Origin: Nitrosospira briensis C-128 | Lineage (GTDB): Bacteria > Pseudomonadota > Gammaproteobacteria > Burkholderiales > Nitrosomonadaceae | Length of the DNA: 64,000 bases | Assembly (NCBI RefSeq): GCF_000619905.2 | Contig: NZ_CP012371.1 | Coordinates: 496,001 to 560,000, forward strand | Direction of reading: 5' to 3' | Part shown: positions 1-64,000 of the stretch, piece by piece | Layout of the letters: every line of letters begins with the position of its first letter | How positions within the stretch are numbered: position 1 is the stretch's first letter | The notes under the pieces: generated by a model | Seen by the model: the letters and a program-made list of their open reading frames with translations, nothing else | What the model was told of the DNA's origin: nothing | The model's database searches: none | Program-made: the position numbers and the translations under genes

Positions 1-389
1 TAAACCGCAACGGTCATACCATTGTGCTCACTACGCATTATCTCGAAGAAGCAGAGGCTTTATGCAACCGCGTGGCAATGCTAAAAAATGGCAGTATAGT
101 TGTGCTTGAAAGCGTCAGAAATCTCATCAGCAACATTTCCGGACACCGGATACGGCTGCGGTTATCCCCCGATACGCTGCCGGCGGCGTTACAGCTACTG
201 GCAATCAGCCACGACCAAGGCTACCACGTTCTGGCGCTCGAGGAATGCTCCCAGCTTGAAAACGTGATGGCGGCATTACGCGCCGCCCAGACCCAAATCC
301 TGGAACTGCAGATATTGCAACCTGATCTGGAAGAAGTGTTCGTAAAGATCATGCATAGTGCAGAGAATCTGGAACCTGTATCGGTATGA
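1..389 (+). CDS. ABC transporter ATP-binding protein, C-terminal part (5' end outside window)
   Basis: The reading frame is open from base 3 and continues upstream of the window, so only about the last 128 residues are visible. It opens with a D-loop/H-loop stretch, TTHYLEEAEALCNRVAML, typical of ABC-2 type exporter ATPases of the NodI/DrrA kind, in which the His acts as the ATP switch. Walker A, signature and Walker B motifs lie off-window. The stop codon overlaps the start of the permease gene (ATGA at 386-389), so the two are translationally coupled subunits of one exporter. The substrate cannot be told from this part. Confidence 0.9.
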   Translation, partial: NRNGHTIVLTTHYLEEAEALCNRVAMLKNGSIVVLESVRNLISNISGHRIRLRLSPDTLPAALQLLAISHDQGYHVLALEECSQLENVMAALRAAQTQILELQILQPDLEEVFVKIMHSAENLEPVSV

Positions 390-1141
390 ATGGATTTCTC
401 ACGCTGCTCTACAAGGAATTGCTACGATTCTGGAAAGTGGGGTTCCAGACCGTATTTGCACCCATGCTGTCTACCTTGCTCTATCTTTTGATTTTTTCTC
501 ACATGCTGGAAGAACGGGTGCAGGCATATCCCGGTGTAACCTACACCGTTTTTCTGATTCCGGGACTGGTGATAATGGCTATGTTGCAGAACGCTTTCGC
601 CAACTCCTCATCGAGCCTGATACAGTCGATAGTCTCGGGCAATCACATCTTTATGCTGTTATCGCCGCTTTCCTACCAGGAAATATTCACTGCCTATGTA
701 CTGGCATCGGTAGTTCGTGGTCTGGCGGTAGGACTTGGTATCTACCTGATAACGCTGTGTTTTTTTGAACTTCCCCTGTACTCGTTCGCATGGGTATTCG
801 TATTTGCCTTGATGGGCACCGCATTGCTGGGCGCCTTAGGCATCATTGCGGGAATCTGGGCGGAAAAATTTGAGCACCTTTCTGCGTTGCAAAACTTTAT
901 CATCCTGCCACTGACGTTTTTATCGGGGGTTTTCTATACGATCTCCTCGTTACCTCCATTTTGGCGAGGATTATCGTATCTGAATCCGTTTTTCTACATG
1001 GTAGACGGATTTCGCTACGGCTTCTTTCGCATCTCCGATGTTTCGCCCTACCTTAGCCTCGGAGCTCTGGCGGCATGTTTCCTGACCGTATCATGGCTGA
1101 CATTGCGAATGCTGAAAACAGGGTACAAAATCCGAAGATGA
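386..1141 (+). CDS. ABC-2 type transporter permease
   Basis: This 251-residue inner-membrane protein has about six hydrophobic segments and the general pattern of NodJ/ABC-2 permeases, including a late PLTFLSGVFY segment before the last membrane helices. It should form the membrane pore for the ATPase encoded immediately upstream, whose stop it overlaps by four bases. Such pairs export lipids, polysaccharides, drugs or small glycolipids; nothing here fixes the substrate. The length is normal for the family. Confidence 0.9.
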   Translation: MNGFLTLLYKELLRFWKVGFQTVFAPMLSTLLYLLIFSHMLEERVQAYPGVTYTVFLIPGLVIMAMLQNAFANSSSSLIQSIVSGNHIFMLLSPLSYQEIFTAYVLASVVRGLAVGLGIYLITLCFFELPLYSFAWVFVFALMGTALLGALGIIAGIWAEKFEHLSALQNFIILPLTFLSGVFYTISSLPPFWRGLSYLNPFFYMVDGFRYGFFRISDVSPYLSLGALAACFLTVSWLTLRMLKTGYKIRR

Positions 1142-1445
1142 TCCGTAGTGGTTTATCCACAATCTCCCCCTTTTCAGTTTGCCCTCCTTTTTTCGGTGTC
1201 GCCCTGTGGTACAAGGGGCTGAGTTTTTATGCCTATTATCTCTTGCCCGTTGCCTGGATGCTGGATTGAGGCCTGCGCCGTCTTGGAGAGATAATTGATT
1301 GGCGCCCTGCTTTTTTTGTGTCTCGCCCTCGCTCTTGGCATTTTCTGGAGCGATTCCCTCGAGCCTGGCTTCAAGGTGGAGAAGGTACTTTGCTTTCCTC
1401 GTTTTTATTCCTTATTTGGGCCTTCTACAGCCCTGATCCTTAAAA

Positions 1446-1472
1446 GTTGCGCCTGAAATTCCCAGGCGCAAC
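1446..1472 (-). terminator. Rho-independent terminator of the GST-like gene
   Basis: A 10-bp perfect stem (GTTGCGCCTG with CAGGCGCAAC, 7-base loop) is followed on the minus strand by TTTT. It lies about 50 bases after the stop of the GST-like gene, so it most likely ends that minus-strand transcript. The rest of 1142-1519 holds no coding sequence or repeat that I can recognise. Confidence 0.7.
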
Positions 1473-1519
1473 TGGCGCGATATTAATGTTGCCAAATGAT
1501 CAGCCGCAGTATGTATGGA

Positions 1520-2317
1520 TCAGACTTCACGCCCGAATAGCCCTCCAAGGATTCTTCTGTCGATATGGTTATTAAGATAGGCTGCTCCAAACCCTCCGAA
1601 GAGTTCTTTTTTCGTAACATCCAGTTCCGATTCTTTAGCCGCCAGTATTTCACGCGTAGAAGGACGCTCGCACATTGCATCGTAAAACGTCTGTAATGCT
1701 GGATCATCTCGAAACAGATGCATCTCGGGTATTTCGAACAGTTCGGAAAACATTTGGCTAAGCTCGAGCGTATAGAACAACTGGAAATCTGGCAGAAAAG
1801 GCTCTTTGCCAAGCAGGAACGGCTCCATTCTTGATCCATTAACTAGTCGGGGCAGCCACATTTTGCTTAGCAAGACAGAACAAAGATTATAGATATGCGC
1901 TTCTTTTTCAATTTTGAGTTTCCATGCTTTTGGGAAATATGCGCTGACAACAAACCAGTTGAAGAATGGACCCGCAATGGAGAAAGTGATGAAGTCATTC
2001 TTGGCATCGACCTCTGCACAGAGTATCGGATCATCAATTGGATAAAACTTTCGTGCTTCTGGGTAGATTCTCGCGAGATAACGACAGATTGCGTGGCTTT
2101 CCGAAATATCAACACCATTGACATCCCTGAGAGTGGGAATTTTTCCAAGAGGATTTCGTTCTATGTGCTCTGGCGTGAGCGTGCTCCCCTGAAACGGAGA
2201 CACTCGCTCATAGCGATAAGTTAGACCGGTTTCCGAGAGCATGTGGGCAACCTGACTCATATAAGGTGAGAGCCAGAATCCGTACAGCGTGCGCTCGACA
2301 TTTGATTGTGTGGACAT
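1520..2317 (-). CDS. Glutathione S-transferase-like protein
   Basis: The protein has 265 residues. The first 85 or so fit a thioredoxin-fold GST N-terminal domain: LYGFWLSPYMSQVAHMLSETGL at the start, then the conserved NPLGKIPTL and the glutathione-contacting ESHAICRYL. A mostly helical C-terminal half follows. The start at 2317 is chosen because AGAAGGA lies 8 bases upstream; an in-frame ATG six codons earlier has no such site. It probably conjugates or reduces small electrophiles in the cytoplasm, but the substrate is unknown. The HxlR regulator gene lies upstream on the same strand and may control it. Confidence 0.8.
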   Translation of the reverse strand: MSTQSNVERTLYGFWLSPYMSQVAHMLSETGLTYRYERVSPFQGSTLTPEHIERNPLGKIPTLRDVNGVDISESHAICRYLARIYPEARKFYPIDDPILCAEVDAKNDFITFSIAGPFFNWFVVSAYFPKAWKLKIEKEAHIYNLCSVLLSKMWLPRLVNGSRMEPFLLGKEPFLPDFQLFYTLELSQMFSELFEIPEMHLFRDDPALQTFYDAMCERPSTREILAAKESELDVTKKELFGGFGAAYLNNHIDRRILGGLFGREV

Positions 2318-2450
2318 GGAATATTCCTTCTGCATTGCAGTTTAATGTTAAGTAGGTGCCTTATTAGGGGGTATATAGCACGATGTGCCCCGGTAGTAGT
2401 GTCAAGGGGATTCCAGTAAAGCTCAGTTAAAAATTAAACATCTAATCCCT

Positions 2451-2885
2451 CTATTCTTTATTTGCTTCATTCTCTTTACGCAGGGATTGTCGTATTTCCG
2501 CCATAAATTTCATCGGATCCTGTTCGAATTGTTGAACCAGATTCTCGTGCGCGTCACTTTCAGGAACATATTTTGCACCCCAACGTAACAGCTCCATGAT
2601 TGGAGGCACTAGATCCAGGCATTTTTCAGTAGGCATATAAATAACCTTGCGCGCATTAGCCGGATCACGGCGTCGCAAAAGGATATGGCCTTCCTCCAGC
2701 TTTTTAAGCCGGTCAGAAAGGATATTGGTAGCGATTTTTTCCGGGGAATTCTGAAAATCCCCGAAATATCGCTTACGGAAGAAAATGAGATCACGAACGA
2801 CAAGCAGCGTCCATTTATCGCCCAATATATCTAGGGCACAGCTGACTGGACAGGAGGAGCGGCTGATCTGATTTGATTTCGTCAT
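2451..2885 (-). CDS. HxlR-family transcriptional regulator
   Basis: This 144-residue winged-helix protein has the hallmark HxlR N-terminus, a Cys-containing CPVSCALDILGDKWTLLVVRDL, followed by the helix-turn-helix and wing (NILSDRLKKLEEGHILLRR). Family members are often redox or electrophile sensors that use this Cys region; two Cys are present here. Start 2885 is chosen because the protein then begins just before the conserved domain. The longer frame (to 2966) would run through the operator repeats. It lies 133 bases upstream of the GST-like gene on the same strand, consistent with a stress-response pair. Confidence 0.85.
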   Translation of the reverse strand: MTKSNQISRSSCPVSCALDILGDKWTLLVVRDLIFFRKRYFGDFQNSPEKIATNILSDRLKKLEEGHILLRRRDPANARKVIYMPTEKCLDLVPPIMELLRWGAKYVPESDAHENLVQQFEQDPMKFMAEIRQSLRKENEANKE

Positions 2886-2909
2886 AACTTTGCGCTTGCC
2901 TACATATTG

Positions 2910-2951
2910 ACTTGCTTTTTGCAATCCAAAATTATACTTGCATTTTGCAAT
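2910..2951 (-). promoter_or_regulatory. Twin palindromic operator upstream of the HxlR gene
   Basis: Two nearly identical 16-base sites, ACTTGCTTTTTGCAAT (2910-2925) and ACTTGCATTTTGCAAT (2936-2951), sit 26 bases apart just upstream of the HxlR start. Each is a palindrome of the form TTGC-N5-GCAA. A dimeric winged-helix regulator would be expected to bind such sites, so autoregulation is inferred. Confidence 0.6.
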
Positions 2952-3020
2952 GAATCTAGGTAACAAGTATAAAAAAGTAAAAAAACGCTCTCTCCACGTT
3001 TGCGGGTTCTCGATCCCGCA

Positions 3021-3593
3021 TTATCTCAGGCGCCTTGAAGCTCGCCAAACCTGTACTTGCTGGGATTTCATAAGCTTGTAGCCAAGCAGGGTAAGCAGCA
3101 GCAATGCAATCAGCGGTCCTATAGCAGCACGAAAGATATTCGCGTAATTGATCATCTGTACGCGCAACGCATACTCATAACGTACCGGAGGTACCGCCTC
3201 TCCAGTAATAAATACCGTATATAACCCCTTATCCAGACTGGTCTCTCCCCTCATTACCCCGTCGGGATGATAACTCGGACGCAGGTATGCCACCGTTTCA
3301 TCATCAACCTCGCTTGTTCCCCGTACTACGCGTATCCCTACGGGAATGTCGCGCAACGCCTGATCCGCAAGGTCTATTACCAATAAAGTATTCCCTTCCC
3401 TGGGTATTTCTGTGCAGTATTGATTGCTGGGTTCATGTTGAGGCTGGTAGGCACTCAAATGCACCATGCTGTCATCATCAAGCCGGCGAGTGCATGTATC
3501 TTCATCCATCGACACCTTCCCGTGCGCCCCAGCCATGCCACAGTAAAGCGCTGCGGTGACAATAATAGTGAGCTGTATCATTTGCTTGATCAT
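3021..3593 (-). CDS. Exported, membrane-anchored protein of unknown function next to amoC
   Basis: The protein has 190 residues. Start 3593 has AAGGAG 9 bases upstream. It opens with a signal peptide ending near GMAGAHG, followed by a domain of about 135 residues with two Cys and several Met and His (for example DEDTC and SNQYC). It ends with one transmembrane helix (AAIGPLIALLLLTLLGY) and a basic tail. The layout (signal, periplasmic domain, C-terminal anchor) recalls the AmoD/PmoD-type accessory proteins of copper monooxygenases, but I cannot see their metal motif and do not assign it to that family. It lies downstream of amoC on the same strand, beyond a strong terminator. Confidence 0.75.
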   Translation of the reverse strand: MIKQMIQLTIIVTAALYCGMAGAHGKVSMDEDTCTRRLDDDSMVHLSAYQPQHEPSNQYCTEIPREGNTLLVIDLADQALRDIPVGIRVVRGTSEVDDETVAYLRPSYHPDGVMRGETSLDKGLYTVFITGEAVPPVRYEYALRVQMINYANIFRAAIGPLIALLLLTLLGYKLMKSQQVQVWRASRRLR

Positions 3594-3667
3594 TTGATTG
3601 CTCCTTGAGGTAGGGTTCAACTGTGTATTCGTTATCCTTCGCATGCTGTTTTATTGTGGCTTATTGC

Positions 3668-3708
3668 AAATCGCCCCATCCCCCTGTAATGCGGGAGCGG
3701 GGCGATTT
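3668..3708 (-). terminator. Terminator or attenuator after amoC
   Basis: A perfect 10-bp stem (AAATCGCCCC at 3668-3677 with GGGGCGATTT at 3699-3708) lies 37 bases after the amoC stop on the minus strand. AT-rich ends and a large loop make it a likely 3' end for the amoC mRNA, with leaky read-through into the downstream gene possible. Confidence 0.7.
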
Positions 3709-3744
3709 ACTTCAGGCCACTGCTCAGATTCCTCAGTTAGCCCT

Positions 3745-4572
<828 letters not shown>

Positions 4573-4682
4573 TTAGATTAACTACCCACTACTGTTTGAG
4601 CAGATTTGACTTAGTTCTCCATAAATATATAAATAGGAATAAGTCCGTTTACATCATTCACCTTTGCAAAATACTTCGCCTA

Positions 4683-4838
4683 TCAGGTAAAGACTTGAAA
4701 CCCATTCCAGAATAGTGCTACTCCAAGCAGACCTAGCAGGCCAAACTTATACATCTTTGATTCGTGCAAAGTCGGCATGCTGGAAGCACGAACACCTGCT
4801 TGCGGATAGCTGCGCAACCTTCGATGTTTTGTTGCCAT
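4683..4838 (-). CDS. Truncated amoC-like gene (51 codons, N-terminal fragment)
   Basis: A short frame starts with the same MAT and the same AAGGAGTA leader as the intact amoC just downstream. It keeps the segment KMYKFGLLGLLGVALFW, which matches [17 protein letters not shown] of AmoC, and stops after GFQVFT. Only the cytoplasmic N-terminus and the first membrane helix remain; all metal ligands are gone. Either it is a decayed tandem duplicate or it is translated as a one-helix peptide. The intact ribosome site and lack of internal stops leave the second option open. Confidence 0.6.
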   Translation of the reverse strand: MATKHRRLRSYPQAGVRASSMPTLHESKMYKFGLLGLLGVALFWNGFQVFT

Positions 4839-4889
4839 TTCAGTACTCCTTTTGGTTAACTCACTACCACTTCGTCCTGTAAGGAACTT

Positions 4890-4932
4890 CTTGCTAACCC
4901 AATTAGCAAGTATTTTTCTTGCAATTAGCAAG
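4890..4932. promoter_or_regulatory. Palindromic operators between amoC fragment and LysR gene
   Basis: Two palindromes share the half-site CTTGC/GCAAG: CTTGCTAA-N5-TTAGCAAG (4890-4910) and CTTGCAATTAGCAAG (4918-4932). The second fits the T-N11-A pattern of LysR boxes and recurs at 6606-6620 as CTTGCAGTTAGCAAG beside the tautomerase gene. They lie about 90-130 bases before the LysR start. Binding by the LysR protein is inferred. Confidence 0.6.
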
Positions 4933-5013
4933 TGGTTAAAGTGTAGGCCTGGGGACAGAAGGTGTGTAGTCTGCTAAATCAGTTATCAGAGTTCTATTTT
5001 TGAAACGATGGGT
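4918..5013 (+). repeat. 96-bp direct repeat, copy A (LysR upstream region)
   Basis: This stretch matches 6606-6702 in the same orientation with scattered substitutions and one 1-base gap. It runs from the CTTGC palindrome to GAAACGATGGGT, just before the LysR start codon. It carries the LysR control region, so the duplication copied a promoter. Confidence 0.85.
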
Positions 5014-5020
5014 GGCCCCT

Positions 5021-5926
5021 ATGCAAGACCTGAATGACCTCTATTACTACGTCCAGGCTGTGGATCATGGCGGCTTTGCTCCGGCAGGCCGAGTCCTGGG
5101 CATGCCGAAATCGAAACTTAGCCGCCGCATCGCCAAGCTGGAAGAACGCTTGGGTGTGCGCCTGATCCAGCGCTCGACACGTCACTTTGCAGTTACGGAC
5201 GCCGGCGAGACTTATTACACGCATTGCAAGGCGATGTTGGTGGAAGCTGAGGGGGCCCAGGAAGCCATAGACACCTTAAAAGCCGAACCTCGGGGTGTAA
5301 TCCGGATGACATGTCCCATTCCGCTGGTGAATGCTTATGTGGGAGTGATGCTGGCCGATTTCATGGTGCGCTATCCGCACGTCACAGTGCAGATGGAGGC
5401 GACTAACCGGCGTGTCGATCTGGTCAGTGAGTCGGTCGACGTCGCTCTTCGTGTGCGACCACCGCCCCTGCAGGACAGTAACCTGGTTATGCGTGTTTTG
5501 GCTGATCGAGGCCAATGTTTGGTAGCCAGTCCTGCCCTTGTCCAGCGGCTCGGCTTTCCTGCTGCACCATCTGCTTTGAGCAATTGGCCTAGCCTGGGCC
5601 TGGGGGTCCTGCAACAAATCCACACCTGGGCGCTGCATGGACCGGATGGCGCACACGCAACACTTCATCACACGCCCCGCTTCGCGACGACGGACATGAT
5701 TGCGCTAAGAGATGCCGCTGTGGCCGGTGTCGGTGTAGTGCAGTTGCCGGTGGTCATGGCACGAGACCAACTGGCGGCTGGTTCATTGGTCAGGCTGGTG
5801 CCAGACTGGGCGCCGTGTCGGGAAATCATTCATGCGGTGTTTCCGTCCCGGCGCGGTCTTCTGCCATCTGTGCGGGCGTTAATTGATTTTCTCGCACAGC
5901 GTTTCGAGATGCTGCAGGAGGACTAA
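5021..5926 (+). CDS. LysR-family transcriptional regulator
   Basis: The protein has 301 residues. The N-terminal winged helix-turn-helix is complete (about residues 1-60: DLYYYVQAVDHGGFAPAGR ... KSKLSRRIAKLEERLGVRL). An effector-binding domain follows (about 88-295), resembling the DsdC/AaeR-like subgroup. ATG 5021 is preferred because the standard family N-terminus begins there; a TTG seven codons upstream is possible. LysR proteins usually control a neighbouring gene. Here the candidate is the tautomerase, whose own upstream region carries a second copy of the LysR-box repeat. Confidence 0.9.
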   Translation: MQDLNDLYYYVQAVDHGGFAPAGRVLGMPKSKLSRRIAKLEERLGVRLIQRSTRHFAVTDAGETYYTHCKAMLVEAEGAQEAIDTLKAEPRGVIRMTCPIPLVNAYVGVMLADFMVRYPHVTVQMEATNRRVDLVSESVDVALRVRPPPLQDSNLVMRVLADRGQCLVASPALVQRLGFPAAPSALSNWPSLGLGVLQQIHTWALHGPDGAHATLHHTPRFATTDMIALRDAAVAGVGVVQLPVVMARDQLAAGSLVRLVPDWAPCREIIHAVFPSRRGLLPSVRALIDFLAQRFEMLQED

Positions 5927-6082
5927 GCTACCCTCGCAATCTGGTAGTTCCATGTGCCTAACTATCAGTAAGTGCGCCCATCCGCCCGGAAAGATCAGAA
6001 TGATGAGCTCGTGTTCTTTTGCGGCATGTGCGGCGCCGAACTCAGGGAAACTGGCCGCCCAAGCGGGGACGGCCACCCAGAT

Positions 6083-6562
6083 CTAGCGATCTGCTATTCC
6101 TGGAGTAAACGCCAGGTTAACAGGAAGCTTTTCCACCACAGTGTAAGGACTCGCCTTGTTTTCCTTTACCCATCTCTTCTCAGCTGCAGATTCAAAAGGA
6201 GGCGGAATCTCTCCCTGGAGAGACCAAAGATCGAAAGGTGTCTCGTCAATGGAAATCTCCCAATCGTAGCCTCTGTCCTTTACAAAGGGAGCAATAAGCT
6301 CATCGAGCGTTCTCACCCACCATTCCCGTATGACTGGGCCGGGTAGTGTCCGCGCAATGTGATCGACCCTGAACCGGACAAATTTGTTATTCGGCTCACC
6401 ACCTACAAAGCAGGAGTCCTTGGCTATTTCCTCAAAAATGAAGACTACATAGAACTTCGGGATAGGAACGCGTGCATACATACTGGTAATCCTTTCGGAT
6501 AGATCCTTTTTATCTTGAGCAGTGTATGCTCCAGCGGGATGATAAACTTTCCATAATGGCAT
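6083..6562 (-). CDS. Tautomerase-superfamily protein (Tautomerase_3/cis-CaaD-like)
   Basis: The protein has 159 residues. After Met comes the catalytic Pro (MPLWKVYHP), freed by Met removal and used as the general base in this superfamily. The sequence AQDKKDLSERIT and IPKFYVVFIFEEI fits the fused double-length tautomerases related to cis-3-chloroacrylic acid dehalogenase and putative oxalocrotonate tautomerases. The start is set by TAGGAG 9 bases upstream. It converges with the LysR gene. Its substrate cannot be named, and dehalogenase activity should not be assumed. Confidence 0.8.
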   Translation of the reverse strand: MPLWKVYHPAGAYTAQDKKDLSERITSMYARVPIPKFYVVFIFEEIAKDSCFVGGEPNNKFVRFRVDHIARTLPGPVIREWWVRTLDELIAPFVKDRGYDWEISIDETPFDLWSLQGEIPPPFESAAEKRWVKENKASPYTVVEKLPVNLAFTPGIADR

Positions 6563-6605
6563 GATTTTTCTCCTAAAATTGATCCTTGATTTGAGATGTG
6601 AACTA

Positions 6606-6702
6606 CTTGCAGTTAGCAAGTGGTTAGAGTATAGACCTGGAAATGGATAGGCGTGTAGTCTGCTAGGTTGGTTATCAGAGTTCTACTTTTGAAACGATGG
6701 GT
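6606..6702 (+). repeat. 96-bp direct repeat, copy B (upstream of tautomerase)
   Basis: This is the second copy of the LysR-promoter repeat (see 4918-5013). It lies 44 bases upstream of the divergently read tautomerase start. Homology ends right after GATGGGT, where copy A enters the LysR leader, so the LysR gene that once followed this copy has been lost or replaced by a recombinase relic. Confidence 0.85.
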
Positions 6703-6790
6703 AGCTAACGACCTGCATTCAACGCGATTTCGAGCCAGGAATAACTGCAAATCAAAACGAGAGGCAGATTGGTGCAACAAACGGACGTTT

Positions 6791-7003
6791 GTTGCACTCG
6801 ACCACAACCTCGACTTGCAACGGGACGCCCTGAAGGGGGCCGGATGCGAACGCATCTTTGAGGACACGGTGAGCCGGCGCCAAGGCGGATCGTATCGGTC
6901 TGGCCGCACTCTTGAACGTGTTGCGTTGGCGATGCTGTCGTCATATGGCGGCTGGATCGGTTGGGCCGCTCGCTCACGAACCTGATCCAATTACGGACTG
7001 ACA
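6791..7003 (+). pseudogene. Degenerate serine recombinase (resolvase/invertase) fragment
   Basis: Frame one reads LDLQRDALKGAGCERIFED, the signature of Tn3-type resolvases and Pin-like invertases just after the usual RVST active-site segment. After a frameshift the homology resumes as RLDRLGRSLTNLI, the next conserved block. The Ser-containing N-terminus and the DNA-binding C-terminus are missing, so it cannot be functional. It marks an old mobile-element insertion directly after the copied LysR promoter. Confidence 0.8.
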
Positions 7004-7027
7004 CAACCGCTCAGCCAAGCGGGCTAC

Positions 7028-7211
7028 TAGGGGAGATTTGACATAAGGGAAATCAAAATACGTCAATGCTTTATAAGTTTCTGATTACCCATCTGTTTAT
7101 ATTCATAATTGCTAATTGAAATCATGGCCGAGGAAGTCAGATAAATCCTTGATTTATTGTCATGCGATGCAACTAACGTACATTAATTTCCCTTTCATCA
7201 AACCTCCCCTA
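7028..7211. repeat. 184-bp MITE-like element with terminal inverted repeats
   Basis: The ends are 26-base imperfect inverted repeats (TAGGGGAGATTTGA at 7028 and its complement ending at 7211; 22 of 26 positions pair, including GGGAAAT at the inner end). The interior is AT-rich and has no open frame. This is the build of a non-autonomous miniature transposable element. No second copy was seen in the window. Confidence 0.55.
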
Positions 7212-7268
7212 AAAGCCGTTGAATGCACGTCGGGCCGTTTTTGATTGCAGGTCACTATACCTAGCAGT

Positions 7269-7419
7269 CTGTCGGACTTAAAGGAAGTCGGCTGCAAAAG
7301 TGTCTGGCTGGTTCATATTTCACCATTTTTTCGACCAAGAGGATAACTATTGGCCTTCAAAATCCGCAAAATCTGCCCTCAACCAGTCTCTTTTTCGCTG
7401 CGATTCTTTAAGTCCGACT
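7269..7419 (+). repeat. MITE family A, copy 1 (151 bp)
   Basis: The left end reads CTGTCGGACTTAAAG and the right end is its near-perfect complement, CTTTAAGTCCGACTG. A diverged copy lies in opposite orientation at 52397-52545. The interior is conserved between copies (for example CTATTGGCCTTCAAAATCC) but does not encode a plausible protein. This is a small non-autonomous element, presumably moved by a transposase encoded elsewhere. Confidence 0.8.
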
Positions 7420-7605
7420 GCGCCGCCTGGACCTCCTGACACCAACTCATCCTCCACGGTCCAATACGCGCTCATCCCTTCGTTATCCACAGTTCGGGTG
7501 GTTTTGCGAGAGCAACTTTCATTGCTCTGAACCTTTATTCCGAAGCAAAGCGGCATTCGCATCTCTTCATTGCGCTCGTAATCGCGTAAGTTCGCGTCGA
7601 TACGC

Positions 7606-7611
7606 TATAAT
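7606..7611 (+). promoter_or_regulatory. Likely -10 box of the ccm operon
   Basis: A perfect TATAAT lies 20 bases before the ccmA start, so the leader would be very short. No good -35 match is visible at the usual spacing. The same context, TATAATGCCG, recurs before guaB at 20782. Confidence 0.5.
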
Positions 7612-7631
7612 GCCGGTCTTTTGCTTCGACA

Positions 7632-8252
7632 ATGCCAACGCTGCAAGGACACAACCTGACATGCGTGCGCGGTGACCGCAGATTATTCAGGGATATCAAT
7701 TTCTCCCTTGAATCAGGCGGATTGATGCAGGTTCAAGGCCCCAACGGGAGCGGAAAAACCAGCCTTCTACGCATGCTGTGCGGTCTGGCGCTACCTGCCC
7801 AGGGGGAGATTCACTGGAATGGCGCTGAAATTCGTTCGTTAGGCGGAGACTATTATGGCGCGATGACTTATCTCGGCCATTTAAGCGGCGTAAAGGACGA
7901 CTTGACTGCCATCGAGAACCTGCGTATTTCCAGCGCACTGGCAGGTGCGGAAATCGATGAACATAAGGCCCATGAAGCGCTGCAACACATGGGGTTGGGC
8001 GGACGCGAACTATTGCCGGCCAAGGTATTGTCGCAAGGCCAGCGACGCAGGGTAACGCTGGCGCGCCTGATGGTATGCAATACCGTGTTATGGATACTGG
8101 ACGAGCCTTTGACGGCGCTTGATACTGCCGCAGTGAAGCTGATGCAGGGTTTAATGGAGCGACACCTGGAACACGGCGGTATGATAGTGATGACGACGCA
8201 TCAGGAGATCGACATAACTGCCTCTGCAACCCAGCGGTTGCAACTCGCCTGA
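7632..8252 (+). CDS. ccmA: Heme exporter ATPase CcmA
   Basis: The 206-residue ABC ATPase has Walker A GPNGSGKTSL (about residue 36), signature LSQGQRRRV, Walker B LWILDEPL and a short C-terminus, all as in CcmA. With CcmB it forms the ATP-driven complex that releases holo-CcmE from CcmCD during System I cytochrome c maturation. It is the first gene of a nine-gene operon and ends one base before ccmB begins. Ammonia oxidisers need many c-type cytochromes (hydroxylamine oxidoreductase, c554, cM552), which fits the complete set here. Confidence 0.95.
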   Translation: MPTLQGHNLTCVRGDRRLFRDINFSLESGGLMQVQGPNGSGKTSLLRMLCGLALPAQGEIHWNGAEIRSLGGDYYGAMTYLGHLSGVKDDLTAIENLRISSALAGAEIDEHKAHEALQHMGLGGRELLPAKVLSQGQRRRVTLARLMVCNTVLWILDEPLTALDTAAVKLMQGLMERHLEHGGMIVMTTHQEIDITASATQRLQLA

Positions 8253-8253
8253 C

Positions 8254-8913
8254 ATGTTTTTCTGGATAATCCAGCGCGACCTTCTGCTCGCGATGAGACG
8301 GCGGGCAGATGTGTTGACCACACTGTTTTTTTTCATCATCGTGGTAAGCCTTTTTCCCCTTGGCGTGGGTCCGGAGATGAGCATGCTCCGAACCATGGCA
8401 CCGGGCGTCGTCTGGGTTGCCGCACTTCTGGCTTCGATGTTGTCATTGGGGCGGATGTTCTCCAGTGATTACCTGGATGGCACATTGGAACAAATGCTGC
8501 TGTCGCCCCAGTCACTGTCTCTGCTGGTGCTGGGCAAGGCGCTGTCTCACTGGCTGGTGACGGGTGTGCCGCTTGTGCTGATGGCTCCGGTGCTGGGCAT
8601 CCAATATGATTTGTCGGCGGACGCGTTGCAGGTGCTGACGGCTTCATTATTACTGGGAACCCCGGTTTTAAGTCTGATAGGCGCCATTGGTGCAGCGCTG
8701 ACTTTGGGATTGAGAGGGGGCGGCGTATTGGTGTCGCTGCTGGTGCTGCCGCTATATATTCCGGTATTGATATTTGGCGCCGGCGCAGTGGAATCGAGCG
8801 TGGCGGGTTTGGGAGCTGCGGCGCATATGTCGCTGCTGGGCGCTTTTCTGCTGGCGTCTCTGGCCCTGGCGCCCTGGACGGCAGCTGTGTCATTGCGAAT
8901 TTCGATGGAATAA
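8254..8913 (+). CDS. ccmB: Heme exporter permease CcmB
   Basis: This 219-residue protein has about six membrane helices and the typical CcmB opening (FFWIIQRDLLLAMRRRADVLTTLFFF), and FPLGVGPE near residue 30. It is the membrane partner of CcmA. The start follows the ccmA stop by one base. A gap of 94 bases separates it from ccmC, the only real gap in the first half of the operon besides that before ccmF. Confidence 0.95.
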   Translation: MFFWIIQRDLLLAMRRRADVLTTLFFFIIVVSLFPLGVGPEMSMLRTMAPGVVWVAALLASMLSLGRMFSSDYLDGTLEQMLLSPQSLSLLVLGKALSHWLVTGVPLVLMAPVLGIQYDLSADALQVLTASLLLGTPVLSLIGAIGAALTLGLRGGGVLVSLLVLPLYIPVLIFGAGAVESSVAGLGAAAHMSLLGAFLLASLALAPWTAAVSLRISME

Positions 8914-9007
8914 AAAACCAATTCTGAATTCAAGGTTTTTAGGTTAAAATTTAAAGCTAAGCACTTGAGGCGCAAAACCTCGAATATGGAGTTCAGTATT
9001 TTTTGAC

Positions 9008-9754
9008 ATGGCGATTAACTGGTTCAAATATTCCTCTCCGGCGAGTTTCTATTTTCTTGCCGGTAAAATGATCCCGATTTTTTCCGTTGCCGCGATTGTA
9101 TTGTTCGCGGTGGGGCTTTATATCGGGTTTTTTGTTGCTCCGACCGATTTTCAGCAGGGTGAAGCTTATCGCATCATTTTCATTCACGTCCCTGCCGCCT
9201 GGATGTCAATGTTCCTGTATGTGATAATGGCGATGTGGTCCGGTATCGGCCTCGCATTCAATACCCGCCTGTCTTCCATGGTGGCCACCGCGATTGCCCC
9301 GACAGGAGCGATGTTTACCTTTCTTGCCTTATGGACCGGTGCACTGTGGGGCAAGCCCATGTGGGGAGCGTGGTGGGTATGGGATGCGCGGCTTACATCC
9401 GAATTAATCCTGCTGTTTCTCTATATCGGCTTCATGTCGTTGCAGGCTGCAATAGATGACCCGCGCCGCGCCGACAAAGCCGGCGCAATGATTGCGTTGG
9501 TAGGGGTGGTGAACATACCGATCATCTATTTCTCCGTAAAGTGGTGGAATACCTTGCATCAAGGTGCCTCCGTCAGCGTGACGCAATCGCCGAAAATGGC
9601 TACCACCATGCTGACCGGCATGCTCATCATGTCGATCGCGTGCTGGATGTATGCGATCGCAGTGGTACTGATCCGCACGCGGACAATTATTCTGGAACGC
9701 GAGCGCCACACGGCGTGGGTAGGTGAGTTACAAGGGGCAGGGGTGGCTTCGTGA
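9008..9754 (+). CDS. ccmC: Heme handling protein CcmC
   Basis: The 248-residue membrane protein carries the tryptophan-rich heme-handling motif (WGAWWVWDARLTSELIL, around residue 120) and the flanking periplasmic His residues (IHVPAAW; LHQGASV). CcmC loads heme onto CcmE in the periplasm. Its TGA overlaps the GTG start of ccmD. Confidence 0.97.
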   Translation: MAINWFKYSSPASFYFLAGKMIPIFSVAAIVLFAVGLYIGFFVAPTDFQQGEAYRIIFIHVPAAWMSMFLYVIMAMWSGIGLAFNTRLSSMVATAIAPTGAMFTFLALWTGALWGKPMWGAWWVWDARLTSELILLFLYIGFMSLQAAIDDPRRADKAGAMIALVGVVNIPIIYFSVKWWNTLHQGASVSVTQSPKMATTMLTGMLIMSIACWMYAIAVVLIRTRTIILERERHTAWVGELQGAGVAS

Positions 9755-9948
9755 ACTGGACGAGCGTGGCCGATTTTCTCGATATGGGTGGATATGGATT
9801 CTACGTATGGGGATCCTATCTGGTGTCGGTTCTCTGTATTGTCGGAGAAATTGTTCTGGTTTTTAACCGCAAGCGAACTTTGCTCAGACATCTCAGTCTG
9901 ATTCATCAGTCAACTAAACAAGAGAAGGGAAATGAAACCACGTCATAA
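9751..9948 (+). CDS. ccmD: Heme exporter protein CcmD
   Basis: This small 65-residue protein has a single membrane helix ([21 protein letters not shown]) and a basic cytoplasmic tail. It begins with GTG inside the ccmC stop (GTGA) and its end overlaps ccmE by 17 bases. CcmD bridges CcmC and the CcmAB complex and is needed to release heme-loaded CcmE. Confidence 0.9.
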
Positions 9949-10381
9949 AAAACTGGCAATTATCGCTTCAAGCGTGACTGCATTAGGCGTTGCTTCGATA
10001 CTGGTTTTGAATGCATTCCAGAGCAACCTGGTCTTCTTCTTCAGTCCCACCCAGGTAGCAAACAACGAAGCGCCGGTGGGCAAGAGCTTTCGCATCGGCG
10101 GGCTCGTGGAGGAAGGAAGCGTCAAGCGGCAGCATGATGGCGTGACAGTGAACTTCGTGGTAACGGATACCGCAAAGGTTATCCCGGTCGTATACACGGG
10201 CATCCTTCCCGATCTGTTCAAGGAAGGCAAGGGCGTGGTAGCCCAGGGAAAGCTCGCGCAGAATGGCGTTTTTCGCGCAGATGAGGTGCTTGCGAAACAC
10301 GATGAAAATTACATGCCGCCGGAAGCCGCCAGTGCCCTCGATCAGGCGGACAAGGCACGTAAAACCGTGCTGATGCAATAG
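9932..10381 (+). CDS. ccmE: Periplasmic heme chaperone CcmE
   Basis: The 149-residue protein has an N-terminal membrane anchor (about residues 8-28) and an OB-fold domain. The heme-binding motif HDENY (His123, Tyr127) is present; the His makes the covalent bond to heme in the family. It carries heme from CcmC to the CcmFH lyase. A good GAAGGGAAATG start lies within the end of ccmD. Confidence 0.97.
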
Positions 10382-10485
10382 CACGGATAGTGCAAGGCCG
10401 GGCAGGCCGGGAAAACTTTCCTGAACTTCAAACCTGACCTCAGTTCCGATTCCAAATCCATAAACCATAACCGATACCCTTAGCC

Positions 10486-12531
10486 ATGATTCCAGAACTT
10501 GGTAACTTCGCTCTGATTCTCGCCCTGCTGCTGGCGCTTATACAAGGTACCCTGCCCATTATCGGCGCAGCCCGCGCCATTCCCTCATGGATTGCGCTGG
10601 CCCGTCCGGTGGTTCAGGGACAGTTTGTGTTTGTCCTCATCGCATTTTTCTGCCTTGCCTATTCATTCGTCAACAGCGACTTCACGGTTATAAACGTCGC
10701 TCAGAATTCGAATTCGAAACTGCCGGTGGAATATCGGTTTGCCGCAACATGGGGTTCGCATGAAGGGTCTCTGTTATTGTGGACATTAATGCTGGCGACC
10801 TGGTCGGTCGCGGTCAGCGTGTTCAGCCGTCACCTGCCGAATGAGATGGTAGCGCGGGTACTCGGCGTCATGGGCCTGGTGAGCGTAGGTTTCCTGTTGT
10901 TCATGCTTTTCACCTCGAACCCCTTCGACCGGATGCTGCCGGGCGCCATGGAGGGAAGCGATCTCAATCCCCTGCTGCAAGACCCGGGCATGGTCGTTCA
11001 TCCACCCATGCTCTATATGGGTTATGTAGGCTTCTCCGTCGCATTTGCTTTCGCCATTTCCGCGCTGCTCAGCGGGCAAATGGATGCAACCTGGGCGCGT
11101 TGGTCGCGCCCGTGGACTACAGTCGCCTGGCTGTTTCTCACCATCGGCATCATGCTGGGAAGCTGGTGGGCCTATTATGAGCTTGGATGGGGCGGCTGGT
11201 GGTTCTGGGACCCGGTGGAGAACGCTTCTTTCATGCCATGGCTGGTTGGCACGGCACTGGTTCATTCCCTGGCGGTAACAGAAAAACGCGGCAGCTTCAA
11301 AAGCTGGACCGTACTGTTGGCCATATGCGCGTTCTCCTTGAGTCTGCTCGGTACATTCCTGGTCCGCTCGGGTGTGCTGACCTCCGTTCACGCATTCGCA
11401 ACCGATCCCAAACGCGGTATTTTCATTCTGGCTTTTCTGGTTATCGTCATCGGAAGCTCACTGCTGCTTTTTGCCTGGCGTGCGCCAAAGATCGGATTGG
11501 GCGGCAAGTTTGAACTGGTATCGAGAGAATCGATGCTGCTCGCCAACAATCTATTGCTCATGGTAGCGGCAGGCAGCATCCTGCTGGGCACGCTTTATCC
11601 GCTGATCATGGATGCGCTTGAGCTCGGCAAATTATCGGTTGGCCCCCCCTACTTCGAAACAGTATTTGTCCCGCTGATGACACCAGCGATTTTTCTGATA
11701 GGCGTGGGTCCCCTCGCCCGCTGGAAACAGGCAAACCTGCCTGAACTTGCAATACGTCTGCGCTGGGCCTTCGTTATCAGTGTGGTGACCGCCCTATTGA
11801 TGCCGTTCGTCATGGGCGAATGGAAACCTTTCGTAAGTTTCGGTCTGCTGCTGGCTTTCTGGGTCATTGCCAGCATCATTGTCAGCCTGGTACATCGCCT
11901 GCAAAGCAGTGGCAGGAAGGGTTTGTTCGCGAAACTTGCCGCGCAGTCACGTAGTTATTACGGCATGCATGCCGCACATCTGGGCATAGCGGTGTTCGTT
12001 ATCGGGGTAACGCTCGTCGGCGGTTATGAAACCGAGAAAGACGTGCGCATGGAAGTCGGCGATACCGTCGAAGTAGGAGGCTATACATTCCATTTCAACG
12101 GTGCAAAGAAGGGAACGGGGCCGAATTACGTAGCGGATATCGGCAATATGGATGTGCTGCGTGACGGTAAAAAAGTGACCGTCATGGAACCGGAAAAACG
12201 CGTCTACAACGCATCGGGAATGGCTATGACCGAAGCAGCGATAGATACCGGTATTCTGCGTGATCTCTATGTTGCCCTAGGCGAACCACTGGAAAACGGA
12301 GCATGGGTGGTGCGTGTTTACCATAAACCGTTTGTCGACTGGATCTGGTTCGGATGTCTGTTGATGGCATTTGGCGGCGCCCTGGCTGTGACCGACCGGC
12401 GTTATCGTCTTTCGCCACGCAAACAGCGCGAGCCTGTTGACGACAAAAAAGCAGTGGACAAAGCCGGCAAGCGTGGCAAGCCCGGAACAGCCACCCCTGC
12501 GCCTTTGATTACCAGGAGCGGAAAGGCATGA
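10486..12531 (+). CDS. ccmF: Cytochrome c heme lyase subunit CcmF
   Basis: The 681-residue polytopic protein has about 14 membrane helices. The WWD motif (WGGWWFWDPVENASFMPW) is at about residue 236, and conserved periplasmic His residues flank it (MVVHPPMLY; LVHSLAV). CcmF with CcmH attaches heme to the CxxCH of apocytochromes c. The C-terminal tail after about residue 640 is rich in Lys and Pro and slightly longer than usual. The stop overlaps ccmG (ATGA). Confidence 0.97.
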   Translation: MIPELGNFALILALLLALIQGTLPIIGAARAIPSWIALARPVVQGQFVFVLIAFFCLAYSFVNSDFTVINVAQNSNSKLPVEYRFAATWGSHEGSLLLWTLMLATWSVAVSVFSRHLPNEMVARVLGVMGLVSVGFLLFMLFTSNPFDRMLPGAMEGSDLNPLLQDPGMVVHPPMLYMGYVGFSVAFAFAISALLSGQMDATWARWSRPWTTVAWLFLTIGIMLGSWWAYYELGWGGWWFWDPVENASFMPWLVGTALVHSLAVTEKRGSFKSWTVLLAICAFSLSLLGTFLVRSGVLTSVHAFATDPKRGIFILAFLVIVIGSSLLLFAWRAPKIGLGGKFELVSRESMLLANNLLLMVAAGSILLGTLYPLIMDALELGKLSVGPPYFETVFVPLMTPAIFLIGVGPLARWKQANLPELAIRLRWAFVISVVTALLMPFVMGEWKPFVSFGLLLAFWVIASIIVSLVHRLQSSGRKGLFAKLAAQSRSYYGMHAAHLGIAVFVIGVTLVGGYETEKDVRMEVGDTVEVGGYTFHFNGAKKGTGPNYVADIGNMDVLRDGKKVTVMEPEKRVYNASGMAMTEAAIDTGILRDLYVALGEPLENGAWVVRVYHKPFVDWIWFGCLLMAFGGALAVTDRRYRLSPRKQREPVDDKKAVDKAGKRGKPGTATPAPLITRSGKA

Positions 12532-13052
12532 CGCGTTTCCTGCTGCCGCTGGCGGCATTCATTGTCCTTGTCGCGTTTCTGCTTATTGGCCTGAATCTCA
12601 ATCCCCGGCAGGTTCCTTCGCCATTAATCGGAAAACCGGCCCCTGAATTCCGTCTGGAGCAATTGCACGAATCGGAAAAGATGCTGACGTCCAAAGACAA
12701 TCTTGGCAAGGTATGGCTGCTGAACGTATGGGCTTCGTGGTGTGTCTCATGCCGCGAGGAGCATCCAGTATTGGTTGAGCTGGCCAAGTCGGGAATAGTC
12801 CCGGTCTACGGCCTCAACTACAAGGATGAGCGCGACCTGGCCTTGCAGTGGCTCAGGCAATTCGGCGACCCCTACACCGCAAGTGCCAGAGATCCGGAAG
12901 GGAGGACAGGCATAGATTATGGTGTATATGGCGTTCCGGAAACTTATGTCATCGATAAAAACGGAGTCATCCGTTACAAACAGATTGGTCCGGTAACGGT
13001 GGAAGCACTTGAAACGAAAATTCTGCCGCTGGTGAAGGAGTTGCAGGGATGA
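12528..13052 (+). CDS. ccmG: Thiol:disulfide oxidoreductase CcmG (DsbE)
   Basis: A membrane-anchored periplasmic thioredoxin of 174 residues. The active site is WASWCVSCREEHP, a CxxC of the form CVSC, and the cis-Pro loop is GVPETYVID. The family reduces the cysteines of apocytochromes c before heme attachment. Start and stop overlap ccmF and ccmH by four bases each. Confidence 0.96.
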   Translation: MTRFLLPLAAFIVLVAFLLIGLNLNPRQVPSPLIGKPAPEFRLEQLHESEKMLTSKDNLGKVWLLNVWASWCVSCREEHPVLVELAKSGIVPVYGLNYKDERDLALQWLRQFGDPYTASARDPEGRTGIDYGVYGVPETYVIDKNGVIRYKQIGPVTVEALETKILPLVKELQG

Positions 13053-13534
13053 GTTTTGTCAGTATGAAAAAGCTCGCCTTGTTGCTCGCCCTGATGCTTC
13101 TGGTGCCTTACGGCTGGGCCAAGGAAGCAGCGCCGGTGGCAGAAGATCCCGAGATCGAGCGGCGCATGATCGCGTTGTCCGAAGATCTACGCTGCCTCGT
13201 ATGCCAAAACGAATCCCTGGCGGGTTCACGGGCTGATTTTGCCAATGACCTGCGGCGCGAAATTCGCGAACAGATGCATGCAAACAAAAGCGACAAGGAG
13301 ATTGTCGACTTTCTCGTGGCACGTTATGGTGATTTTGTACTCTATCGCCCTCCAGTCAAACCTTCGACCATGTTCTTATGGTTCGGTCCGTTTTTCTTTC
13401 TTCTGATTGGGGCGGTACTACTGGTCGTTTATCTCAAGCGCCGCCGCAATCAGATTGAAGAACCAATGCTATCCGAACAACAACGCCAGCAGGCTGAGTC
13501 CCTGCTAAAGGAAAGCAAGGGTAATAACGCATGA
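13049..13534 (+). CDS. ccmH: Cytochrome c maturation protein CcmH (short form)
   Basis: The 161-residue protein has a signal peptide, the LRCLVCQNESLAGS motif (redox LRCxxC) near residue 48, and one C-terminal membrane helix (MFLWFGPFFFLLIGAVLLVVYL). It is the short CcmH that works with CcmG and CcmF; the TPR part of the E. coli fusion is encoded separately as ccmI next door. It overlaps both neighbours by four bases. Confidence 0.96.
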   Translation: MSFVSMKKLALLLALMLLVPYGWAKEAAPVAEDPEIERRMIALSEDLRCLVCQNESLAGSRADFANDLRREIREQMHANKSDKEIVDFLVARYGDFVLYRPPVKPSTMFLWFGPFFFLLIGAVLLVVYLKRRRNQIEEPMLSEQQRQQAESLLKESKGNNA

Positions 13535-14838
13535 CGTCATTTTGGGTTGTCGCCGGCATATTTATTGTCGGTGCCTTGCTGTTCGTTCTTCCTACGCTGT
13601 TGAGTAAAAGAGATCGCCAGACTGGCGTGGCGCGTGATGCGACCAATGTCAGCATTTACCGCGATCAACTGGCCGAACTCGATAGCGACTTGCGCAATGA
13701 TATTCTGACTCACGAGCAATACGAACAAAGCAAACGCGAATTACAGCAGCGGATGCTGCAGGATATTCCCGACGGCGAAGTTATGGAGGCAGCGGCAACA
13801 AGCGGAAATCGCAATGTTGCCACCATCACATTAACAACGCTTGCCGTGCCGCTGCTGGCGGTTTCGCTTTATCTCTGGTTGGGCAATACAAAGGCTTTAT
13901 TACCACAGCCACCGATCGAGCAGGCCGCCATGTCCGCGGAGGAAGGCCATCCAAATTTTTCAGCAGTACTGGAAAACCTCATAGAGCGGCTCAAAAACCA
14001 GCCTGATGACCCAGAAGGCTGGCTCATGCTGGGACGAACCTATGCAATGATGCAGCGCTTCGACGAAGCAAAGGATGCTTATGAGAAGACGCTTGCCCTG
14101 AGCCCGGACAACTCCCAGGTCATTACGGATTATGCTGACATCTTGGCAATGACAAATAATGGCAGCCTGTTGGGAGAACCTCTCGAACTGATCAATAAAG
14201 CACTGCGCCTGGATCCCGGCAATCCCAAGGCGTTGGCGCTGGCCGGTACGGCTGAGTTTGAGAGAAGAAGATTCAAGGACGCCGCCGCCTATTGGGAAAA
14301 ACTACTGGCGCTTATTCCACCCTCCGAGTCGGAGTTGACGGAGTCGGTTAAAAACAGTATCGCAGAAGCCAAATCCCTGGCATCAGGGAAAGGCAGTTTA
14401 ATGGCAAGTGCGCAGGATCAGCCATCCAGCAACCGGACTCCTCCTCCTGCCAATAAGCCCGAACCGGTTGCGGGTACAACAGCCTCGACTTCGTCAGGCA
14501 CGCTTTCCGGTAAGGTTACGTTGAGCCCCGCACTCGCTGGCAAGAGTTCGCCCAACGATAGCCTGTATATCTTTGCCCGCGCCAAGGTGGGGCCAAAAGC
14601 ACCGCTGGCGACCCTGCGCCTGGAGGTCAAGGATTTACCGGCGACTTTCTCGCTGAGCGATGCGATGGCCAGATCCGGCGTGCAGCTCTCCAGTTTTGCG
14701 GATGAAATGGTGGTAGGCGCCAGAATCTCAAAATCCGGCTCACCTATGCCGCAAAGTGGCGATTTGCAAGGTTTCAGCCAACCAGTGAGGATTGGCGCCA
14801 AGGGTATCAATGTTGTAATTGATCAGCAGTTACCCTAA
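13531..14838 (+). CDS. ccmI: Cytochrome c biogenesis protein CcmI (TPR)
   Basis: The protein has 435 residues: two membrane helices (about 5-22 and 93-112), a leucine-zipper-like segment between them, TPR repeats from about 150 to 270 (GWLMLGRTYAMMQRFDEAKDAY) and a C-terminal beta domain. In the family the TPR part holds apocytochromes by their C-termini and hands them to the lyase. It closes the ccm operon; a weak cruciform at about 14844-14890 follows the stop but has no T-run. Confidence 0.93.
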   Translation: MTSFWVVAGIFIVGALLFVLPTLLSKRDRQTGVARDATNVSIYRDQLAELDSDLRNDILTHEQYEQSKRELQQRMLQDIPDGEVMEAAATSGNRNVATITLTTLAVPLLAVSLYLWLGNTKALLPQPPIEQAAMSAEEGHPNFSAVLENLIERLKNQPDDPEGWLMLGRTYAMMQRFDEAKDAYEKTLALSPDNSQVITDYADILAMTNNGSLLGEPLELINKALRLDPGNPKALALAGTAEFERRRFKDAAAYWEKLLALIPPSESELTESVKNSIAEAKSLASGKGSLMASAQDQPSSNRTPPPANKPEPVAGTTASTSSGTLSGKVTLSPALAGKSSPNDSLYIFARAKVGPKAPLATLRLEVKDLPATFSLSDAMARSGVQLSSFADEMVVGARISKSGSPMPQSGDLQGFSQPVRIGAKGINVVIDQQLP

Positions 14839-14935
14839 CCGGGAAGCAACTGTTCAACCAGGGTATAGGCCCCCTTGCCCTATGTTGCTGGACGCAGAAC
14901 GTCCAAGCGATACGAAGCGCCAGTTATGCACGAAA

Positions 14936-14992
14936 GTAGGTCGGGCTCTGCCCGACATCGTTTCTTGATCGTCGGGCGGAGCCACGACCTAC
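14936..14992. repeat. REP-like palindromic hairpin
   Basis: GTAGGTCGGGCTCTGCCCGAC on the left pairs with GTCGGGCGGAGCCACGACCTAC on the right, giving an imperfect stem of about 22 bp. GTAGGTCGGG...CCCGAC hairpins are a widespread class of extragenic palindromes in proteobacteria. Confidence 0.7.
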
Positions 14993-15034
14993 GTGGGATG
15001 ACGCAGGATTACAGCGGAGTCTGGCGTTCGGATA

Positions 15035-15145
15035 TCAGCCGTTTACCGACAGGAGGACGCTGGCGCCTTGGGCGTTGCCTTCCGTGTTCTTGAGCATCTT
15101 CATGTGCATTTCAAACTGATGGGAAAGCGAGATCATATCGACCAA
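15035..15145 (-). pseudogene. Relic of the 3' end of flgF (flagellar rod protein)
   Basis: On the minus strand an open piece of 36 codons reads HQFEMHMKMLKNTEGNAQ and ends LLSVNG-stop. This is the C-terminus of FlgF (compare RRFEMQMKVISSVDENAQ ... LLSMS in E. coli FlgF). A stop codon lies immediately before it and the rest of the gene is absent. It sits between two REP-like hairpins. No other flagellar gene is in the window. The remainder of 14839-15385 shows no gene that I can support. Confidence 0.7.
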
Positions 15146-15166
15146 CTAAGGATGCACAAAAGTATT

Positions 15167-15209
15167 GTAGGGCGGCAGTAGCGAGGCAATTCGCTTACTG
15201 CCGCCCTAC
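15167..15209. repeat. Perfect long hairpin next to the flgF relic
   Basis: GTAGGGCGGCAGTA at 15167-15180 pairs with TACTGCCGCCCTAC at 15196-15209 around a short centre (stem continues through AGCG/CGCT-like bases). It is a 40-plus-base palindrome of the REP type, different in sequence from the one at 14936. Confidence 0.7.
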
Positions 15210-15385
15210 CCTCTGGTTTTGTCCGACTTTCTCCACGAGAATCGGCTGTTCATCCCCAACCCCATCCATTGGTAAAGCTCCCTGGCCGTAAAGCGCCATC
15301 ACTTCCATGACGTTCGTCAGCGATTCTCTATGTCTGCGGCAACCCAAAGGCAACCACAAGCAGGCTTGCAGCATCTATCGGTTGG

Positions 15386-16399
15386 TTAGCGGCGTAACTG
15401 GTAATTTACCCAGAGCGCTGCGGTTAACAACAGCACCGCTCCCGCTTGATGAGCTGCCGCCAGCGGAAGCGGGACGACAAGCAACAATGTGGAAATTCCC
15501 AGGCTTATCTGTATGCCAAGCATAACCAATAGCAGCGTGCATGCGAGGCGAGCCGAACCTGAAAGTGGCAATTTTCTGGATTTAAGCCAGAAAATTGGAA
15601 TAAGGATCGCGAGCATCCAGGCAATGAGGCGGTGGTCGAATTGAACCGTTGCCATGTTGTCGAAGAAATTTCGGTACCATGGTTCCAGCATGAATATTTC
15701 GGGCGGAATGATATGTCCGTTCATCAAGGGAAAAGTATTGTAGGCAAAACCCGCCTGGATACCCGCCACAAAACCTCCCGATAAAATCATTATGAATATC
15801 AGGGTGGTCAGCGCAGTCGAGAAACGGCGTAAACTGCCTAATCCGCTGCTGGATAATGATGTGCCGACGGGATAAAGCAGCTCTAACGCCACCCAAAACA
15901 TAGCGGCATAGATGGCGAAAGCAAGCCCCAGATGGGCTGTCAGCCGATATTGGCTAACATGAGGGTTATCCACCAACCCGCTCTTTACCATATACCAGCC
16001 CATTGCACCCTGCAGGCCTCCGAGAACAAAAATGCCGGCCAACTTCAGGCCCAATGGCCGGTCGATTGCTTTTTTCGCAAGGAAATATACGAAGGGCACA
16101 AAAAAAGCCAATCCGATGACTCGCCCCAACAGGCGGTGAAAATATTCCCACCAGAAAATGCCTTTGAATTCCTCCAGGCTCATGCCGACATTGATCTTTT
16201 TATACTGAGGCGTCTGATGGTATTTTTCGAAAAGCTCGTCCCAATCGCTCTGGCCGAGCGGGGGCATGGTGCCGACGATGGGTTGCCATTCGACAATGGA
16301 CAGTCCGGAATGGGTGAGCCGGGTAACGCCGCCGACGACCACCATGGCAAATACCAGAGCGCAGCAAACAAGCAACCAGATAGCAATGGGTTTGTGCAT
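15386..16399 (-). CDS. ctaA: Heme A synthase (COX15/CtaA)
   Basis: A 337-residue protein with eight membrane helices that oxidises the methyl group of heme O to make heme A for cytochrome c oxidase. Family signatures are present: [16 protein letters not shown] near the N-terminus, [28 protein letters not shown] and [12 protein letters not shown], which supply the four conserved His ligands. Start 16399 ([10 protein letters not shown]) begins at the first membrane helix; upstream in-frame sequence is not membrane-like. No cyoE or cox gene is adjacent. Confidence 0.92.
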
Positions 16400-16488
16400 G
16401 ATAAAATTGGAAGTTAACTGTATGCGGAAATTAACGATGACGAATGAATCGCCGTCTAAAGATTTTTCAAACCGGGGGATTCGAGGAT

Positions 16489-16932
16489 TTATTTCGCGCG
16501 CATTAAACGTTGTTTGTCGCGCACCCACTCTTTCTGTTTCTCGGACTCGCGTTTGTCATGCTGCTTCTTGCCTTTGGCCAAGCCGATTTCAAGCTTGATT
16601 TTACCCGCCTTATAGTGCATATCCAGCGGCACCAGCGTGTACCCCGCACGCTCCACCTTGCCGATAAGCCGTTTAATTTCCTCGGCATGCAGCAACAGCT
16701 TGCGGGTACGAACCGGATCCGGCTGGATATGAGTGGAAGCCGCCAACAAAGGGCTGATATGACAACCGATCAGAAACAGTTCACTATTACGAATGACAAC
16801 GTAAGCTTCTTTTAACTGAACCCGCCCCGCGCGGATCGCTTTGACCTCCCAACCTTCGAAAACTACGCCTGTTTCATGCTTCTCTTCGATAAAATAATCG
16901 TGAAAGGCTTTTTTATTCTGAACAATGCTCAT
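16489..16932 (-). CDS. smpB: SsrA-binding protein SmpB
   Basis: The 147-residue protein has the SmpB core ([35 protein letters not shown], spanning about residues 6-40) and the basic tail ([20 protein letters not shown]) that mimics the anticodon arm. SmpB delivers tmRNA to stalled ribosomes. No tmRNA gene was seen nearby. It is divergent from ratA with a 90-base gap, the common arrangement in beta- and gammaproteobacteria. Confidence 0.97.
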
Positions 16933-17022
16933 GTATTGGAAGAAAAAGGGTGAGTTCCATGCGGGTTTCGTGTATTTTAGCAGCTTTCAATACTGTCTCG
17001 TTCGATCCGGGCAGTTTATCTT

Positions 17023-17460
17023 ATGGCTGAAATCGAAAAGTCAGTACTGATAGGGCACTCTGCGAGCCAGATGTTCGCATTGGTGGATGCAGTGGAAGAC
17101 TATCCCAAGTTTTTGCCGTGGTGTGGCGGTTCATCCGTCACTCCGCAAAGTGATTCGACTACGCATGCAACGATCCAGATCGATTATCACCACATTAAGC
17201 ATAGCTTCACTACCAAGAATATCAAGCATCCGCCGGAATTGATCACCATGACGCTGCTGAACGGTCCATTCCAAAACCTGGATGGCCACTGGCGTTTTAC
17301 CCCCTTGGCGGAGAACGCCTGCAAGATAGAATTCCGTTTGCATTATACGTTCGCGCACATGATTCTCGAAAAGCTGGTGGGTCCGGTATTTTTCATAATC
17401 GCCAATAATCTTGTGGACGCATTCATCGAGCGTGCGGAGGAGGTTTATGGGAGTTCATGA
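17023..17460 (+). CDS. ratA: RatA/COQ10-like START-domain protein
   Basis: The 145-residue SRPBCC/START-fold protein has the family opening (IEKSVLIGHSASQMFALVDAVEDYPKFLPWC). Homologues are called RatA in E. coli (reported to impair ribosome subunit joining) and COQ10 in mitochondria (ubiquinone binding); the second role may be the general one. It is followed by an rnfH gene overlapping by 14 bases, as in most proteobacteria. Confidence 0.9.
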   Translation: MAEIEKSVLIGHSASQMFALVDAVEDYPKFLPWCGGSSVTPQSDSTTHATIQIDYHHIKHSFTTKNIKHPPELITMTLLNGPFQNLDGHWRFTPLAENACKIEFRLHYTFAHMILEKLVGPVFFIIANNLVDAFIERAEEVYGSS

Positions 17461-17761
17461 GCGCAAGATCGAGATCGAAGTCGTCTACGCCCTGCCGGAG
17501 AACCAGATTATGCGGCAGATAACCGTGCCATCCGGAACAACAGCGAGGCAGGCTGTGGAGCTTTCCGCAATCATCGATCTTTTCCCTGGAATAGACCTTG
17601 CCCACAATAAACTGGGCATATTTGGCAGGTTGGTCAAACCTGAAGCGGTCCTGCGTGAAGGCGACCGTGTAGAGATCTACCGGCCCTTGATGGTGGATCC
17701 GAAAGAGAGTCGCAGGAGGCGGGCGAAAGAACTCAAATCAATCCGCAAGACGGAAACATAA
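17447..17761 (+). CDS. rnfH: RnfH-family ubiquitin-fold protein (RatB)
   Basis: This 104-residue beta-grasp protein starts MGVHERKIEIEVVYALPE and contains KLGIFGRLVKPEAVLREGDRVEIYRPL, the RnfH/UPF0125 signature. ATG 17447 is preferred because it has GGAGG 3-7 bases upstream and overlaps the end of ratA. Its function is not firmly known. The C-terminus is rich in Lys and Arg. Confidence 0.92.
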   Translation: MGVHERKIEIEVVYALPENQIMRQITVPSGTTARQAVELSAIIDLFPGIDLAHNKLGIFGRLVKPEAVLREGDRVEIYRPLMVDPKESRRRRAKELKSIRKTET

Positions 17762-18070
17762 ACGGGAAAGTTCTTCACCGCATTATCACAAAAAAATACT
17801 CCCACCTCATCTTTCCACGTCTTGAGAATATAAGCGATCCCCTGCTATCGGGGGTCCGCTCCATCGAAGCGTTTCCCATCTTGTTGACGGTGATTATTAT
17901 TATCATTATCATCACCGGCACCACGTTGTTGCCGTAACAATCCTGATTTTCGTCCCCGGCCGCCTGATCAGGCCGGGCATCCGACGTCAAATGTTGTAGA
18001 AAGATACCACGGCGGAAAAAAAGGATATCAAATCGAGAATGGGACAAACAGGGCCCAATATGGAGAACTC
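17762..18070. other. Intergenic stretch with two hairpins
   Basis: No gene is visible. A 7-bp stem with one wobble lies at 17836-17856 (GATCCCC/GGGGGTC) and a stronger GC stem at 17955-17977 (CCCGGCC/GGCCGGG), with CCTGATCAGG inside. Neither is followed by a T-run. An ATT/ATC-rich microsatellite-like stretch lies near 17893-17915. Confidence 0.5.
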
Positions 18071-19099
18071 ATGACACGCTCGTTTTCATTTGCAATAGGC
18101 TTACTCACGCTTTCGCTCCTCACTGCATGCGCAGGTCAATCCCGCTTGGCAAAATCTGACTCATCCCGGTATCAGACAGTAGAACGTCCGGTTGCCGGCT
18201 GTGCTGCTGGTGAAGACCCTTTCAACTGCGATCGCCGTGCCATTCTTGCAATGCTGGGTGGATATGAAGTTCAGTTCAGGTTTGAGGAGACGGTGGTGTT
18301 GAAACCAGGCTATGAGCGTAAAGAACCCAAGCGCAGCATGGGTTTTGAGTCCGTGGTGCTGGTCGAAGATACCGGCAAACGGATTTCGCTGCAACACATT
18401 CTTGTAATGGGTGGCGGCGCCCTTACTAAGCACTGGCGTCAGGACTGGATATATGAGTCGCCAAAGCACTGGGTATTTGTGGGCGACCAACGCTTTGAGG
18501 AGCAGGAGCGCAATGCGGCCGAGATACCTGGCACCTGGACGCAACTGGTTTACGAAGTCAATGATGGCCCGCGGTATGCCGGCAACGGAAAATGGAATCA
18601 CAAATACGGGATATCGACCTGGACCTCCGGGCGGACTTGGCGGCCGCTACCCCGGCGCGAATACACCAAGCGCAGCGATTATCAGCTGATCAATGCCGAA
18701 AACCGTCAAACGATTACCCCACAAGGCTGGGCGCACGAGCAGGACAATACCAAAGTCATACGCATAAAAGATGGCAAGGACATACCGCTGGTCCGTGAGT
18801 TCGGCTTCAACGACTATCGCCGCATTGAAGGCTACGACTTCGGACCCGCATTAGCCTATTGGAAGGGAACGTCTGATTTCTGGTCGGAGGTGCGCGCACG
18901 TTGGGCTAACCGGTTCGCCGCGAACGGATCGATAACACTGTCTCTTCAAACAGGCGACGAGAGCTTTAACCAGACACTGCTCGACCTTGGGGACGCATAC
19001 ATGAAAAACCCCCAGTTTAATTTATACCAGAAGCAGCTTGACGATGCCTTCAGCAAATTCGTCCATGTGAATACACCCTCGCCAGCTATCAAGCGCTGA
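18071..19099 (+). CDS. DUF6607-family lipoprotein
   Basis: This 342-residue protein starts with a lipoprotein signal (SLLTACAG, Cys20 in the lipobox). The mature part has CDRRAILAMLGGYEVQFRFEET and LQHILVMGG...KHWRQDW, which I associate with DUF6607, a family of exported proteins of unknown function. ATGGAGAACTC gives a ribosome site before the ATG. It is probably anchored to a membrane facing the periplasm. No operon partner is clear. Confidence 0.75.
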   Translation: MTRSFSFAIGLLTLSLLTACAGQSRLAKSDSSRYQTVERPVAGCAAGEDPFNCDRRAILAMLGGYEVQFRFEETVVLKPGYERKEPKRSMGFESVVLVEDTGKRISLQHILVMGGGALTKHWRQDWIYESPKHWVFVGDQRFEEQERNAAEIPGTWTQLVYEVNDGPRYAGNGKWNHKYGISTWTSGRTWRPLPRREYTKRSDYQLINAENRQTITPQGWAHEQDNTKVIRIKDGKDIPLVREFGFNDYRRIEGYDFGPALAYWKGTSDFWSEVRARWANRFAANGSITLSLQTGDESFNQTLLDLGDAYMKNPQFNLYQKQLDDAFSKFVHVNTPSPAIKR

Positions 19100-19303
19100 G
19101 CGTATGCGTGGCTGGCCGTCGAGCCGTATACTAAGAGGCAATCGTATACTGTCAGGCAGGTAAACGCAGATCGGAGCAAGGAAGCCAAAAGAAGCTTGGT
19201 GAGGCAGATGATTGGACGTGGTTTCATTGAGGATGATGGTACCTGAAGCGCGGCCAAGTCAACAGATAGGCTTCCTTTCTTTTTTCTTCCGGGCGGGATA
19301 CCA

Positions 19304-20221
19304 ATGAAAATGTACGAGATTCCCATCGTAGCGCCCTACCGGCTTGATCTTACGGTAAGCGTGCTTCGGCGGCTCTCGACGAATATCGTTGATCTACTCA
19401 CGCCGGAAGGACAATATGTCCGCGCACTCGTTGGCCCGCCAGAGCCTGTGATCGTCCGGGTCATGCAGAACCAGCAGGACTCATTGTCCGCCACCATCGA
19501 GGGCGATACGAATAACGAGCCGGATGTGTTCGGGCTCGTGCGCAAGATACTCGGCTGCGATCATGATCCGATGGATTTCGAACATTCGGCTGCGGCCGTC
19601 CCATGGCTGGCCCCCCTGGTTCAGCGCATGCAGGGTGTAAAACCGCCCCGCTATCCCACTCTCTGGGAAGCCTGCGTTAACGCGATTGTGTTTCAGCAAT
19701 TGAGCCTGGCATCCGCCACTGCGATCATGTGTCGCTTGATTGTCGCCCTGGGACAATCGGTGAGAACCGAAGGCATACCTGTGCCATTGTATGTATTTCC
19801 GACTGCGGAAAACTTTTCGCGTGCAACCGACGATCTTCTGCGCAAAACCGGGCTCAGCGCCAGCAAAATCGCAACATTGCGGCGCGTGGCCGAAGCGCTC
19901 GCATCCGGCAGGATTGATACGGCTAAACTGGAGCAATGCAAGAGCGAGGATGCGGCGGCCATCCTTCGGCAGATAAAGGGTATGGGTCCATGGACGGCAG
20001 CCGTCATTCTGCTGCGCGGCTTGGGACGGCTGGATGTGTTCCCCGCAAATGACACCAGCGTGGCGAGTAATATTGCGCTCGTCTCGGGCACTGCACCGTA
20101 CGATGCAGAGAACGTTCTGGATACTCTCGGTCCGCAGCGGGGGATGCTGTACTTTTATCTGCTGCTCGCCCGCCTGGAATCCCGCAGTGAGATCGGCCTT
20201 CCGTCGTTCGAGAGAACGTAA
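19304..20221 (+). CDS. DNA-3-methyladenine glycosylase 2 (AlkA-like)
   Basis: A 305-residue HhH-GPD glycosylase that removes alkylated purines from DNA. The N-terminal half is an AlkA-type beta domain. The helix-hairpin-helix is LRQIKGMGPWTAAVILLRGLG (about residues 222-242), followed by the catalytic Asp in DVFPANDTSV. The region before it (VFQQLSLASA) matches the substrate-pocket helix. No ada or other repair gene is adjacent. Start 19304 or the ATG two codons later would both work. Confidence 0.88.
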   Translation: MKMYEIPIVAPYRLDLTVSVLRRLSTNIVDLLTPEGQYVRALVGPPEPVIVRVMQNQQDSLSATIEGDTNNEPDVFGLVRKILGCDHDPMDFEHSAAAVPWLAPLVQRMQGVKPPRYPTLWEACVNAIVFQQLSLASATAIMCRLIVALGQSVRTEGIPVPLYVFPTAENFSRATDDLLRKTGLSASKIATLRRVAEALASGRIDTAKLEQCKSEDAAAILRQIKGMGPWTAAVILLRGLGRLDVFPANDTSVASNIALVSGTAPYDAENVLDTLGPQRGMLYFYLLLARLESRSEIGLPSFERT

Positions 20222-20259
20222 CCAACCGCTCAACGTGCGGTGAAACTACCAGCAGTGTC

Positions 20260-20475
20260 TCAGGCATTTATTTTTTTTAGCGCCGATCCTTTATGCATCG
20301 CGATGTGGTCGGTCTTGTCGCTCTTGATCTCATATTGCGGCTCATCCTCGCTCGCATGATGCGTATAGCCCTTGTAGGCGACGTCTTTTGTATGCACTTT
20401 GATAATCTTTCCGCTGACGTGTCCGGCTTCCGAGTTCCAGGTGACATGATCGTCGACTTTGAATTTGCTTATCAC
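20260..20475 (-). CDS. HVA1/DUF2945 small TUDOR-domain protein
   Basis: A 71-residue protein: KFKVDDHVTWNSEAGHVSGKII and a C-terminal DHIAMHKGSALKKI, the pattern of the hypervirulence-associated HVA1 TUDOR family (DUF2945). The function in bacteria is unknown; homologues are often found among stress genes. The start is taken as GTG 20475 because AGGAG lies 8 bases upstream; longer in-frame sequence is not family-like. Beyond it, 20476-20811 holds only the guaB promoter. Confidence 0.8.
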   Translation of the reverse strand: MISKFKVDDHVTWNSEAGHVSGKIIKVHTKDVAYKGYTHHASEDEPQYEIKSDKTDHIAMHKGSALKKINA

Positions 20476-20781
20476 GATGTTTGGCTCCTTACGGCTAATG
20501 CTTACGACTAAACGGACGGCGGCTGATTCGAATATTTCTCTCCCTTCGTGAGAATTGTCTGGACAGACTGCTAGACCCCGTGCAGCAGCATCGCCAGGAT
20601 AGAGTTGTTTTATAGATCGATCAACGCACATCGTCAAGGACTGGCTCTTACACGCGTCCGCCAAAACTTTCGGGATTGAAGGTTTGGCCGTGCACCTATT
20701 TGTCATACCCGGAATACCGCTTCGGATATGCTGGCTCGTCCATCTTGAAATAGTTCATTCGCCACAATCCATGAGGTTCGT

Positions 20782-20787
20782 TATAAT
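20782..20787 (+). promoter_or_regulatory. Likely -10 box of guaB
   Basis: TATAAT within TTATAATGCCGC lies 25 bases before the guaB start. A weak TTCGCC at 20758-20763 may be the -35 with 18-base spacing. Confidence 0.5.
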
Positions 20788-20811
20788 GCCGCTTTGTGAA
20801 GGATCAATGCC

Positions 20812-22272
20812 ATGAGACTGGTTGAGAAAGCTCTAACCTTCGACGATGTTCTGCTGCTTCCCGCCCACTCGGTGGTTTTACCACGCAACGTTGCCTTGAC
20901 GACGCGCCTTAGCCGCGAAATTTCCCTTAATATACCGCTGGTTTCGGCCGCGATGGATACGGTGACCGAGGCGCCGCTTGCTATCGCGCTTGCGCAGGAG
21001 GGCGGCATCGGTATTATCCACAAGAATATGTCGGCGGAATCCCAGGCAGCCCACGTAGCCAACGTCAAGCGCTTCGAAAGCGGGATAGTGAAAGATCCCA
21101 TCACCATCCCGCCGGACATGACAGTCCGTGACGTACTCAACCTCATCCGAAAATACAAAATATCCGGCTTACCCGTAGTGGAAGGATCGAAAGTCGTCGG
21201 TATCGTCACCAACCGGGACCTTCGTTTCGAAACCAACCTGGATCAACCTATCAAGAACATCATGACGCTGAAAGAGCGGCTGGTGACGGTAAACGAAGGC
21301 ACTGGCCGCGAGGAGGCGATGACGTTGCTGCACAAGCATCGCCTGGAGCGAGTCCTGGTGGTGAACAGTAACTTCGAATTGCGTGGACTGATTACCGTAA
21401 AGGACATAATCAAGACATCCGAGCACCCCAATGCATGCAAGGACGACCTGGGGCGTCTACGCGTAGGCGCGGCCATTGGCGTCGGCGACGGCAGTGAAGA
21501 ACGCGCGGAAGCACTCGCCGAAGCAGGCGTGGACGTGATCGTGGTGGATACTGCGCATGGACATTCACAGAGCGTACTTGACAGGGTACAGTGGGTAAAG
21601 AAAAGGTTTCCGCAAATCCAGGTTATCGGCGGGAATATCGCTACTGCTGCTGCCGCCAAAGCTCTGGTTGACCACGGAGCTGATGCGGTAAAAGTCGGAA
21701 TAGGCCCTGGCTCAATCTGCACGACCCGCATTGTTGCAGGCGTCGGTGTGCCGCAAATCACCGCAATCAAAAACGTATCCGAAGCGTTGGCAAACACCGG
21801 CGTACCGCTGATCGCCGACGGCGGCATCCGCTATTCCGGCGATATCGCCAAGGCAATTGCCGCAGGAGGCAACTCTGTGATGTTGGGCGGATTGTTCGCG
21901 GGCACCAGCGAAGCGCCAGGCGAAATCGAGCTATTCCAGGGACGGTCCTATAAAACCTACCGCGGCATGGGGTCACTTTCTGCAATGCAGCAAGGTTCGA
22001 GCGACCGCTATTTCCAGCAAGCCGAGCAGAACGCCGAAAAACTGGTACCGGAAGGCGTAGAAGGCCGTGTTCCCTTCAAAGGCAGTGTCATTGCCGTAAT
22101 TCATCAGCTTATCGGTGGGTTACGCTCCGGCATGGGTTATCTCGGTTGTGAAACAATTGAGGACATGCACGCCAAAGCCGAGTTTATCGAGATTACCTCT
22201 GCCGGCATTCGCGAATCCCACGTCCATAACGTGCAGATCACGAAAGAAGCACCGAATTATCGTGTGGAATAA
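20812..22272 (+). CDS. guaB: IMP dehydrogenase
   Basis: The 486-residue enzyme oxidises IMP to XMP with NAD, the committed step to GMP. The TIM barrel is split by two CBS domains (about residues 92-205). The catalytic-Cys loop is [20 protein letters not shown] and the flap region has [10 protein letters not shown]. Length is normal. It has its own promoter and a 205-base gap before guaA. Confidence 0.98.
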
Positions 22273-22477
22273 GCTGTTGATGTAACGCAGTGTAGTACAT
22301 CAAGATATCGCTACTTGAATGATTCAAATTGTCTCCTCATGCTGCGCTGCCCGTCCTCACAAGTGGGATAACTATGCAGCCTTTCTCGCGCCTGCATAGC
22401 TCCGATCACGCCATTTTTAACTTTTCATTCAAGTTTTACTTGAAACTGCCGGATATCCCGGCGCACCCTATCAGGCC

Positions 22478-24040
22478 ATGCACCAAAAAATACTCATTCT
22501 TGATTTCGGTTCCCAATATACGCAACTGATTGCCCGCCGAGTCCGGGAAAGCAACGTCTACTGCGAAATCCACGCATACGACGTGAGTTCGCAATTTGTC
22601 AGGGATTTTGCGCCGAAAGGTATTATTCTTTCGGGCGGTCCGGCTTCTGTAGCAGAGTTTGAAACGCCACGGGCTCCGCAGATCGTTTTTGAGTTAGGTG
22701 TGCCGGTGCTGGGTATCTGCTATGGTATGCAGACCATGGCCGCCCAATTGGGCGGTGCGGTTGAAAATTCCAAGGTGCGCGAATTCGGTTACGCTGAAGT
22801 GCAAGCGAAAAACAGAATTGCTCTGCTGCGAGACATATACGACCATACCGATACCGCAGGCAAACAGACTCTCGACGTGTGGATGAGTCATGGTGATGCT
22901 GTCACCAAGCTTCCTTCCGGCTTTGAAGCCATGGCCAGCAATGCCTCCACGCCCCTGGCTGCCATAGCGGACGAGGCGCGAAAATTCTATGGCATACAAT
23001 TCCATCCGGAAGTGACTCACACCCCGCAGGGCAAGGCCATTATCGCGCGGTTCGTGCACGAAATTTGCGGGGCCGGGCATGACTGGAATATGCCTGACTA
23101 CATGGAAGAAGCGATCGGCAGAATCCGTTCCAAGGTAGGAGCGGACGAGGTTATTCTGGGCCTGTCCGGTGGCGTCGATTCATCGGTAGCCGCAGCACTC
23201 ATTCATCGCGCCATCGGCAAACAACTTACCTGTGTATTTGTGGATAACGGCCTGCTGCGGATGAACGAAGCCGAACAGGTAATGGATACCTTCAGCAGAA
23301 ATCTGGGCGTAAAAGTCATCCATATAGACGCCAGCGGAGAGTTTCTCAAGCACTTGCAAGGCGTCAGCGATCCTGAAATGAAACGCCGCATCATCGGTCG
23401 GGAATTCGTCGAAGTGTTTCAGCGCGAAGCTGCGAAAATTCCTAGTGCGCATTGGCTTGCCCAAGGTACGATCTACCCGGACGTGATCGAATCCGCAGGC
23501 GGAAAAACGAAAAAAGCGCAGACCATCAAATCGCATCACAATGTAGGCGGCCTGCCCGATACACTGCATTTGAAACTTCTGGAACCGTTGCGCGAATTAT
23601 TCAAGGACGAAGTACGCGAACTTGGGGTAGCGCTGGGACTTCCGCACGACATGGTCTTTCGCCACCCCTTTCCCGGGCCCGGATTGGGAGTTCGCATACT
23701 CGGCGAGGTAAAGCGTGAATATGCCGAATTACTGCGCCGTGCCGATGCGATCTTTATTGAAGAACTACGTATCTCGGGTTGGTACGAGAAAACCTCTCAG
23801 GCGTTTACCGTATTCCTGCCGGTAAAATCCGTAGGGGTCATGGGCGACGGACGCACTTATGAATACGTAGTAGCCCTGAGAGCAGTTCAAACCGAAGACT
23901 TCATGACTGCACACTGGGCGGAACTCCCCTACCCCCTGCTAGCCAGGATATCCAACCGTATCGTCAACGAAGTGCGCGGGATTAACCGTGTTGTCTATGA
24001 CATCTCCGGTAAGCCGCCTGCGACGATCGAGTGGGAATAG
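22478..24040 (+). CDS. guaA: GMP synthase (glutamine-hydrolysing)
   Basis: 520 residues. The class-I amidotransferase domain (1-200) has the nucleophile in GICYGMQ and the triad His in FHPEVTH. The ATP-pyrophosphatase domain has the PP-loop LSGGVDSS. The C-terminal dimer domain ends KPPATIEWE. It converts XMP to GMP and follows guaB as in many proteobacteria. Its 3' end borders the accessory island. Confidence 0.98.
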
Positions 24041-24070
24041 TCATCATGCCTTGCCGAGCGATCGTGGAAT

Positions 24071-24182
24071 CTATATAGAACCGATAATCCGACTCTACAC
24101 AGAAATTCTCAGTTCGGTTATTACCACGGAAAATTACGTGTTGCGATTGGCCAGGAAGGTTAAATTGCCATAAGCGTGCCAT
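24071..24182 (-). pseudogene. RAYT transposase relic 1 (first 37 codons)
   Basis: On the minus strand ATG 24182 opens MARLWQFNLPGQSQHVIFRGNNRTENFC, the N-terminus of the REP-associated tyrosine transposase that is intact at 33149-33859. Homology stops at DYRFYID, and the HxH and catalytic Tyr regions are gone. It lies 30 bases after guaA. The rest of 24041-24436 has only the transposon end at 24234. Confidence 0.85.
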
Positions 24183-24233
24183 TTGCAATTCCTGACAGAG
24201 AAAGGTTTCCACTATATTTCGACGTTACTGCAT

Positions 24234-24261
24234 GATCAATCGAGTCTGACCCTATTGATTT
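24234..24261. repeat. RAYT terminal repeat (relic 1)
   Basis: GATCAATCGAGTCTGACCCT is the outer end sequence shared by all four RAYT copies (also 25720, 31765, 33908, and inverted at 33141). It marks the original right boundary of relic 1. Confidence 0.8.
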
Positions 24262-24436
24262 CACTAGGTAAGCAAAGCCTACCGAGCTGAGACATAGCCT
24301 AGCCAACCGCATTATTAGGATTTACGAACCTAACATCTCGGTCGAGCGGACCGTCTGCAAGCTGGATTTGCATCCGACCGCTCACTTTCAACCGGGAGGC
24401 TTCTGATGCGTCCGATCATCGAAGGTATAGGAAGTT

Positions 24437-25413
24437 ATGAATCCAATAGTCATTGATGCAGCAACGATTTTTGACCCGGCAAGATTATTAGCTGTATTGG
24501 CGTCGGTTGATATCAGGCACTCGGAGGTTTGGGTGTCACAACGTTATGATCATTTTAAAGAAAAAGATTTTATTACTGGATTTGGTACCGACAGTAAGTT
24601 TGCCCTATTGCCAGACCAAGATGGTTGCTACAAAACAGATCCAATAGAAATACCGTCGCTTGATGAGAAACTAGACCAAAATCACGGGTTACTGGTCCAA
24701 AAATATTGCGATGGGCTCTAGATAAGGGGATGGTTGTTCCAAAGGATTTGTATAAATATGAAGATCTTGCCATCGAACTCGAAAAGATCCACCAACTCGA
24801 CAATTTGTCCGAAGCAATTATGCTCGGCCCTCCTGCTGAATATGACGTAAGAGCAGGGAAAGAATGGACAAAGGAATATCTCAAGCGTATGGGTAAAGAT
24901 AGACTGGGGCGTGAATATTCTTGGAGGCTAGAACCATACGGGATTGGGCATGGGCTCGGACTAGTTCTGGCCGCTGCACAAGAGGAACATGTAGAACCCT
25001 TTCTTAGCTACCCAAACTTTCGCGATAACGTGTCGACCCATAATTACACGTTTTATAAACGAGATAAGTCTCTGAGCTCCGCTTTTGAAGAAAAAACCTG
25101 CACGCCAAGAGCGAACATTGATATTGAAGAGGCGCTTCAAGATGCCTCTAGGCTGCTTAAGTGCCCTGAACCGATAGCCCTTGCAGAAGTGGCGTTCTAT
25201 CTAGGCCAAAAGGAACGAATCGAATCCATCACAGGAATTATTACAGCATCCAAGCTCTTAGAGTCAAGGAACAAGGATACCGGAATCATTGCCGGTAAGT
25301 TTGTTGGTACTCTAGCTGCTGATATTACAGCTTTTGGCGGGATTCCTATAACTACAACGTTAGTATCGCTATATGACGTAGGTGCTAGGTTTTTCAAATC
25401 AAAATATGAATAG
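24437..25413 (+). pseudogene. Orphan gene of unknown function, split by a frameshift
   Basis: Two consecutive frames, 24437-24721 and one continuing to 25413, appear to be one gene of about 325 codons. The first reads through NHGLLVQK and then stops; stepping back one base at the AAAAA run (24698-24702) continues smoothly into ILRWALDKGMVVPKDLYKYEDL. AGGAAGTT precedes ATG 24437. I do not recognise any domain. The C-terminus has a glycine- and threonine-rich, weakly hydrophobic segment (GTLAADITAFGGIPITTTL). The gene is visibly AT-richer than its neighbours, suggesting acquisition. It could be a true pseudogene, a programmed frameshift or a sequencing error. Confidence 0.6.
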
Positions 25414-25436
25414 ATTAACGGAACCTAGCAAAACCA

Positions 25437-25671
25437 TCTTGCAAGGCTTTGCTTAAACTCTGCTCTTCGTGGGGGGTGATGAGTAAATGCACGTGGTTGG
25501 TCATCAGCACATAGGCGTGAATGTCACAACCATGCTTTTCACAGCTATCCGCAATTTATCAAGATAGAACCGATAATCCGCCTCTACGCAGAAAATCTCA
25601 GTCCGGTTATTACCACGTAAAACTACGTGCTGCGGTTGGCCAGGAAGGATAAATCGCGGTAAGCGGGCCAT
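25437..25671 (-). pseudogene. RAYT transposase relic 2
   Basis: This holds about the first 78 codons of the RAYT gene on the minus strand (start ATG 25671, ending near the QSLSKALQ region). It includes the HVHLL motif, but a missing base near 25549 (compare CACAGGCTAACC in the intact copy) breaks the frame. It forms the left border of the block with the GIY-YIG and reverse-transcriptase genes. Confidence 0.85.
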
Positions 25672-25719
25672 TTGCAATTCCGGTCGCGGAAAAGTTTCCA
25701 GTATACATCGTTACTGTAT

Positions 25720-25747
25720 GATCAATCGAGTCCGACCCTATTGATTT
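25720..25747. repeat. RAYT terminal repeat (relic 2)
   Basis: GATCAATCGAGTCCGACCCT, one base different from the other copies. It ends 18 bases before the start codon of the GIY-YIG gene, so that gene's natural promoter has probably been replaced or cut off. Confidence 0.8.
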
Positions 25748-25765
25748 TCGATTTTGGCCAAATCC

Positions 25766-27040
25766 ATGAGTGAGGACAGCCTGAAGCAAGTGGCCGCCGC
25801 TATCTCTGGTAAGCGCACCAGTCTGACTCCAGAAGAGGCCAAGGAGCTTGCTTTGAGGGCGGTTAAGTTCAAGAAAGAGCGAGGCCGCCTGCCGTCAGTC
25901 AGTTCGCAAGATGCCTGGGAACAACGTATGGCCGAGGGAGCTGCAGCGTTCGTGCGTTTCAAAGATGAGGTCGTTATGACTGATCTGGACGATTTGCGTG
26001 CCGAGCTGGACGAGTTCGCCCAGCCGGAAAAAAAGAAAAGCCTCTCTGCCCGTGAAGAACGGATCATTGCTGGTTTCGAGGAAATTCAGCGTTTTGTCGA
26101 GCAGCATGGCCGTGCTCCACAACGCGGTGAAGAAAGAGACATCTTCGAGCGGCTCTATACCGTGCGCCTGGATCGTCTGCGCGCCCTTGAGGAATGCCGG
26201 GAGCAGCTGACACCCCTTGATCATCAGGGCTTGCTCAGTGGTGGTTACGCCAGTGATGCGGAGCCGGTGGAAACGATGGACGATGACGCTCTGCTTGCCG
26301 AGTTGGCAGGGGCTGCTGGATCAGCTGACATCACTGAGCTGCGCCATGTGCGTACCAGCGCTGAGAAGCAGGCAGCAGAGGAAATCGCCAATCGGGAGAC
26401 GTATGAGGATTTCGAGGCGTTCAAGCCGCTATTTGATCAGGTGCGCAGTGATCTGAGTTCAGGCTCGAGAGTGACTCGGCCTTTCGGGCAGTACGCAACG
26501 ATTGAAGTGGGCCACTGGTTCATCCTGGATGGTCAAACGGCGTATGTGGCCGAAGAGAGTGAAGAGTTCGACTCGCCGCAAGGCAAGAAGGATGCTCGGC
26601 TACGCGTCATTTTTTCGAATGACGCGGAAAGCAACCTACTGCGGCTGTCCCTGGCTCGTGCTTTGTACAAAGACGAAGCAGCACGTCGAATTATTGATCC
26701 AGATATGGGGCCCTTGTTCAGCGATTCTCTAGAAGAGGGTGATTTGGAGAGTGGGACCATTTATGTGTTGCGCTCCCTATCCGACAACCCCTATGTGGCC
26801 GAGCATCGTGATGTCATCCACAAGATTGGTGTGACCGACGGCAAGGTAGAAACCCGCATCGCGAACGCCGAACACGATTCTACCTATCTACTGGCGAAGG
26901 TTGAGGTGGTGGCGACTTACAAGCTGGCCGGTATCAATCGCACCCGGATGGAGAGCCTATTTCACAGGCTGTTCGCGCCCGCGCGGTTGAACATCACCAT
27001 CAACGACCGTTTCGGCTACCCCGCGCAGCCCGAAGAATGA
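25766..27040 (+). CDS. GIY-YIG nuclease-like protein (MUG113/T5orf172 type), cut short by an in-frame stop
   Basis: 424 residues to the TGA at 27038. The C-terminal part (about 330-415) has the GIY-YIG-like core GTIYVLRSLSDNPYV ... IHKIGVT ... RMESLFHRLF, matching the MUG113/T5orf172 domain. The rest is helical and charged. The same frame continues after the TGA for 35 codons (FLVPLFVIDEAVARIKDGSI ... to TAG 27146-27148) in what looks like the natural family C-terminus, so TGA probably replaced TGG. No ribosome site is visible upstream, where the RAYT end abuts. Role unknown; a defence or mobile-element link is inferred from position. Confidence 0.7.
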   Translation: MSEDSLKQVAAAISGKRTSLTPEEAKELALRAVKFKKERGRLPSVSSQDAWEQRMAEGAAAFVRFKDEVVMTDLDDLRAELDEFAQPEKKKSLSAREERIIAGFEEIQRFVEQHGRAPQRGEERDIFERLYTVRLDRLRALEECREQLTPLDHQGLLSGGYASDAEPVETMDDDALLAELAGAAGSADITELRHVRTSAEKQAAEEIANRETYEDFEAFKPLFDQVRSDLSSGSRVTRPFGQYATIEVGHWFILDGQTAYVAEESEEFDSPQGKKDARLRVIFSNDAESNLLRLSLARALYKDEAARRIIDPDMGPLFSDSLEEGDLESGTIYVLRSLSDNPYVAEHRDVIHKIGVTDGKVETRIANAEHDSTYLLAKVEVVATYKLAGINRTRMESLFHRLFAPARLNITINDRFGYPAQPEE

Positions 27041-27210
27041 TTTCTCGTTCCGCTGTTCGTCATTGATGAGGCTGTCGCGCGTATTAAGGATGGCAGCATC
27101 ACCGGGTACATCTACGATCCCAAGGCTGCGACGCTGGTGAAGGCATAGGACAGGCCAAATACATGAACAGTCCTGGCCGCTTGCCAGGATAAACGCCAGG
27201 AGCAAAGAGC

Positions 27211-27405
27211 ATGACGAAGTCGCATCAAGAGGATCAGGACAAACCGTTTTTCATTACCGAAGATGGCCCGCCCGACAACCTGCTGATGCCTCCGCACCGA
27301 ATCCAAAATCTGCCACAAATCCTGGCGGGGCTCACCGATCACCAGTTGTCGAGGTGGCCTGGCGACCTAGCCGACGTTGAGCGAGGAGACGGCACAAGGC
27401 CATAG
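27211..27405 (+). CDS. Possible small protein of unknown function
   Basis: 64 codons, starting ATG with CAGGAG 9 bases upstream. The product is acidic and polar at the start (MTKSHQEDQDKPFFITEDGP) with no membrane segment or known motif. It is the only credible frame in the 27149-27569 gap, which otherwise holds the leader of the reverse-transcriptase operon. It could be a remnant. Confidence 0.35.
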   Translation: MTKSHQEDQDKPFFITEDGPPDNLLMPPHRIQNLPQILAGLTDHQLSRWPGDLADVERGDGTRP

Positions 27406-27569
27406 GCTGAGCGCCAGGAAGGAAAAACATCGGCTGGCTCGGTCGGCAAGCAGAACCAGGTCCGATGATGCCAGTTTGGGATTCGCTTGGCGTTACCTAG
27501 TGTTTTGGAGTATCGAGTGTAGTGATTCGATCAACATAATTGACAACAAAAATGGAATAGGCGCTGACG

Positions 27570-28916
27570 ATGCTTGACCAAATGTTCACTGCGGAGAACT
27601 TCCGTCGCATCTATGATGCTGAGAACCGCAAGGGTGCCGACTTGGCGACCCGCTATTTACCTACGCTTGAACCGTTCACACTCGATGTACGCAACAAAGT
27701 GCAGGAGATTCGTGATTTACGGAAAATCGAAGCCACACTGAAGACTGGCGATTTCGAGGCGCGGTTGCTTGCGTTGAAAGCTGAACTAACGGCCTTGAAG
27801 GCAGATAAATCATCAGCCGTCGATGCCTTGATGGATGGCATCAGCCAGAAGGTCCTTAAGCCGAGCTTCAAGATCGACCTTTCCAAAAAGATCGGACCGA
27901 AGGGAAAGGCTGTTTTCTGCATTGACGAGGAGCCTGAAACCTTCTTCGTCATTAAGCAGATCCAGCGTAACATTCATCGCATTTATGGCGTCAAACAGGC
28001 GAACCGTCACGACCTCGTCTGCCAGCTTCGCGATATGCTCGGCAGCAAATTTCCTTTCGAACTGGTTCGCACGGATATTTCGTCATTTTATGAGAGTATT
28101 GACCGTAAGCGTTTGCTAGAGAAGCTGGAGCGCGACCAGCTATTGAGCCCCGCGTCAAAAAAATACATCAAGCAAGTGCTGGACTCATATGGCTTGATTT
28201 CTGGCACCTCTACTGGCGTTCCCCGAGGTGTGGGCATCAGCGCGTATCTGGCCGAACTGTATCTGAGGCCGGTGGATAAGGCGATCCGGGTTATTCCTGG
28301 TCTGGTGCTATATTGCCGGTTTGTCGATGACATCGTGGCCGTGTTTGCACGCCCGCCCGCTGGAAAAAGCCTCGGTTCGTTCAAGGAACTGATCAACGTA
28401 ATCCTCAGTGATAACGGATTTGCGCTCAATGAGGACAAAACTTCTGAATTCGATCTGGCTGACACCAATCCGAAGAAGTTCGAGTATCTGGGGTATCGCT
28501 TCCATCTCAAACAGGGGCAGTTTGAAATCAGCCCGAGCGCGGCAAAAGTGGTGAAATATCGGGCGCGGATGAATGCTGCGTTTGCAGACTATTGGCGTGA
28601 GAAGCCCGTCAATTCACGAGGTGCATTCAGGAGGCTCGTCGGACGCATTAAATTTCTGACAGGCAACACACGCCTTTCCAACAGTAAATCACGGGCTGCC
28701 ACCGGCGTATACTTTAACAACTCGATCGTGACCGATCTATCGAGCTTTAAATTACTCGATAAGCGGCTCAAGAGGCGTATAGCCGAGCTCAAACGAACCC
28801 GTCTGCAAAAACAGTTAAAAAATCTTAAATTCACGACTGGTTTTGAGCAGCGACGGTATCATAATTTCAGTACGCGAGAGTTGCAGATGATCGTGGGAGT
28901 CTGGAAACATGAGTAA
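27570..28916 (+). CDS. drt3a: Antiviral reverse transcriptase Drt3a (UG3 family)
   Basis: 448 residues. A helical N-terminus (1-115) with coiled-coil character precedes the RT palm: TDISSFYESID (Asp169), GVPRGVGISAYLAELYL (216 on) and the catalytic YCRFVDDIVAVF (Asp253, Asp254). The opening FTAENFRRIYDAENRKG fits what I recall of UG3 proteins. It is paired with a second, larger RT overlapping by eight bases; two adjacent RTs of these sizes define DRT type 3 (UG3+UG8), reported as a phage-defence system. RTs of group II introns or retrons are unlikely: no maturase domain and a different partner. Confidence 0.85.
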   Translation: MLDQMFTAENFRRIYDAENRKGADLATRYLPTLEPFTLDVRNKVQEIRDLRKIEATLKTGDFEARLLALKAELTALKADKSSAVDALMDGISQKVLKPSFKIDLSKKIGPKGKAVFCIDEEPETFFVIKQIQRNIHRIYGVKQANRHDLVCQLRDMLGSKFPFELVRTDISSFYESIDRKRLLEKLERDQLLSPASKKYIKQVLDSYGLISGTSTGVPRGVGISAYLAELYLRPVDKAIRVIPGLVLYCRFVDDIVAVFARPPAGKSLGSFKELINVILSDNGFALNEDKTSEFDLADTNPKKFEYLGYRFHLKQGQFEISPSAAKVVKYRARMNAAFADYWREKPVNSRGAFRRLVGRIKFLTGNTRLSNSKSRAATGVYFNNSIVTDLSSFKLLDKRLKRRIAELKRTRLQKQLKNLKFTTGFEQRRYHNFSTRELQMIVGVWKHE

Positions 28917-30981
28917 GCGGCGCGTCTCACTTACTCACAGAAAGCAAAGATCTGTACTCACCGACATACTGCCGTTCGAAGTGCCCCCGACTTTCTCCAA
29001 TCGGGGCTATTACCGCTTCTTGGTTAATAACAGCATTGAGATCGAAAATGGCCAGTTGCGCTGGGTTTGCGAAACGACCGCGCTCGATCAGACAATGCGG
29101 TTACTGTTTGGAATCAAGCCCAAGGCCGAAATCGCGACCAACGTTGTGAACGAGTGGGGCAAGCAGAAAACGCGCCGCAGCGTACCCATCAGTAAATGCC
29201 AGATGGCAACCATCCCTTTTAATTTCCGTGTCGCTCATAATCTTGATGGACGTACGCTTAGCGTTGTTCATCCGCGCAATCAAGTTGCCGTGGCAAGTTT
29301 CTACGCAACGCACAGCGCCTTGATCATATACCACGCGTCTGTTAGCGAGTTCTCGATCCGTCATCCTGTGTCGGTGTCGCGCTACGCTTATTTCAAGGAC
29401 AAGCTCCATGAAGAACGCTTAGATGCCGTTGCAGGGGTCGAGGAAAGCGACCGAGAGTACGAACAGTTAGGCTCCTATTTCGTTTATCGGAAATACCGAA
29501 ACATCCACCGTTTCTTTGAATCGTATAAATACCACCGCAGCGAGAAAAAATATGATGCGATGGTGCAGATCGATGTGAGCAAGTGCTTTGACAGCATCTA
29601 CACTCACTCACTGCCTTGGGCCGTGTTGGGCAAGGATCAGACGAAATTCAATTTGGACGAGTCGAAGGATACTTTCGGGGGCCGCTTCGATGCCCTCATG
29701 CAAAACCTCAACCATAAAGAGACCAACGGCATAGTCATCGGCCCGGAGTTTTCCCGGATTTTCGCTGAGATCATCCTGCAGTCAGTTGATGCAGACATGA
29801 TCACGCAATTATCGGAAGGGGCAAATCTGACCCACAAGGCCGATTATGAAATTTTCCGCTACGTGGATGACTTCTTTGTTTTCTACAACAAGGAGTCTAC
29901 TCAGCTGAAGATATTCGAGACGCTTCAGCAGGTGCTTAAGTCTAAGAAGCTGAGCATCAACACGGCCAAAATAAAGCATTATCAAAAGCCGATCATCACA
30001 GAAATTACGATCGCTAAAGAGCGTATCTCGATCCTTCTGAATGACGAGATCGATCCAGTGTGTGAGGAGGAACCTCTGGCCGATCTTTCCAGCCCTCCAA
30101 AGCAAAATCTGGCCTGCCCTGTAAATGCGAACCGTCTGATTATTCGGTATAAGGCTGCCATCAAGGAGGCTGGCGTCACCTATGGTGATCTCCTGAACTA
30201 CACCTTCGCCATAACCGAGAATAAAATCGAGAAGCTCTTCAAAGCCTATGTGGCGAGCGACAAGTCAGGTCGCGATCGTAAGCGCCTCTCCAATGCCTTG
30301 CTCGCGATTATGGAGTTCGCGTTTTTCGTCTATTCTGCGAGCCCGAGGGTCAATCACACGATCCGCCTCTGCCGGATAATCACGGCCTCCGTAGCTTTCC
30401 TGCAGGCGCAAAGTTTGCCATACGAGCATAAACACTTGCTGTTTAAGTACGTTCACGACAACGTGTTACAGCAGCTCGAAAAAAACACGATGAGCGTCCA
30501 TCGTGAGGTCGAGAGCCTCTACCTACTTATTTCCTTATCGCAGATCGGCCGGGAATATTGGCTGCCGGTTTCCGTTCTTCTCCGACACTTCCTGATCAAG
30601 GAGGAAGAAGGCACAGGGAGCTATGTTCGCCCGTCGGGTTTTATGAACCACTTTTCGATAACGGTCCTGCTGTCCTATATCAAAGACAAGGTTCGTTATG
30701 AAAAGCTGAAGGGCTTCGTAGAGGCGCACCTCATCGCCAAACTCGAATATATGAAGGCCCATTGTCCGAATGACGCCGAAACACTGATCCTGCTGCTTGA
30801 TCTCACAGTCTGTCCTTATATCAGTGCCGCCACCAAAGACGCCATCGGACAGATTTTTGGTCTGGATGCAGCAGCGCTTGCGTCGGTTCGATCATCCAAC
30901 GATCAGTGGTTTACCACCTGGGGTGATAAATTCGATCTCGGGAAGGAACTGGAGGCGAAGCGCAGTCGTGAGGTATACTGA
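28909..30981 (+). CDS. drt3b: Antiviral reverse transcriptase Drt3b (UG8 family)
   Basis: 690 residues. The RT core has QIDVSKCFDSIYTHSL (Asp222), a region TNGIVIGPEFSRIFAEIIL and the catalytic FRYVDDFFVFY (Asp320, Asp321). The last 290 residues are predicted mostly helical, with no known domain, as in UG8/Drt3b. Both RT active sites are intact, so the system looks functional. The start lies within the last codons of drt3a, implying coupled translation. In published work on DRT3 this subunit is reported to make the complementary strand; I cannot test that here. Confidence 0.85.
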   Translation: MSKRRVSLTHRKQRSVLTDILPFEVPPTFSNRGYYRFLVNNSIEIENGQLRWVCETTALDQTMRLLFGIKPKAEIATNVVNEWGKQKTRRSVPISKCQMATIPFNFRVAHNLDGRTLSVVHPRNQVAVASFYATHSALIIYHASVSEFSIRHPVSVSRYAYFKDKLHEERLDAVAGVEESDREYEQLGSYFVYRKYRNIHRFFESYKYHRSEKKYDAMVQIDVSKCFDSIYTHSLPWAVLGKDQTKFNLDESKDTFGGRFDALMQNLNHKETNGIVIGPEFSRIFAEIILQSVDADMITQLSEGANLTHKADYEIFRYVDDFFVFYNKESTQLKIFETLQQVLKSKKLSINTAKIKHYQKPIITEITIAKERISILLNDEIDPVCEEEPLADLSSPPKQNLACPVNANRLIIRYKAAIKEAGVTYGDLLNYTFAITENKIEKLFKAYVASDKSGRDRKRLSNALLAIMEFAFFVYSASPRVNHTIRLCRIITASVAFLQAQSLPYEHKHLLFKYVHDNVLQQLEKNTMSVHREVESLYLLISLSQIGREYWLPVSVLLRHFLIKEEEGTGSYVRPSGFMNHFSITVLLSYIKDKVRYEKLKGFVEAHLIAKLEYMKAHCPNDAETLILLLDLTVCPYISAATKDAIGQIFGLDAAALASVRSSNDQWFTTWGDKFDLGKELEAKRSREVY

Positions 30982-30984
30982 TTT

Positions 30985-31230
30985 CGGTGCTCCGCTTTAC
31001 CCTTAATGGCTGTTGGCAGCCCACACACAAGCGCCAACTCTTCTCCTATATCAATTGGGGGGAGGGTATGAGACGGCAGGAGCGGGCTGTCTCTCCATCT
31101 TTCTTGGCCGCGTCCGTGTTTTCTCGGCCTTCATCGGCATTTCTGAGTCGCAGCAGGGCCTGTCTCAAGCTGATTTACAAGTGTTTTGCCCCGTGATCGT
31201 TAGGTGCTTCCTGCTAACCTATGGGGGCTG
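30985..31230 (+). ncRNA. Candidate DRT3 non-coding RNA
   Basis: No protein-like frame fills this gap, but it has dense secondary structure. Stem 1: GTTGGC (31012-31017) with GCCAAC (31033-31038), closing a 15-base loop that carries ACACACA (31023-31029). Stem 2: GAGACGGC (31070-31077) with GCTGTCTC (31086-31093). Stem 3: GGCCG/CGGCC (31106-31110, 31125-31129). A final nested structure: GCCCC/GGGGC (31188-31192, 31224-31228) around GTTAG/CTAAC. DRT3 is reported to include an ncRNA whose AC-repeat templates GT-repeat DNA, which fits the ACACACA loop. The ends are estimated; the 3' limit is set by the RAYT homology starting near 31238. Confidence 0.7.
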
Positions 31231-31716
31231 ACTGTGCGTTTCAGGATGCGGATTCACCAGGTTATCGGTCTGGCCAAGCGCATTGCAACCATAACTTGAC
31301 CACGGATACTCGGATGGGTGCGCTACCATGCCTGCGCGTATTGGATTGAGTTCTATGTAGCGCATGCAAGTCAATAAATACGCCTCGGTATCAATCAGGG
31401 TAGCTTTGTAGCGCCCTTCCCATAACGTACCGGTGCGCCGGTAGCAATGATTGAAAAATTGGACATAATAACGGCCCAGCATTTGCAAGGCTTTGCTTAA
31501 ACTCTGCTCTTTATGGGGGGTGATGAGTAAGTGCACGTGGTTGGTCATCAGCACATAGACGTGAATGTCACAACCATGCTTCTCACAGGCTAATCGCAAT
31601 TTATCTATATAGAACCGATAATCCGCCTCTACACAGAAAATCTCAGTCCGGTTATTACCACGTAAAACTACGTGCTGCGGTTGGCCGGGAAGGATAAATC
31701 TCGGTAAGCGCGCCAT
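31219..31716 (-). pseudogene. RAYT transposase, C-terminally truncated (copy 3)
   Basis: 165 codons from ATG 31716. It retains MARLPRFILPGQPQH, the metal-binding HVHLLI motif and the YYVQFFNHCYRRTG region with the catalytic Tyr, so the chemistry residues are present. Homology to the intact copy ends near 31238, about 72 residues short, and the last codons come from flanking DNA. It directly abuts the 3' end of the proposed DRT3 ncRNA. Confidence 0.8.
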
Positions 31717-31764
31717 TTGCAATTCCTATCGCGGAAAAGTTCTCAGCATACATCGTTACTGCAT

Positions 31765-31792
31765 TATCAATCGAGTCTGACCCTATCGATTT
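31765..31792. repeat. RAYT terminal repeat (copy 3)
   Basis: TATCAATCGAGTCTGACCCT, the right end of RAYT copy 3, with one change near each side relative to the copy at 33908. Confidence 0.75.
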
Positions 31793-31966
31793 CGCTTGTT
31801 AAAGTGTCTGGCATTCCATCGAATAAGCCTATTTTTACCACTTATTTCCTAGTTTAAAAAAATCTGCTTTCCTGTACTCTTTTTTCTAAGAAAAAGAGCG
31901 TTTATTTTTCTTATATTCAGCTTGCAGATAACTTGCAAGCAGCCTATTTATTTTTTGGAGAAAGAT

Positions 31967-32359
31967 ATGAAACATAAAACTTTATTGATTTCCGCTTTAC
32001 TTTGTGCAGCTAGCACAGGCACTGCCATGGCAGCCAGCAGCACTTTCCAAAATACCTGTTCCAATATCACCTTTACTTATTCTGGCAATGATGCGGCAGT
32101 TCAGGCTACCTGCCTTACTGCGGCTGGCACCCCCAATAACACCAAATTGGTAATTATGGGTATTTCCAATCAAAATGGACAGCTCACCAGCGGCTCTGGC
32201 GCTAGCACATTCCAACAAAGTTGTGGCAATATCCAAATCAGCGCGACCGCTTCCGGTGCTATGTTGTCTGCTATTTGCCGCACTGCAGCAGGAGGCGCAA
32301 ATGCTACTACAATTCCGCTAAGCGGCATCAACAACAACAACGGGAATCTCTCTTACTAA
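31967..32359 (+). CDS. Secreted cyanovirin-N-like (CVNH) lectin
   Basis: 130 residues. A clear signal peptide (MKHKTLLISALLCAASTGTAMA) precedes a mature part of about 108 residues made of two tandem repeats. Each starts STFQ with a Cys four to six residues on (STFQNTC, STFQQSC), has a second Cys (VQATC, LSAIC) and ends in an NxNGxL turn (SNQNGQL, NNNNGNL). This is the layout of cyanovirin-N, which binds mannose-rich glycans. Start 31967 has TTTGGAG upstream; the AT-rich leader suggests its own promoter. It stands alone between mobile-element scraps. Confidence 0.8.
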   Translation: MKHKTLLISALLCAASTGTAMAASSTFQNTCSNITFTYSGNDAAVQATCLTAAGTPNNTKLVIMGISNQNGQLTSGSGASTFQQSCGNIQISATASGAMLSAICRTAAGGANATTIPLSGINNNNGNLSY

Positions 32360-32454
32360 AAATAATGTAATTCCATTTCTATTTCAGAAGTGAATTTATA
32401 ATCCAGGGCCAGGCAACGATGGATTGGATACATTCCCGATCCTTTTCCATGTCA

Positions 32455-32655
32455 GGCTCTGTTGCGTTGGTTTTTTTCGAGTGCAGCTTGTCTTTTCCAA
32501 CCGGATTTTAGCAGCCAACAAATAAAATTGTTCTGCGGCAGACAGATTTTGGCCATAGCCAGAAACCATCTGACTTTCTTGATCATGTGCATAAGCTCAA
32601 TGCCGTGCAAGATGGTTCTGGAGTATGGCCCATTGCGATCAATGAGGTCACCCAT
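32455..32655 (-). pseudogene. IS6-family transposase relic (C-terminus) with terminal repeat
   Basis: On the minus strand the piece reads LHGIELMHMIKK and, after a one-base shift, GYGQNLSAAEQFYLLAAKI, the conserved C-terminus of IS6-family transposases. GGCTCTGTTGCG at 32455 resembles the IS6 inverted repeat (GGCACTGTTGCAAA type) and marks the element's end. The DDE catalytic part is absent. Confidence 0.75.
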
Positions 32656-33085
32656 TAGCCGCCCCCGTGTCAAGGGCGAAACCAAATTTTCCCTGCTGTT
32701 TTTTTGACAGCGGGGTTTTCTTTTTGCAGACCTGTTTGTTGTTTCCAGTCGAACCCGTTTCCTCATTATTGGCTACGACCGAGTCGTGCCTGTCACCCAT
32801 GTGGATCAAGCAGTGTCCGATATTCTGGCGCTGCCCTGGCTCAAATCGCCCCAGAGAAACGTTGGTGCCGCCGAGATGTACGGGCAATGGTCACAGACCT
32901 GTGGTTCGCTTTTAAGCGTCCAGTCCCCAATTGGCCCACCCGGCAGACGACCCGGAGTACAACACTCAGGCGGTGGCAGCAGATCTCCATTCAGACTCGC
33001 TGGCTCGCATCCAGACCCCATTGCTGGCTGACCTGCCGTCACCTTTAACCCTCATCAGGCACCCTCATCAGGCAAAACAGGGTCC
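32656..33085. other. Unassigned stretch in mobile-element debris
   Basis: Several short frames overlap here on both strands and none stands out in start site, composition or motif. It looks like decayed insertion-sequence DNA. I cannot name its source. Confidence 0.4.
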
Positions 33086-33146
33086 GGTCAATGGCGGTCA
33101 ATGGGGCGGTCAATGGAGGGGCGGTCAATGGGGTGGCGGTCAATGG
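33086..33146. repeat. Short tandem array of GGTCAATGG, five copies
   Basis: GGTCAATGG occurs at 33086, 33096, 33108, 33123 and 33138, separated by 1-6 bases of G/C-rich filler. The last copy runs into the left end of the intact RAYT element (CAATGGGGTCAGACTCG), so the array appears to have grown from that end sequence. Confidence 0.85.
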
Positions 33147-33148
33147 GG

Positions 33149-33859
33149 TCAGACTCGATTGATCTTGAATTGTTCTGATTTCCTATCTCCGCCCTTGACC
33201 GCAGGCTCCACCTGCCTCTTCAATTTCTCTTGAATACTTTGCTTGAACCGGTCGTTTCCCAATACCCAAGCCTTGTTTGTGGCCTCTCTGATTGTATTAA
33301 TGCTCTCTTCAGAAATCGGATACTCGAATAACCGCCGGTACGCGCTTTGGCGTTCCTCGTCAATTCTTCCCAAACGTAGGTATTCGGAATGTGGGGTTAC
33401 CAAATCATTGACCCAGCCCAAGGCATTATAGCCATAGCTTGACCAGCGGTATTCGGATGGATGGGCTACCATACCGGCACGTACAGGGTTCAGTTCTATA
33501 TAACGCATACAGGTCAGCAAATACGCCTCGGTATCAATCAGAGTAGCTTTGTAGCGGCCTTCCCATAACGTACCGGTGCGCCTGTAGCAATGATTGAAAA
33601 ACTGCACATAATAACGCCCCAGCATTTGCAAGGCTTTGCTTAAGCTCTGCTCTTTGTAAGGGGTGATAAGTAAATGCACGTGGTTGGTCATCAGCACATA
33701 GGCGTGAATGTCACAACCGTGCTTTTCACAGGCTAACCGCAATTTATCAAGATAGAATCGATAATCGGCCTCCACACAGAAAATCTCTGTCCGATTATTG
33801 CCACGTAAAATTATGTGCTGCGGTTGGCCGGGAAGGATAAATCTCGGTAAGCGCGCCAT
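33149..33859 (-). CDS. REP-associated tyrosine transposase (RAYT, Y1_Tnp)
   Basis: 236 residues. IS200-like Y1 domain: NHVHLLI (HxH metal site) and YYVQFFNHCYRR with the nucleophilic Tyr; GTLWEGRYKA and ELNPVRAGMV are the other family blocks. The C-terminal extension (RLGRIDEERQSAYRRLF...) is typical of RAYTs. Such single-strand transposases act on REP palindromes. The start ATG 33859 gives MARLPRFILPG. The TGA stop lies inside the left terminal repeat, so gene and end sequence overlap. Confidence 0.9.
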   Translation of the reverse strand: MARLPRFILPGQPQHIILRGNNRTEIFCVEADYRFYLDKLRLACEKHGCDIHAYVLMTNHVHLLITPYKEQSLSKALQMLGRYYVQFFNHCYRRTGTLWEGRYKATLIDTEAYLLTCMRYIELNPVRAGMVAHPSEYRWSSYGYNALGWVNDLVTPHSEYLRLGRIDEERQSAYRRLFEYPISEESINTIREATNKAWVLGNDRFKQSIQEKLKRQVEPAVKGGDRKSEQFKINRV

Positions 33860-33907
33860 TTGCAATTCCTGTTGCGGAAAAGTTTCCAGTATACATCGTT
33901 ACTGCAT

Positions 33908-33931
33908 GATCAATCGAGTCTGACCCTATTG
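33908..33931. repeat. RAYT right terminal repeat (intact element)
   Basis: GATCAATCGAGTCTGACCCT followed by ATTG; complementary to the left end at 33141-33164 over 22 or more bases. Confidence 0.8.
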
Positions 33932-33935
33932 TTTT

Positions 33936-34036
33936 TTTCGCAGCCGGTACAGCGCATGGCGCTGATCCAGTATCTGCTCCAGCCGCATCCGGAAAAGATC
34001 ATCACAACCACTGCGTTCTTGCTTCTTTGGTTTCAT
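33936..34036 (-). pseudogene. IS5-type transposase N-terminal relic
   Basis: On the minus strand ATG 34036 opens MKPKKQERSGCDDLFRMRLEQILDQRH, the standard start of a large group of IS5-family transposases. The frame is cut after 34 codons exactly where the RAYT right end begins, so the RAYT probably landed in or next to this older IS. The remaining 34037-34172 holds nothing I recognise. Confidence 0.65.
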
Positions 34037-34172
34037 CACAATTCACCAGAAATCAGGGGGCAACAACCTAATTCTGGCAAATTCCACGCTTTTTGAATAC
34101 CCAAAACGTCAATATTTGTGCGGGTTTGGAGGGTATTTCAGGGGCGACTAAATAAGGTGAGGTGCGTCGTAA

Positions 34173-34322
34173 TCAAAGCGGCTTGCGCCCGCTAATAATC
34201 CTAAGGAGGATAACTACGATTGCGATCACCAAGAGAATATGGATGAATCCGCCCATCGTATACGAGCTTACCAATCCCAGCAGCCACAAGATAATCAGAA
34301 CAACTGCGATTGTATAGAGCAT
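34173..34322 (-). CDS. Lmo0937-family small membrane protein
   Basis: 49 residues, two membrane helices (YTIAVVLIILWLLGLV and GFIHILLVIAIVVILLRII) joined by SSYTMG, the usual pattern of this family of stress-associated peptides. AAGGAAG lies 8-9 bases before ATG 34322. It is the first of a cluster of small stress-type proteins (CsbD, BON) read in the same direction. Confidence 0.8.
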   Translation of the reverse strand: MLYTIAVVLIILWLLGLVSSYTMGGFIHILLVIAIVVILLRIISGRKPL

Positions 34323-34537
34323 GATGATTTCTTCCTTTTTAACGAATTTATCAACGGCTCCGGTTATGCCGATGTTATTTCCCTGATTAGCCACAAGCCG
34401 GGTGACGCTTATTCCCTCTTCTTGGCATCAGCTTTGCAGTGGCTTGAGCGGCTTTGGTTTTCCCTGATTTGGTCGACGCTCAATGCTGACAATGATGCGG
34501 GATGCCTAGTCGTGATGTGACACCCCGCCTCCCTGCT

Positions 34538-34750
34538 TTAGCAGGTACGATCCTTCTGGCTTTTTTCCCATTCGGAAATTTGCTTCTCCGCTTCTTCCTT
34601 GCTGATCCCATAGGATTCCTGGATCCTGCCCGCAAGCTGATCCCGCCGTCCTGCAATCCTGTCCAGATGGTCATCGGTAAGCTTGCCCCATTGCTCCTTG
34701 ACCTTGCCTTTGAATTGCTTCCAATTTCCCTCTACTTGATCCCAGTTCAT
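34538..34750 (-). CDS. CsbD-family stress protein
   Basis: 70 residues: MNWDQVEGNWKQFKGKVKEQWGKLTDD and RIQESYGISKEEAEKQI, the full CsbD domain. A small, hydrophilic cytoplasmic helix bundle, commonly induced by general stress; the biochemical role is unknown. It lies between the BON lipoprotein and the Lmo0937-like gene on the same strand. Confidence 0.92.
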   Translation of the reverse strand: MNWDQVEGNWKQFKGKVKEQWGKLTDDHLDRIAGRRDQLAGRIQESYGISKEEAEKQISEWEKSQKDRTC

Positions 34751-34806
34751 ATTAATGCTCCTTATATGCCGCAGCTGATAAAAAAGAATATGGTATTTGC
34801 TTTGCT

Positions 34807-35409
34807 TTATTTCTTGATGCTCAGTTCATTGACGACGCTCTTCACCCCCTCGACTCCCCGCGCGATCTCGGCAGCCCGATCAATTTGAGCCTGATTGTCT
34901 GCAAAACCGCTAAGCTGAACCACGCCGTCGCGTGTCACCGTAGAAATATCCGTGCTGTTAAGCCCAGGCTCAGCAATTAACTCGGCTTTGACCTTGGTAG
35001 TGATGATTCCATCATCTATTTTTTCGCCTACGGTTGTGTCGGTCGTCTTCAGGCTCATCTTATTGTCTACCTTCTTGACACCCTCAACCCCCTTTGTAAC
35101 GGTTATTGCGCGGTCGATCTGGCTCTGGTTGTCTACAAAGCCGCTAAGCTGAACCTCACCCTTGCGTGTCTCAACCTTGATATCGAAACTCTTGACATCT
35201 GCATCGGCGAGGAGCGCGGATTTGACTTTTGTCGTTATGGTAGTGTCGTCAATTTCTGTTCCCACCGTGGTTTTAGCCGCAGGTGCCGCCGCCGACTCGG
35301 GTGCTGTCGCCGGTTTGGGCCCTTTGTCCTCGGTTTTGCCGCAGCCAGCAATGGATAACGCGCTGATGAGCGTTATCGTCATGACTACTAATTTATTTTG
35401 AATATTCAT
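34807..35409 (-). CDS. BON-domain lipoprotein (OsmY-like)
   Basis: 200 residues. A lipoprotein signal (LISALSIAGCG, lipobox Cys) and an Ala/Pro linker are followed by two BON domains (about 50-120 and 128-198), each with ITTKVK.. L and a final GVxxVxN segment. BON proteins sit in the periplasm and bind phospholipid surfaces; OsmY is the best-known relative. GGAGAAAAATAGC before ATG 35409 sets the start. Confidence 0.9.
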   Translation of the reverse strand: MNIQNKLVVMTITLISALSIAGCGKTEDKGPKPATAPESAAAPAAKTTVGTEIDDTTITTKVKSALLADADVKSFDIKVETRKGEVQLSGFVDNQSQIDRAITVTKGVEGVKKVDNKMSLKTTDTTVGEKIDDGIITTKVKAELIAEPGLNSTDISTVTRDGVVQLSGFADNQAQIDRAAEIARGVEGVKSVVNELSIKK

Positions 35410-35876
35410 GCTATTTTTCTCCAGAGTAGGTTTCAATGAAAAGATTGCCTATGGCGGGCAGCTGAAAGTGATGCATATATTGCTCGCCATACTTCACATC
35501 GGCTGTCTTCGGTTGCTATCATCATGCTTCACGGGTAATAGCTCAGTGCGCTGCCGCACATAAATTTTAAAATTCCCGTCCCGCTGACGTTGAGCGATCA
35601 CGATTTACCCGACCTGAAAATTGAAATGACATATGAAATAATAGAGGAAGCGACAAAGCGTCCTGCGCACGAACAGGTTTTCGCCTGAACGCGTACCGGA
35701 GCTTGGAAGAGATTGAATAAGACTCGGAGGAACTCTGGCAGGACTTGAGGATATCCGCCAGCAACGCGCGTTATGGCTAGGTCGGTGTCATGGGAAAAAT
35801 TTAACGACCGGGCTAATTGGCCCTGATAAGCTCACGCGGTTGTGTTTTGCTTGTGCTTGTATTCACCGGCTTTCCC
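35410..35876. other. Intergenic stretch without a supported gene
   Basis: Short frames with stops (for example EEATKRPAHEQVFA-stop and LNAYRSLEEIE-stop on the plus strand) hint at a decayed small gene, but I cannot name it. No repeat or strong hairpin was seen. Confidence 0.4.
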
Positions 35877-36908
35877 TTATCCAGCCTCACCGGTGGCAGG
35901 ATCAGCCCTGGATCCTTGCATCTGATCGAATACTCCGCCATTGGAGAAATGGACATTCTGGGCTTCCTTCCAACCGCCAAAGACTTCGTCGATAGTGAAA
36001 AGTTCTATCTGCGGGAATTGCATTGCATACTTGGCGATCACCTTCTCATCACGTGGACGATAGTAGTGTTTTCCTGCGATATCTTGAGCTTTCGTTGAAT
36101 AGAGGTAATCGATGTAAGCCTTGGCTATCTCGTGCGCCCCGGCCTGATCGGCCACATCACTGATCACGCTGACCGTAGGTTCAGCCAGAATGGAGAGAGA
36201 TGGCGTAACGATCTCAAATTTATCTCCATTTCCTTCTTTGGCAAGCAGATGAGCTTCGTTTTCCCAGGCCAGCAGCACATCACCAACGCCGCGCTCGACG
36301 AAAGTATTGACTGAACCTCGCGTTCCCGAATCCATCACCTTGACGTTAGCAAATAACTTCTTGACAAACTCGAGCGCTGCCGTATTGCTTCCGCCTGACT
36401 GCCTGAACGCGTAGCCCCACGCTGCCAGATAATTCCAGCGAGCGCTGCTGGAATTTTTTGGATCGGATGTTACCACCTCGACCTCCGATCGCGTGAGGTC
36501 GTTCCAATCTCTCAATCCCTTCGGATTACCCTTGCGTACAATGAATACGATAGTCGAAGTAAAGGGTGTATTTTGCGGTAAGGGTTTCACCCAATGAGGC
36601 AACATGAATTTGCTGCTTTTTTGCAGCGCCACCGGATCATAGGACAATGCAAGTGATACAACATCAAGCCCGTCCACGACCGCGCGTATAGGTACTCCCG
36701 ATTTGCTCCGGGCTTGTTTAACCGTAACCTCGACACCCGTTCGTGCTCTCCAGTGGTTGAGGAAAGCCTTGTTGAAATCCTCGTACATTTTTTGTGTAGG
36801 GTCAGTAGAGTTAATCCCTGAGAAATCATGCAGCGCAGCGATTGCCACGCCCAAACTGAGCAGGATTGCGAAAACGGCAAAAATAAAACGATAGCGATAT
36901 GAATACAT
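35877..36908 (-). CDS. Periplasmic sulfate-binding-type protein (Sbp/CysP-like), ligand loop altered
   Basis: 343 residues with an N-terminal signal or anchor segment. The sequence follows Sbp/CysP: DPTQKMYEDFNKAF, AVVDGLDVVSLALSYD, ARWNYLAAWGYA and DVLLAWENEA. The anion-binding loops differ from the usual pattern: the SGG before ARW is SSS here, and the QSHGGSG-like loop reads QARSKSG. It may bind sulfate weakly or another oxyanion. No CysT/CysW/CysA transporter genes are adjacent, so it is an orphan. The C-terminal tail beyond QNVHFSNGG is longer than usual. Confidence 0.85.
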   Translation of the reverse strand: MYSYRYRFIFAVFAILLSLGVAIAALHDFSGINSTDPTQKMYEDFNKAFLNHWRARTGVEVTVKQARSKSGVPIRAVVDGLDVVSLALSYDPVALQKSSKFMLPHWVKPLPQNTPFTSTIVFIVRKGNPKGLRDWNDLTRSEVEVVTSDPKNSSSARWNYLAAWGYAFRQSGGSNTAALEFVKKLFANVKVMDSGTRGSVNTFVERGVGDVLLAWENEAHLLAKEGNGDKFEIVTPSLSILAEPTVSVISDVADQAGAHEIAKAYIDYLYSTKAQDIAGKHYYRPRDEKVIAKYAMQFPQIELFTIDEVFGGWKEAQNVHFSNGGVFDQMQGSRADPATGEAG

Positions 36909-37154
36909 CTTTTATTCCCTCCACGGTAGTAAACACAGGAGAGAATTTAACATTCGTTTATTTCAGTCGCGTTGCATAAAAATGAAGAAATTGAGTAGCT
37001 TGAAGATTTTGATCGGGAAATGAAATAGTGGCGGATGCAAGCCAGGAAACGATAAACTCTTATTTCCGTATACTTTTTAAACAAATGGCAGGTTGGGGAT
37101 CGCGACTGATAAAATTTAACCGTAGATCTTGATGAGAACGACAGAAGACTCCCC

Positions 37155-39233
37155 GTGAATATCCGAAACTTTACCAGTTTTTCCAACATAGCCCTTGTGC
37201 TGCTGCTGACGGGTATTGGCGCGCTCGTATTCCATTCGCTGAGCATCCGCGAAGAACTCAACAAGAGCGAGCGTCACCAGTTTCAGGCGCTTCTGCTGGC
37301 CCATGAGCTTCTTCAGAGTTCTGACGACCTTACCACCATGGCGCGTACTTACGTGATTACCGGGGACCCGGCTTTCAAGCGCTACTTCATGGAGATATGG
37401 GATATCCGCAACGGAATACGCCCGCGCCCGCTTAGTTATTCAAGCACCTATTGGCATCTTGTGGCGGCGCATCGGGCTCCCGCAGTCGAACAAGGCGAGG
37501 CCGTTCCCTTGCTGGAAATGTTTCACAAGGTAGGCTTCAATAATGAGGAATATGCCTTGCTGGAAGAAGCGCTGGAGCATTCCGAAAAGCTGGTTATTCT
37601 GGAAAAGCAGGCATTCGCCGCCCTTGAGGGCTTATATGATGACGGCAAGGGTAATTTCACGAAACGCCGTAAGCCAGATAGGGAATTTGCCATTCAGTTG
37701 CTGTACAGCGAACGTTTTATTGCCGGAAAAGCAGCGGTTGCGCAGCCGATTCAGCAGTTCATAGATTTATTCAGCGGACGCATGCAAACCCAAACGAACC
37801 TCGGATTTGCCAGGCTCGAGCGCCAGATCATGTTTGAAATGACGCTCATCTTCATCGCTCTGCTTGCCACGACGGGAATCGTTTTTTACACCCGGCTCGG
37901 CATATTGCAGCCTCTGGCGGAACTCGGCCGCCAGGTAGCCGGTGTCACCCGCGGTATTCGCCCCAGCCGTTACGGAAAAGCGACAAGTAATGAAGTTGCA
38001 AAACTCGCCGAAGCATTAGCCTTGGCTGATGCAGAAAAACAACGGCTTCTTGAGAATGAACGCGTTGCCAGAAGTGAAGCCGAGCGGGCCAGCCAGCTCA
38101 AGGACGAGTTTCTGGCAACCCTTTCCCATGAATTGCGAACTCCGCTCAACGCGATTCTGGGCTGGTCGCAACTTATCCTGAGCGGGAACATGAAGAACGA
38201 TGATATCCATCGAGGCCTTGAAACCATTGAACGAAATGCTCGCGCCCAGAATAAGCTTATAGAAGACCTTCTCGAAATGAGCAGCATAATTTCAGGAAAA
38301 GTAAGGCTCGATATGCAGCAACTGGATGTTGTCAGTCTGATTGAGGCAGCGGTTGAGTCGGTCAAGCCAACAGCGCAAGCAAAAGGAGTGGCTTTGCAAA
38401 AAAAAATAGCGCCGCGCATCAGCCCGATCATAGGGGATCCCAACCGTCTCCAGCAGATCTTTTGGAATTTGCTCTCCAACTCGCTGAAATTCACGCCAAA
38501 AGGAGGAAAGATAGAGGTTGTCGTTGAGCAGTCGAGTTCCTTTCTTGAGATCAGGATCAACGACTCGGGTCTAGGCATTGCCCCGGAGTTCATGCCTTAT
38601 GTTTTCGACCGCTTCAGGCAGGGTGACGCTTCGCTTACTCGACAATATGGCGGCCTTGGCTTGGGCTTGGCCATTGTCAAACAATTAGTGGAACTTCACG
38701 GCGGTGCAGTCCGTGCAGAAAGCGCAGGCGCTGCGCAAGGGTCGTCGTTTGTCGTGCATTTGCCGCTCTCTGCTGCTGACAATGTGAAAAACGAACCGGC
38801 ACCCACGCTACGAGAGTACATCGATGAAAAAAATCCACCACTAGCGGGACTGAAAGTGCTGGTGATCGATGACGAATTCGATGCGTGCGAACTCATCAAG
38901 CGAATGTTGACTCAATGCAAAGCCGACGTAATCAGTGCCGCAAGTGCTACTGAAGGCCTGGAGCTTCTAAAGATCGACAGACCGGATGTGATTATCAGCG
39001 ACATCAGCATGCCAGGCAAGAACGGGTATCAATTTATTGCCGAGGTAAGAGATCTTCCTGAAAAAGAGGGAGGCAAGACCCCCGCAATTGCGCTTACAGC
39101 ATTCGCTCGGGCGGATGATAGAGCAAGGGCGATGAGCGCGGGCTATGACAATCATCTTCCCAAACCCGTCGACCCGGTTGAATTGATTACGGCCATTAAC
39201 AATCTAGCCAGAAGAATACCGATTGACGAGTAA
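37155..39233 (+). CDS. Hybrid sensor histidine kinase with C-terminal receiver domain
   Basis: 692 residues from a GTG start. Membrane helices at about 11-29 and 227-246 flank a periplasmic sensor region of about 195 residues. A HAMP-like linker and coiled coil follow, then the HisKA box LATLSHELRTPLNAILGW (His325), HATPase N-box (NRLQQIFWNLLSNSLKF) and G-boxes, and a receiver domain from about 570 (VLVIDDEFDACE; phospho-acceptor in DVIISDISMPGKNG). It probably relays a signal to an unlinked output protein; no response regulator gene is next to it. The ribosome site before GTG is weak. Confidence 0.92.
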   Translation: MNIRNFTSFSNIALVLLLTGIGALVFHSLSIREELNKSERHQFQALLLAHELLQSSDDLTTMARTYVITGDPAFKRYFMEIWDIRNGIRPRPLSYSSTYWHLVAAHRAPAVEQGEAVPLLEMFHKVGFNNEEYALLEEALEHSEKLVILEKQAFAALEGLYDDGKGNFTKRRKPDREFAIQLLYSERFIAGKAAVAQPIQQFIDLFSGRMQTQTNLGFARLERQIMFEMTLIFIALLATTGIVFYTRLGILQPLAELGRQVAGVTRGIRPSRYGKATSNEVAKLAEALALADAEKQRLLENERVARSEAERASQLKDEFLATLSHELRTPLNAILGWSQLILSGNMKNDDIHRGLETIERNARAQNKLIEDLLEMSSIISGKVRLDMQQLDVVSLIEAAVESVKPTAQAKGVALQKKIAPRISPIIGDPNRLQQIFWNLLSNSLKFTPKGGKIEVVVEQSSSFLEIRINDSGLGIAPEFMPYVFDRFRQGDASLTRQYGGLGLGLAIVKQLVELHGGAVRAESAGAAQGSSFVVHLPLSAADNVKNEPAPTLREYIDEKNPPLAGLKVLVIDDEFDACELIKRMLTQCKADVISAASATEGLELLKIDRPDVIISDISMPGKNGYQFIAEVRDLPEKEGGKTPAIALTAFARADDRARAMSAGYDNHLPKPVDPVELITAINNLARRIPIDE

Positions 39234-39420
39234 AAATTACCGTAGTCGGAAGATATTGATGAGCGTCGTATCCGCTTCAATATCGAAAATCGCGGTAACG
39301 GAGGCTACCGGGTTGGAATGCCTGTTCAAGGGGCGAAAAGCATGAATATCGGCGATTACTCGTCTCTTGAAAAACCAACTCATCCGTTGCTTGTTCTTGA
39401 GAGGACTTGATAAGCCAAAC

Positions 39421-39738
39421 TTAAACTTTATCCCACATTACATCACAGTGCTTTTTTGCGGCCGCGGTAAGCAATTCGATCAGAGGTATCGCCCGATAAT
39501 TCAGGCTTATAGTTTGGTCATCCGGATCCACGCCTCCCGGGTCCGAGCTGGGTTCCTGCGATCTCGATTTTCCCTCTTCAATGGCACGCTTCAAGCGTTC
39601 AAGCGCGGCCGGAACGTCATCGGCTAATATTGCGCTGGGCACAGTTCCGCTATGCCCCATCATTTTCAATAGACGATGCGCTGCATCTCCAAACATCATT
39701 ATATCCGCATACGCATCGCTCTTGAACGTTACCAGCAT
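39421..39738 (-). CDS. DUF1840-family protein
   Basis: 105 residues beginning MLVTFKSDAYADIMMFGDAAHRLLKMMGHSG, the signature of DUF1840, a betaproteobacterial family of small cytoplasmic proteins of unknown function. The centre is low-complexity and acidic; the end (IPLIELLTAAAKKHCDVMWD) is conserved. It stands alone. Confidence 0.88.
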   Translation of the reverse strand: MLVTFKSDAYADIMMFGDAAHRLLKMMGHSGTVPSAILADDVPAALERLKRAIEEGKSRSQEPSSDPGGVDPDDQTISLNYRAIPLIELLTAAAKKHCDVMWDKV

Positions 39739-39792
39739 ATGAGATCCATGCTCGCAGCAGCTGTTTGGAATGGCTCAGCCTTGCTTCGCTAT

Positions 39793-40851
39793 TCAGGCGG
39801 CTGATTCCCGATGAAACGCCTCACTGGTCGGGCCAGCTTGGCCTGACCGCCTGTACGCGCCAATACCCAGCAAGAACAGTCCCGCAACCAACATCGAGAA
39901 AACTTCAGGCTCCGGCACCGCGCTCGTTACCGCCGTTGCGAACGCGGCTCCTAGAAGAGAGTCAGCCAAGGTTGTAGGATGAACGCTATCCCAAAAAAGG
40001 TGCGTGTCAGAATTATCGCAAGAAAAAACCAGCAGGGAGACGCACGCGTTCGTTACATTGGTGAATCCAAAATCTGCCGGGTTCTGGATAAGATTATTCA
40101 GAAAAGAATAAGTATCGAATTGACGGATATCCGCTGCAGGAAAAGCGGAGTGCACATCTCCCAGCTGAGCTGCCAGCGCATTATTGAAAACAATCGAGTA
40201 AGCATGAGCCTGCGCTACCTCATCATTGGTTCTGGCATCAGGGGTTTGTCCCAGATCCGAACTATTCGGGACAAGAAAATTCCTCGCTCCCGCTGCCGCC
40301 AGCGTACTCACGTATGAACCGATATTTCGCGCGGCGTCAACGGGAGAATTATGTGTCATATAGTCATTCCCGCCGCCCCATACCACATATAAAGCATTGG
40401 GGTCGGCTACGCCTCCCGAATCGCGCATGTAACGTTGCACCTCCTGCTGCATACCTGGCAGCGGCTTTAATTCTATACCTGGTATGTCAAAACCTCCTGG
40501 CTCGGTTGCGCTGCCTCCGTCGCCTTCGTTGCCCACACCGGTTGTAGCGCCGCCCACCGAGTAGCTGCGAAAATTGGTGCTGTTCACTCCGCCGGGGAAA
40601 AGGGAGTCTGCCAGATACTCCGTAGCAACGGGTCCATTTGAGAAGCGGCCATGAAAATAAGGGCCGCAGGGATGAGAAGGGTCGCAATTGTCACCGAGGA
40701 GTTTGTAAATGCTCGTGACAGCAGAGGGGCTGCTTCCAATATCTGAAAGACTGTCTCCAAAGGTGTATAAGCTACTGAAGGTGGCTGCCGAAGCGCTACC
40801 CCCCGTAAAAAGCAAGACAGAAAATGTGGCAAGTGCTACATGTATTTTCAT
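39793..40851 (-). CDS. Exported SGNH/GDSL hydrolase with PEP-CTERM anchor
   Basis: 352 residues. A signal peptide (to SASA) precedes block I YTFGDSLSDIG with the nucleophile Ser; block III is WGGGNDY and block V is DSVHPTT with catalytic Asp and His. The protein ends VPEPEVFSMLVAGLFLLGIGAYRR, a PEP-CTERM sorting signal recognised by exosortase in bacteria that make exopolysaccharide. It is likely a surface esterase or lipase. The start at 40851 is fixed by GGGGGAACC upstream, in a duplicated leader (see 40851-40880). Confidence 0.9.
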   Translation of the reverse strand: MKIHVALATFSVLLFTGGSASAATFSSLYTFGDSLSDIGSSPSAVTSIYKLLGDNCDPSHPCGPYFHGRFSNGPVATEYLADSLFPGGVNSTNFRSYSVGGATTGVGNEGDGGSATEPGGFDIPGIELKPLPGMQQEVQRYMRDSGGVADPNALYVVWGGGNDYMTHNSPVDAARNIGSYVSTLAAAGARNFLVPNSSDLGQTPDARTNDEVAQAHAYSIVFNNALAAQLGDVHSAFPAADIRQFDTYSFLNNLIQNPADFGFTNVTNACVSLLVFSCDNSDTHLFWDSVHPTTLADSLLGAAFATAVTSAVPEPEVFSMLVAGLFLLGIGAYRRSGQAGPTSEAFHRESAA

Positions 40852-40880
40852 TATCGGTTCCCCCGTTCTATTTTCATCAT
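40851..40880 (-). promoter_or_regulatory. Nine-codon leader ORF made by duplication of the GDSL start region
   Basis: The segment GGGGGAACCGATAATGAAAA at the hydrolase start is repeated 26 bases upstream as GGGGGAACCGATGATGAAAA. The upstream copy opens a nine-codon frame (MMKIERGNR) whose TAA overlaps the hydrolase ATG (TAATG). This would couple translation of the gene to the leader peptide. Confidence 0.5.
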
Positions 40881-41012
40881 CGGTTCCCCCACTCAATTGG
40901 TGGCAGAACCGGATAATCCAGCGCAGTGCCTCGGCATAAATCGGAATTCCCTTTGCGCTTACGGCTTGACCATCCGCTCTTCCTGATGGGCATTCAGGTT
41001 CACGAAAGCCGA

Positions 41013-41327
41013 TTATTCCCGATTCCTCATCAAGAGTCCGACGAGAATACCAACTCCAACCGCCAACCCGATAGTCCGCCAGGCGTTTTCATGTACATAG
41101 TCATCGGTTACCCGTGCCGCAACCCTGGATTTGTCGACGACAGTGCCTTCGATATTTTGTAGATATTCCTTGGCGCCCTTCAGGTTGTCGTCGATCTTGT
41201 CGCGCAACGCCTGCGCCTTTCCGCCGCCTTCGTTGCTGACGAATTTCATCAATTCCTCAGTATCGGCAATAACGGACCGAAAGTCTTTAATGAGTTTTTC
41301 TTTTGTTTCCTTGGCGGTCTTGGCCAT
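41013..41327 (-). CDS. DUF883-family (ElaB/YqjD-like) membrane-anchored protein
   Basis: 104 residues: a helical, charged N-terminus (KETKEKLIKDFRSVIADTEELMKF) and a C-terminal membrane helix preceded by YVHENAWRTIGLAVGVGILVG, as in ElaB/YqjD. These proteins tether to the inner membrane and can bind ribosomes in stationary phase in E. coli. GGAGG lies 4-8 bases before ATG 41327. Confidence 0.9.
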   Translation of the reverse strand: MAKTAKETKEKLIKDFRSVIADTEELMKFVSNEGGGKAQALRDKIDDNLKGAKEYLQNIEGTVVDKSRVAARVTDDYVHENAWRTIGLAVGVGILVGLLMRNRE

Positions 41328-41625
41328 CACATCCTCCAGGCAAGTTGATAGGGGTATACTATTTGTATTCGACAGATCGCTGCTTTCCTTTCATCTGTTT
41401 CTTTCGAGAACATTGGCAAAAAAAATCTTGCCGGTGCAACATTCCCACTCAATTGCTACTCGCACATTATCTTCGCTAGACCTTTTTATTCCTTTTCGTA
41501 ATACTCGTCTGTCGGCCACCGCACATACGATCCTTGAGTTTGTATGTATCCTTCAATTGCGCGCAAGACCCCGCACGTCGGCCATATACTGTTTTCGTCG
41601 AGACAGGCGAATAGAGAGGAACGTA

Positions 41626-42114
41626 ATGTCATATCTACACACACCTAAGCAAAATCTTTTTTTGGCCGCTCTCCCCGAGAAGGATTACGAGCGGCTGCAA
41701 GCCTGCCTTGAGCTTGTATCCCTGCCTCAAGGATGGGCGGTCTACGAAAACGGTGGCGAATTGGACCTTGTGTATTTCCCCACCACCGGTATTATTTCCC
41801 TGCTCAAAATCATCGATGATGAAGAGCCCGTGAAAATTGCCGTTATCGGCAACGAAGGTGTATTCGGCATTTCCATGCTTATGGGTCGAAAAATCGCCCC
41901 AACACGGGCAGTGGTGCAGCGCGCCGGTTTTGGCTATCGGCTTAAAGCAACTAATCTCCGAAGAGAATTCGAGCTGGGCAGTCCACTACGTTATCTACTT
42001 CAGCAGTATACGCAGAGCCTCATGGCCGGGATTGCTAAAGCCACGATGCCTACCCTACGCCCTGCTCTGAGATCCGGCATACCGTTCGCCGGCTCACCTG
42101 CTCCTCTGGCTTAG
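41626..42114 (+). pseudogene. Crp/Fnr-like regulator lacking its DNA-binding domain
   Basis: 162 codons. The cyclic-nucleotide-binding-type domain is complete (LPEKDYERLQACLELV ... VYFPTTGIISLL ... VIGNEGVFGISMLMG), and matches the paralogue at 51668 closely until QSLMAGIAKAT. There the frame shifts and ends after a short unrelated tail; the helix-turn-helix is gone. Faint homology continues for about 60 bases in another frame. It may still make a sensor-only protein. The GAGAGGAACGTA before ATG is a usable ribosome site. Confidence 0.7.
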
Positions 42115-42356
42115 GAAGGTGCTCCCGGCTCTAACTCACGGGCTCTAACAGAGTTTACAAGAGAACAACGATTTCATTAAATAATGCTGTGATTCCCCCA
42201 CTCCTTCATGCTCTGCGATGGTTGCCTTTTCCATCAAGTTCCCGGAACGACCATAACCGCGCCTCATAGATACCCCTTCCGGTCCGGAAGGTTTCCTGCG
42301 GCTAATATGCCGACAGGTAAAATAATAGCCCATCATTTCCGCTGAATCTGCTGAGA

Positions 42357-45300
42357 CTACTGTTGAATTCCGGGGTTGCCCAGCCGGACTTCGACAGTGT
42401 GCGGTGCTCCATCATCAACAAGTGCAATCACCAAATCCTGCTGGCCAATACCATCAATAGTGAGGCTCTCGTTGTCCTCACCGGCGGCTGCCTGGACGAC
42501 AGTGATGTCATAGATCGTTTCTCCATGGCGGTACTTGACGGTGAACGTGCTCCATTCGGCCGGGAGGCAAGGTTTGAAGTACAGTTTGTCCTCCACCAGC
42601 GTGAGGCCAAGCAATGTTTCCAGCATCAGGCGATACAGCCAGCCGGCAGAACCGGTGTACCACGACCAGCCGCCGCGACCCGTGTGGGGGGAAACCGCAT
42701 AAACATCGGCTGAGACAACGTATGGCTCCGTCTTGTAGACCGTAACCGCTTCGGGGGTCTGTGCGTGGTTTACCGGATTGATCATCTCCAGCAATTCCCA
42801 TGCACGTTTATGATCTCCCAAGCCCGCAAAAGCCATCGTCGCCCAGATAGCGGCATGCGTATACTGGCCTCCGTTCTCGCGCACGCCGGGCACATAACCC
42901 TTTATATACCCGGGATTCAAGGACGATTTATCGAAGGGTGGATCAAGAAGCTGGATCAGGTGGGCATCACGTCGAACGAGGTACTGATCCACCGCTTCCA
43001 TTCCCTGCTGTTGGCGCTCGGCAGAACCCGCTCCGGACAAAACCGACCAGCTCTGCGCAATCGAATCGATGCGGCATTCAGGATTGCTGGTGGAACCCAG
43101 GGGAGAGCCGTCGTCGAAGAAGGCGCGAAGATACCATTTGCCATCCCAACCATGCAGTTCGATATTTTTGCGTAACAGATCAGCTTCGGCGCGGCATCGT
43201 CCTGCGAATGCCGTGTCTCCGTACCGTTCGGCAATTTCCGAAAACCGGACGAGTATGTCATACAGGAAGAAGGCCAGCCAGACGCTCTCCCCTCGCCCGT
43301 GGAAACCAACGAGATTCATGCCGTCGTTCCAGTCGCCGCTGCCCATCAACGGGAGACCGTGCTCGCCGAATCGCAAACCATGCACGATGGCCCTCACGCA
43401 ATGCTGGTACAGCGTCCCCACCTCTTCAGAGTGAAGCGGGAGATCGTAGTAAGATTCTTCATTAACGCCGACCTGCCGACCTTCCAGGAAACCAGCAGAC
43501 TCATCCAGCACGCCGATATCGCCGGTGGTTCCAACATAATGACACGTCACCAGGGGCAACCATAGATAATCATCCGAACAGCGCGTCCGGATGCCGCGGC
43601 CCGCTGGCGGGTGCCACCAATGCTGAACATCTCCTTCGATAAACTGGCGCGAAGCCGACCGTAGCAGATGCTCGCGCACAAGAGCGGGCTCAGCGTGAAC
43701 AAGCGCCATCACATCCTGCAACTGATCACGAAATCCGAAAGCCCCACCCGATTGATAATAGCCGCTGCGTCCCCACAACCGGCAGGCGATAACCTGATAC
43801 AACAGCCAGCCGTTTACCATCACGTTTACCGACAGGTCGGGCGTCTCCACTTGTACAGTGCCGAGTGTGCGCACCCAATAACGGTGTATGTTTTCAAGGA
43901 CCTCATGCGCAGCCGTAATCCCGCGGAAGCGTCGCACGATCTTGAGGGCATCATCAGTATGCAGCCCGGCGCCCAGACGAAACACAATTTCTTGCGTCTG
44001 GCCGTCGAATAATTCAAGCGGAACCCTGATAGCGCCACAGGGATCAAGCCCTGGACCCACCCGTCCTGAAAGTTCTTTGGCCCTCATTGCAGCTGGGTTA
44101 CTCAATCTACCGTTGCGGCCTATAAACTCGGTCCGGTCGCCGGTTACACTGCGCCCTTTATGGTCTACATCAAAAAAAGCAACCTGACTCGAAAATTCAT
44201 TGCTGTAAGGATTGCGTGCAAGCAACGCTCCGCTGGCGGGATCTATCTCGGTAACGACGTGCATTCTGCTCTTCTCGGGCAGATCCCCCAATACCCATTC
44301 TACGCATCCCGTTACCGAAAGCTGGCGTGGTCGCCCGGATTCATTGCGTACTTTCAGTGCTGTGAATTTGATAGAAGCGTCAAGGGCGACATAGACCCAG
44401 AGCTCAGAATGAATACCATCCTCAATGTGTTCAAAGACACTGTAACCAAATCCATGCCGGGTAACATATGGCGCCGCCCCCGGGCTTGGCAACGCTGTCG
44501 GCGACCAGAAATCGCCGGTTTCTTCATCTCGCAGGTAATATGTCTCTCCACCGGAATCGCAAACTGGATCGTTGTGCCATGGGGTCAAGCGGAACTCGTG
44601 CGCATTTTCGCGCCAGGTATACGCTTGACCGCTCTCCGAGATAACGGTGCCGAATTGCGGATTCGCCAGGATATTTGACCAGGGCACGGGTGTCGTCTGC
44701 CCCCCTCCGGTTGTGATGACATATTCGCGTGCATCGGCAGTAAATCCCCCAAGCCCATTGGCAAAGAGCAGTTTCCGGTCCGGCAGTTCGATACTCTGTC
44801 CGGAATCAGGCCGGCGTACCCGCTCCAGTCTGGCCGCGGGAACCGGTAAGTCCGCAGGCAGCCGGCGAGCCAACTGTTCCATCAAACTTCCATTGCTGTC
44901 GAGAATAATCACACGCGCAACGGTTTGCATCAGGATCCGGTCCTCTGAGGCAATCTGTTCCGCGCGGCGGATGAAAATGCCACCTGGACGATCGAGTACG
45001 TGAGCTTCGGCACTTCCAGCCACCAAGCCCATGATATGATCGTGCAGTAGTTGACGATAACTCGAATGGTCCTCATTCCAGATCACCAGATCGACGGCGA
45101 TCCCCTTCACGCGCCAGTAGGCATGCGCCTGTACCAGTTGGCGCACCAGATTGATGTTGGCGCCATCGCTGATCTGCAGCAGCACAATGGGCAGATCGCC
45201 GGAAATTGCATATCCCCACAGTCCCGACTGGCTGCGCTGGTTTTTGCTCAGCACGGCGGGATCAGCACGTAAATAAGCGTTCGCATACAACACCGAACCA

Positions 45301-48300
45301 GCCAACCGGCCAAATAATTGCGCGTCGGACTCAGTTGCATTAAGCTGGTGCAGTACAACCAGGCTGTGAGTCCAAGCAAGATCGAAGACGCGGTTCGTCA
45401 TGTGCTGGTCCTGATACTTCTCGACCAGATGCATGGCAGCATGACGGGAATCTCCGGCGCCGGTAACGATATCTATCGTCGCGGATTCTCCCGGTTCGAT
45501 GGTTACGGACTTGCGAATAGCGACGATCGGGTCGAGAACCGAGCCTGAGTTATTGGAAAGCCGCCCGAACGTTTTCATCGCCTGCGGTGCGGACACGTCG
45601 TTTCCTCGTCCAATGAAAACCATGCGATCCGTCTCGTATGAGATTTCCTCGGTAGCGACACCATGTACCGCCATCAGATGAAACATCCAGGGCACCGGGT
45701 CGCTCTGGGAGCGCGGCCGCCTGCTGCATAGAATCGCATGCCGGTCTGCCAATATTTCCGTTTGCACAAAAAGATTCCCGAAAGCTGGTGCTTGCGCGTC
45801 ACCCGCCTGCGCCGCGAGCACTACCTCAGCATATGAAGTCACTTCGATCGTCCGGCGTGTCCAGGCACGATTGGTGATGCGGACCCGGCGTAGCTCGATG
45901 TCATCTTCGGGCGAGACTGTAATTTCAGTATGCGTATCAAAATCAAGGTCGCGTCGCCGGAACTCGACCCGTCCTTCCGAAAAGACAACGCCATAACGCT
46001 TGGGTTCTTTCAAGGTAGGCTGGTATGTATTCGACCAGAACTCTTCACTCTCCACGTCGCGCAGATAGCAGAAACTTCCCCAATAGTCACAAGTACTGTC
46101 TTCCCGCCAGCGCGTAACGGCAAGGTCCTTCCAGCGGCTGCTTCCTGCGCCGCTATTGGTTACCATGACGTGATAGCGGCCGTTTGACAGAAGCTGTATT
46201 TCCGGAATAGGGGTGTTTGCACTCGATAGAAGCCGCACCGGCATCTCCGGGAGTTCCTTGATGATACGCACGTCGGGGAGCTCGGGCGCTTGTGTGCTGA
46301 AAACGGTGGCCTTGGGAATGCGTTCCTGAAGCAACAAAATTGTTGCCTGAAATGAGGGATCAGACTCGAACCGCCGCTGCATCGGGCGATCCAGCAGTAG
46401 ATACGCCAGCGAAAGTAAGCTCATACCCTGGTGATGGGCCATGAACGAACGCACCAGGGCGCGCGTTTCACCGCGGCGCAACCGCGATGGCGTATAGTCG
46501 ACCGCCTCGTAAAAGCCGAATTTACCGACCATATCCTGGGTGGCAAGGTGCTGAAGATTACGGCAAGCGGCTTCCGGAGCGATCATCAGCGCCAGCACGG
46601 AGGCGTAGGGTGCAACGACCAGATCTTCGCCGAGGCCTCGCTTGAGTCCCAATCCCGGAACGCCAAATGCGCGATATTGGTAGTTGAATTGGACGTCGAC
46701 GGCGTTATAGCCGGATTCGGAGATACCCCAGGGGATGCCGCGTTCCTCACCATACGCAATTTGGCGATTGACTGCCCCCTTGCAGGTCTGATCCAGGAGT
46801 GTGTTATCGAACGTGGGCATCACCAGCAGCGGCATGAGGTACTCGAACATCGAGCCGCTCCAGGACAGCAAAGTCGCTTCGCCGCCGTAACTGGTAAGCA
46901 TGCGCCCCAGGGCAAACCAGCTTTCCTGCGGCAACGCTCCCTGGGCAATTGCGACAAAATTGCAGAGTCTTGCCTCCGATGCGAGCAGATCATAGTAGCT
47001 GGCATCCAGTCGATGTTCACCGACGTTATATCCTATTGCGAGTTGCCGCTGCGCATGGTTGAACAGGAAGCTATAGTCCATCTGCGCCATGTCGCCTGCC
47101 TGACGTGCCAGGCGCTCAAGGTTGGCCAGATGATCAAGCGCGATCGCGCTACCCTGGCTCGCGAGTTGTCGCAAGGAAGGGTTTTCCATCGGGTGTGTTA
47201 CATCCGCATCCATGGCAGCAGCCAACAGGGATTGGGGCGCAAGGCTGATCAATTCCGCCAGTGCGCTTTCACACTGCTTATTCAACGCCGTCGCCCACTC
47301 ATGCGCTTCGCTGGAGGCTAAAGTTAGCGGCTCTTCGGTAATCTCGCGAATAATCGCCCTGGAGCAGGTAGTTAACCGATCGAGATCAACCCGCACGCTC
47401 GCGATTGTGACCGGGCGCACCTCTGCTGCAATCGCGAGCGCTTTTTCGAATTGTGCCAAAGAAGAATTTGCAGAAATGGAACCGGCGGTTTTTTCAAGTA
47501 TCTGCAGTGTGTCGGCCAGTGCCAGAAATATATGCTCGTGAATAATCGGCTCATCGGATATTTCCAATAGACCAGCGCGCAATGTCAACAGGTGGCCTGC
47601 GAGGTTACCGCTATCCACTGTAGAGACATAGCGCGTCAATGGCGTCTTTGCCTTTGTATCGTACCAATTGTAGAAATGACCGGCATACCGTTCAAGTGTT
47701 TCCATCGACTCCAATGTATTCATGGTGCGTTCAATAAGCTGTCCAGTACCGATATAGCCGAAGTCGTAGGCGGTAATATTAGCCAGTAGTGCCAGACCCA
47801 TGTTGGTCGGTGACGTGCGATGCGCGGTAGTCGCGACCGGATACTCCTGAAAATTGTCGGGTGGCAGCCAGTTATCCTCCGGACCTACGAAAGTCTCGAA
47901 AAAAAGCCATGTCCGGCGTGCGATCTGACGCAAAAAATGTGTCTGACCAATGGTTAACTCTGTGCTGCGGGGAGGAAGCGGCCGGCTTATCCACCATGCA
48001 ATAGCGGGAGACCCAGCCCATAACAACAATACAGGCAATGTCCCTATCAATGTCAATGGCGCGGTAACCACCATTCCCGCTACCGCGGCTATTGCCGTTA
48101 CAGGTGCTATCCACATCGATCGAAAGGAAGCGCCGAGGCCAGTGCGCCCATCCTTCACGTCAGCCGGATCGGTCCCACGTTCCGCGTAATGGGAGGGATT
48201 CCATTCAAGAAGACCGCGGTGAGTGATAAATAGCCGCACGTGGGTACGCAGAATCGCATCGAGACTGAAATAAGCCTCGTATGGAAGGCATGCCAGTGTG

Positions 48301-51080
48301 AATGCTACCTGCCCGAATTGTCGGCCAGCCGCGCGCATGGACGTGATGATGTGAGAACGCAGCGCGACTTCTTTTGGTTTGTTCAGCAAGTCCAATATGG
48401 CGGTTATTGCGGCAGGAATAAACAGCGTACCGATAACAACCAGCGTCCAGAACCATGCATGGGTGAGTGCCACCCAACCCAATAGCAAGAGTAGTGTCAT
48501 GGCTGCGGGGACCAGGCTACGCCGAAGATTATCCATCAGCTTCCACCTCGACAATGCTGACAGGGGGTTTGGCTGGTAGCTTCCCTGCGGCCCCGGTACG
48601 CGCCACAACAACCAACTGGCGAGTTGCCAGTCTCCTCGAATCCACCGGTGACGGCGGCTTACATCCGCACTGTAGCGTGAGGGAAATTCCTCATATAACT
48701 CCACGTCACTTAATAAACCTGCCCGCGCATAGCATCCTTCCAGCAGGTCATGGCTCAGAATTCGATTATCGGGAAAGCGGCGGCAGACCGTCTGCTCGAA
48801 TGCATCGACGTCGTAAATTCCCTTCCCCACGAACGAGCCTTCATAAAACAGATCCTGATAAACGTCGGAGACGATACGTGTATATGGATCGATCCCGGCC
48901 TCACCCCCGAAAAGCCATGCGTATCGTGATTGGTTGGTACTCGACAGGCTTACCGCAACCCTCGGTTGCAGAATTCCATAACCCTCGGCTACCAGGCTGA
49001 CCCTCCCCTCTGCGGAGTTTTTTTCGAGCCTCGGGCGATTCAACGGGTGAGCCATCGCGCCCACGAATTGATGGGCAGTCTCGCGCGGCAACTGAGTATC
49101 GGTATCGAGCGTGATGACATATTTTACATTCGACAGTACCGCCGTATTACCGACGATAAGGGAAAAAGCGTCGCTTCCAGCCCCGCTTAAAAGAGCATTT
49201 AAATCGGCAAGTTTCCCCCGTTTACGCTCTTGACCCATCCAGAGCCGTTCCTGAGGGTTCCATCGGCGTGGGCGATGAAATAGAAAAAAAAGGCTGTCCT
49301 TACCTTTTACCGCTGAGCCGCCGGAACTGTCTGCCTCAATCGTACTATCCGCAGCGCCAACGGCATATTTTTTATTCAGCTCTTCAATGCCTGTTCGTGC
49401 GGCATCCAACAGTATCTGATCTTCGGGAAGCGTTTCCTGATCCGCATCCTTGAAATCGGTCAATAACGCGAAGTCGAGATTATCGTCGCGATTGGCTAAA
49501 AATCGGACTTCAAGCGCTTCAACAAGGCTGTGCACGTCTGACTCGCTTGTCAGCATGGTAGGAACCACAACCAAGGTTTGAAATGTTGCAGGTATGCCTT
49601 TGGAGAAATCCATGCGGGGCATCGAATGGGGTCTTACCAGTAGCGGGCTCGCCCAGTTAACCAGCGCTACCGCCAGTTGACTCATCGTAAAAAGCGACAG
49701 CATGCCAACCGCTCCCAGCAGCCATCCATTGGCGCCGTCGGCATGGGCTTCGGCCAGTAGAATGCCGACCAGGCTTGCCGTAATCAATACGATCGCACCG
49801 AGATAATGGAAAAGCGGATAGCGGCGGCCGATTCGCCAAAGTTTCTCCAGGAATGAAAAGCGTACTCGTACTGCCTCCTCAAGGTCAGGCAAGCCGTCGT
49901 CAACGAGATAAAAGCCGACATGCGCCCTGGCGTTATCGTCCGCCGTCGCCGCTGCCTCGCGTGCCAATCGGAGCGCTCGCCGCGCCACTTCCACTTCCGA
50001 TACCGGACTTGCCTTCGCCACACGCTCCACCACATGCCGATACTGATCCCGGCTGGCAAAATCCATGCGGCTGTAGACCCCCTCCGGATCCTCTCGCAAG
50101 GTCTGCTCGACGATGCTGGTGGCTTCAACGAACTCGCGCCAATCGATCGCGCCCAACGTACGCAGCGTATTTATGCTGTTGGAGATCGAGACCTGGTCAG
50201 CCGCTTGTTGCTGATTTCCCAATTGCACCATCTGGTCGATGGTCTGATTCGACTCGGCAAGCCTTTGCTCGATCCAGGTCAACGGAAGCGCGAGAGCGGG
50301 CCCCTGCCCCTGTAGTCGCCGTGCCAGTTCGGAAATGAAAGGCGTCGTCATCGGCGGGTCGGACCGTGCCATATCGGCAATGACGAGAACCAGGCTCTTG
50401 GGATCTTTCTCGGCAATGCTCGTGATTTCGCCAGCCCAAGTTGCGGCAAGCTTGCGATCTATGCCACCGGCAGCGACGTGAACCCCGACCCGGCGCAGGT
50501 TCTCGATCAGTGCAAGCCGTAGCATAATCGGGATGGCCCATAACTCTCCCAACTGCAAATTCACGACAGCCTGATAAGCAGCGACGAAACGCCTTAGACT
50601 CTCGGTGTCGACCCTGCCATCGCCATGCGAGATCGCCTGCAAAGCGATGTCATATACTCGCGGAAGATTCGCACTGCCGCCGCGCGCAAGAAGGGGTAAT
50701 TCGCGGCTATAGTTTTTGGGAAGATGACGTCTGGCCATACGTATCTGCTCTTCTATCAAATAGAAGTTGTCGTATATCCACTCGCCCGCCGGCGTAAGCA
50801 ACTGATCCGCCGTTACCGCTTCCGTCAGTACGGTACAGATGTTGAAGAGCGTATTTTCGTTCTCATCCAGCCGCGCCAGGAGATGATCCGTGCCCCCACT
50901 CGTTGATAGCTCGTGAGATGCCGCAAGGATGCCGCCATACAACTCCATTTGATCCGCACTGAACAGTTCAGATCGCAACGGCAGTTCTTCGCTAATCGGG
51001 ACGCGCGGTCTTCCGATTTTCCTAAGCCGATCTGTAATAGGAAGTAAAAGCTCAGAAACAGTGAGGTCTCTAGCTTTCAA
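42357..51080 (-). CDS. Cyclic beta-1,2-glucan synthase (NdvB/Cgs type)
   Basis: A single frame of 2907 codons. Order: helical N-terminus (1-400); membrane helices (about 424-480); family-84 glycosyltransferase (about 500-850) with DTDTQLP (659), HDLLEG (777) and RHRWIRGDWQ (810); more membrane helices (855-900, 960-1080); a glucoamylase-like domain (from about 1130, WLFFETFVGPEDNWLPP); two carbohydrate-binding modules; and a GH94 phosphorylase-type domain with GSGDWNDGMNLVG near 2550. In Rhizobium and Brucella such proteins initiate, elongate, size and cyclise periplasmic glucans for osmotic adaptation. The start is TTG with CGGAGAAT 10 bases upstream. It is read alone. Confidence 0.93.
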   Translation of the reverse strand: MKARDLTVSELLLPITDRLRKIGRPRVPISEELPLRSELFSADQMELYGGILAASHELSTSGGTDHLLARLDENENTLFNICTVLTEAVTADQLLTPAGEWIYDNFYLIEEQIRMARRHLPKNYSRELPLLARGGSANLPRVYDIALQAISHGDGRVDTESLRRFVAAYQAVVNLQLGELWAIPIMLRLALIENLRRVGVHVAAGGIDRKLAATWAGEITSIAEKDPKSLVLVIADMARSDPPMTTPFISELARRLQGQGPALALPLTWIEQRLAESNQTIDQMVQLGNQQQAADQVSISNSINTLRTLGAIDWREFVEATSIVEQTLREDPEGVYSRMDFASRDQYRHVVERVAKASPVSEVEVARRALRLAREAAATADDNARAHVGFYLVDDGLPDLEEAVRVRFSFLEKLWRIGRRYPLFHYLGAIVLITASLVGILLAEAHADGANGWLLGAVGMLSLFTMSQLAVALVNWASPLLVRPHSMPRMDFSKGIPATFQTLVVVPTMLTSESDVHSLVEALEVRFLANRDDNLDFALLTDFKDADQETLPEDQILLDAARTGIEELNKKYAVGAADSTIEADSSGGSAVKGKDSLFFLFHRPRRWNPQERLWMGQERKRGKLADLNALLSGAGSDAFSLIVGNTAVLSNVKYVITLDTDTQLPRETAHQFVGAMAHPLNRPRLEKNSAEGRVSLVAEGYGILQPRVAVSLSSTNQSRYAWLFGGEAGIDPYTRIVSDVYQDLFYEGSFVGKGIYDVDAFEQTVCRRFPDNRILSHDLLEGCYARAGLLSDVELYEEFPSRYSADVSRRHRWIRGDWQLASWLLWRVPGPQGSYQPNPLSALSRWKLMDNLRRSLVPAAMTLLLLLGWVALTHAWFWTLVVIGTLFIPAAITAILDLLNKPKEVALRSHIITSMRAAGRQFGQVAFTLACLPYEAYFSLDAILRTHVRLFITHRGLLEWNPSHYAERGTDPADVKDGRTGLGASFRSMWIAPVTAIAAVAGMVVTAPLTLIGTLPVLLLWAGSPAIAWWISRPLPPRSTELTIGQTHFLRQIARRTWLFFETFVGPEDNWLPPDNFQEYPVATTAHRTSPTNMGLALLANITAYDFGYIGTGQLIERTMNTLESMETLERYAGHFYNWYDTKAKTPLTRYVSTVDSGNLAGHLLTLRAGLLEISDEPIIHEHIFLALADTLQILEKTAGSISANSSLAQFEKALAIAAEVRPVTIASVRVDLDRLTTCSRAIIREITEEPLTLASSEAHEWATALNKQCESALAELISLAPQSLLAAAMDADVTHPMENPSLRQLASQGSAIALDHLANLERLARQAGDMAQMDYSFLFNHAQRQLAIGYNVGEHRLDASYYDLLASEARLCNFVAIAQGALPQESWFALGRMLTSYGGEATLLSWSGSMFEYLMPLLVMPTFDNTLLDQTCKGAVNRQIAYGEERGIPWGISESGYNAVDVQFNYQYRAFGVPGLGLKRGLGEDLVVAPYASVLALMIAPEAACRNLQHLATQDMVGKFGFYEAVDYTPSRLRRGETRALVRSFMAHHQGMSLLSLAYLLLDRPMQRRFESDPSFQATILLLQERIPKATVFSTQAPELPDVRIIKELPEMPVRLLSSANTPIPEIQLLSNGRYHVMVTNSGAGSSRWKDLAVTRWREDSTCDYWGSFCYLRDVESEEFWSNTYQPTLKEPKRYGVVFSEGRVEFRRRDLDFDTHTEITVSPEDDIELRRVRITNRAWTRRTIEVTSYAEVVLAAQAGDAQAPAFGNLFVQTEILADRHAILCSRRPRSQSDPVPWMFHLMAVHGVATEEISYETDRMVFIGRGNDVSAPQAMKTFGRLSNNSGSVLDPIVAIRKSVTIEPGESATIDIVTGAGDSRHAAMHLVEKYQDQHMTNRVFDLAWTHSLVVLHQLNATESDAQLFGRLAGSVLYANAYLRADPAVLSKNQRSQSGLWGYAISGDLPIVLLQISDGANINLVRQLVQAHAYWRVKGIAVDLVIWNEDHSSYRQLLHDHIMGLVAGSAEAHVLDRPGGIFIRRAEQIASEDRILMQTVARVIILDSNGSLMEQLARRLPADLPVPAARLERVRRPDSGQSIELPDRKLLFANGLGGFTADAREYVITTGGGQTTPVPWSNILANPQFGTVISESGQAYTWRENAHEFRLTPWHNDPVCDSGGETYYLRDEETGDFWSPTALPSPGAAPYVTRHGFGYSVFEHIEDGIHSELWVYVALDASIKFTALKVRNESGRPRQLSVTGCVEWVLGDLPEKSRMHVVTEIDPASGALLARNPYSNEFSSQVAFFDVDHKGRSVTGDRTEFIGRNGRLSNPAAMRAKELSGRVGPGLDPCGAIRVPLELFDGQTQEIVFRLGAGLHTDDALKIVRRFRGITAAHEVLENIHRYWVRTLGTVQVETPDLSVNVMVNGWLLYQVIACRLWGRSGYYQSGGAFGFRDQLQDVMALVHAEPALVREHLLRSASRQFIEGDVQHWWHPPAGRGIRTRCSDDYLWLPLVTCHYVGTTGDIGVLDESAGFLEGRQVGVNEESYYDLPLHSEEVGTLYQHCVRAIVHGLRFGEHGLPLMGSGDWNDGMNLVGFHGRGESVWLAFFLYDILVRFSEIAERYGDTAFAGRCRAEADLLRKNIELHGWDGKWYLRAFFDDGSPLGSTSNPECRIDSIAQSWSVLSGAGSAERQQQGMEAVDQYLVRRDAHLIQLLDPPFDKSSLNPGYIKGYVPGVRENGGQYTHAAIWATMAFAGLGDHKRAWELLEMINPVNHAQTPEAVTVYKTEPYVVSADVYAVSPHTGRGGWSWYTGSAGWLYRLMLETLLGLTLVEDKLYFKPCLPAEWSTFTVKYRHGETIYDITVVQAAAGEDNESLTIDGIGQQDLVIALVDDGAPHTVEVRLGNPGIQQ

Positions 51081-51327
51081 TTTGATTATTCTCCGGGCTG
51101 CGATCGCTTAAACGCGATCAAAAATACTTTTCTTTGATGGGTTTGGGTTTCTTTGAGTCGTGGGTCTCATCTGGAGACAACATCCTCACGATGTAAACCT
51201 CTCCGATTGCGGAGCTCCGTAGCGGTAGAGCAAATAGTATAAGCAGGAAGAGTAACACTACGATGTTTGTCAACTCCTTCTTACAGGCGGCAGTTTCGGG
51301 AAATAGCCTTATGCATGGTAGTCTCTT

Positions 51328-51585
51328 TTACAACTCACCTGTGAGTTCGATGCGCCACCCCCGATTGCGCAAATATCCCGATACTGCAAGCCTGCTATTA
51401 TTCAGCCAAGGAGCAATGATAAAAATTTGGCTCATCCATAGTATGTACGCTAGCGCACAAAATACCACTCCATAAAATGGAATACTCCGTAAAAAGGCTA
51501 TGCTTGACAGAATTTGCATTCTAAGATAAATGCTATCATAAGTTGGATGGAAACCGCCTGGTGGAAGGTGAAGGCCTTCGAGCAT
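51328..51585 (-). CDS. Possible small membrane protein
   Basis: 85 codons with one long hydrophobic segment (IPFYGVVFCALAYILWMSQIFIIAPWL). ATG 51585 has CAGGAG 8 bases upstream. I know no family for it. It is the only candidate in the AT-rich gap 51081-51667 between the glucan synthase and the Crp gene, and may be chance. Confidence 0.3.
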   Translation of the reverse strand: MLEGLHLPPGGFHPTYDSIYLRMQILSSIAFLRSIPFYGVVFCALAYILWMSQIFIIAPWLNNSRLAVSGYLRNRGWRIELTGEL

Positions 51586-51667
51586 TTGCCATCTCCTGAT
51601 TTCTTTCATTTCATTCCACTACGCCCAACGCTGCACTTACTTTTTTATAAAAAAATTTCTGTAGCGG

Positions 51668-52393
51668 ATGTCAAGCCCTCCTCCACATCAGCCCGACCAG
51701 AATCGTCTCCTTGCCGCTTTGCCGGCGATTGAACTTGAACGCATAAAATCGCACCTGGAATTGGTTCATATGCCGCTTGGGGACGTTCTTTGCGAATCCG
51801 GAGGGCGCCTTCCATACGTCTACTTTCCAACTTCCACCATCATTTCCCTGCACTACATCCTGGAGAATGGCGCATCATCCGAGATTGCAGGTGTGGGTAA
51901 TGAGGGCTTGCTCGGCATTTCGCTGATCATGGGCGGTGAAAGTACGCCAAGCTGGGCCACTGTGCAAACCGCCGGCTATGGCTACCGGCTGAAAGCCTCG
52001 CTATTGTTGCAAGAGTTTAATCGAGGAGGCCCGATACAACGATTGCTGTTGCGCTATACGCAGGCGCTTATTACGCAGATCTCGCAGACTGCCGTATGCA
52101 ACCGGCACCATACCATCGAGCAGCAATTGTGCAGGTGGTTATTGTTAACGCTGGACCGGTTGAATTCTCAGGAATTGGTCATGACTCAGGAATTGATCGC
52201 CAGCATGCTCGGCGTGCGCCGCGAAGGCATTACAGAGGCTGCCGGAAAACTGCAACAGGCCGAGATTATCCGCTATCGGCGCGGCCACATTACGGTGCTC
52301 GACAGAGCCGGACTCGAAACACATGTTTGCGAATGCTACGATGTGGTCAAGAAAGAATTCGATCGTCTGTTTCGCGACGTGCGGAAGTACTAG
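51668..52393 (+). CDS. Crp/Fnr-family transcriptional regulator
   Basis: 241 residues. An effector domain (VYFPTSTIISLHYILENGASSEIAGVGNEGLLGISLIMGG within 45-90) is followed by a winged helix-turn-helix (LVMTQELIASMLGVRREGITEAAGKLQ, about 170-196). It is the intact paralogue of the truncated gene at 41626. The subgroup lacks the iron-sulfur Cys cluster of Fnr; the ligand is unknown. The divergent, giant glucan synthase is a plausible target by position only. Confidence 0.9.
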   Translation: MSSPPPHQPDQNRLLAALPAIELERIKSHLELVHMPLGDVLCESGGRLPYVYFPTSTIISLHYILENGASSEIAGVGNEGLLGISLIMGGESTPSWATVQTAGYGYRLKASLLLQEFNRGGPIQRLLLRYTQALITQISQTAVCNRHHTIEQQLCRWLLLTLDRLNSQELVMTQELIASMLGVRREGITEAAGKLQQAEIIRYRRGHITVLDRAGLETHVCECYDVVKKEFDRLFRDVRKY

Positions 52394-52396
52394 CAC

Positions 52397-52545
52397 CTGT
52401 CGGACTTGAAGAATCGCAATCAAAATGACTGGCTACAGGCAGATTTTGAGGATTTTGAAGGCCAATAGCTTTTCCATTGACCGAAAAAACAGCGAAACCT
52501 GAACCGACCAGATGCTTTTGCAGCCGATTCCTTAAAATCCGACAG
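52397..52545 (-). repeat. MITE family A, copy 2 (149 bp)
   Basis: This is the reverse-oriented relative of 7269-7419. Ends: CTGTCGGACTTGAAG and its complement ending AAATCCGACAG. It starts four bases after the Crp stop codon and may now serve as that gene's 3' end structure. Confidence 0.8.
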
Positions 52546-52868
52546 GCTGCCAGAACAAGCGCGGGCGAGACGATCCGCGACGCCGCCGACTCCGGATCTC
52601 CACCGGAATAAAAAAGATCGGGCCAGCATAACCAGCAAAAGAATCATGAGATAGCTGGTGTTCGGGAAAACCAACCGATCACTTCGCAACACCTCTGCCA
52701 TCGTGATCCTGACCTATTTTGCCCCACTTTGCCAGCCATAAGCCGACCCGCGCGCGCTCCTCCCAAAGCTTGAATGTGCGACGACGTACTGAACGGTGCT
52801 ACCGGCGGAAGTATCATTTCAAGTTTTAAGAACCGCTTTTGTTCCGCCCTCGGTTGTAAGCCCTGCCT
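52546..52868. other. Intergenic stretch before asmA
   Basis: On the minus strand a hydrophobic frame from 52701 (VFPNTSYLMILLLVMLARSFLFRWRSG, split here only for description) runs into the MITE. It may be the remnant of a membrane-anchor C-terminus, but I cannot assign it. Otherwise empty. Confidence 0.35.
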
Positions 52869-54887
52869 ATGTCGATCCGTCCCAAGACCGTAAAAAAGAT
52901 TGTATTGCTGACATTCGGCGCGTTATTTGTACTTGTCACACTCTTTGCCATCTGGTTTGACTGGAACATGTTGAAGCCATATGTCGAGCACCAGGTAACC
53001 GAAAAGACCGGTCGCGAATTCACGATTCGGGGCGACCTCGATGTCAGGCTATCGCTCAACCCGCTGATCAGTATGGGAGGACTTTCACTTGCCAATGCTG
53101 ATTGGGGCACGCAGCAGCCGATGCTCGATGTCGATAAGGCCGTTTTCCGCGTCAGTCTATGGAATCTGTTCCTCGGCCATGTCGTACTGCCCGAAGTATC
53201 CATATCCAAGCCGAAAATCATCCTTGAAAAGAGTGAGGATGGAAAGCGCAATTGGGATCTTAAAAAGGACGAAAAAGAGAGAGTGGAATTGCCGGAAATT
53301 GGTAGGCTAGTCCTGGACCAGGGCAAGGTCATTTTCCGCGATCCCAAGACAAAAACCGACGTAACGATAAGCATACACACCGATCCGGCAGCGGACGCGC
53401 GGGAAATGCCGCTCGACGTGACGGCTGAAGGGACATTCACCGGCGTGAAATTCACGGCGCAAGCCAAGGGTGGCAAGGTGATGTCACTTGCGGATAAAAC
53501 GCTCCCCTATCCCATCAAAGCGAGCGCTCAAATCGGAACGACTCACGCCGCGGTTGACGGCATCATTACCGGGCTTGCCGAGCTGTCTGCAATGGATTTG
53601 AAGCTGGAAATACGTGGGGAGGATCTATCCGCACTTTATCCGATGGTGGGGATTGTATTTTTTCCCTCACCGCCATATCGCATATCAGGAAGGCTTACGC
53701 ACCAGAAAACCGAGTGGTCGATGAAGCAATTTTCAGGAGAGGTAGGCAAAAGCGATCTCGGCGGGGATATACTTTTTGATACCGGCGGCAAGCGCCCCAT
53801 GCTGCGCGCGGATGTTGTATCAAAAGTCCTCGACCTGAACGATTTGAAAGGTTTTGTCGGCGCCCGGCGCGCACCGCAACCACAAGATAGTCCTGCCGAA
53901 AAACAGGAGAAAAAAGCGTCGATAGAGGCCCAGCGGGACCGCGTGCTGCCGGACCAGGAATTCAAGGTGGACCGATTGCGGGCAATGGACGCGGACGTCA
54001 GGTTCACCGGTGAATCAATCCGCAACAAGGAATTGCCGGTCGAGCATCTGGTAACGCATCTCAAGGTCGATGATGGGTTGCTGACCCTGGACCCCACCAA
54101 TTTCTCGGTAGCAGGTGGGAATATTATTTCCAGGGTCGCGATAAACGCACGGAAGGACATACCCGCCGCAGAGGCCAAGATTGACTTTAAAAGGCTGCGG
54201 TTACCGAAGCTCTTTCCCAAGATCGAGCTAACCAAGGAAAGCATGGGTTTGATAGGCGGCACAACGACGGTAACGGGGTATGGCAAGTCGGTGGGCGCAC
54301 TTCTCGCATCGGCGGATGGTAACTTTGGACTGATCATGTCCGGCGGCGAGATCAGCAAGCTGATGCTGGATATTATAGGGCTCGATGGAGCGCGGATTCT
54401 CAAGCTTCTGATCGCGGGGGATAAAAATACCAATATCCGCTGCGCTGTCAGCGATTTCGATATCAAGAAAGGGATCATGACCAGCAAGGCTTTTGTCATA
54501 GACACAACAGAAACAAATATCATCGGCGAAGGGTGGATAAGCCTCGTCGACGAAACCATCCACCTGAAAATTTCACCGCAGCCCAAACACATCAGTGTTT
54601 TGAGCTTGCGTACGCCCGTGCATATCGGTGGCACTTTCAAGGATCCAAACGTGTACCCGGACAAAATGCTGGCCATACGCATCGGCTCGGCAGTTCTGTT
54701 GGGTATTTTCGCGACACCGGTTGCTGCACTGATACCGCTGATAGAGACGGGTCCCGGCGAGGATACCAATTGCAGGGCGCTGATTGACTCAGTCAAAGAC
54801 ACCACGTCACATCCCGCCAAAGAGGCCTCGCCACAAAAGAAAGAAGCCCCACCGAAGAAGCGCGAAAAAAACGCCGAGAATCGGTAA
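52869..54887 (+). CDS. AsmA-family protein
   Basis: 672 residues. One N-terminal membrane helix (IVLLTFGALFVLVTLFAIWF), then the AsmA N-domain (LKPYVEHQVTEKTGREFTIRGDLDVRLS) and a C-terminal AsmA domain (GYGKSVGALLASADGNFGLIMSGGEISKL). Such proteins are periplasmic, beta-rich and thought to help lipid transfer between the membranes. The last 40 residues are Lys/Pro-rich (KEAPPKKREKN). It is monocistronic, as far as visible. Confidence 0.93.
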   Translation: MSIRPKTVKKIVLLTFGALFVLVTLFAIWFDWNMLKPYVEHQVTEKTGREFTIRGDLDVRLSLNPLISMGGLSLANADWGTQQPMLDVDKAVFRVSLWNLFLGHVVLPEVSISKPKIILEKSEDGKRNWDLKKDEKERVELPEIGRLVLDQGKVIFRDPKTKTDVTISIHTDPAADAREMPLDVTAEGTFTGVKFTAQAKGGKVMSLADKTLPYPIKASAQIGTTHAAVDGIITGLAELSAMDLKLEIRGEDLSALYPMVGIVFFPSPPYRISGRLTHQKTEWSMKQFSGEVGKSDLGGDILFDTGGKRPMLRADVVSKVLDLNDLKGFVGARRAPQPQDSPAEKQEKKASIEAQRDRVLPDQEFKVDRLRAMDADVRFTGESIRNKELPVEHLVTHLKVDDGLLTLDPTNFSVAGGNIISRVAINARKDIPAAEAKIDFKRLRLPKLFPKIELTKESMGLIGGTTTVTGYGKSVGALLASADGNFGLIMSGGEISKLMLDIIGLDGARILKLLIAGDKNTNIRCAVSDFDIKKGIMTSKAFVIDTTETNIIGEGWISLVDETIHLKISPQPKHISVLSLRTPVHIGGTFKDPNVYPDKMLAIRIGSAVLLGIFATPVAALIPLIETGPGEDTNCRALIDSVKDTTSHPAKEASPQKKEAPPKKREKNAENR

Positions 54888-54993
54888 GGGCGCCGAAAAT
54901 AGATTATTCGGCCGATCCGCTCATATGTGTGTAAGCGCACGGATCAATGCGCGGCAATCCCTATAGTACTAACTTTTCCAGGAGGCGTTCACG

Positions 54994-55848
54994 ATGGAAA
55001 CAGTGGAAATTCCCAGGCAGCATCAAAGAAAGCAACCCGGTTTGCAAGCAGAGATGGAGCCTCAGCCCGACTCGACCCTTGAGGGATACCGGGGAAGCGG
55101 CAAGCTGCAAGCCCGGGTTGCGATTATTACCGGCGGGGATAGTGGTATCGGGCGTGCCGTAGCCGTTGCCTTTGCCAAGGAAGGTGCCGATATCGCCATT
55201 GCCTATCTAAATGAACATGGAGACGCAAACGACACGAAAAAAGAAATAGAGCAATGTGGAAGAAAATGTCTTTTAATTGCAGGTGACGTGGGTAAAGAAC
55301 AATTCTGTGCCGAAGTCGTCGCAACGGCAATCTCGGTTTTTGGACACATTGACATCCTGGTAAATAATGCCGCGGAGCAACATGTTCGGAATAGCATTAT
55401 GGATATTGGCAATGCGCAGCTCGAAAAAACTTTCCGCACAAATATTTTCTCAATGTTTCATATGGTAAAAGCTGCGCTCCCCCATCTGAAAAAAGGTGCA
55501 CGAATAATTAATACCACATCGGTGACAGCCTATAAAGGAAGCCCGCATTTACTCGACTACTCGGCAACGAAGGGCGCAATCGTTGCTTTTACGCGATCAT
55601 TGTCACTACAATTGATCGAACAGGGAATTCTTGTAAACGGTGTCGCTCCCGGACCTATATGGACGCCACTGATACCCTCGACTTTTCCGCCCGAAAAGGT
55701 CGGTAGTTTTGGAAAAGACGTGCCCATGAAACGCCCTGGACAGCCTGACGAGGTAGCAACCTGTTATGTCTTTCTGGCTTCGGGGGAATGCTCATATATG
55801 TCGGGGCAAGTGCTGCATCCGAATGGAGGCACTGTCGTAAACGGCTAA
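54994..55848 (+). CDS. Short-chain dehydrogenase/reductase (YghA-like)
   Basis: 284 residues. A hydrophilic N-terminal extension of about 40 residues precedes the Rossmann fold: AIITGGDSGIGRA (cofactor loop), NNAAEQH, catalytic Ser in TTSVTAY and YSATKGA (Tyr/Lys). The extension and motifs match YghA/YhxC-type SDRs, often found with CsbD and other stress genes. AGGAGG lies 8 bases before the ATG. The substrate is unknown. Confidence 0.9.
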   Translation: METVEIPRQHQRKQPGLQAEMEPQPDSTLEGYRGSGKLQARVAIITGGDSGIGRAVAVAFAKEGADIAIAYLNEHGDANDTKKEIEQCGRKCLLIAGDVGKEQFCAEVVATAISVFGHIDILVNNAAEQHVRNSIMDIGNAQLEKTFRTNIFSMFHMVKAALPHLKKGARIINTTSVTAYKGSPHLLDYSATKGAIVAFTRSLSLQLIEQGILVNGVAPGPIWTPLIPSTFPPEKVGSFGKDVPMKRPGQPDEVATCYVFLASGECSYMSGQVLHPNGGTVVNG

Positions 55849-56312
55849 AAGAAGCAATTTTGATTTTGCGAAAAGTCCTCTTTGCAGCGGTTCATCAGAT
55901 GATGTTCGAATAACGGTTTATTTACCCGCAAAGAATTATTTACCCACAAAGAATCGAGCTTCAGCAAAGCATAAAATACAAATCCCTTCCCAGCCTCTTG
56001 GACAAAATTTGTATCGTCAGCAGGAGGCGAGCCCGCTTCGGAGAATTCCACTCTCGCATCGCATATGCGCGATCAAGTACGTGGCAGTTCCCTCAACCGG
56101 CGTGACGAAAGGTCTGGAAATTGTTCGAAATTCGACTATAGTGGTGAAAAAATTTGCGCCGGGCTATGGTATGCATAACTCCAATGGAATAATTTGACTT
56201 GCCCGGATTTTTTGTTCCTGCCTAAAGCGTACCCAACCCAAGCCGGTAACAGCTATTATTATTCGTCGAAGTACAACTCAAGCCTGTAGGCTGCAAAACA
56301 GGGGCACGAAGT
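55849..56312. other. Intergenic stretch with a short direct repeat
   Basis: No gene is supported. TTATTTACCCGCAAAGAAT is followed at once by TTATTTACCCACAAAGAAT (about 55917-55954), a 19-base tandem pair upstream of the SRPBCC-LOV operon that could be a binding site. Confidence 0.5.
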
Positions 56313-56795
56313 ATGTTCAGTTTAGGTTCCAAAGAACCTGTTGTAGCGACAGCGAACATTGTGATCGATTGTTCGCCCGAACACGTCTTCAGCTATTTGG
56401 GAGAAGGATTCTTTGAAAATTATCCCAAATGGTCTCCTGAGGTCGTTGAGCTTGAGTCTGTGACTAGCGGCCCCCCGAGGCTAGGAACTATCGCAAGGCA
56501 GGTGCGTATTGACCAGGGCCGCAGGACGGAAACCCAATTCAAAATAAATGTGTATGAGCCAAACAAGCGCCTGGGCTTTGCCGGAGTTGCCGATCCTTTC
56601 CGCTGCAGCTATGAGATACGATGCATCGATAGTGGCAAATCGTCCGAGTTGATCTTTACTTTTGAATTGCTCGAGATTCAAATGTTCATGCGTCCGTTCG
56701 AGAAATTGATTCGGGTAGTAGTTCAGGAAGGCGCGCAACGAACGGTAAGAAATTTGAAGCGTTTAACTGAAGCAAAAAAATACGCGGCCAGCTAA
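56313..56795 (+). CDS. SRPBCC-fold protein
   Basis: 160 residues with the polyketide-cyclase/START-like pattern: ATANIVIDCSPEHVFSYLG at the start, YPKWSPEVVELESV, and a long C-terminal helix (FEKLIRVVVQEGAQRTVRNLKRLTE). A hydrophobic-ligand carrier or cyclase is possible, ligand unknown. It is 36 bases upstream of the LOV gene and probably in the same transcript. Confidence 0.85.
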   Translation: MFSLGSKEPVVATANIVIDCSPEHVFSYLGEGFFENYPKWSPEVVELESVTSGPPRLGTIARQVRIDQGRRTETQFKINVYEPNKRLGFAGVADPFRCSYEIRCIDSGKSSELIFTFELLEIQMFMRPFEKLIRVVVQEGAQRTVRNLKRLTEAKKYAAS

Positions 56796-56831
56796 CGGCC
56801 TGCCATTCCGCAAAATATCCAGGAGAAACAA

Positions 56832-57305
56832 ATGACTTTCGTAGTGGAAAAGGATCCCGGATTAATCCCGCAGATCTTGTCTGAAATACTGGACAGCTCG
56901 ATAAACGGAATCACACTGGTGGATCCCGATCAGGATGACATGCCCATTGTTTATGCCAATAAGCAATTCCAGGTCATGACTGGATATCCGCAGGAGGAGA
57001 TCCTCGGACGCAACTGTCGTTTTCTCCAGAAGGGCGATCGTGAACAGGAAGCGCGTTTTGCGATGAGCCGGGCCATCAGCAAGCACCTGCCCATCGAAGT
57101 GACCATACGCAATTATCGAAAGGATGGCGAGCTCTTCTTTAACCATCTGACACTCACTCCACTTCTGGATGGGCAGGGAAAACTCATCTATTATCTTGGT
57201 ATCCAGTACGATGTGAACCGCAACCGAGACTTGATTTCGAAGTTCAGCATGCAGCAGGAAGCCGATACCAGACGTTTACTTGCTTCTTTATTGCCAAGAC
57301 CCTGA
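56832..57305 (+). CDS. Short LOV-domain blue-light sensor
   Basis: 157 residues. One PAS/LOV domain (about 18-130) with the photoactive-Cys motif GRNCRFLQ (Cys62), the flavin contacts NYRKDG (Asn94) and FFNHLT (Asn104), and Gln125 in YYLGIQYDV. All LOV residues for forming the flavin-cysteinyl adduct are present. A short C-terminal helix follows and no output domain, as in the short LOV proteins of Pseudomonas putida. AGGAGAAACAA precedes the ATG. A regulator or phototaxis role would have to be exerted through a partner; the operon neighbours are an SRPBCC protein and an O-methyltransferase. Confidence 0.9.
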   Translation: MTFVVEKDPGLIPQILSEILDSSINGITLVDPDQDDMPIVYANKQFQVMTGYPQEEILGRNCRFLQKGDREQEARFAMSRAISKHLPIEVTIRNYRKDGELFFNHLTLTPLLDGQGKLIYYLGIQYDVNRNRDLISKFSMQQEADTRRLLASLLPRP

Positions 57306-57381
57306 TATTGAAACTTGGGCGCGCACCCTGGTGCCTGCGATATAGGAAGCGAGCTAATCAATCATAATGGAAGAGGATTTT

Positions 57382-58416
57382 ATGGCCCAGATAATGTATG
57401 AAAACATTCCACAGCCTCGATCGGATGACCGGCGCGTATGGGATGTACCTTTTGCGGTTTATGGATACCCGGCGTTGCTGATAGCCCATAGGTTGAAGGT
57501 TTTTGCCTTGCTTGGGGAAGGAGCGCGTACATTGCCTGAAATCTGCAAGGCGCTGAACTTCAAGCCACGGCCGGCCGAGGCTATCCTGACGGCTGCGACA
57601 GCGTTGGGCTTTCTCTCTCTCAAGGACACGCGTTATTCGCTTACTCCGCTTGCGGAAGACTATCTCCTCGAAAAGAGTCCGAGCTACTTCGGATTTTTCT
57701 GGGATATGATGATTGACAATTCAGAAGTGTTTTCCTACGCAAGCCTGGAGAGGGCTGTGCTCACCGATTCGCCCCAGGCCTATGGAGGGGGCGATATTTA
57801 TAAGTCTCATGAAGAGCAGGCGGAACTGGCGCGGAGATTTACGCGTGGCATGCACAGCATGAGTATGACGTTGGCCTCCGCCTGGCCAAGTGTCCTGAAT
57901 CTCACCAGCCATCAACTGATGCTCGACATAGGCGGCGGTTCGGGAGCGCATTCGATCGTGGCTGCGTTGAAATCGCCAAACCTGGATGCGCTGGTTCTGG
58001 ACCTGGAGCCTATATGCGAAGTCGCTCAAGAGTTCATTAATCAGTACGGCGTGCAGAATCGTGTAACGACCCATGTTGCCGATATGTGGAACGACCCATT
58101 CCCGGCAGCTGATCTACATTTTTATTCCAACATCTATCACGACTGGCCTCCGGAGAGGTGCAGATTCCTTACGGAGAAAAGTTTCCGGAGCCTCGAGCGC
58201 GGCGGACGCCTCATCATTCACGATATCCTTTACAACGACGAAAAGACAGGACCCCTTGCTGCTGCAGCATATAGCATGCTAATGCTGGGATGGACGGAAG
58301 GTGAATGCTATTCGGGCGCTGAATTGGCCACGATGCTGAAGGACGCTGGTTTTCACGATATTCAGGTGTATCCGGCTTTTGGTTATTTCAATGTGGTTAC
58401 CGGCGTAAAGCCATAG
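57382..58416 (+). CDS. SAM-dependent O-methyltransferase (class I, plant-type family 2)
   Basis: 344 residues. A dimerisation winged helix (about 20-95) precedes the methyltransferase core: LDIGGGSGAHS (SAM-binding), DLEPI, and the SNIYHDWPPERC segment where the family's catalytic His lies. Closest relatives are small-molecule O-methyltransferases such as those of hydroxyneurosporene and acetylserotonin type. The start 57382 is chosen for AGAGG 5 bases upstream; ATG 57367 is an alternative five codons earlier. It follows the LOV gene by 76 bases. Confidence 0.85.
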   Translation: MAQIMYENIPQPRSDDRRVWDVPFAVYGYPALLIAHRLKVFALLGEGARTLPEICKALNFKPRPAEAILTAATALGFLSLKDTRYSLTPLAEDYLLEKSPSYFGFFWDMMIDNSEVFSYASLERAVLTDSPQAYGGGDIYKSHEEQAELARRFTRGMHSMSMTLASAWPSVLNLTSHQLMLDIGGGSGAHSIVAALKSPNLDALVLDLEPICEVAQEFINQYGVQNRVTTHVADMWNDPFPAADLHFYSNIYHDWPPERCRFLTEKSFRSLERGGRLIIHDILYNDEKTGPLAAAAYSMLMLGWTEGECYSGAELATMLKDAGFHDIQVYPAFGYFNVVTGVKP

Positions 58417-58582
58417 TGATAATTTTTTGCAACTATTGCTCCTGGTTCACCTGGAAATCGGAAATCCAAACATGATCATCGGTCGGTCGCCCTTACCTTC
58501 AACCTTCTGAATAATGCACACCAGTCCCACGTGAAGTCGCGTCCCTCGCCGCATAATGACCGAATCAAGACGTGGCTTTACG

Positions 58583-61123
58583 TCACCGTCTGCTGGTCGG
58601 CTTGAATCCCAGCGTTTTCATGGCTGGCACTACTGATTGCTTCGTAGCGCCGTAGTTTACCCATGGGGCGTTGCCCTTATCCAACCGCTCGTGGATATTC
58701 AAGGCCGACCAGCGGCTGGCGCTCGTAAGCGACTCCAATTCTTCCCATGCCAAAGGCACTGACACGCCCAGGCCTGGACGTGCGCGTACTGACCAGGCCG
58801 ATACGGTCGTTGCCCCGAAACCGTTGCGAAGATAGTCTATGAAAATCTTTCCAACGCGATTTCGCGGTCCGCTTTTGGCAACGAAACGCTGCGGTATGGT
58901 TTCGGCGAGGTGTTGGACAATGGCTTGAGAAAAATTTTTTACGGTGTCCCAATCATGCAGCCTCTTTATCGGCACAATGACGTGCAAGCCCTTGCCTCCA
59001 CTCGTTTTCAGGAAAGATTCCAACCCCAGTTCCCCGAGAAATACATGAACAAGCTGTGCCGCTTCCTGGATGAGCGGCCACTTCACCCCTTCGCCAGGAT
59101 CCAGATCAAATGTCATCCTGTCCGGTTTGCCGATAGCATTTTTTGTGGCATTCCATGTATGAAACTCGATTACATTCATTTGAGCGGATGCTAATAGACC
59201 TTCGGCGCTGGCAACTTCAATCAATGACTCATGCCCGGGATCCAGAGATGGGTCAAGCTGATTGACTCCCGCCATATTCTCTTTTTCCCAATGCTTCTGA
59301 AAAAACAGCTGACCGGCAATTCCTTCCGGTGCGCGGACGAGCGATACCGGCCTGCCTTTGAGATGCTCCAGCATTAAAGGTGCGACCAGCAAATAGTAGC
59401 GAATGAGCTCAATTTTCGTAAATCCGGTGGATGGATCAATGACACGCTCAGGGTGCGAAACCTTCAATGATGACGCTGGCATCCTATCCACAGGTTTTGC
59501 ATCGGCGGTATGCACCGGTTTCTCCCGAATAATGACTTCTGCTTTTTTATCCGATCTCAAGCCTTGAAAAACCGAGTGGCGAATATGTCCATCTCGTGTC
59601 CATTCTCCAAAGGACACTTCAGCCACCAGCGTGGGCTTTACCCAATGCGCATTTTTTTCAATGTCGCTCGCTCCGACAAATGGTGGACGCTCAGTGGCAA
59701 TTTTGTCCAATTTCACTTTAAGATCATGAAGCGTGTTATCGCTAAATCCCGTGCCTACGTTTCCGGCATAACGAAGCTTCTTGTCTTCATCATAGTAGCC
59801 GAGCAGAAGCGAGCCTATACCGGCCCGGGAACCCTTGGGGTCGGTAAAACCGCCAATTACAAATTCCTGGCGTTGCGTACACTTCAGCTTTATCCAGTCG
59901 GGAGAGCGGCGCGAGGCATAACGCGAAGTTTTGCGCTTACCGATCAAGCCTTCCAGCCCCAGGCGGCAGGCCGAGGCGATTATATCTTTCGGTGGTGCAT
60001 CGAAAATATCGCTGAAGCGTATCGGTTCCGGCGGAGGTGGCTCAAAAAGGGTTCGGAGTAATGCCCTTCGTTCAATCAGGGAAGCCTCTCTCAAATCATA
60101 TCCATTGTAGAATGGTATATCGACCAGGTAATAAATAATGCCTTGAGTCCGGGCACTATCAAATGCATTTTGCAAAGCCTGAAAATCCGGTATGTTTTTG
60201 TCATTCAGCACCACAATTTCGCCGTCGAGCCATCCGGACTTCAGCCTCATCCTCGCTATTGATTTTATAAGATGAGGCAATCTCTCTGACCAGTCATTTC
60301 CATTTCGAGTAAAGAGTTTAATGTCGCTGCTATCTATTCTGGTCAACATCCGATAGCCGTCGAACTTGATTTCGTAAATCCACTCAGCCGGATCGTTGGG
60401 AGGCCCATCCACCAGCGTAGCGAGCTGCGGGCGCAGGATGCGGGGAAGATCCGCTTTAACTGCGTTTTCCGGCAACCCAGGTTCGTTTTTTCCGGACTTT
60501 GATCCAGTCCTGGTTGACGTTGTACTCACCGGTCCAGCAGCTTTTTGAACCTCCGGCGGTTCAAGCCCGGCAACACTCTCGGGCATTTCGTCCACCACGC
60601 TATATTCGTTGGAAGAGCGAACATAATCATCCTTTTCCTTGATGAGCAGCCATGCCTCCCGTTTTTCTTCCTCCTTCCTTCTCATGCGTACTAGCGCCCA
60701 GTGACCCTTCAATTTGTGTCCGCGCAGCTCAAACTTCAGCTTGCCGTCACGATAACCCTTGTGGGGATCCTCAAGAGGAATCCACGTTCCCTTGTCCCAG
60801 ATGATGACCTTACCCGCGCCATACTGCCCGCGTGGAATCTCGCCTTCAAAACTGTTGTATGAAACGGGATGATCCTCGACATGAACCGCCATGCGCTTGT
60901 CATTCGGGTCGAAGCTGGGCCCTTTGGGAACAGCCCAACTTTTCATCGCCCCATCAAGTTCAAGCCTGAAGTCGTAATGGAGCCGCGTTGCCCAGTGCTT
61001 CTGAACGACAAATGATAAGGCTGTCTTTCTTGCCTTACTGCGGGTACCGATGCCGGAAGGTTCGGATGTAATGGAAAAATCACGTTTTTCCCGATAGACC
61101 TTGAGCGAATCCGAGTTTGACAT
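58583..61123 (-). CDS. ligD: Multifunctional DNA ligase D
   Basis: 846 residues in the order phosphoesterase, ligase, polymerase. PE domain: HYDFRLELDG and HVEDHP (His81, Asp84, His85). Ligase: KFDG with the adenylated Lys253, and GLIGKRKTSRY and WIKLK motifs; OB fold to about 535. Polymerase: FDLDPGEG (Asp673, Asp675), KTSGGKGLHV and FIDYLRN (Asp763). All three active sites appear intact. With Ku it performs non-homologous end joining. The gene starts 24 bases after ku on the same strand. Confidence 0.96.
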   Translation of the reverse strand: MSNSDSLKVYREKRDFSITSEPSGIGTRSKARKTALSFVVQKHWATRLHYDFRLELDGAMKSWAVPKGPSFDPNDKRMAVHVEDHPVSYNSFEGEIPRGQYGAGKVIIWDKGTWIPLEDPHKGYRDGKLKFELRGHKLKGHWALVRMRRKEEEKREAWLLIKEKDDYVRSSNEYSVVDEMPESVAGLEPPEVQKAAGPVSTTSTRTGSKSGKNEPGLPENAVKADLPRILRPQLATLVDGPPNDPAEWIYEIKFDGYRMLTRIDSSDIKLFTRNGNDWSERLPHLIKSIARMRLKSGWLDGEIVVLNDKNIPDFQALQNAFDSARTQGIIYYLVDIPFYNGYDLREASLIERRALLRTLFEPPPPEPIRFSDIFDAPPKDIIASACRLGLEGLIGKRKTSRYASRRSPDWIKLKCTQRQEFVIGGFTDPKGSRAGIGSLLLGYYDEDKKLRYAGNVGTGFSDNTLHDLKVKLDKIATERPPFVGASDIEKNAHWVKPTLVAEVSFGEWTRDGHIRHSVFQGLRSDKKAEVIIREKPVHTADAKPVDRMPASSLKVSHPERVIDPSTGFTKIELIRYYLLVAPLMLEHLKGRPVSLVRAPEGIAGQLFFQKHWEKENMAGVNQLDPSLDPGHESLIEVASAEGLLASAQMNVIEFHTWNATKNAIGKPDRMTFDLDPGEGVKWPLIQEAAQLVHVFLGELGLESFLKTSGGKGLHVIVPIKRLHDWDTVKNFSQAIVQHLAETIPQRFVAKSGPRNRVGKIFIDYLRNGFGATTVSAWSVRARPGLGVSVPLAWEELESLTSASRWSALNIHERLDKGNAPWVNYGATKQSVVPAMKTLGFKPTSRR

Positions 61124-61147
61124 TTTTCAAGACTTATTCGCGGTTTT

Positions 61148-62059
61148 CTATGCGCGGCGCTTATGCGTACCTTTGGTGGAAGTGGGTACATTGTCTGCAT
61201 CCGCCGGTCTTTTGCCCCGCGCCTTGCCGCTACTCCCCTTGTCCCCACTTTTCTTCAGGCTGCGCTGCAGCAATTCGGTAAGATCAAGTATCTGCGCACT
61301 GCCAGGTGCCGTTTCGGATTCCTCTGGTTGAGCCACGGTCTGTATGTCGCCCGTTTCGACTTTTTCATGGACGAGTTTCATGATTTCCTCCTTGAAAGAA
61401 TCGCGGAACTCTTCAGGATGCCATTTTCCACTCATGTCCATCACCAATTGCTCGGCCATTTTCAATTCCTTATCGGTAATGCCCGCCTCCTCCTTTCCCT
61501 CGGGAGGAAAGCTCAATTTCTCCCAACTGCGTATCTCGTTGCCCCATCGCAACAGATTCAGCACAAGTGCGGGACCTGATGGCATCAGAGCAGCCAGGTG
61601 CTGCTTTGTTTGAATAACCACCCGCGCAATACCGATGCGCCGGGTCTTGAGAAGGGTTTCGCGCAAGAGCGCATAGACCTTGGCTCCTTTATTGATCGGA
61701 ACGACATAGTAAGGACGCTCAAGATAAACTAATGGAATATCGGTGGCCGGTACAAACATCTCTATCTCGATAGTTTGAGTGGCCTTCGGATAAGCAGCAG
61801 AGATTTCGTCCTGACTCAGCACGACATACTGCCCATCTTCATATTCAATGCCTTTGACGATATTTTCCTTGTCGACCTCCTTGCCGGTCTTCTTGTTTAT
61901 ACGCTTGTAGCCAACCGGATCCATGCTGCGCTTGTCCAGCCAGTCGAAATCCAGCCCCTGTTCCACCGTCGCGGAATGGAGGGCTACGGGTATATGCACC
62001 AGGCCGAAGCTTATGGCGCCCTTCCATAACGCTCGGCCGCTTGACTTAGGAATATCCAT
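61148..62059 (-). CDS. ku: Ku protein (bacterial NHEJ)
   Basis: 303 residues. The Ku core is complete (RALWKGAISFGLVHIPVALHSAT ... GYKRINKKTGKEV ... GIEYEDGQYVVLSQDEI), ending in a basic Lys/Arg-rich tail (GKARGKRPADAD..KGTHKRRA) that in longer Ku proteins helps DNA binding and LigD recruitment. It forms a homodimer that threads onto DNA ends. AGGAAGTGAACC precedes the ATG. Confidence 0.97.
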   Translation of the reverse strand: MDIPKSSGRALWKGAISFGLVHIPVALHSATVEQGLDFDWLDKRSMDPVGYKRINKKTGKEVDKENIVKGIEYEDGQYVVLSQDEISAAYPKATQTIEIEMFVPATDIPLVYLERPYYVVPINKGAKVYALLRETLLKTRRIGIARVVIQTKQHLAALMPSGPALVLNLLRWGNEIRSWEKLSFPPEGKEEAGITDKELKMAEQLVMDMSGKWHPEEFRDSFKEEIMKLVHEKVETGDIQTVAQPEESETAPGSAQILDLTELLQRSLKKSGDKGSSGKARGKRPADADNVPTSTKGTHKRRA

Positions 62060-62795
62060 GGTTCACTTCCTATACATCCACAAAAAATGACACCCTTCAA
62101 TCTGGAAGATCAGCCGACATCAGCTAAGTCAGGCTATATCCATAAGTATTCGGATGGACTGCACATCTCTTCGCCGGAGCAGAGACGCAAGAGACGACCA
62201 ACCCGGCGATGCTCCAACTCACCCAAATTATCATCCTCTACACTCGTTTTGTCGTATGTGCGATTGCGCACGAAGTGAAGGGCCGCAGGGAATTGGTTTA
62301 CGTTGTCGCGGAATGCGCGGTGAGCTATCGGCCCGACAATGCCGGTGGTGATGCTATTCAGAGTCGACTTATTACAGCGCTGTGTGTTCTTTCGTACGGA
62401 ATGATCAGCTAACTGATGAGAGGATATTCAAGTCTATTTGTGAATCCGCCGCACCGCCCTGATTGCGCTGACCACAGCCCCAGGTACGGTCGAGTGGAAA
62501 GACTTCCAAAGGTCGCCTCGTGAAGGCTAATAAGCGAAGACTCATAAACCCAGATAAAGACGGCTCTGCGAGCCTACCCAAGTGCTGGCGGTCAGTTTGC
62601 GGCCTTTCGCCGCCATTTTTGCTACCTGCGCGGCGTCCATATACCCCAAGCTATGGACTTCTCCCAACCGGCAAAACTGTCTCGCAACCTGCCTCGCCAT
62701 CATCTCGTGTCCTAATGGATTATCTGGGATAAAAGCAAAAGCCAAAATATTAGCGATATAACTCTGCGCCATCCACGAAGCTTCCTGAGGATTAA
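62060..62795. other. Intergenic stretch of 736 bases with one weak candidate frame
   Basis: On the minus strand 62542-62772 gives 76 codons (MAQSYIANILAFAFIPDNP at the start) with AGGAAG about 10 bases before the ATG. I know no family for it and rate it as possibly chance. No RNA gene or repeat was recognised in the rest. Confidence 0.35.
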
Positions 62796-63038
62796 ATGAA
62801 TATGGATTATTTTTCCCTGCTACAATGGCCCGCGATGGTGATCAACATACTCGCGGTCTGGTTGCTGACTTACCAGTCCAAGCGCAGGCGCAATGCCGGC
62901 TTCTGGTGCTCTCTCATCAGCAACGTCTTGTGGATCGCCTGGGGATGGTATGCTCAGGCTTTAGCAGTTATTGGCCTCCAGATAGCCTTGGCTGCGCTGA
63001 ATATCCGTGGCGTCAAAAAAACGGATGAAAAAACTTAG
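62796..63038 (+). CDS. Small membrane protein of unknown function
   Basis: 80 residues with three hydrophobic segments (WPAMVINILAVWLLTY, FWCSLISNVLWIAWGWY, ALAVIGLQIALAALNIRG) separated by a KRRR loop, giving a predictable topology. The layout recalls half-transporters of the SemiSWEET or PnuC-like kind, but no diagnostic motif (such as a PQ loop) is present. GAGGATTAA lies before the ATG. Confidence 0.65.
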   Translation: MNMDYFSLLQWPAMVINILAVWLLTYQSKRRRNAGFWCSLISNVLWIAWGWYAQALAVIGLQIALAALNIRGVKKTDEKT

Positions 63039-63116
63039 GCACGACAGTCGATAACATCGCTGTTTTCTCTTTTTTGGCTTATATCGTCATGGTTTGTGCA
63101 AAATGATGTTCGAAAC

Positions 63117-63620
63117 ATGGAAAGATCTTTTGCAATCCGAGCAAGCAAAATATTTTTAATTTCCGGCATTGGTTGCCTGGCGCTCGTGGTTGCTTCTAAT
63201 AATGTTCTCGATTACCAATCGAATTTCCGGTTCGTTCAGCACGTGATGTCGATGGATACGGTATATCCGGGAAATGTTCTGAAGTATCGCGCCATCACTG
63301 AACCGCTGCTGCATTCCGCTATCTATATACTTATCATATTCTCTGAATTCATAATTGCCATACTGTGTCTTCTGGGGGCATTGCAATTGTTTCGCCATAT
63401 CCGTGATGATGCGCTGACATTTGACAATGCCAAATCTCTATCCATCCTGGGATTATCCTGCGGTTTTGCCTTATGGTTTTTTGGCTTTATTGTCGTTGGC
63501 GCGGAATGGTTCTGCATGTGGCAATCACCGGACTGGAATGGCCAGGAATCTGCATTCCGATTTGTGGTTTGCATCATCCTGGTGCTAATTTACACCGTAC
63601 AAAGTGATAAAATTGGCTGA
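63117..63620 (+). CDS. DUF2165-family membrane protein
   Basis: 167 residues, four membrane helices. Family pattern: NVLDYQSNFRFVQHVMSMDT after helix 1, YRAITEPLLHSAIYILII and GAEWFCMWQSPDWNGQESAFRF between helices 3 and 4. Function unknown. The first Met of the conserved domain is ATG 63117; a GTG at 63096 would add seven residues. Confidence 0.88.
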   Translation: MERSFAIRASKIFLISGIGCLALVVASNNVLDYQSNFRFVQHVMSMDTVYPGNVLKYRAITEPLLHSAIYILIIFSEFIIAILCLLGALQLFRHIRDDALTFDNAKSLSILGLSCGFALWFFGFIVVGAEWFCMWQSPDWNGQESAFRFVVCIILVLIYTVQSDKIG

Positions 63621-63753
63621 ACCGGCCGACTTGCCGAAATCGAGTCATCGATTACCACTAGCGTATAATTGCCAGCCCTTATTTTGTTATCTTCACTTCT
63701 TGTCTTCCTGATCGGGCCGAATACCGCCCGTCGGTAGTCTGCAAACCCAAGCG

Positions 63754-64000
63754 ATGCGAACTCTATACACTTATTGCATGCTTTTCCCGCGACGCACCGC
63801 GTACGTCCTGGTCGCGCTGTTGGCGGCAGGTATCGCCGAAGGGCTTAGTCTGACCGCACTTCTCCCGTTACTTTCGATTGCGGTGGGCGATAACGCGAAT
63901 TCCGACACCGGCAAGCGAATCGTCGACGTACTGCAAGGGATCGGCATCGTACCGACCATTGGCGTCATGCTGCTGATCATTGTCGGAGGCATGATCATCA
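63754..64000 (+). CDS. ABC exporter, N-terminal membrane part (3' end outside window)
   Basis: The frame is open from ATG 63754 to the window end (82 codons). It reads MLFPRRTAYVLVALLAAGIAEGLSLTALLPLLSI, then a periplasmic loop and VMLLIIVGGMII, the start of a type-I ABC exporter membrane domain (fused permease-ATPase). The ATPase part and substrate are not visible. Confidence 0.7.
   Translation, partial: MRTLYTYCMLFPRRTAYVLVALLAAGIAEGLSLTALLPLLSIAVGDNANSDTGKRIVDVLQGIGIVPTIGVMLLIIVGGMII

Follow-up and report, generated by a model that had tools for sequence, protein, structure and literature searches.

Does the intergenic stretch behind the drt3b gene of Nitrosospira briensis C-128 carry the noncoding RNA (ncRNA) of a DRT3 system, and how would such an RNA fold? 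The analysis covers the window, by which we mean the whole stretch of 64,000 nt (contig NZ_CP012371.1, positions 496,001 to 560,000 of the forward strand), and all coordinates below are positions in it. For E. coli DRT3 (Wang et al. 2026; PMC13174585, in the sections used here), the ncRNA is reported to lie 3' of drt3b and to have a loop region that contains a conserved 5'-ACACAC-3'. According to the same sections, ACACAC templates the synthesis of poly(dTdG) by DRT3a, which needs the ncRNA, and DRT3b makes poly(dCdA) without RNA, primed on Y666. The published ncRNA model covers EcoDRT3 and its close kin (32 unique hits by the methods and 41 systems by the figure legend of PMC13174585, in the same sections).

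A DRT3 operon with two reverse transcriptases

The window contains two reading frames on the + strand that share 8 bases. The first, drt3a (27570–28916), encodes a UG3-type reverse transcriptase (RT) of 448 aa, for which Drt3a is the best PADLOC family (E-value 7.2e-122) and in which Pfam RVT_1 is also present. Its active-site motif is FVDD, as in 30 of 89 Drt3a proteins (58 have YVDD and one has neither). The second, drt3b (28909–30981), encodes a UG8-type RT of 690 aa with the motif YVDD, for which Drt3b is the best PADLOC family (E-value 2.9e-199), and the 3.21-Mb genome has no further Drt3b match. By position in the alignment to PDB 26cz_A, residues E24, R115 and R283 of this Drt3b correspond to E22, R71 and R241 of EcoDRT3b, the key (gating) residues named in section 7 of PMC13174585 together with the priming residue Y666. 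The 26cz_A alignment ends at 646, and the last residue, Y690, is taken as the counterpart of Y666 by its C-terminal place; the C-terminal residue of Drt3b is Y in 95 out of 99 proteins, and E24, R115, R283 and Y690 are all invariant in a four-sequence alignment. Of the features that mark a DRT3 system, we found a Drt3a (UG3) with an RT active site, a Drt3b (UG8) with its active site and the reported residues, and, by sequence and covariation, an ACACAC-bearing ncRNA 3' of drt3b. The operon looks intact. Among phage records there are nine Drt3b matches, none of which covers 80% of Drt3b.

The AC run behind drt3b

We collected drt3b loci from genome contigs (the best 80 of 277 relatives of the window's Drt3b), 23 viral contigs, eight plasmids, one further genome (L003) and two E. 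coli genomes. Taking only the best 80 of those 277 relatives means that loci of the E. coli type are under-represented. The resulting count of 104 loci (the window and 103 relatives) keeps near-copies (e.g. L068 and L101) and excludes L044 (drt3b cut at a contig end), L105, L106, L112–L115 and L117–L120 (partial or remote matches), and L004–L009 (other RTs). ACACAC is found within 260 nt 3' of drt3b in all 104 loci, as compared to 60 of 1950 control windows (3%) taken from the same loci on the same strand, so the presence of an AC run at this place is far above chance. In 88 loci no more than 80 nt separate the stop codon from the start of the run (24–75 nt); in the other 16 the distance is 101–234 nt. 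In the window it is ACACACA (31023–31029, +), a heptamer that occurs four times in the window against 4.57 expected; a template role for such a run has been demonstrated only in E. coli DRT3. The stretch behind drt3b does contain open frames (69 and 72 aa), and they were not taken as coding because gaps among the relatives are not multiples of three.

Predicted fold of a compact RNA

The predicted RNA has a minimal folded extent of about 108 nt (30986–31093, +), and its 3' end may reach about 31105. Stem P1 pairs GGUGCU (30986–30991) with AGCGCC (31030–31035) and encloses hairpin P2 (GGCUG-UUGG-CAGCC, 31008–31021), which by analogy with DRT10 is likely the 5' boundary of the template. Behind P1 follow hairpin P3 (31037–31067), with a conserved loop around UAUAUCAAU, and hairpin P4 (GAGACGG/CUGUCUC, 31070–31093). 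CCGCU (30992–30996), just inside P1, is predicted to form a pseudoknot with AGCGG (31081–31085) in the P4 loop. Every part of the compact RNA was found in the window: P1, P2, the template, P3, P4 and the pseudoknot that links the bases behind P1 with the P4 loop.

The same four stems, P1–P4, were obtained from the single-sequence fold of 30982–31092 and from RNAalifold run without an input structure, which recovers five of the six P1 pairs; a MAFFT alignment of 42 close sequences has near-invariant blocks. Taken alone, the 111-nt stretch has only a modest folding advantage over its shuffled versions (z = -1.33, equalled by 23 of 200). Across the 42 close sequences, 91.3% of the cells in the proposed fold are paired, 22 of 35 pairs have double changes, and the covariation is 0.247 versus 0.146 for shuffled alignments (reached by 0 of 500), with slid versions of the fold at 0.129 or below. 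The pairs that fail are the innermost P1 pair (columns 10/50, in 6 of the 42 sequences) and, in 23–25 of them, three of the 12 P3 pairs (57/89, 61/85 and 62/84) and the outermost P4 pair (95/118). When 201 bases from 31080 onward were aligned for eight loci, good conservation was seen in the first stretch only, with no conserved RNA past 31105 in these loci. A shorter fold of a second kind, with its pseudoknot backed by covariation, would provide a defined minimal RNA for DRT3, and it points to which part is invariant (the AC run beside the boundary hairpin) and which part varies.

Covariance model and held-out loci

A covariance model, R1, was built on the 42 close sequences. It has one match in the window at E-values up to 1 (30982–31105, 129.6 bits) and one match in the genome at E-values up to 0.001 (150 of 544 first-look candidates scored). 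Among 80 sources, R1 matches 52 at E-values up to 1, all starting at most 32 nt from the end of drt3b, and leaves 28 unmatched. Rfam has no match in the window at its gathering score. In total, 79 relatives were aligned with the window, and 38 loci outside the training of R1 served as a held-out set, which is itself selected by R1, because loci without an R1 match were left out of the alignment (A3; the near-copies L068 and L101 were also left out).

In these 38 loci, 90.8% of the cells are paired and 34 of 35 pairs have double changes, in an alignment that is fitted to P1–P4; covariation is 0.781 versus 0.240 for shuffled alignments (0 of 500 as high), a value that likewise leans on this fit. 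Two P1 pairs fail there, the innermost (10/95) in 23 of the 38 loci and the outermost (5/100) in 10 of the 38. The pseudoknot, which is absent from R1, has 88.7% of its cells paired in the held-out loci, with 44 double-change cells as compared to 13.9 in shuffled alignments, and a covariation of 0.587 versus 0.282 (0 of 500 as high), with slid versions at 0.211 or below. Six pseudoknot pairs have double changes, a number reached by 53 of 500 shuffles. Since shuffles ignore relatedness among the loci, it is the slid controls and the double changes that carry weight. The predicted fold, P1–P4 together with the pseudoknot, is supported by this covariation.

The R1-matched loci are mostly from Pseudomonadota and Bacteroidota, and single matched loci are labelled Acidobacteriota (L043), Nitrospirota (L092), Margulisiibacteriota (L086) and Akkermansiaceae (L047). 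A model of the compact RNA permits annotation of the RNA in many relatives. We note that an E. coli plasmid (CP083496.1, IncY-typed; locus L011) carries a DRT3 of the compact kind, with the drt3b region split in the annotation into two hypothetical proteins.

Comparison with other DRT3 systems and DRT10

The E. coli DRT3 described in the sections used of PMC13174585 and the locus in the window have in common the place of the RNA, the ACACAC, the two RTs and the key Drt3b residues. They differ in the distance of the template: it lies 101–234 nt behind drt3b in the 16 E. coli-type loci (two E. coli genomes and the plasmid and viral contigs that group with them), and 24–75 nt behind it in the compact loci. 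R1 has no match at the right place in these 16 late-template loci (a match in L014 at an E-value of 5.1 lies elsewhere). A quick tree of Drt3a (89 of 99 loci, after removal of L068, L101, L011, L051 and L045 and then of loci without a full drt3a) separates the 14 late-template loci that have a full drt3a from 75 early-template loci on a branch with SH-aLRT support of 100%, and the template-position label requires one change on this tree as compared to a mean of 13.3 when shuffled. R1 covers the compact group incompletely, because the early-template loci L012, L088, L090, L094 and L095 are unmatched and L074 is matched weakly (10.6 bits, E-value 1.2).

A further DRT3, of Deng et al. 2026 (PDB 9z6y; as described in the parts consulted of PMC13314766 and PMC13213688), also comprises Drt3a, Drt3b and an ACACAC-bearing ncRNA, with a poly(GT/AC) product, and the Drt3b of locus L109 matches the 9z6y chain over its whole length. 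Judged by eye, the segment of L109 has a candidate closing stem, GCAACC/GGTTGC, around most of its length with the template near the 3' side, and no counterpart of P3–P4 behind this stem, in contrast to the compact RNA; single-sequence folds of the segment lack the GCAACC/GGTTGC stem. By template distance, R1 matches and this inspection by eye, the predicted fold of the compact RNA appears different from the E. coli-type RNAs compared. In the DRT10 ncRNA (PMC12632851, parts consulted), an internal repeat lets the template realign (A-B-A'); DRT10 differs in having another RT family and another product, and its template loops vary whereas the AC run here is invariant.

The first-pass annotation regarded the position and boundaries of the RNA in this lineage as apparently undescribed. 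The position is already known for E. coli DRT3 (PMC13174585, sections used), while the fold of this lineage was not found in the DRT3 literature searched, of which PMC13174585, PMC13314766 and PMC13213688 deal with DRT3 at length and which did not take in Mestre et al. 2022 or Deng et al. 2026; by word count, "pseudoknot" does not occur in the portions consulted of these three. As far as checked, then, the locus appears to be a member of DRT3 whose ncRNA is a new, compact variant.

A possible promoter in the last codons of drt3b

The drt3b gene ends in GTA-TAY-stop, and in the window this end contains a possible -10 element, TATACT (30974–30979, +), which runs from the last Val codon through the Tyr codon into the first base of the stop codon. 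A possible -35 element, TGGAGG (30950–30955, +), lies inside drt3b codons and is weak here (three of six matches); among relatives the hexamer is TGGACG, TTGACG or TTGACA.

To measure constraint on these codons, expectations were taken from the codon usage of the same genes in 62 non-redundant loci, reduced from 81 by a greedy choice below 80% DNA identity (L011, L094, L095 and L101 were left out beforehand, and L045 and L051 were dropped for an internal stop or N). The last Val codon is GTA in 51 of the 62 loci as compared to 14.1 expected, which ranks first of 180 conserved columns (72 of 85 in the unreduced set), and the GAC codon of the ELD motif, found in 48 of 53 loci versus 21.6 expected, ranks third. 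Ranks two and four are serine columns far from the gene end; scores of serine and leucine codons may reflect codon-block inertia and were excluded as evidence. The constrained codons place TNGAC, 18 bp and TATA(C/T)T in a row, with TATATT or TATACT at the -10 site in 51 of the 62 loci. With both elements combined, 9 or more of the 12 positions match in 51 of the 62 loci, as compared to 14.8 loci on average and never more than 25 in 2000 synonymous resamplings. Measured from the -10 element, P1 begins 7 nt further on in all 42 close sequences and 5–8 nt further on in 28 of the 38 held-out loci. A scan with the sigma-70 consensus did not list the proposed site. Judging from codon choice and spacing, the RNA probably has its own sigma-70-like promoter in the last drt3b codons, whose +1 would coincide with the first P1 base or lie next to it.

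Proposed mechanism

We consider it highly probable that an ncRNA of about 108 nt, made directly behind drt3b, binds Drt3a and serves as its AC template, and that the resulting GT/AC duplex is directed against phage. For this locus, use of the AC run as template, the function of P2 as a boundary, priming and defence are carried over by analogy from E. coli DRT3 and DRT10. P1 would close a small junction holding the P2 hairpin and the single-stranded ACACACA. A single base separates hairpin P2 from the AC run, and the run passes directly into the 3' strand of P1; because P2 and P1 flank the run in this manner, a stop at P2 with slippage by dinucleotides is the natural reading. Drt3a would start near the P1 side and copy the AC run toward P2. 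Halted there, it would move back by whole dinucleotides and copy the run again, to yield poly(dTdG). Drt3b would synthesize poly(dCdA) without RNA, primed on Y690, and the two strands would anneal to the GT/AC duplex that acts against phage.

Alternative explanations

The locus was first annotated with a different fold, a 246-nt RNA (30985–31230) of four stacked hairpins, the first of which would present ACACACA in its loop. Its stem is there as described: GTTGGC (31012–31017) and GCCAAC (31033–31038) form a perfect 6-bp stem around the 15-base loop AGCCCACACACAAGC with ACACACA in it, and four of the six pairs hold in 41–42 of the 42 close sequences. The remaining two pairs are broken in 26 and 29 of the 42 sequences, and alignment with other drt3 loci, which does bear out an invariant AC run, gives this stem a covariation of 0.055 versus 0.061 in shuffles (408 of 500 as high), whereas the P1–P4 fold covaries. 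The hairpin also occupies bases of the better-supported P1, P2 and P3, and the predicted fold puts ACACACA not in its loop but in the junction between the P2 hairpin and the 3' strand of P1. Since at least one perfect 6-bp stem (loop of 3–20) occurs in 51% of 500 shuffles of the 246-nt stretch, the hairpin taken alone is no more than chance. Over its full length the stretch is no more stable than its shuffled versions (z = 0.20, equalled by 120 of 200), and no conserved unit of four hairpins extends to 31230, as P4 stops at 31093. Of the earlier reading, the part that stands is that this is very probably a DRT3 ncRNA 3' of drt3b with the AC run as template; the hairpin and the 246-nt extent fall, and that fold is extremely unlikely. 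A reading in which the conserved block is an operon terminator or an mRNA-stability element with no template RNA is hardly more credible. T-runs follow P4 in some distant relatives (e.g. L058, L069, L070, L073 and L081), so P4 may end transcription there too, and the tail in the window is only mildly T-rich; the invariant AC run, P1, P2 and the pseudoknot would be left unexplained, and DRT3a of E. coli needs such an RNA (PMC13174585, sections used).

A more serious competitor keeps the template role and changes the origin of the RNA, which would be a processing product of the drt3 mRNA, released from its 3' end, with the constraint on the drt3b tail reflecting the RNA or its processing and not a promoter. 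P1 starts 5–11 nt after the first base of the stop codon in 76 of 80 aligned loci, which makes co-transcription natural, some constraint is also seen in other codons among the last ten, and the -35 element is weak in the window. Against processing, pairing of the constrained tail (45 nt upstream of the RNA) yields five predicted pairs with no compensatory change in 26 sequences, and the constraint peaks at GAC and GTA, at the spacing of -35 and -10 elements, with the Tyr codon between them free of constraint (z = 0.8). We regard this origin as possible but somewhat doubtful. Returning to the promoter, we give about even chances to the full proposal that DRT3 has two ncRNA designs, of which the compact, pseudoknotted one, found in Pseudomonadota, Bacteroidota and a few other phyla, would hold its template flush between a boundary hairpin and a closing stem and have its own promoter in the codons for the priming tyrosine of Drt3b. 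If so, the protein primer, the promoter and the RNA start would be locked together within about 40 bases.

Genomic neighborhood

Ahead of the region that holds the DRT3 operon are two long frames (20812–24040), which we take to be guaB and guaA, and the defence genes may lie in an island behind guaA. A small hairpin, GTTAG...CTAAC (31199–31218), is located behind the ncRNA and is common to L019 and L051 among seven relatives aligned. Just behind the ncRNA are also a shortened and a full copy of an IS200-like Y1 transposase, both on the - strand (31219–31722, identified by Pfam, and 33149–33865); the full copy has 12 matches in the genome, including these two and several fragments. Between the two transposase copies, a frame at 31985–32356 (+) encodes a small CVNH-domain protein with a signal-like start.
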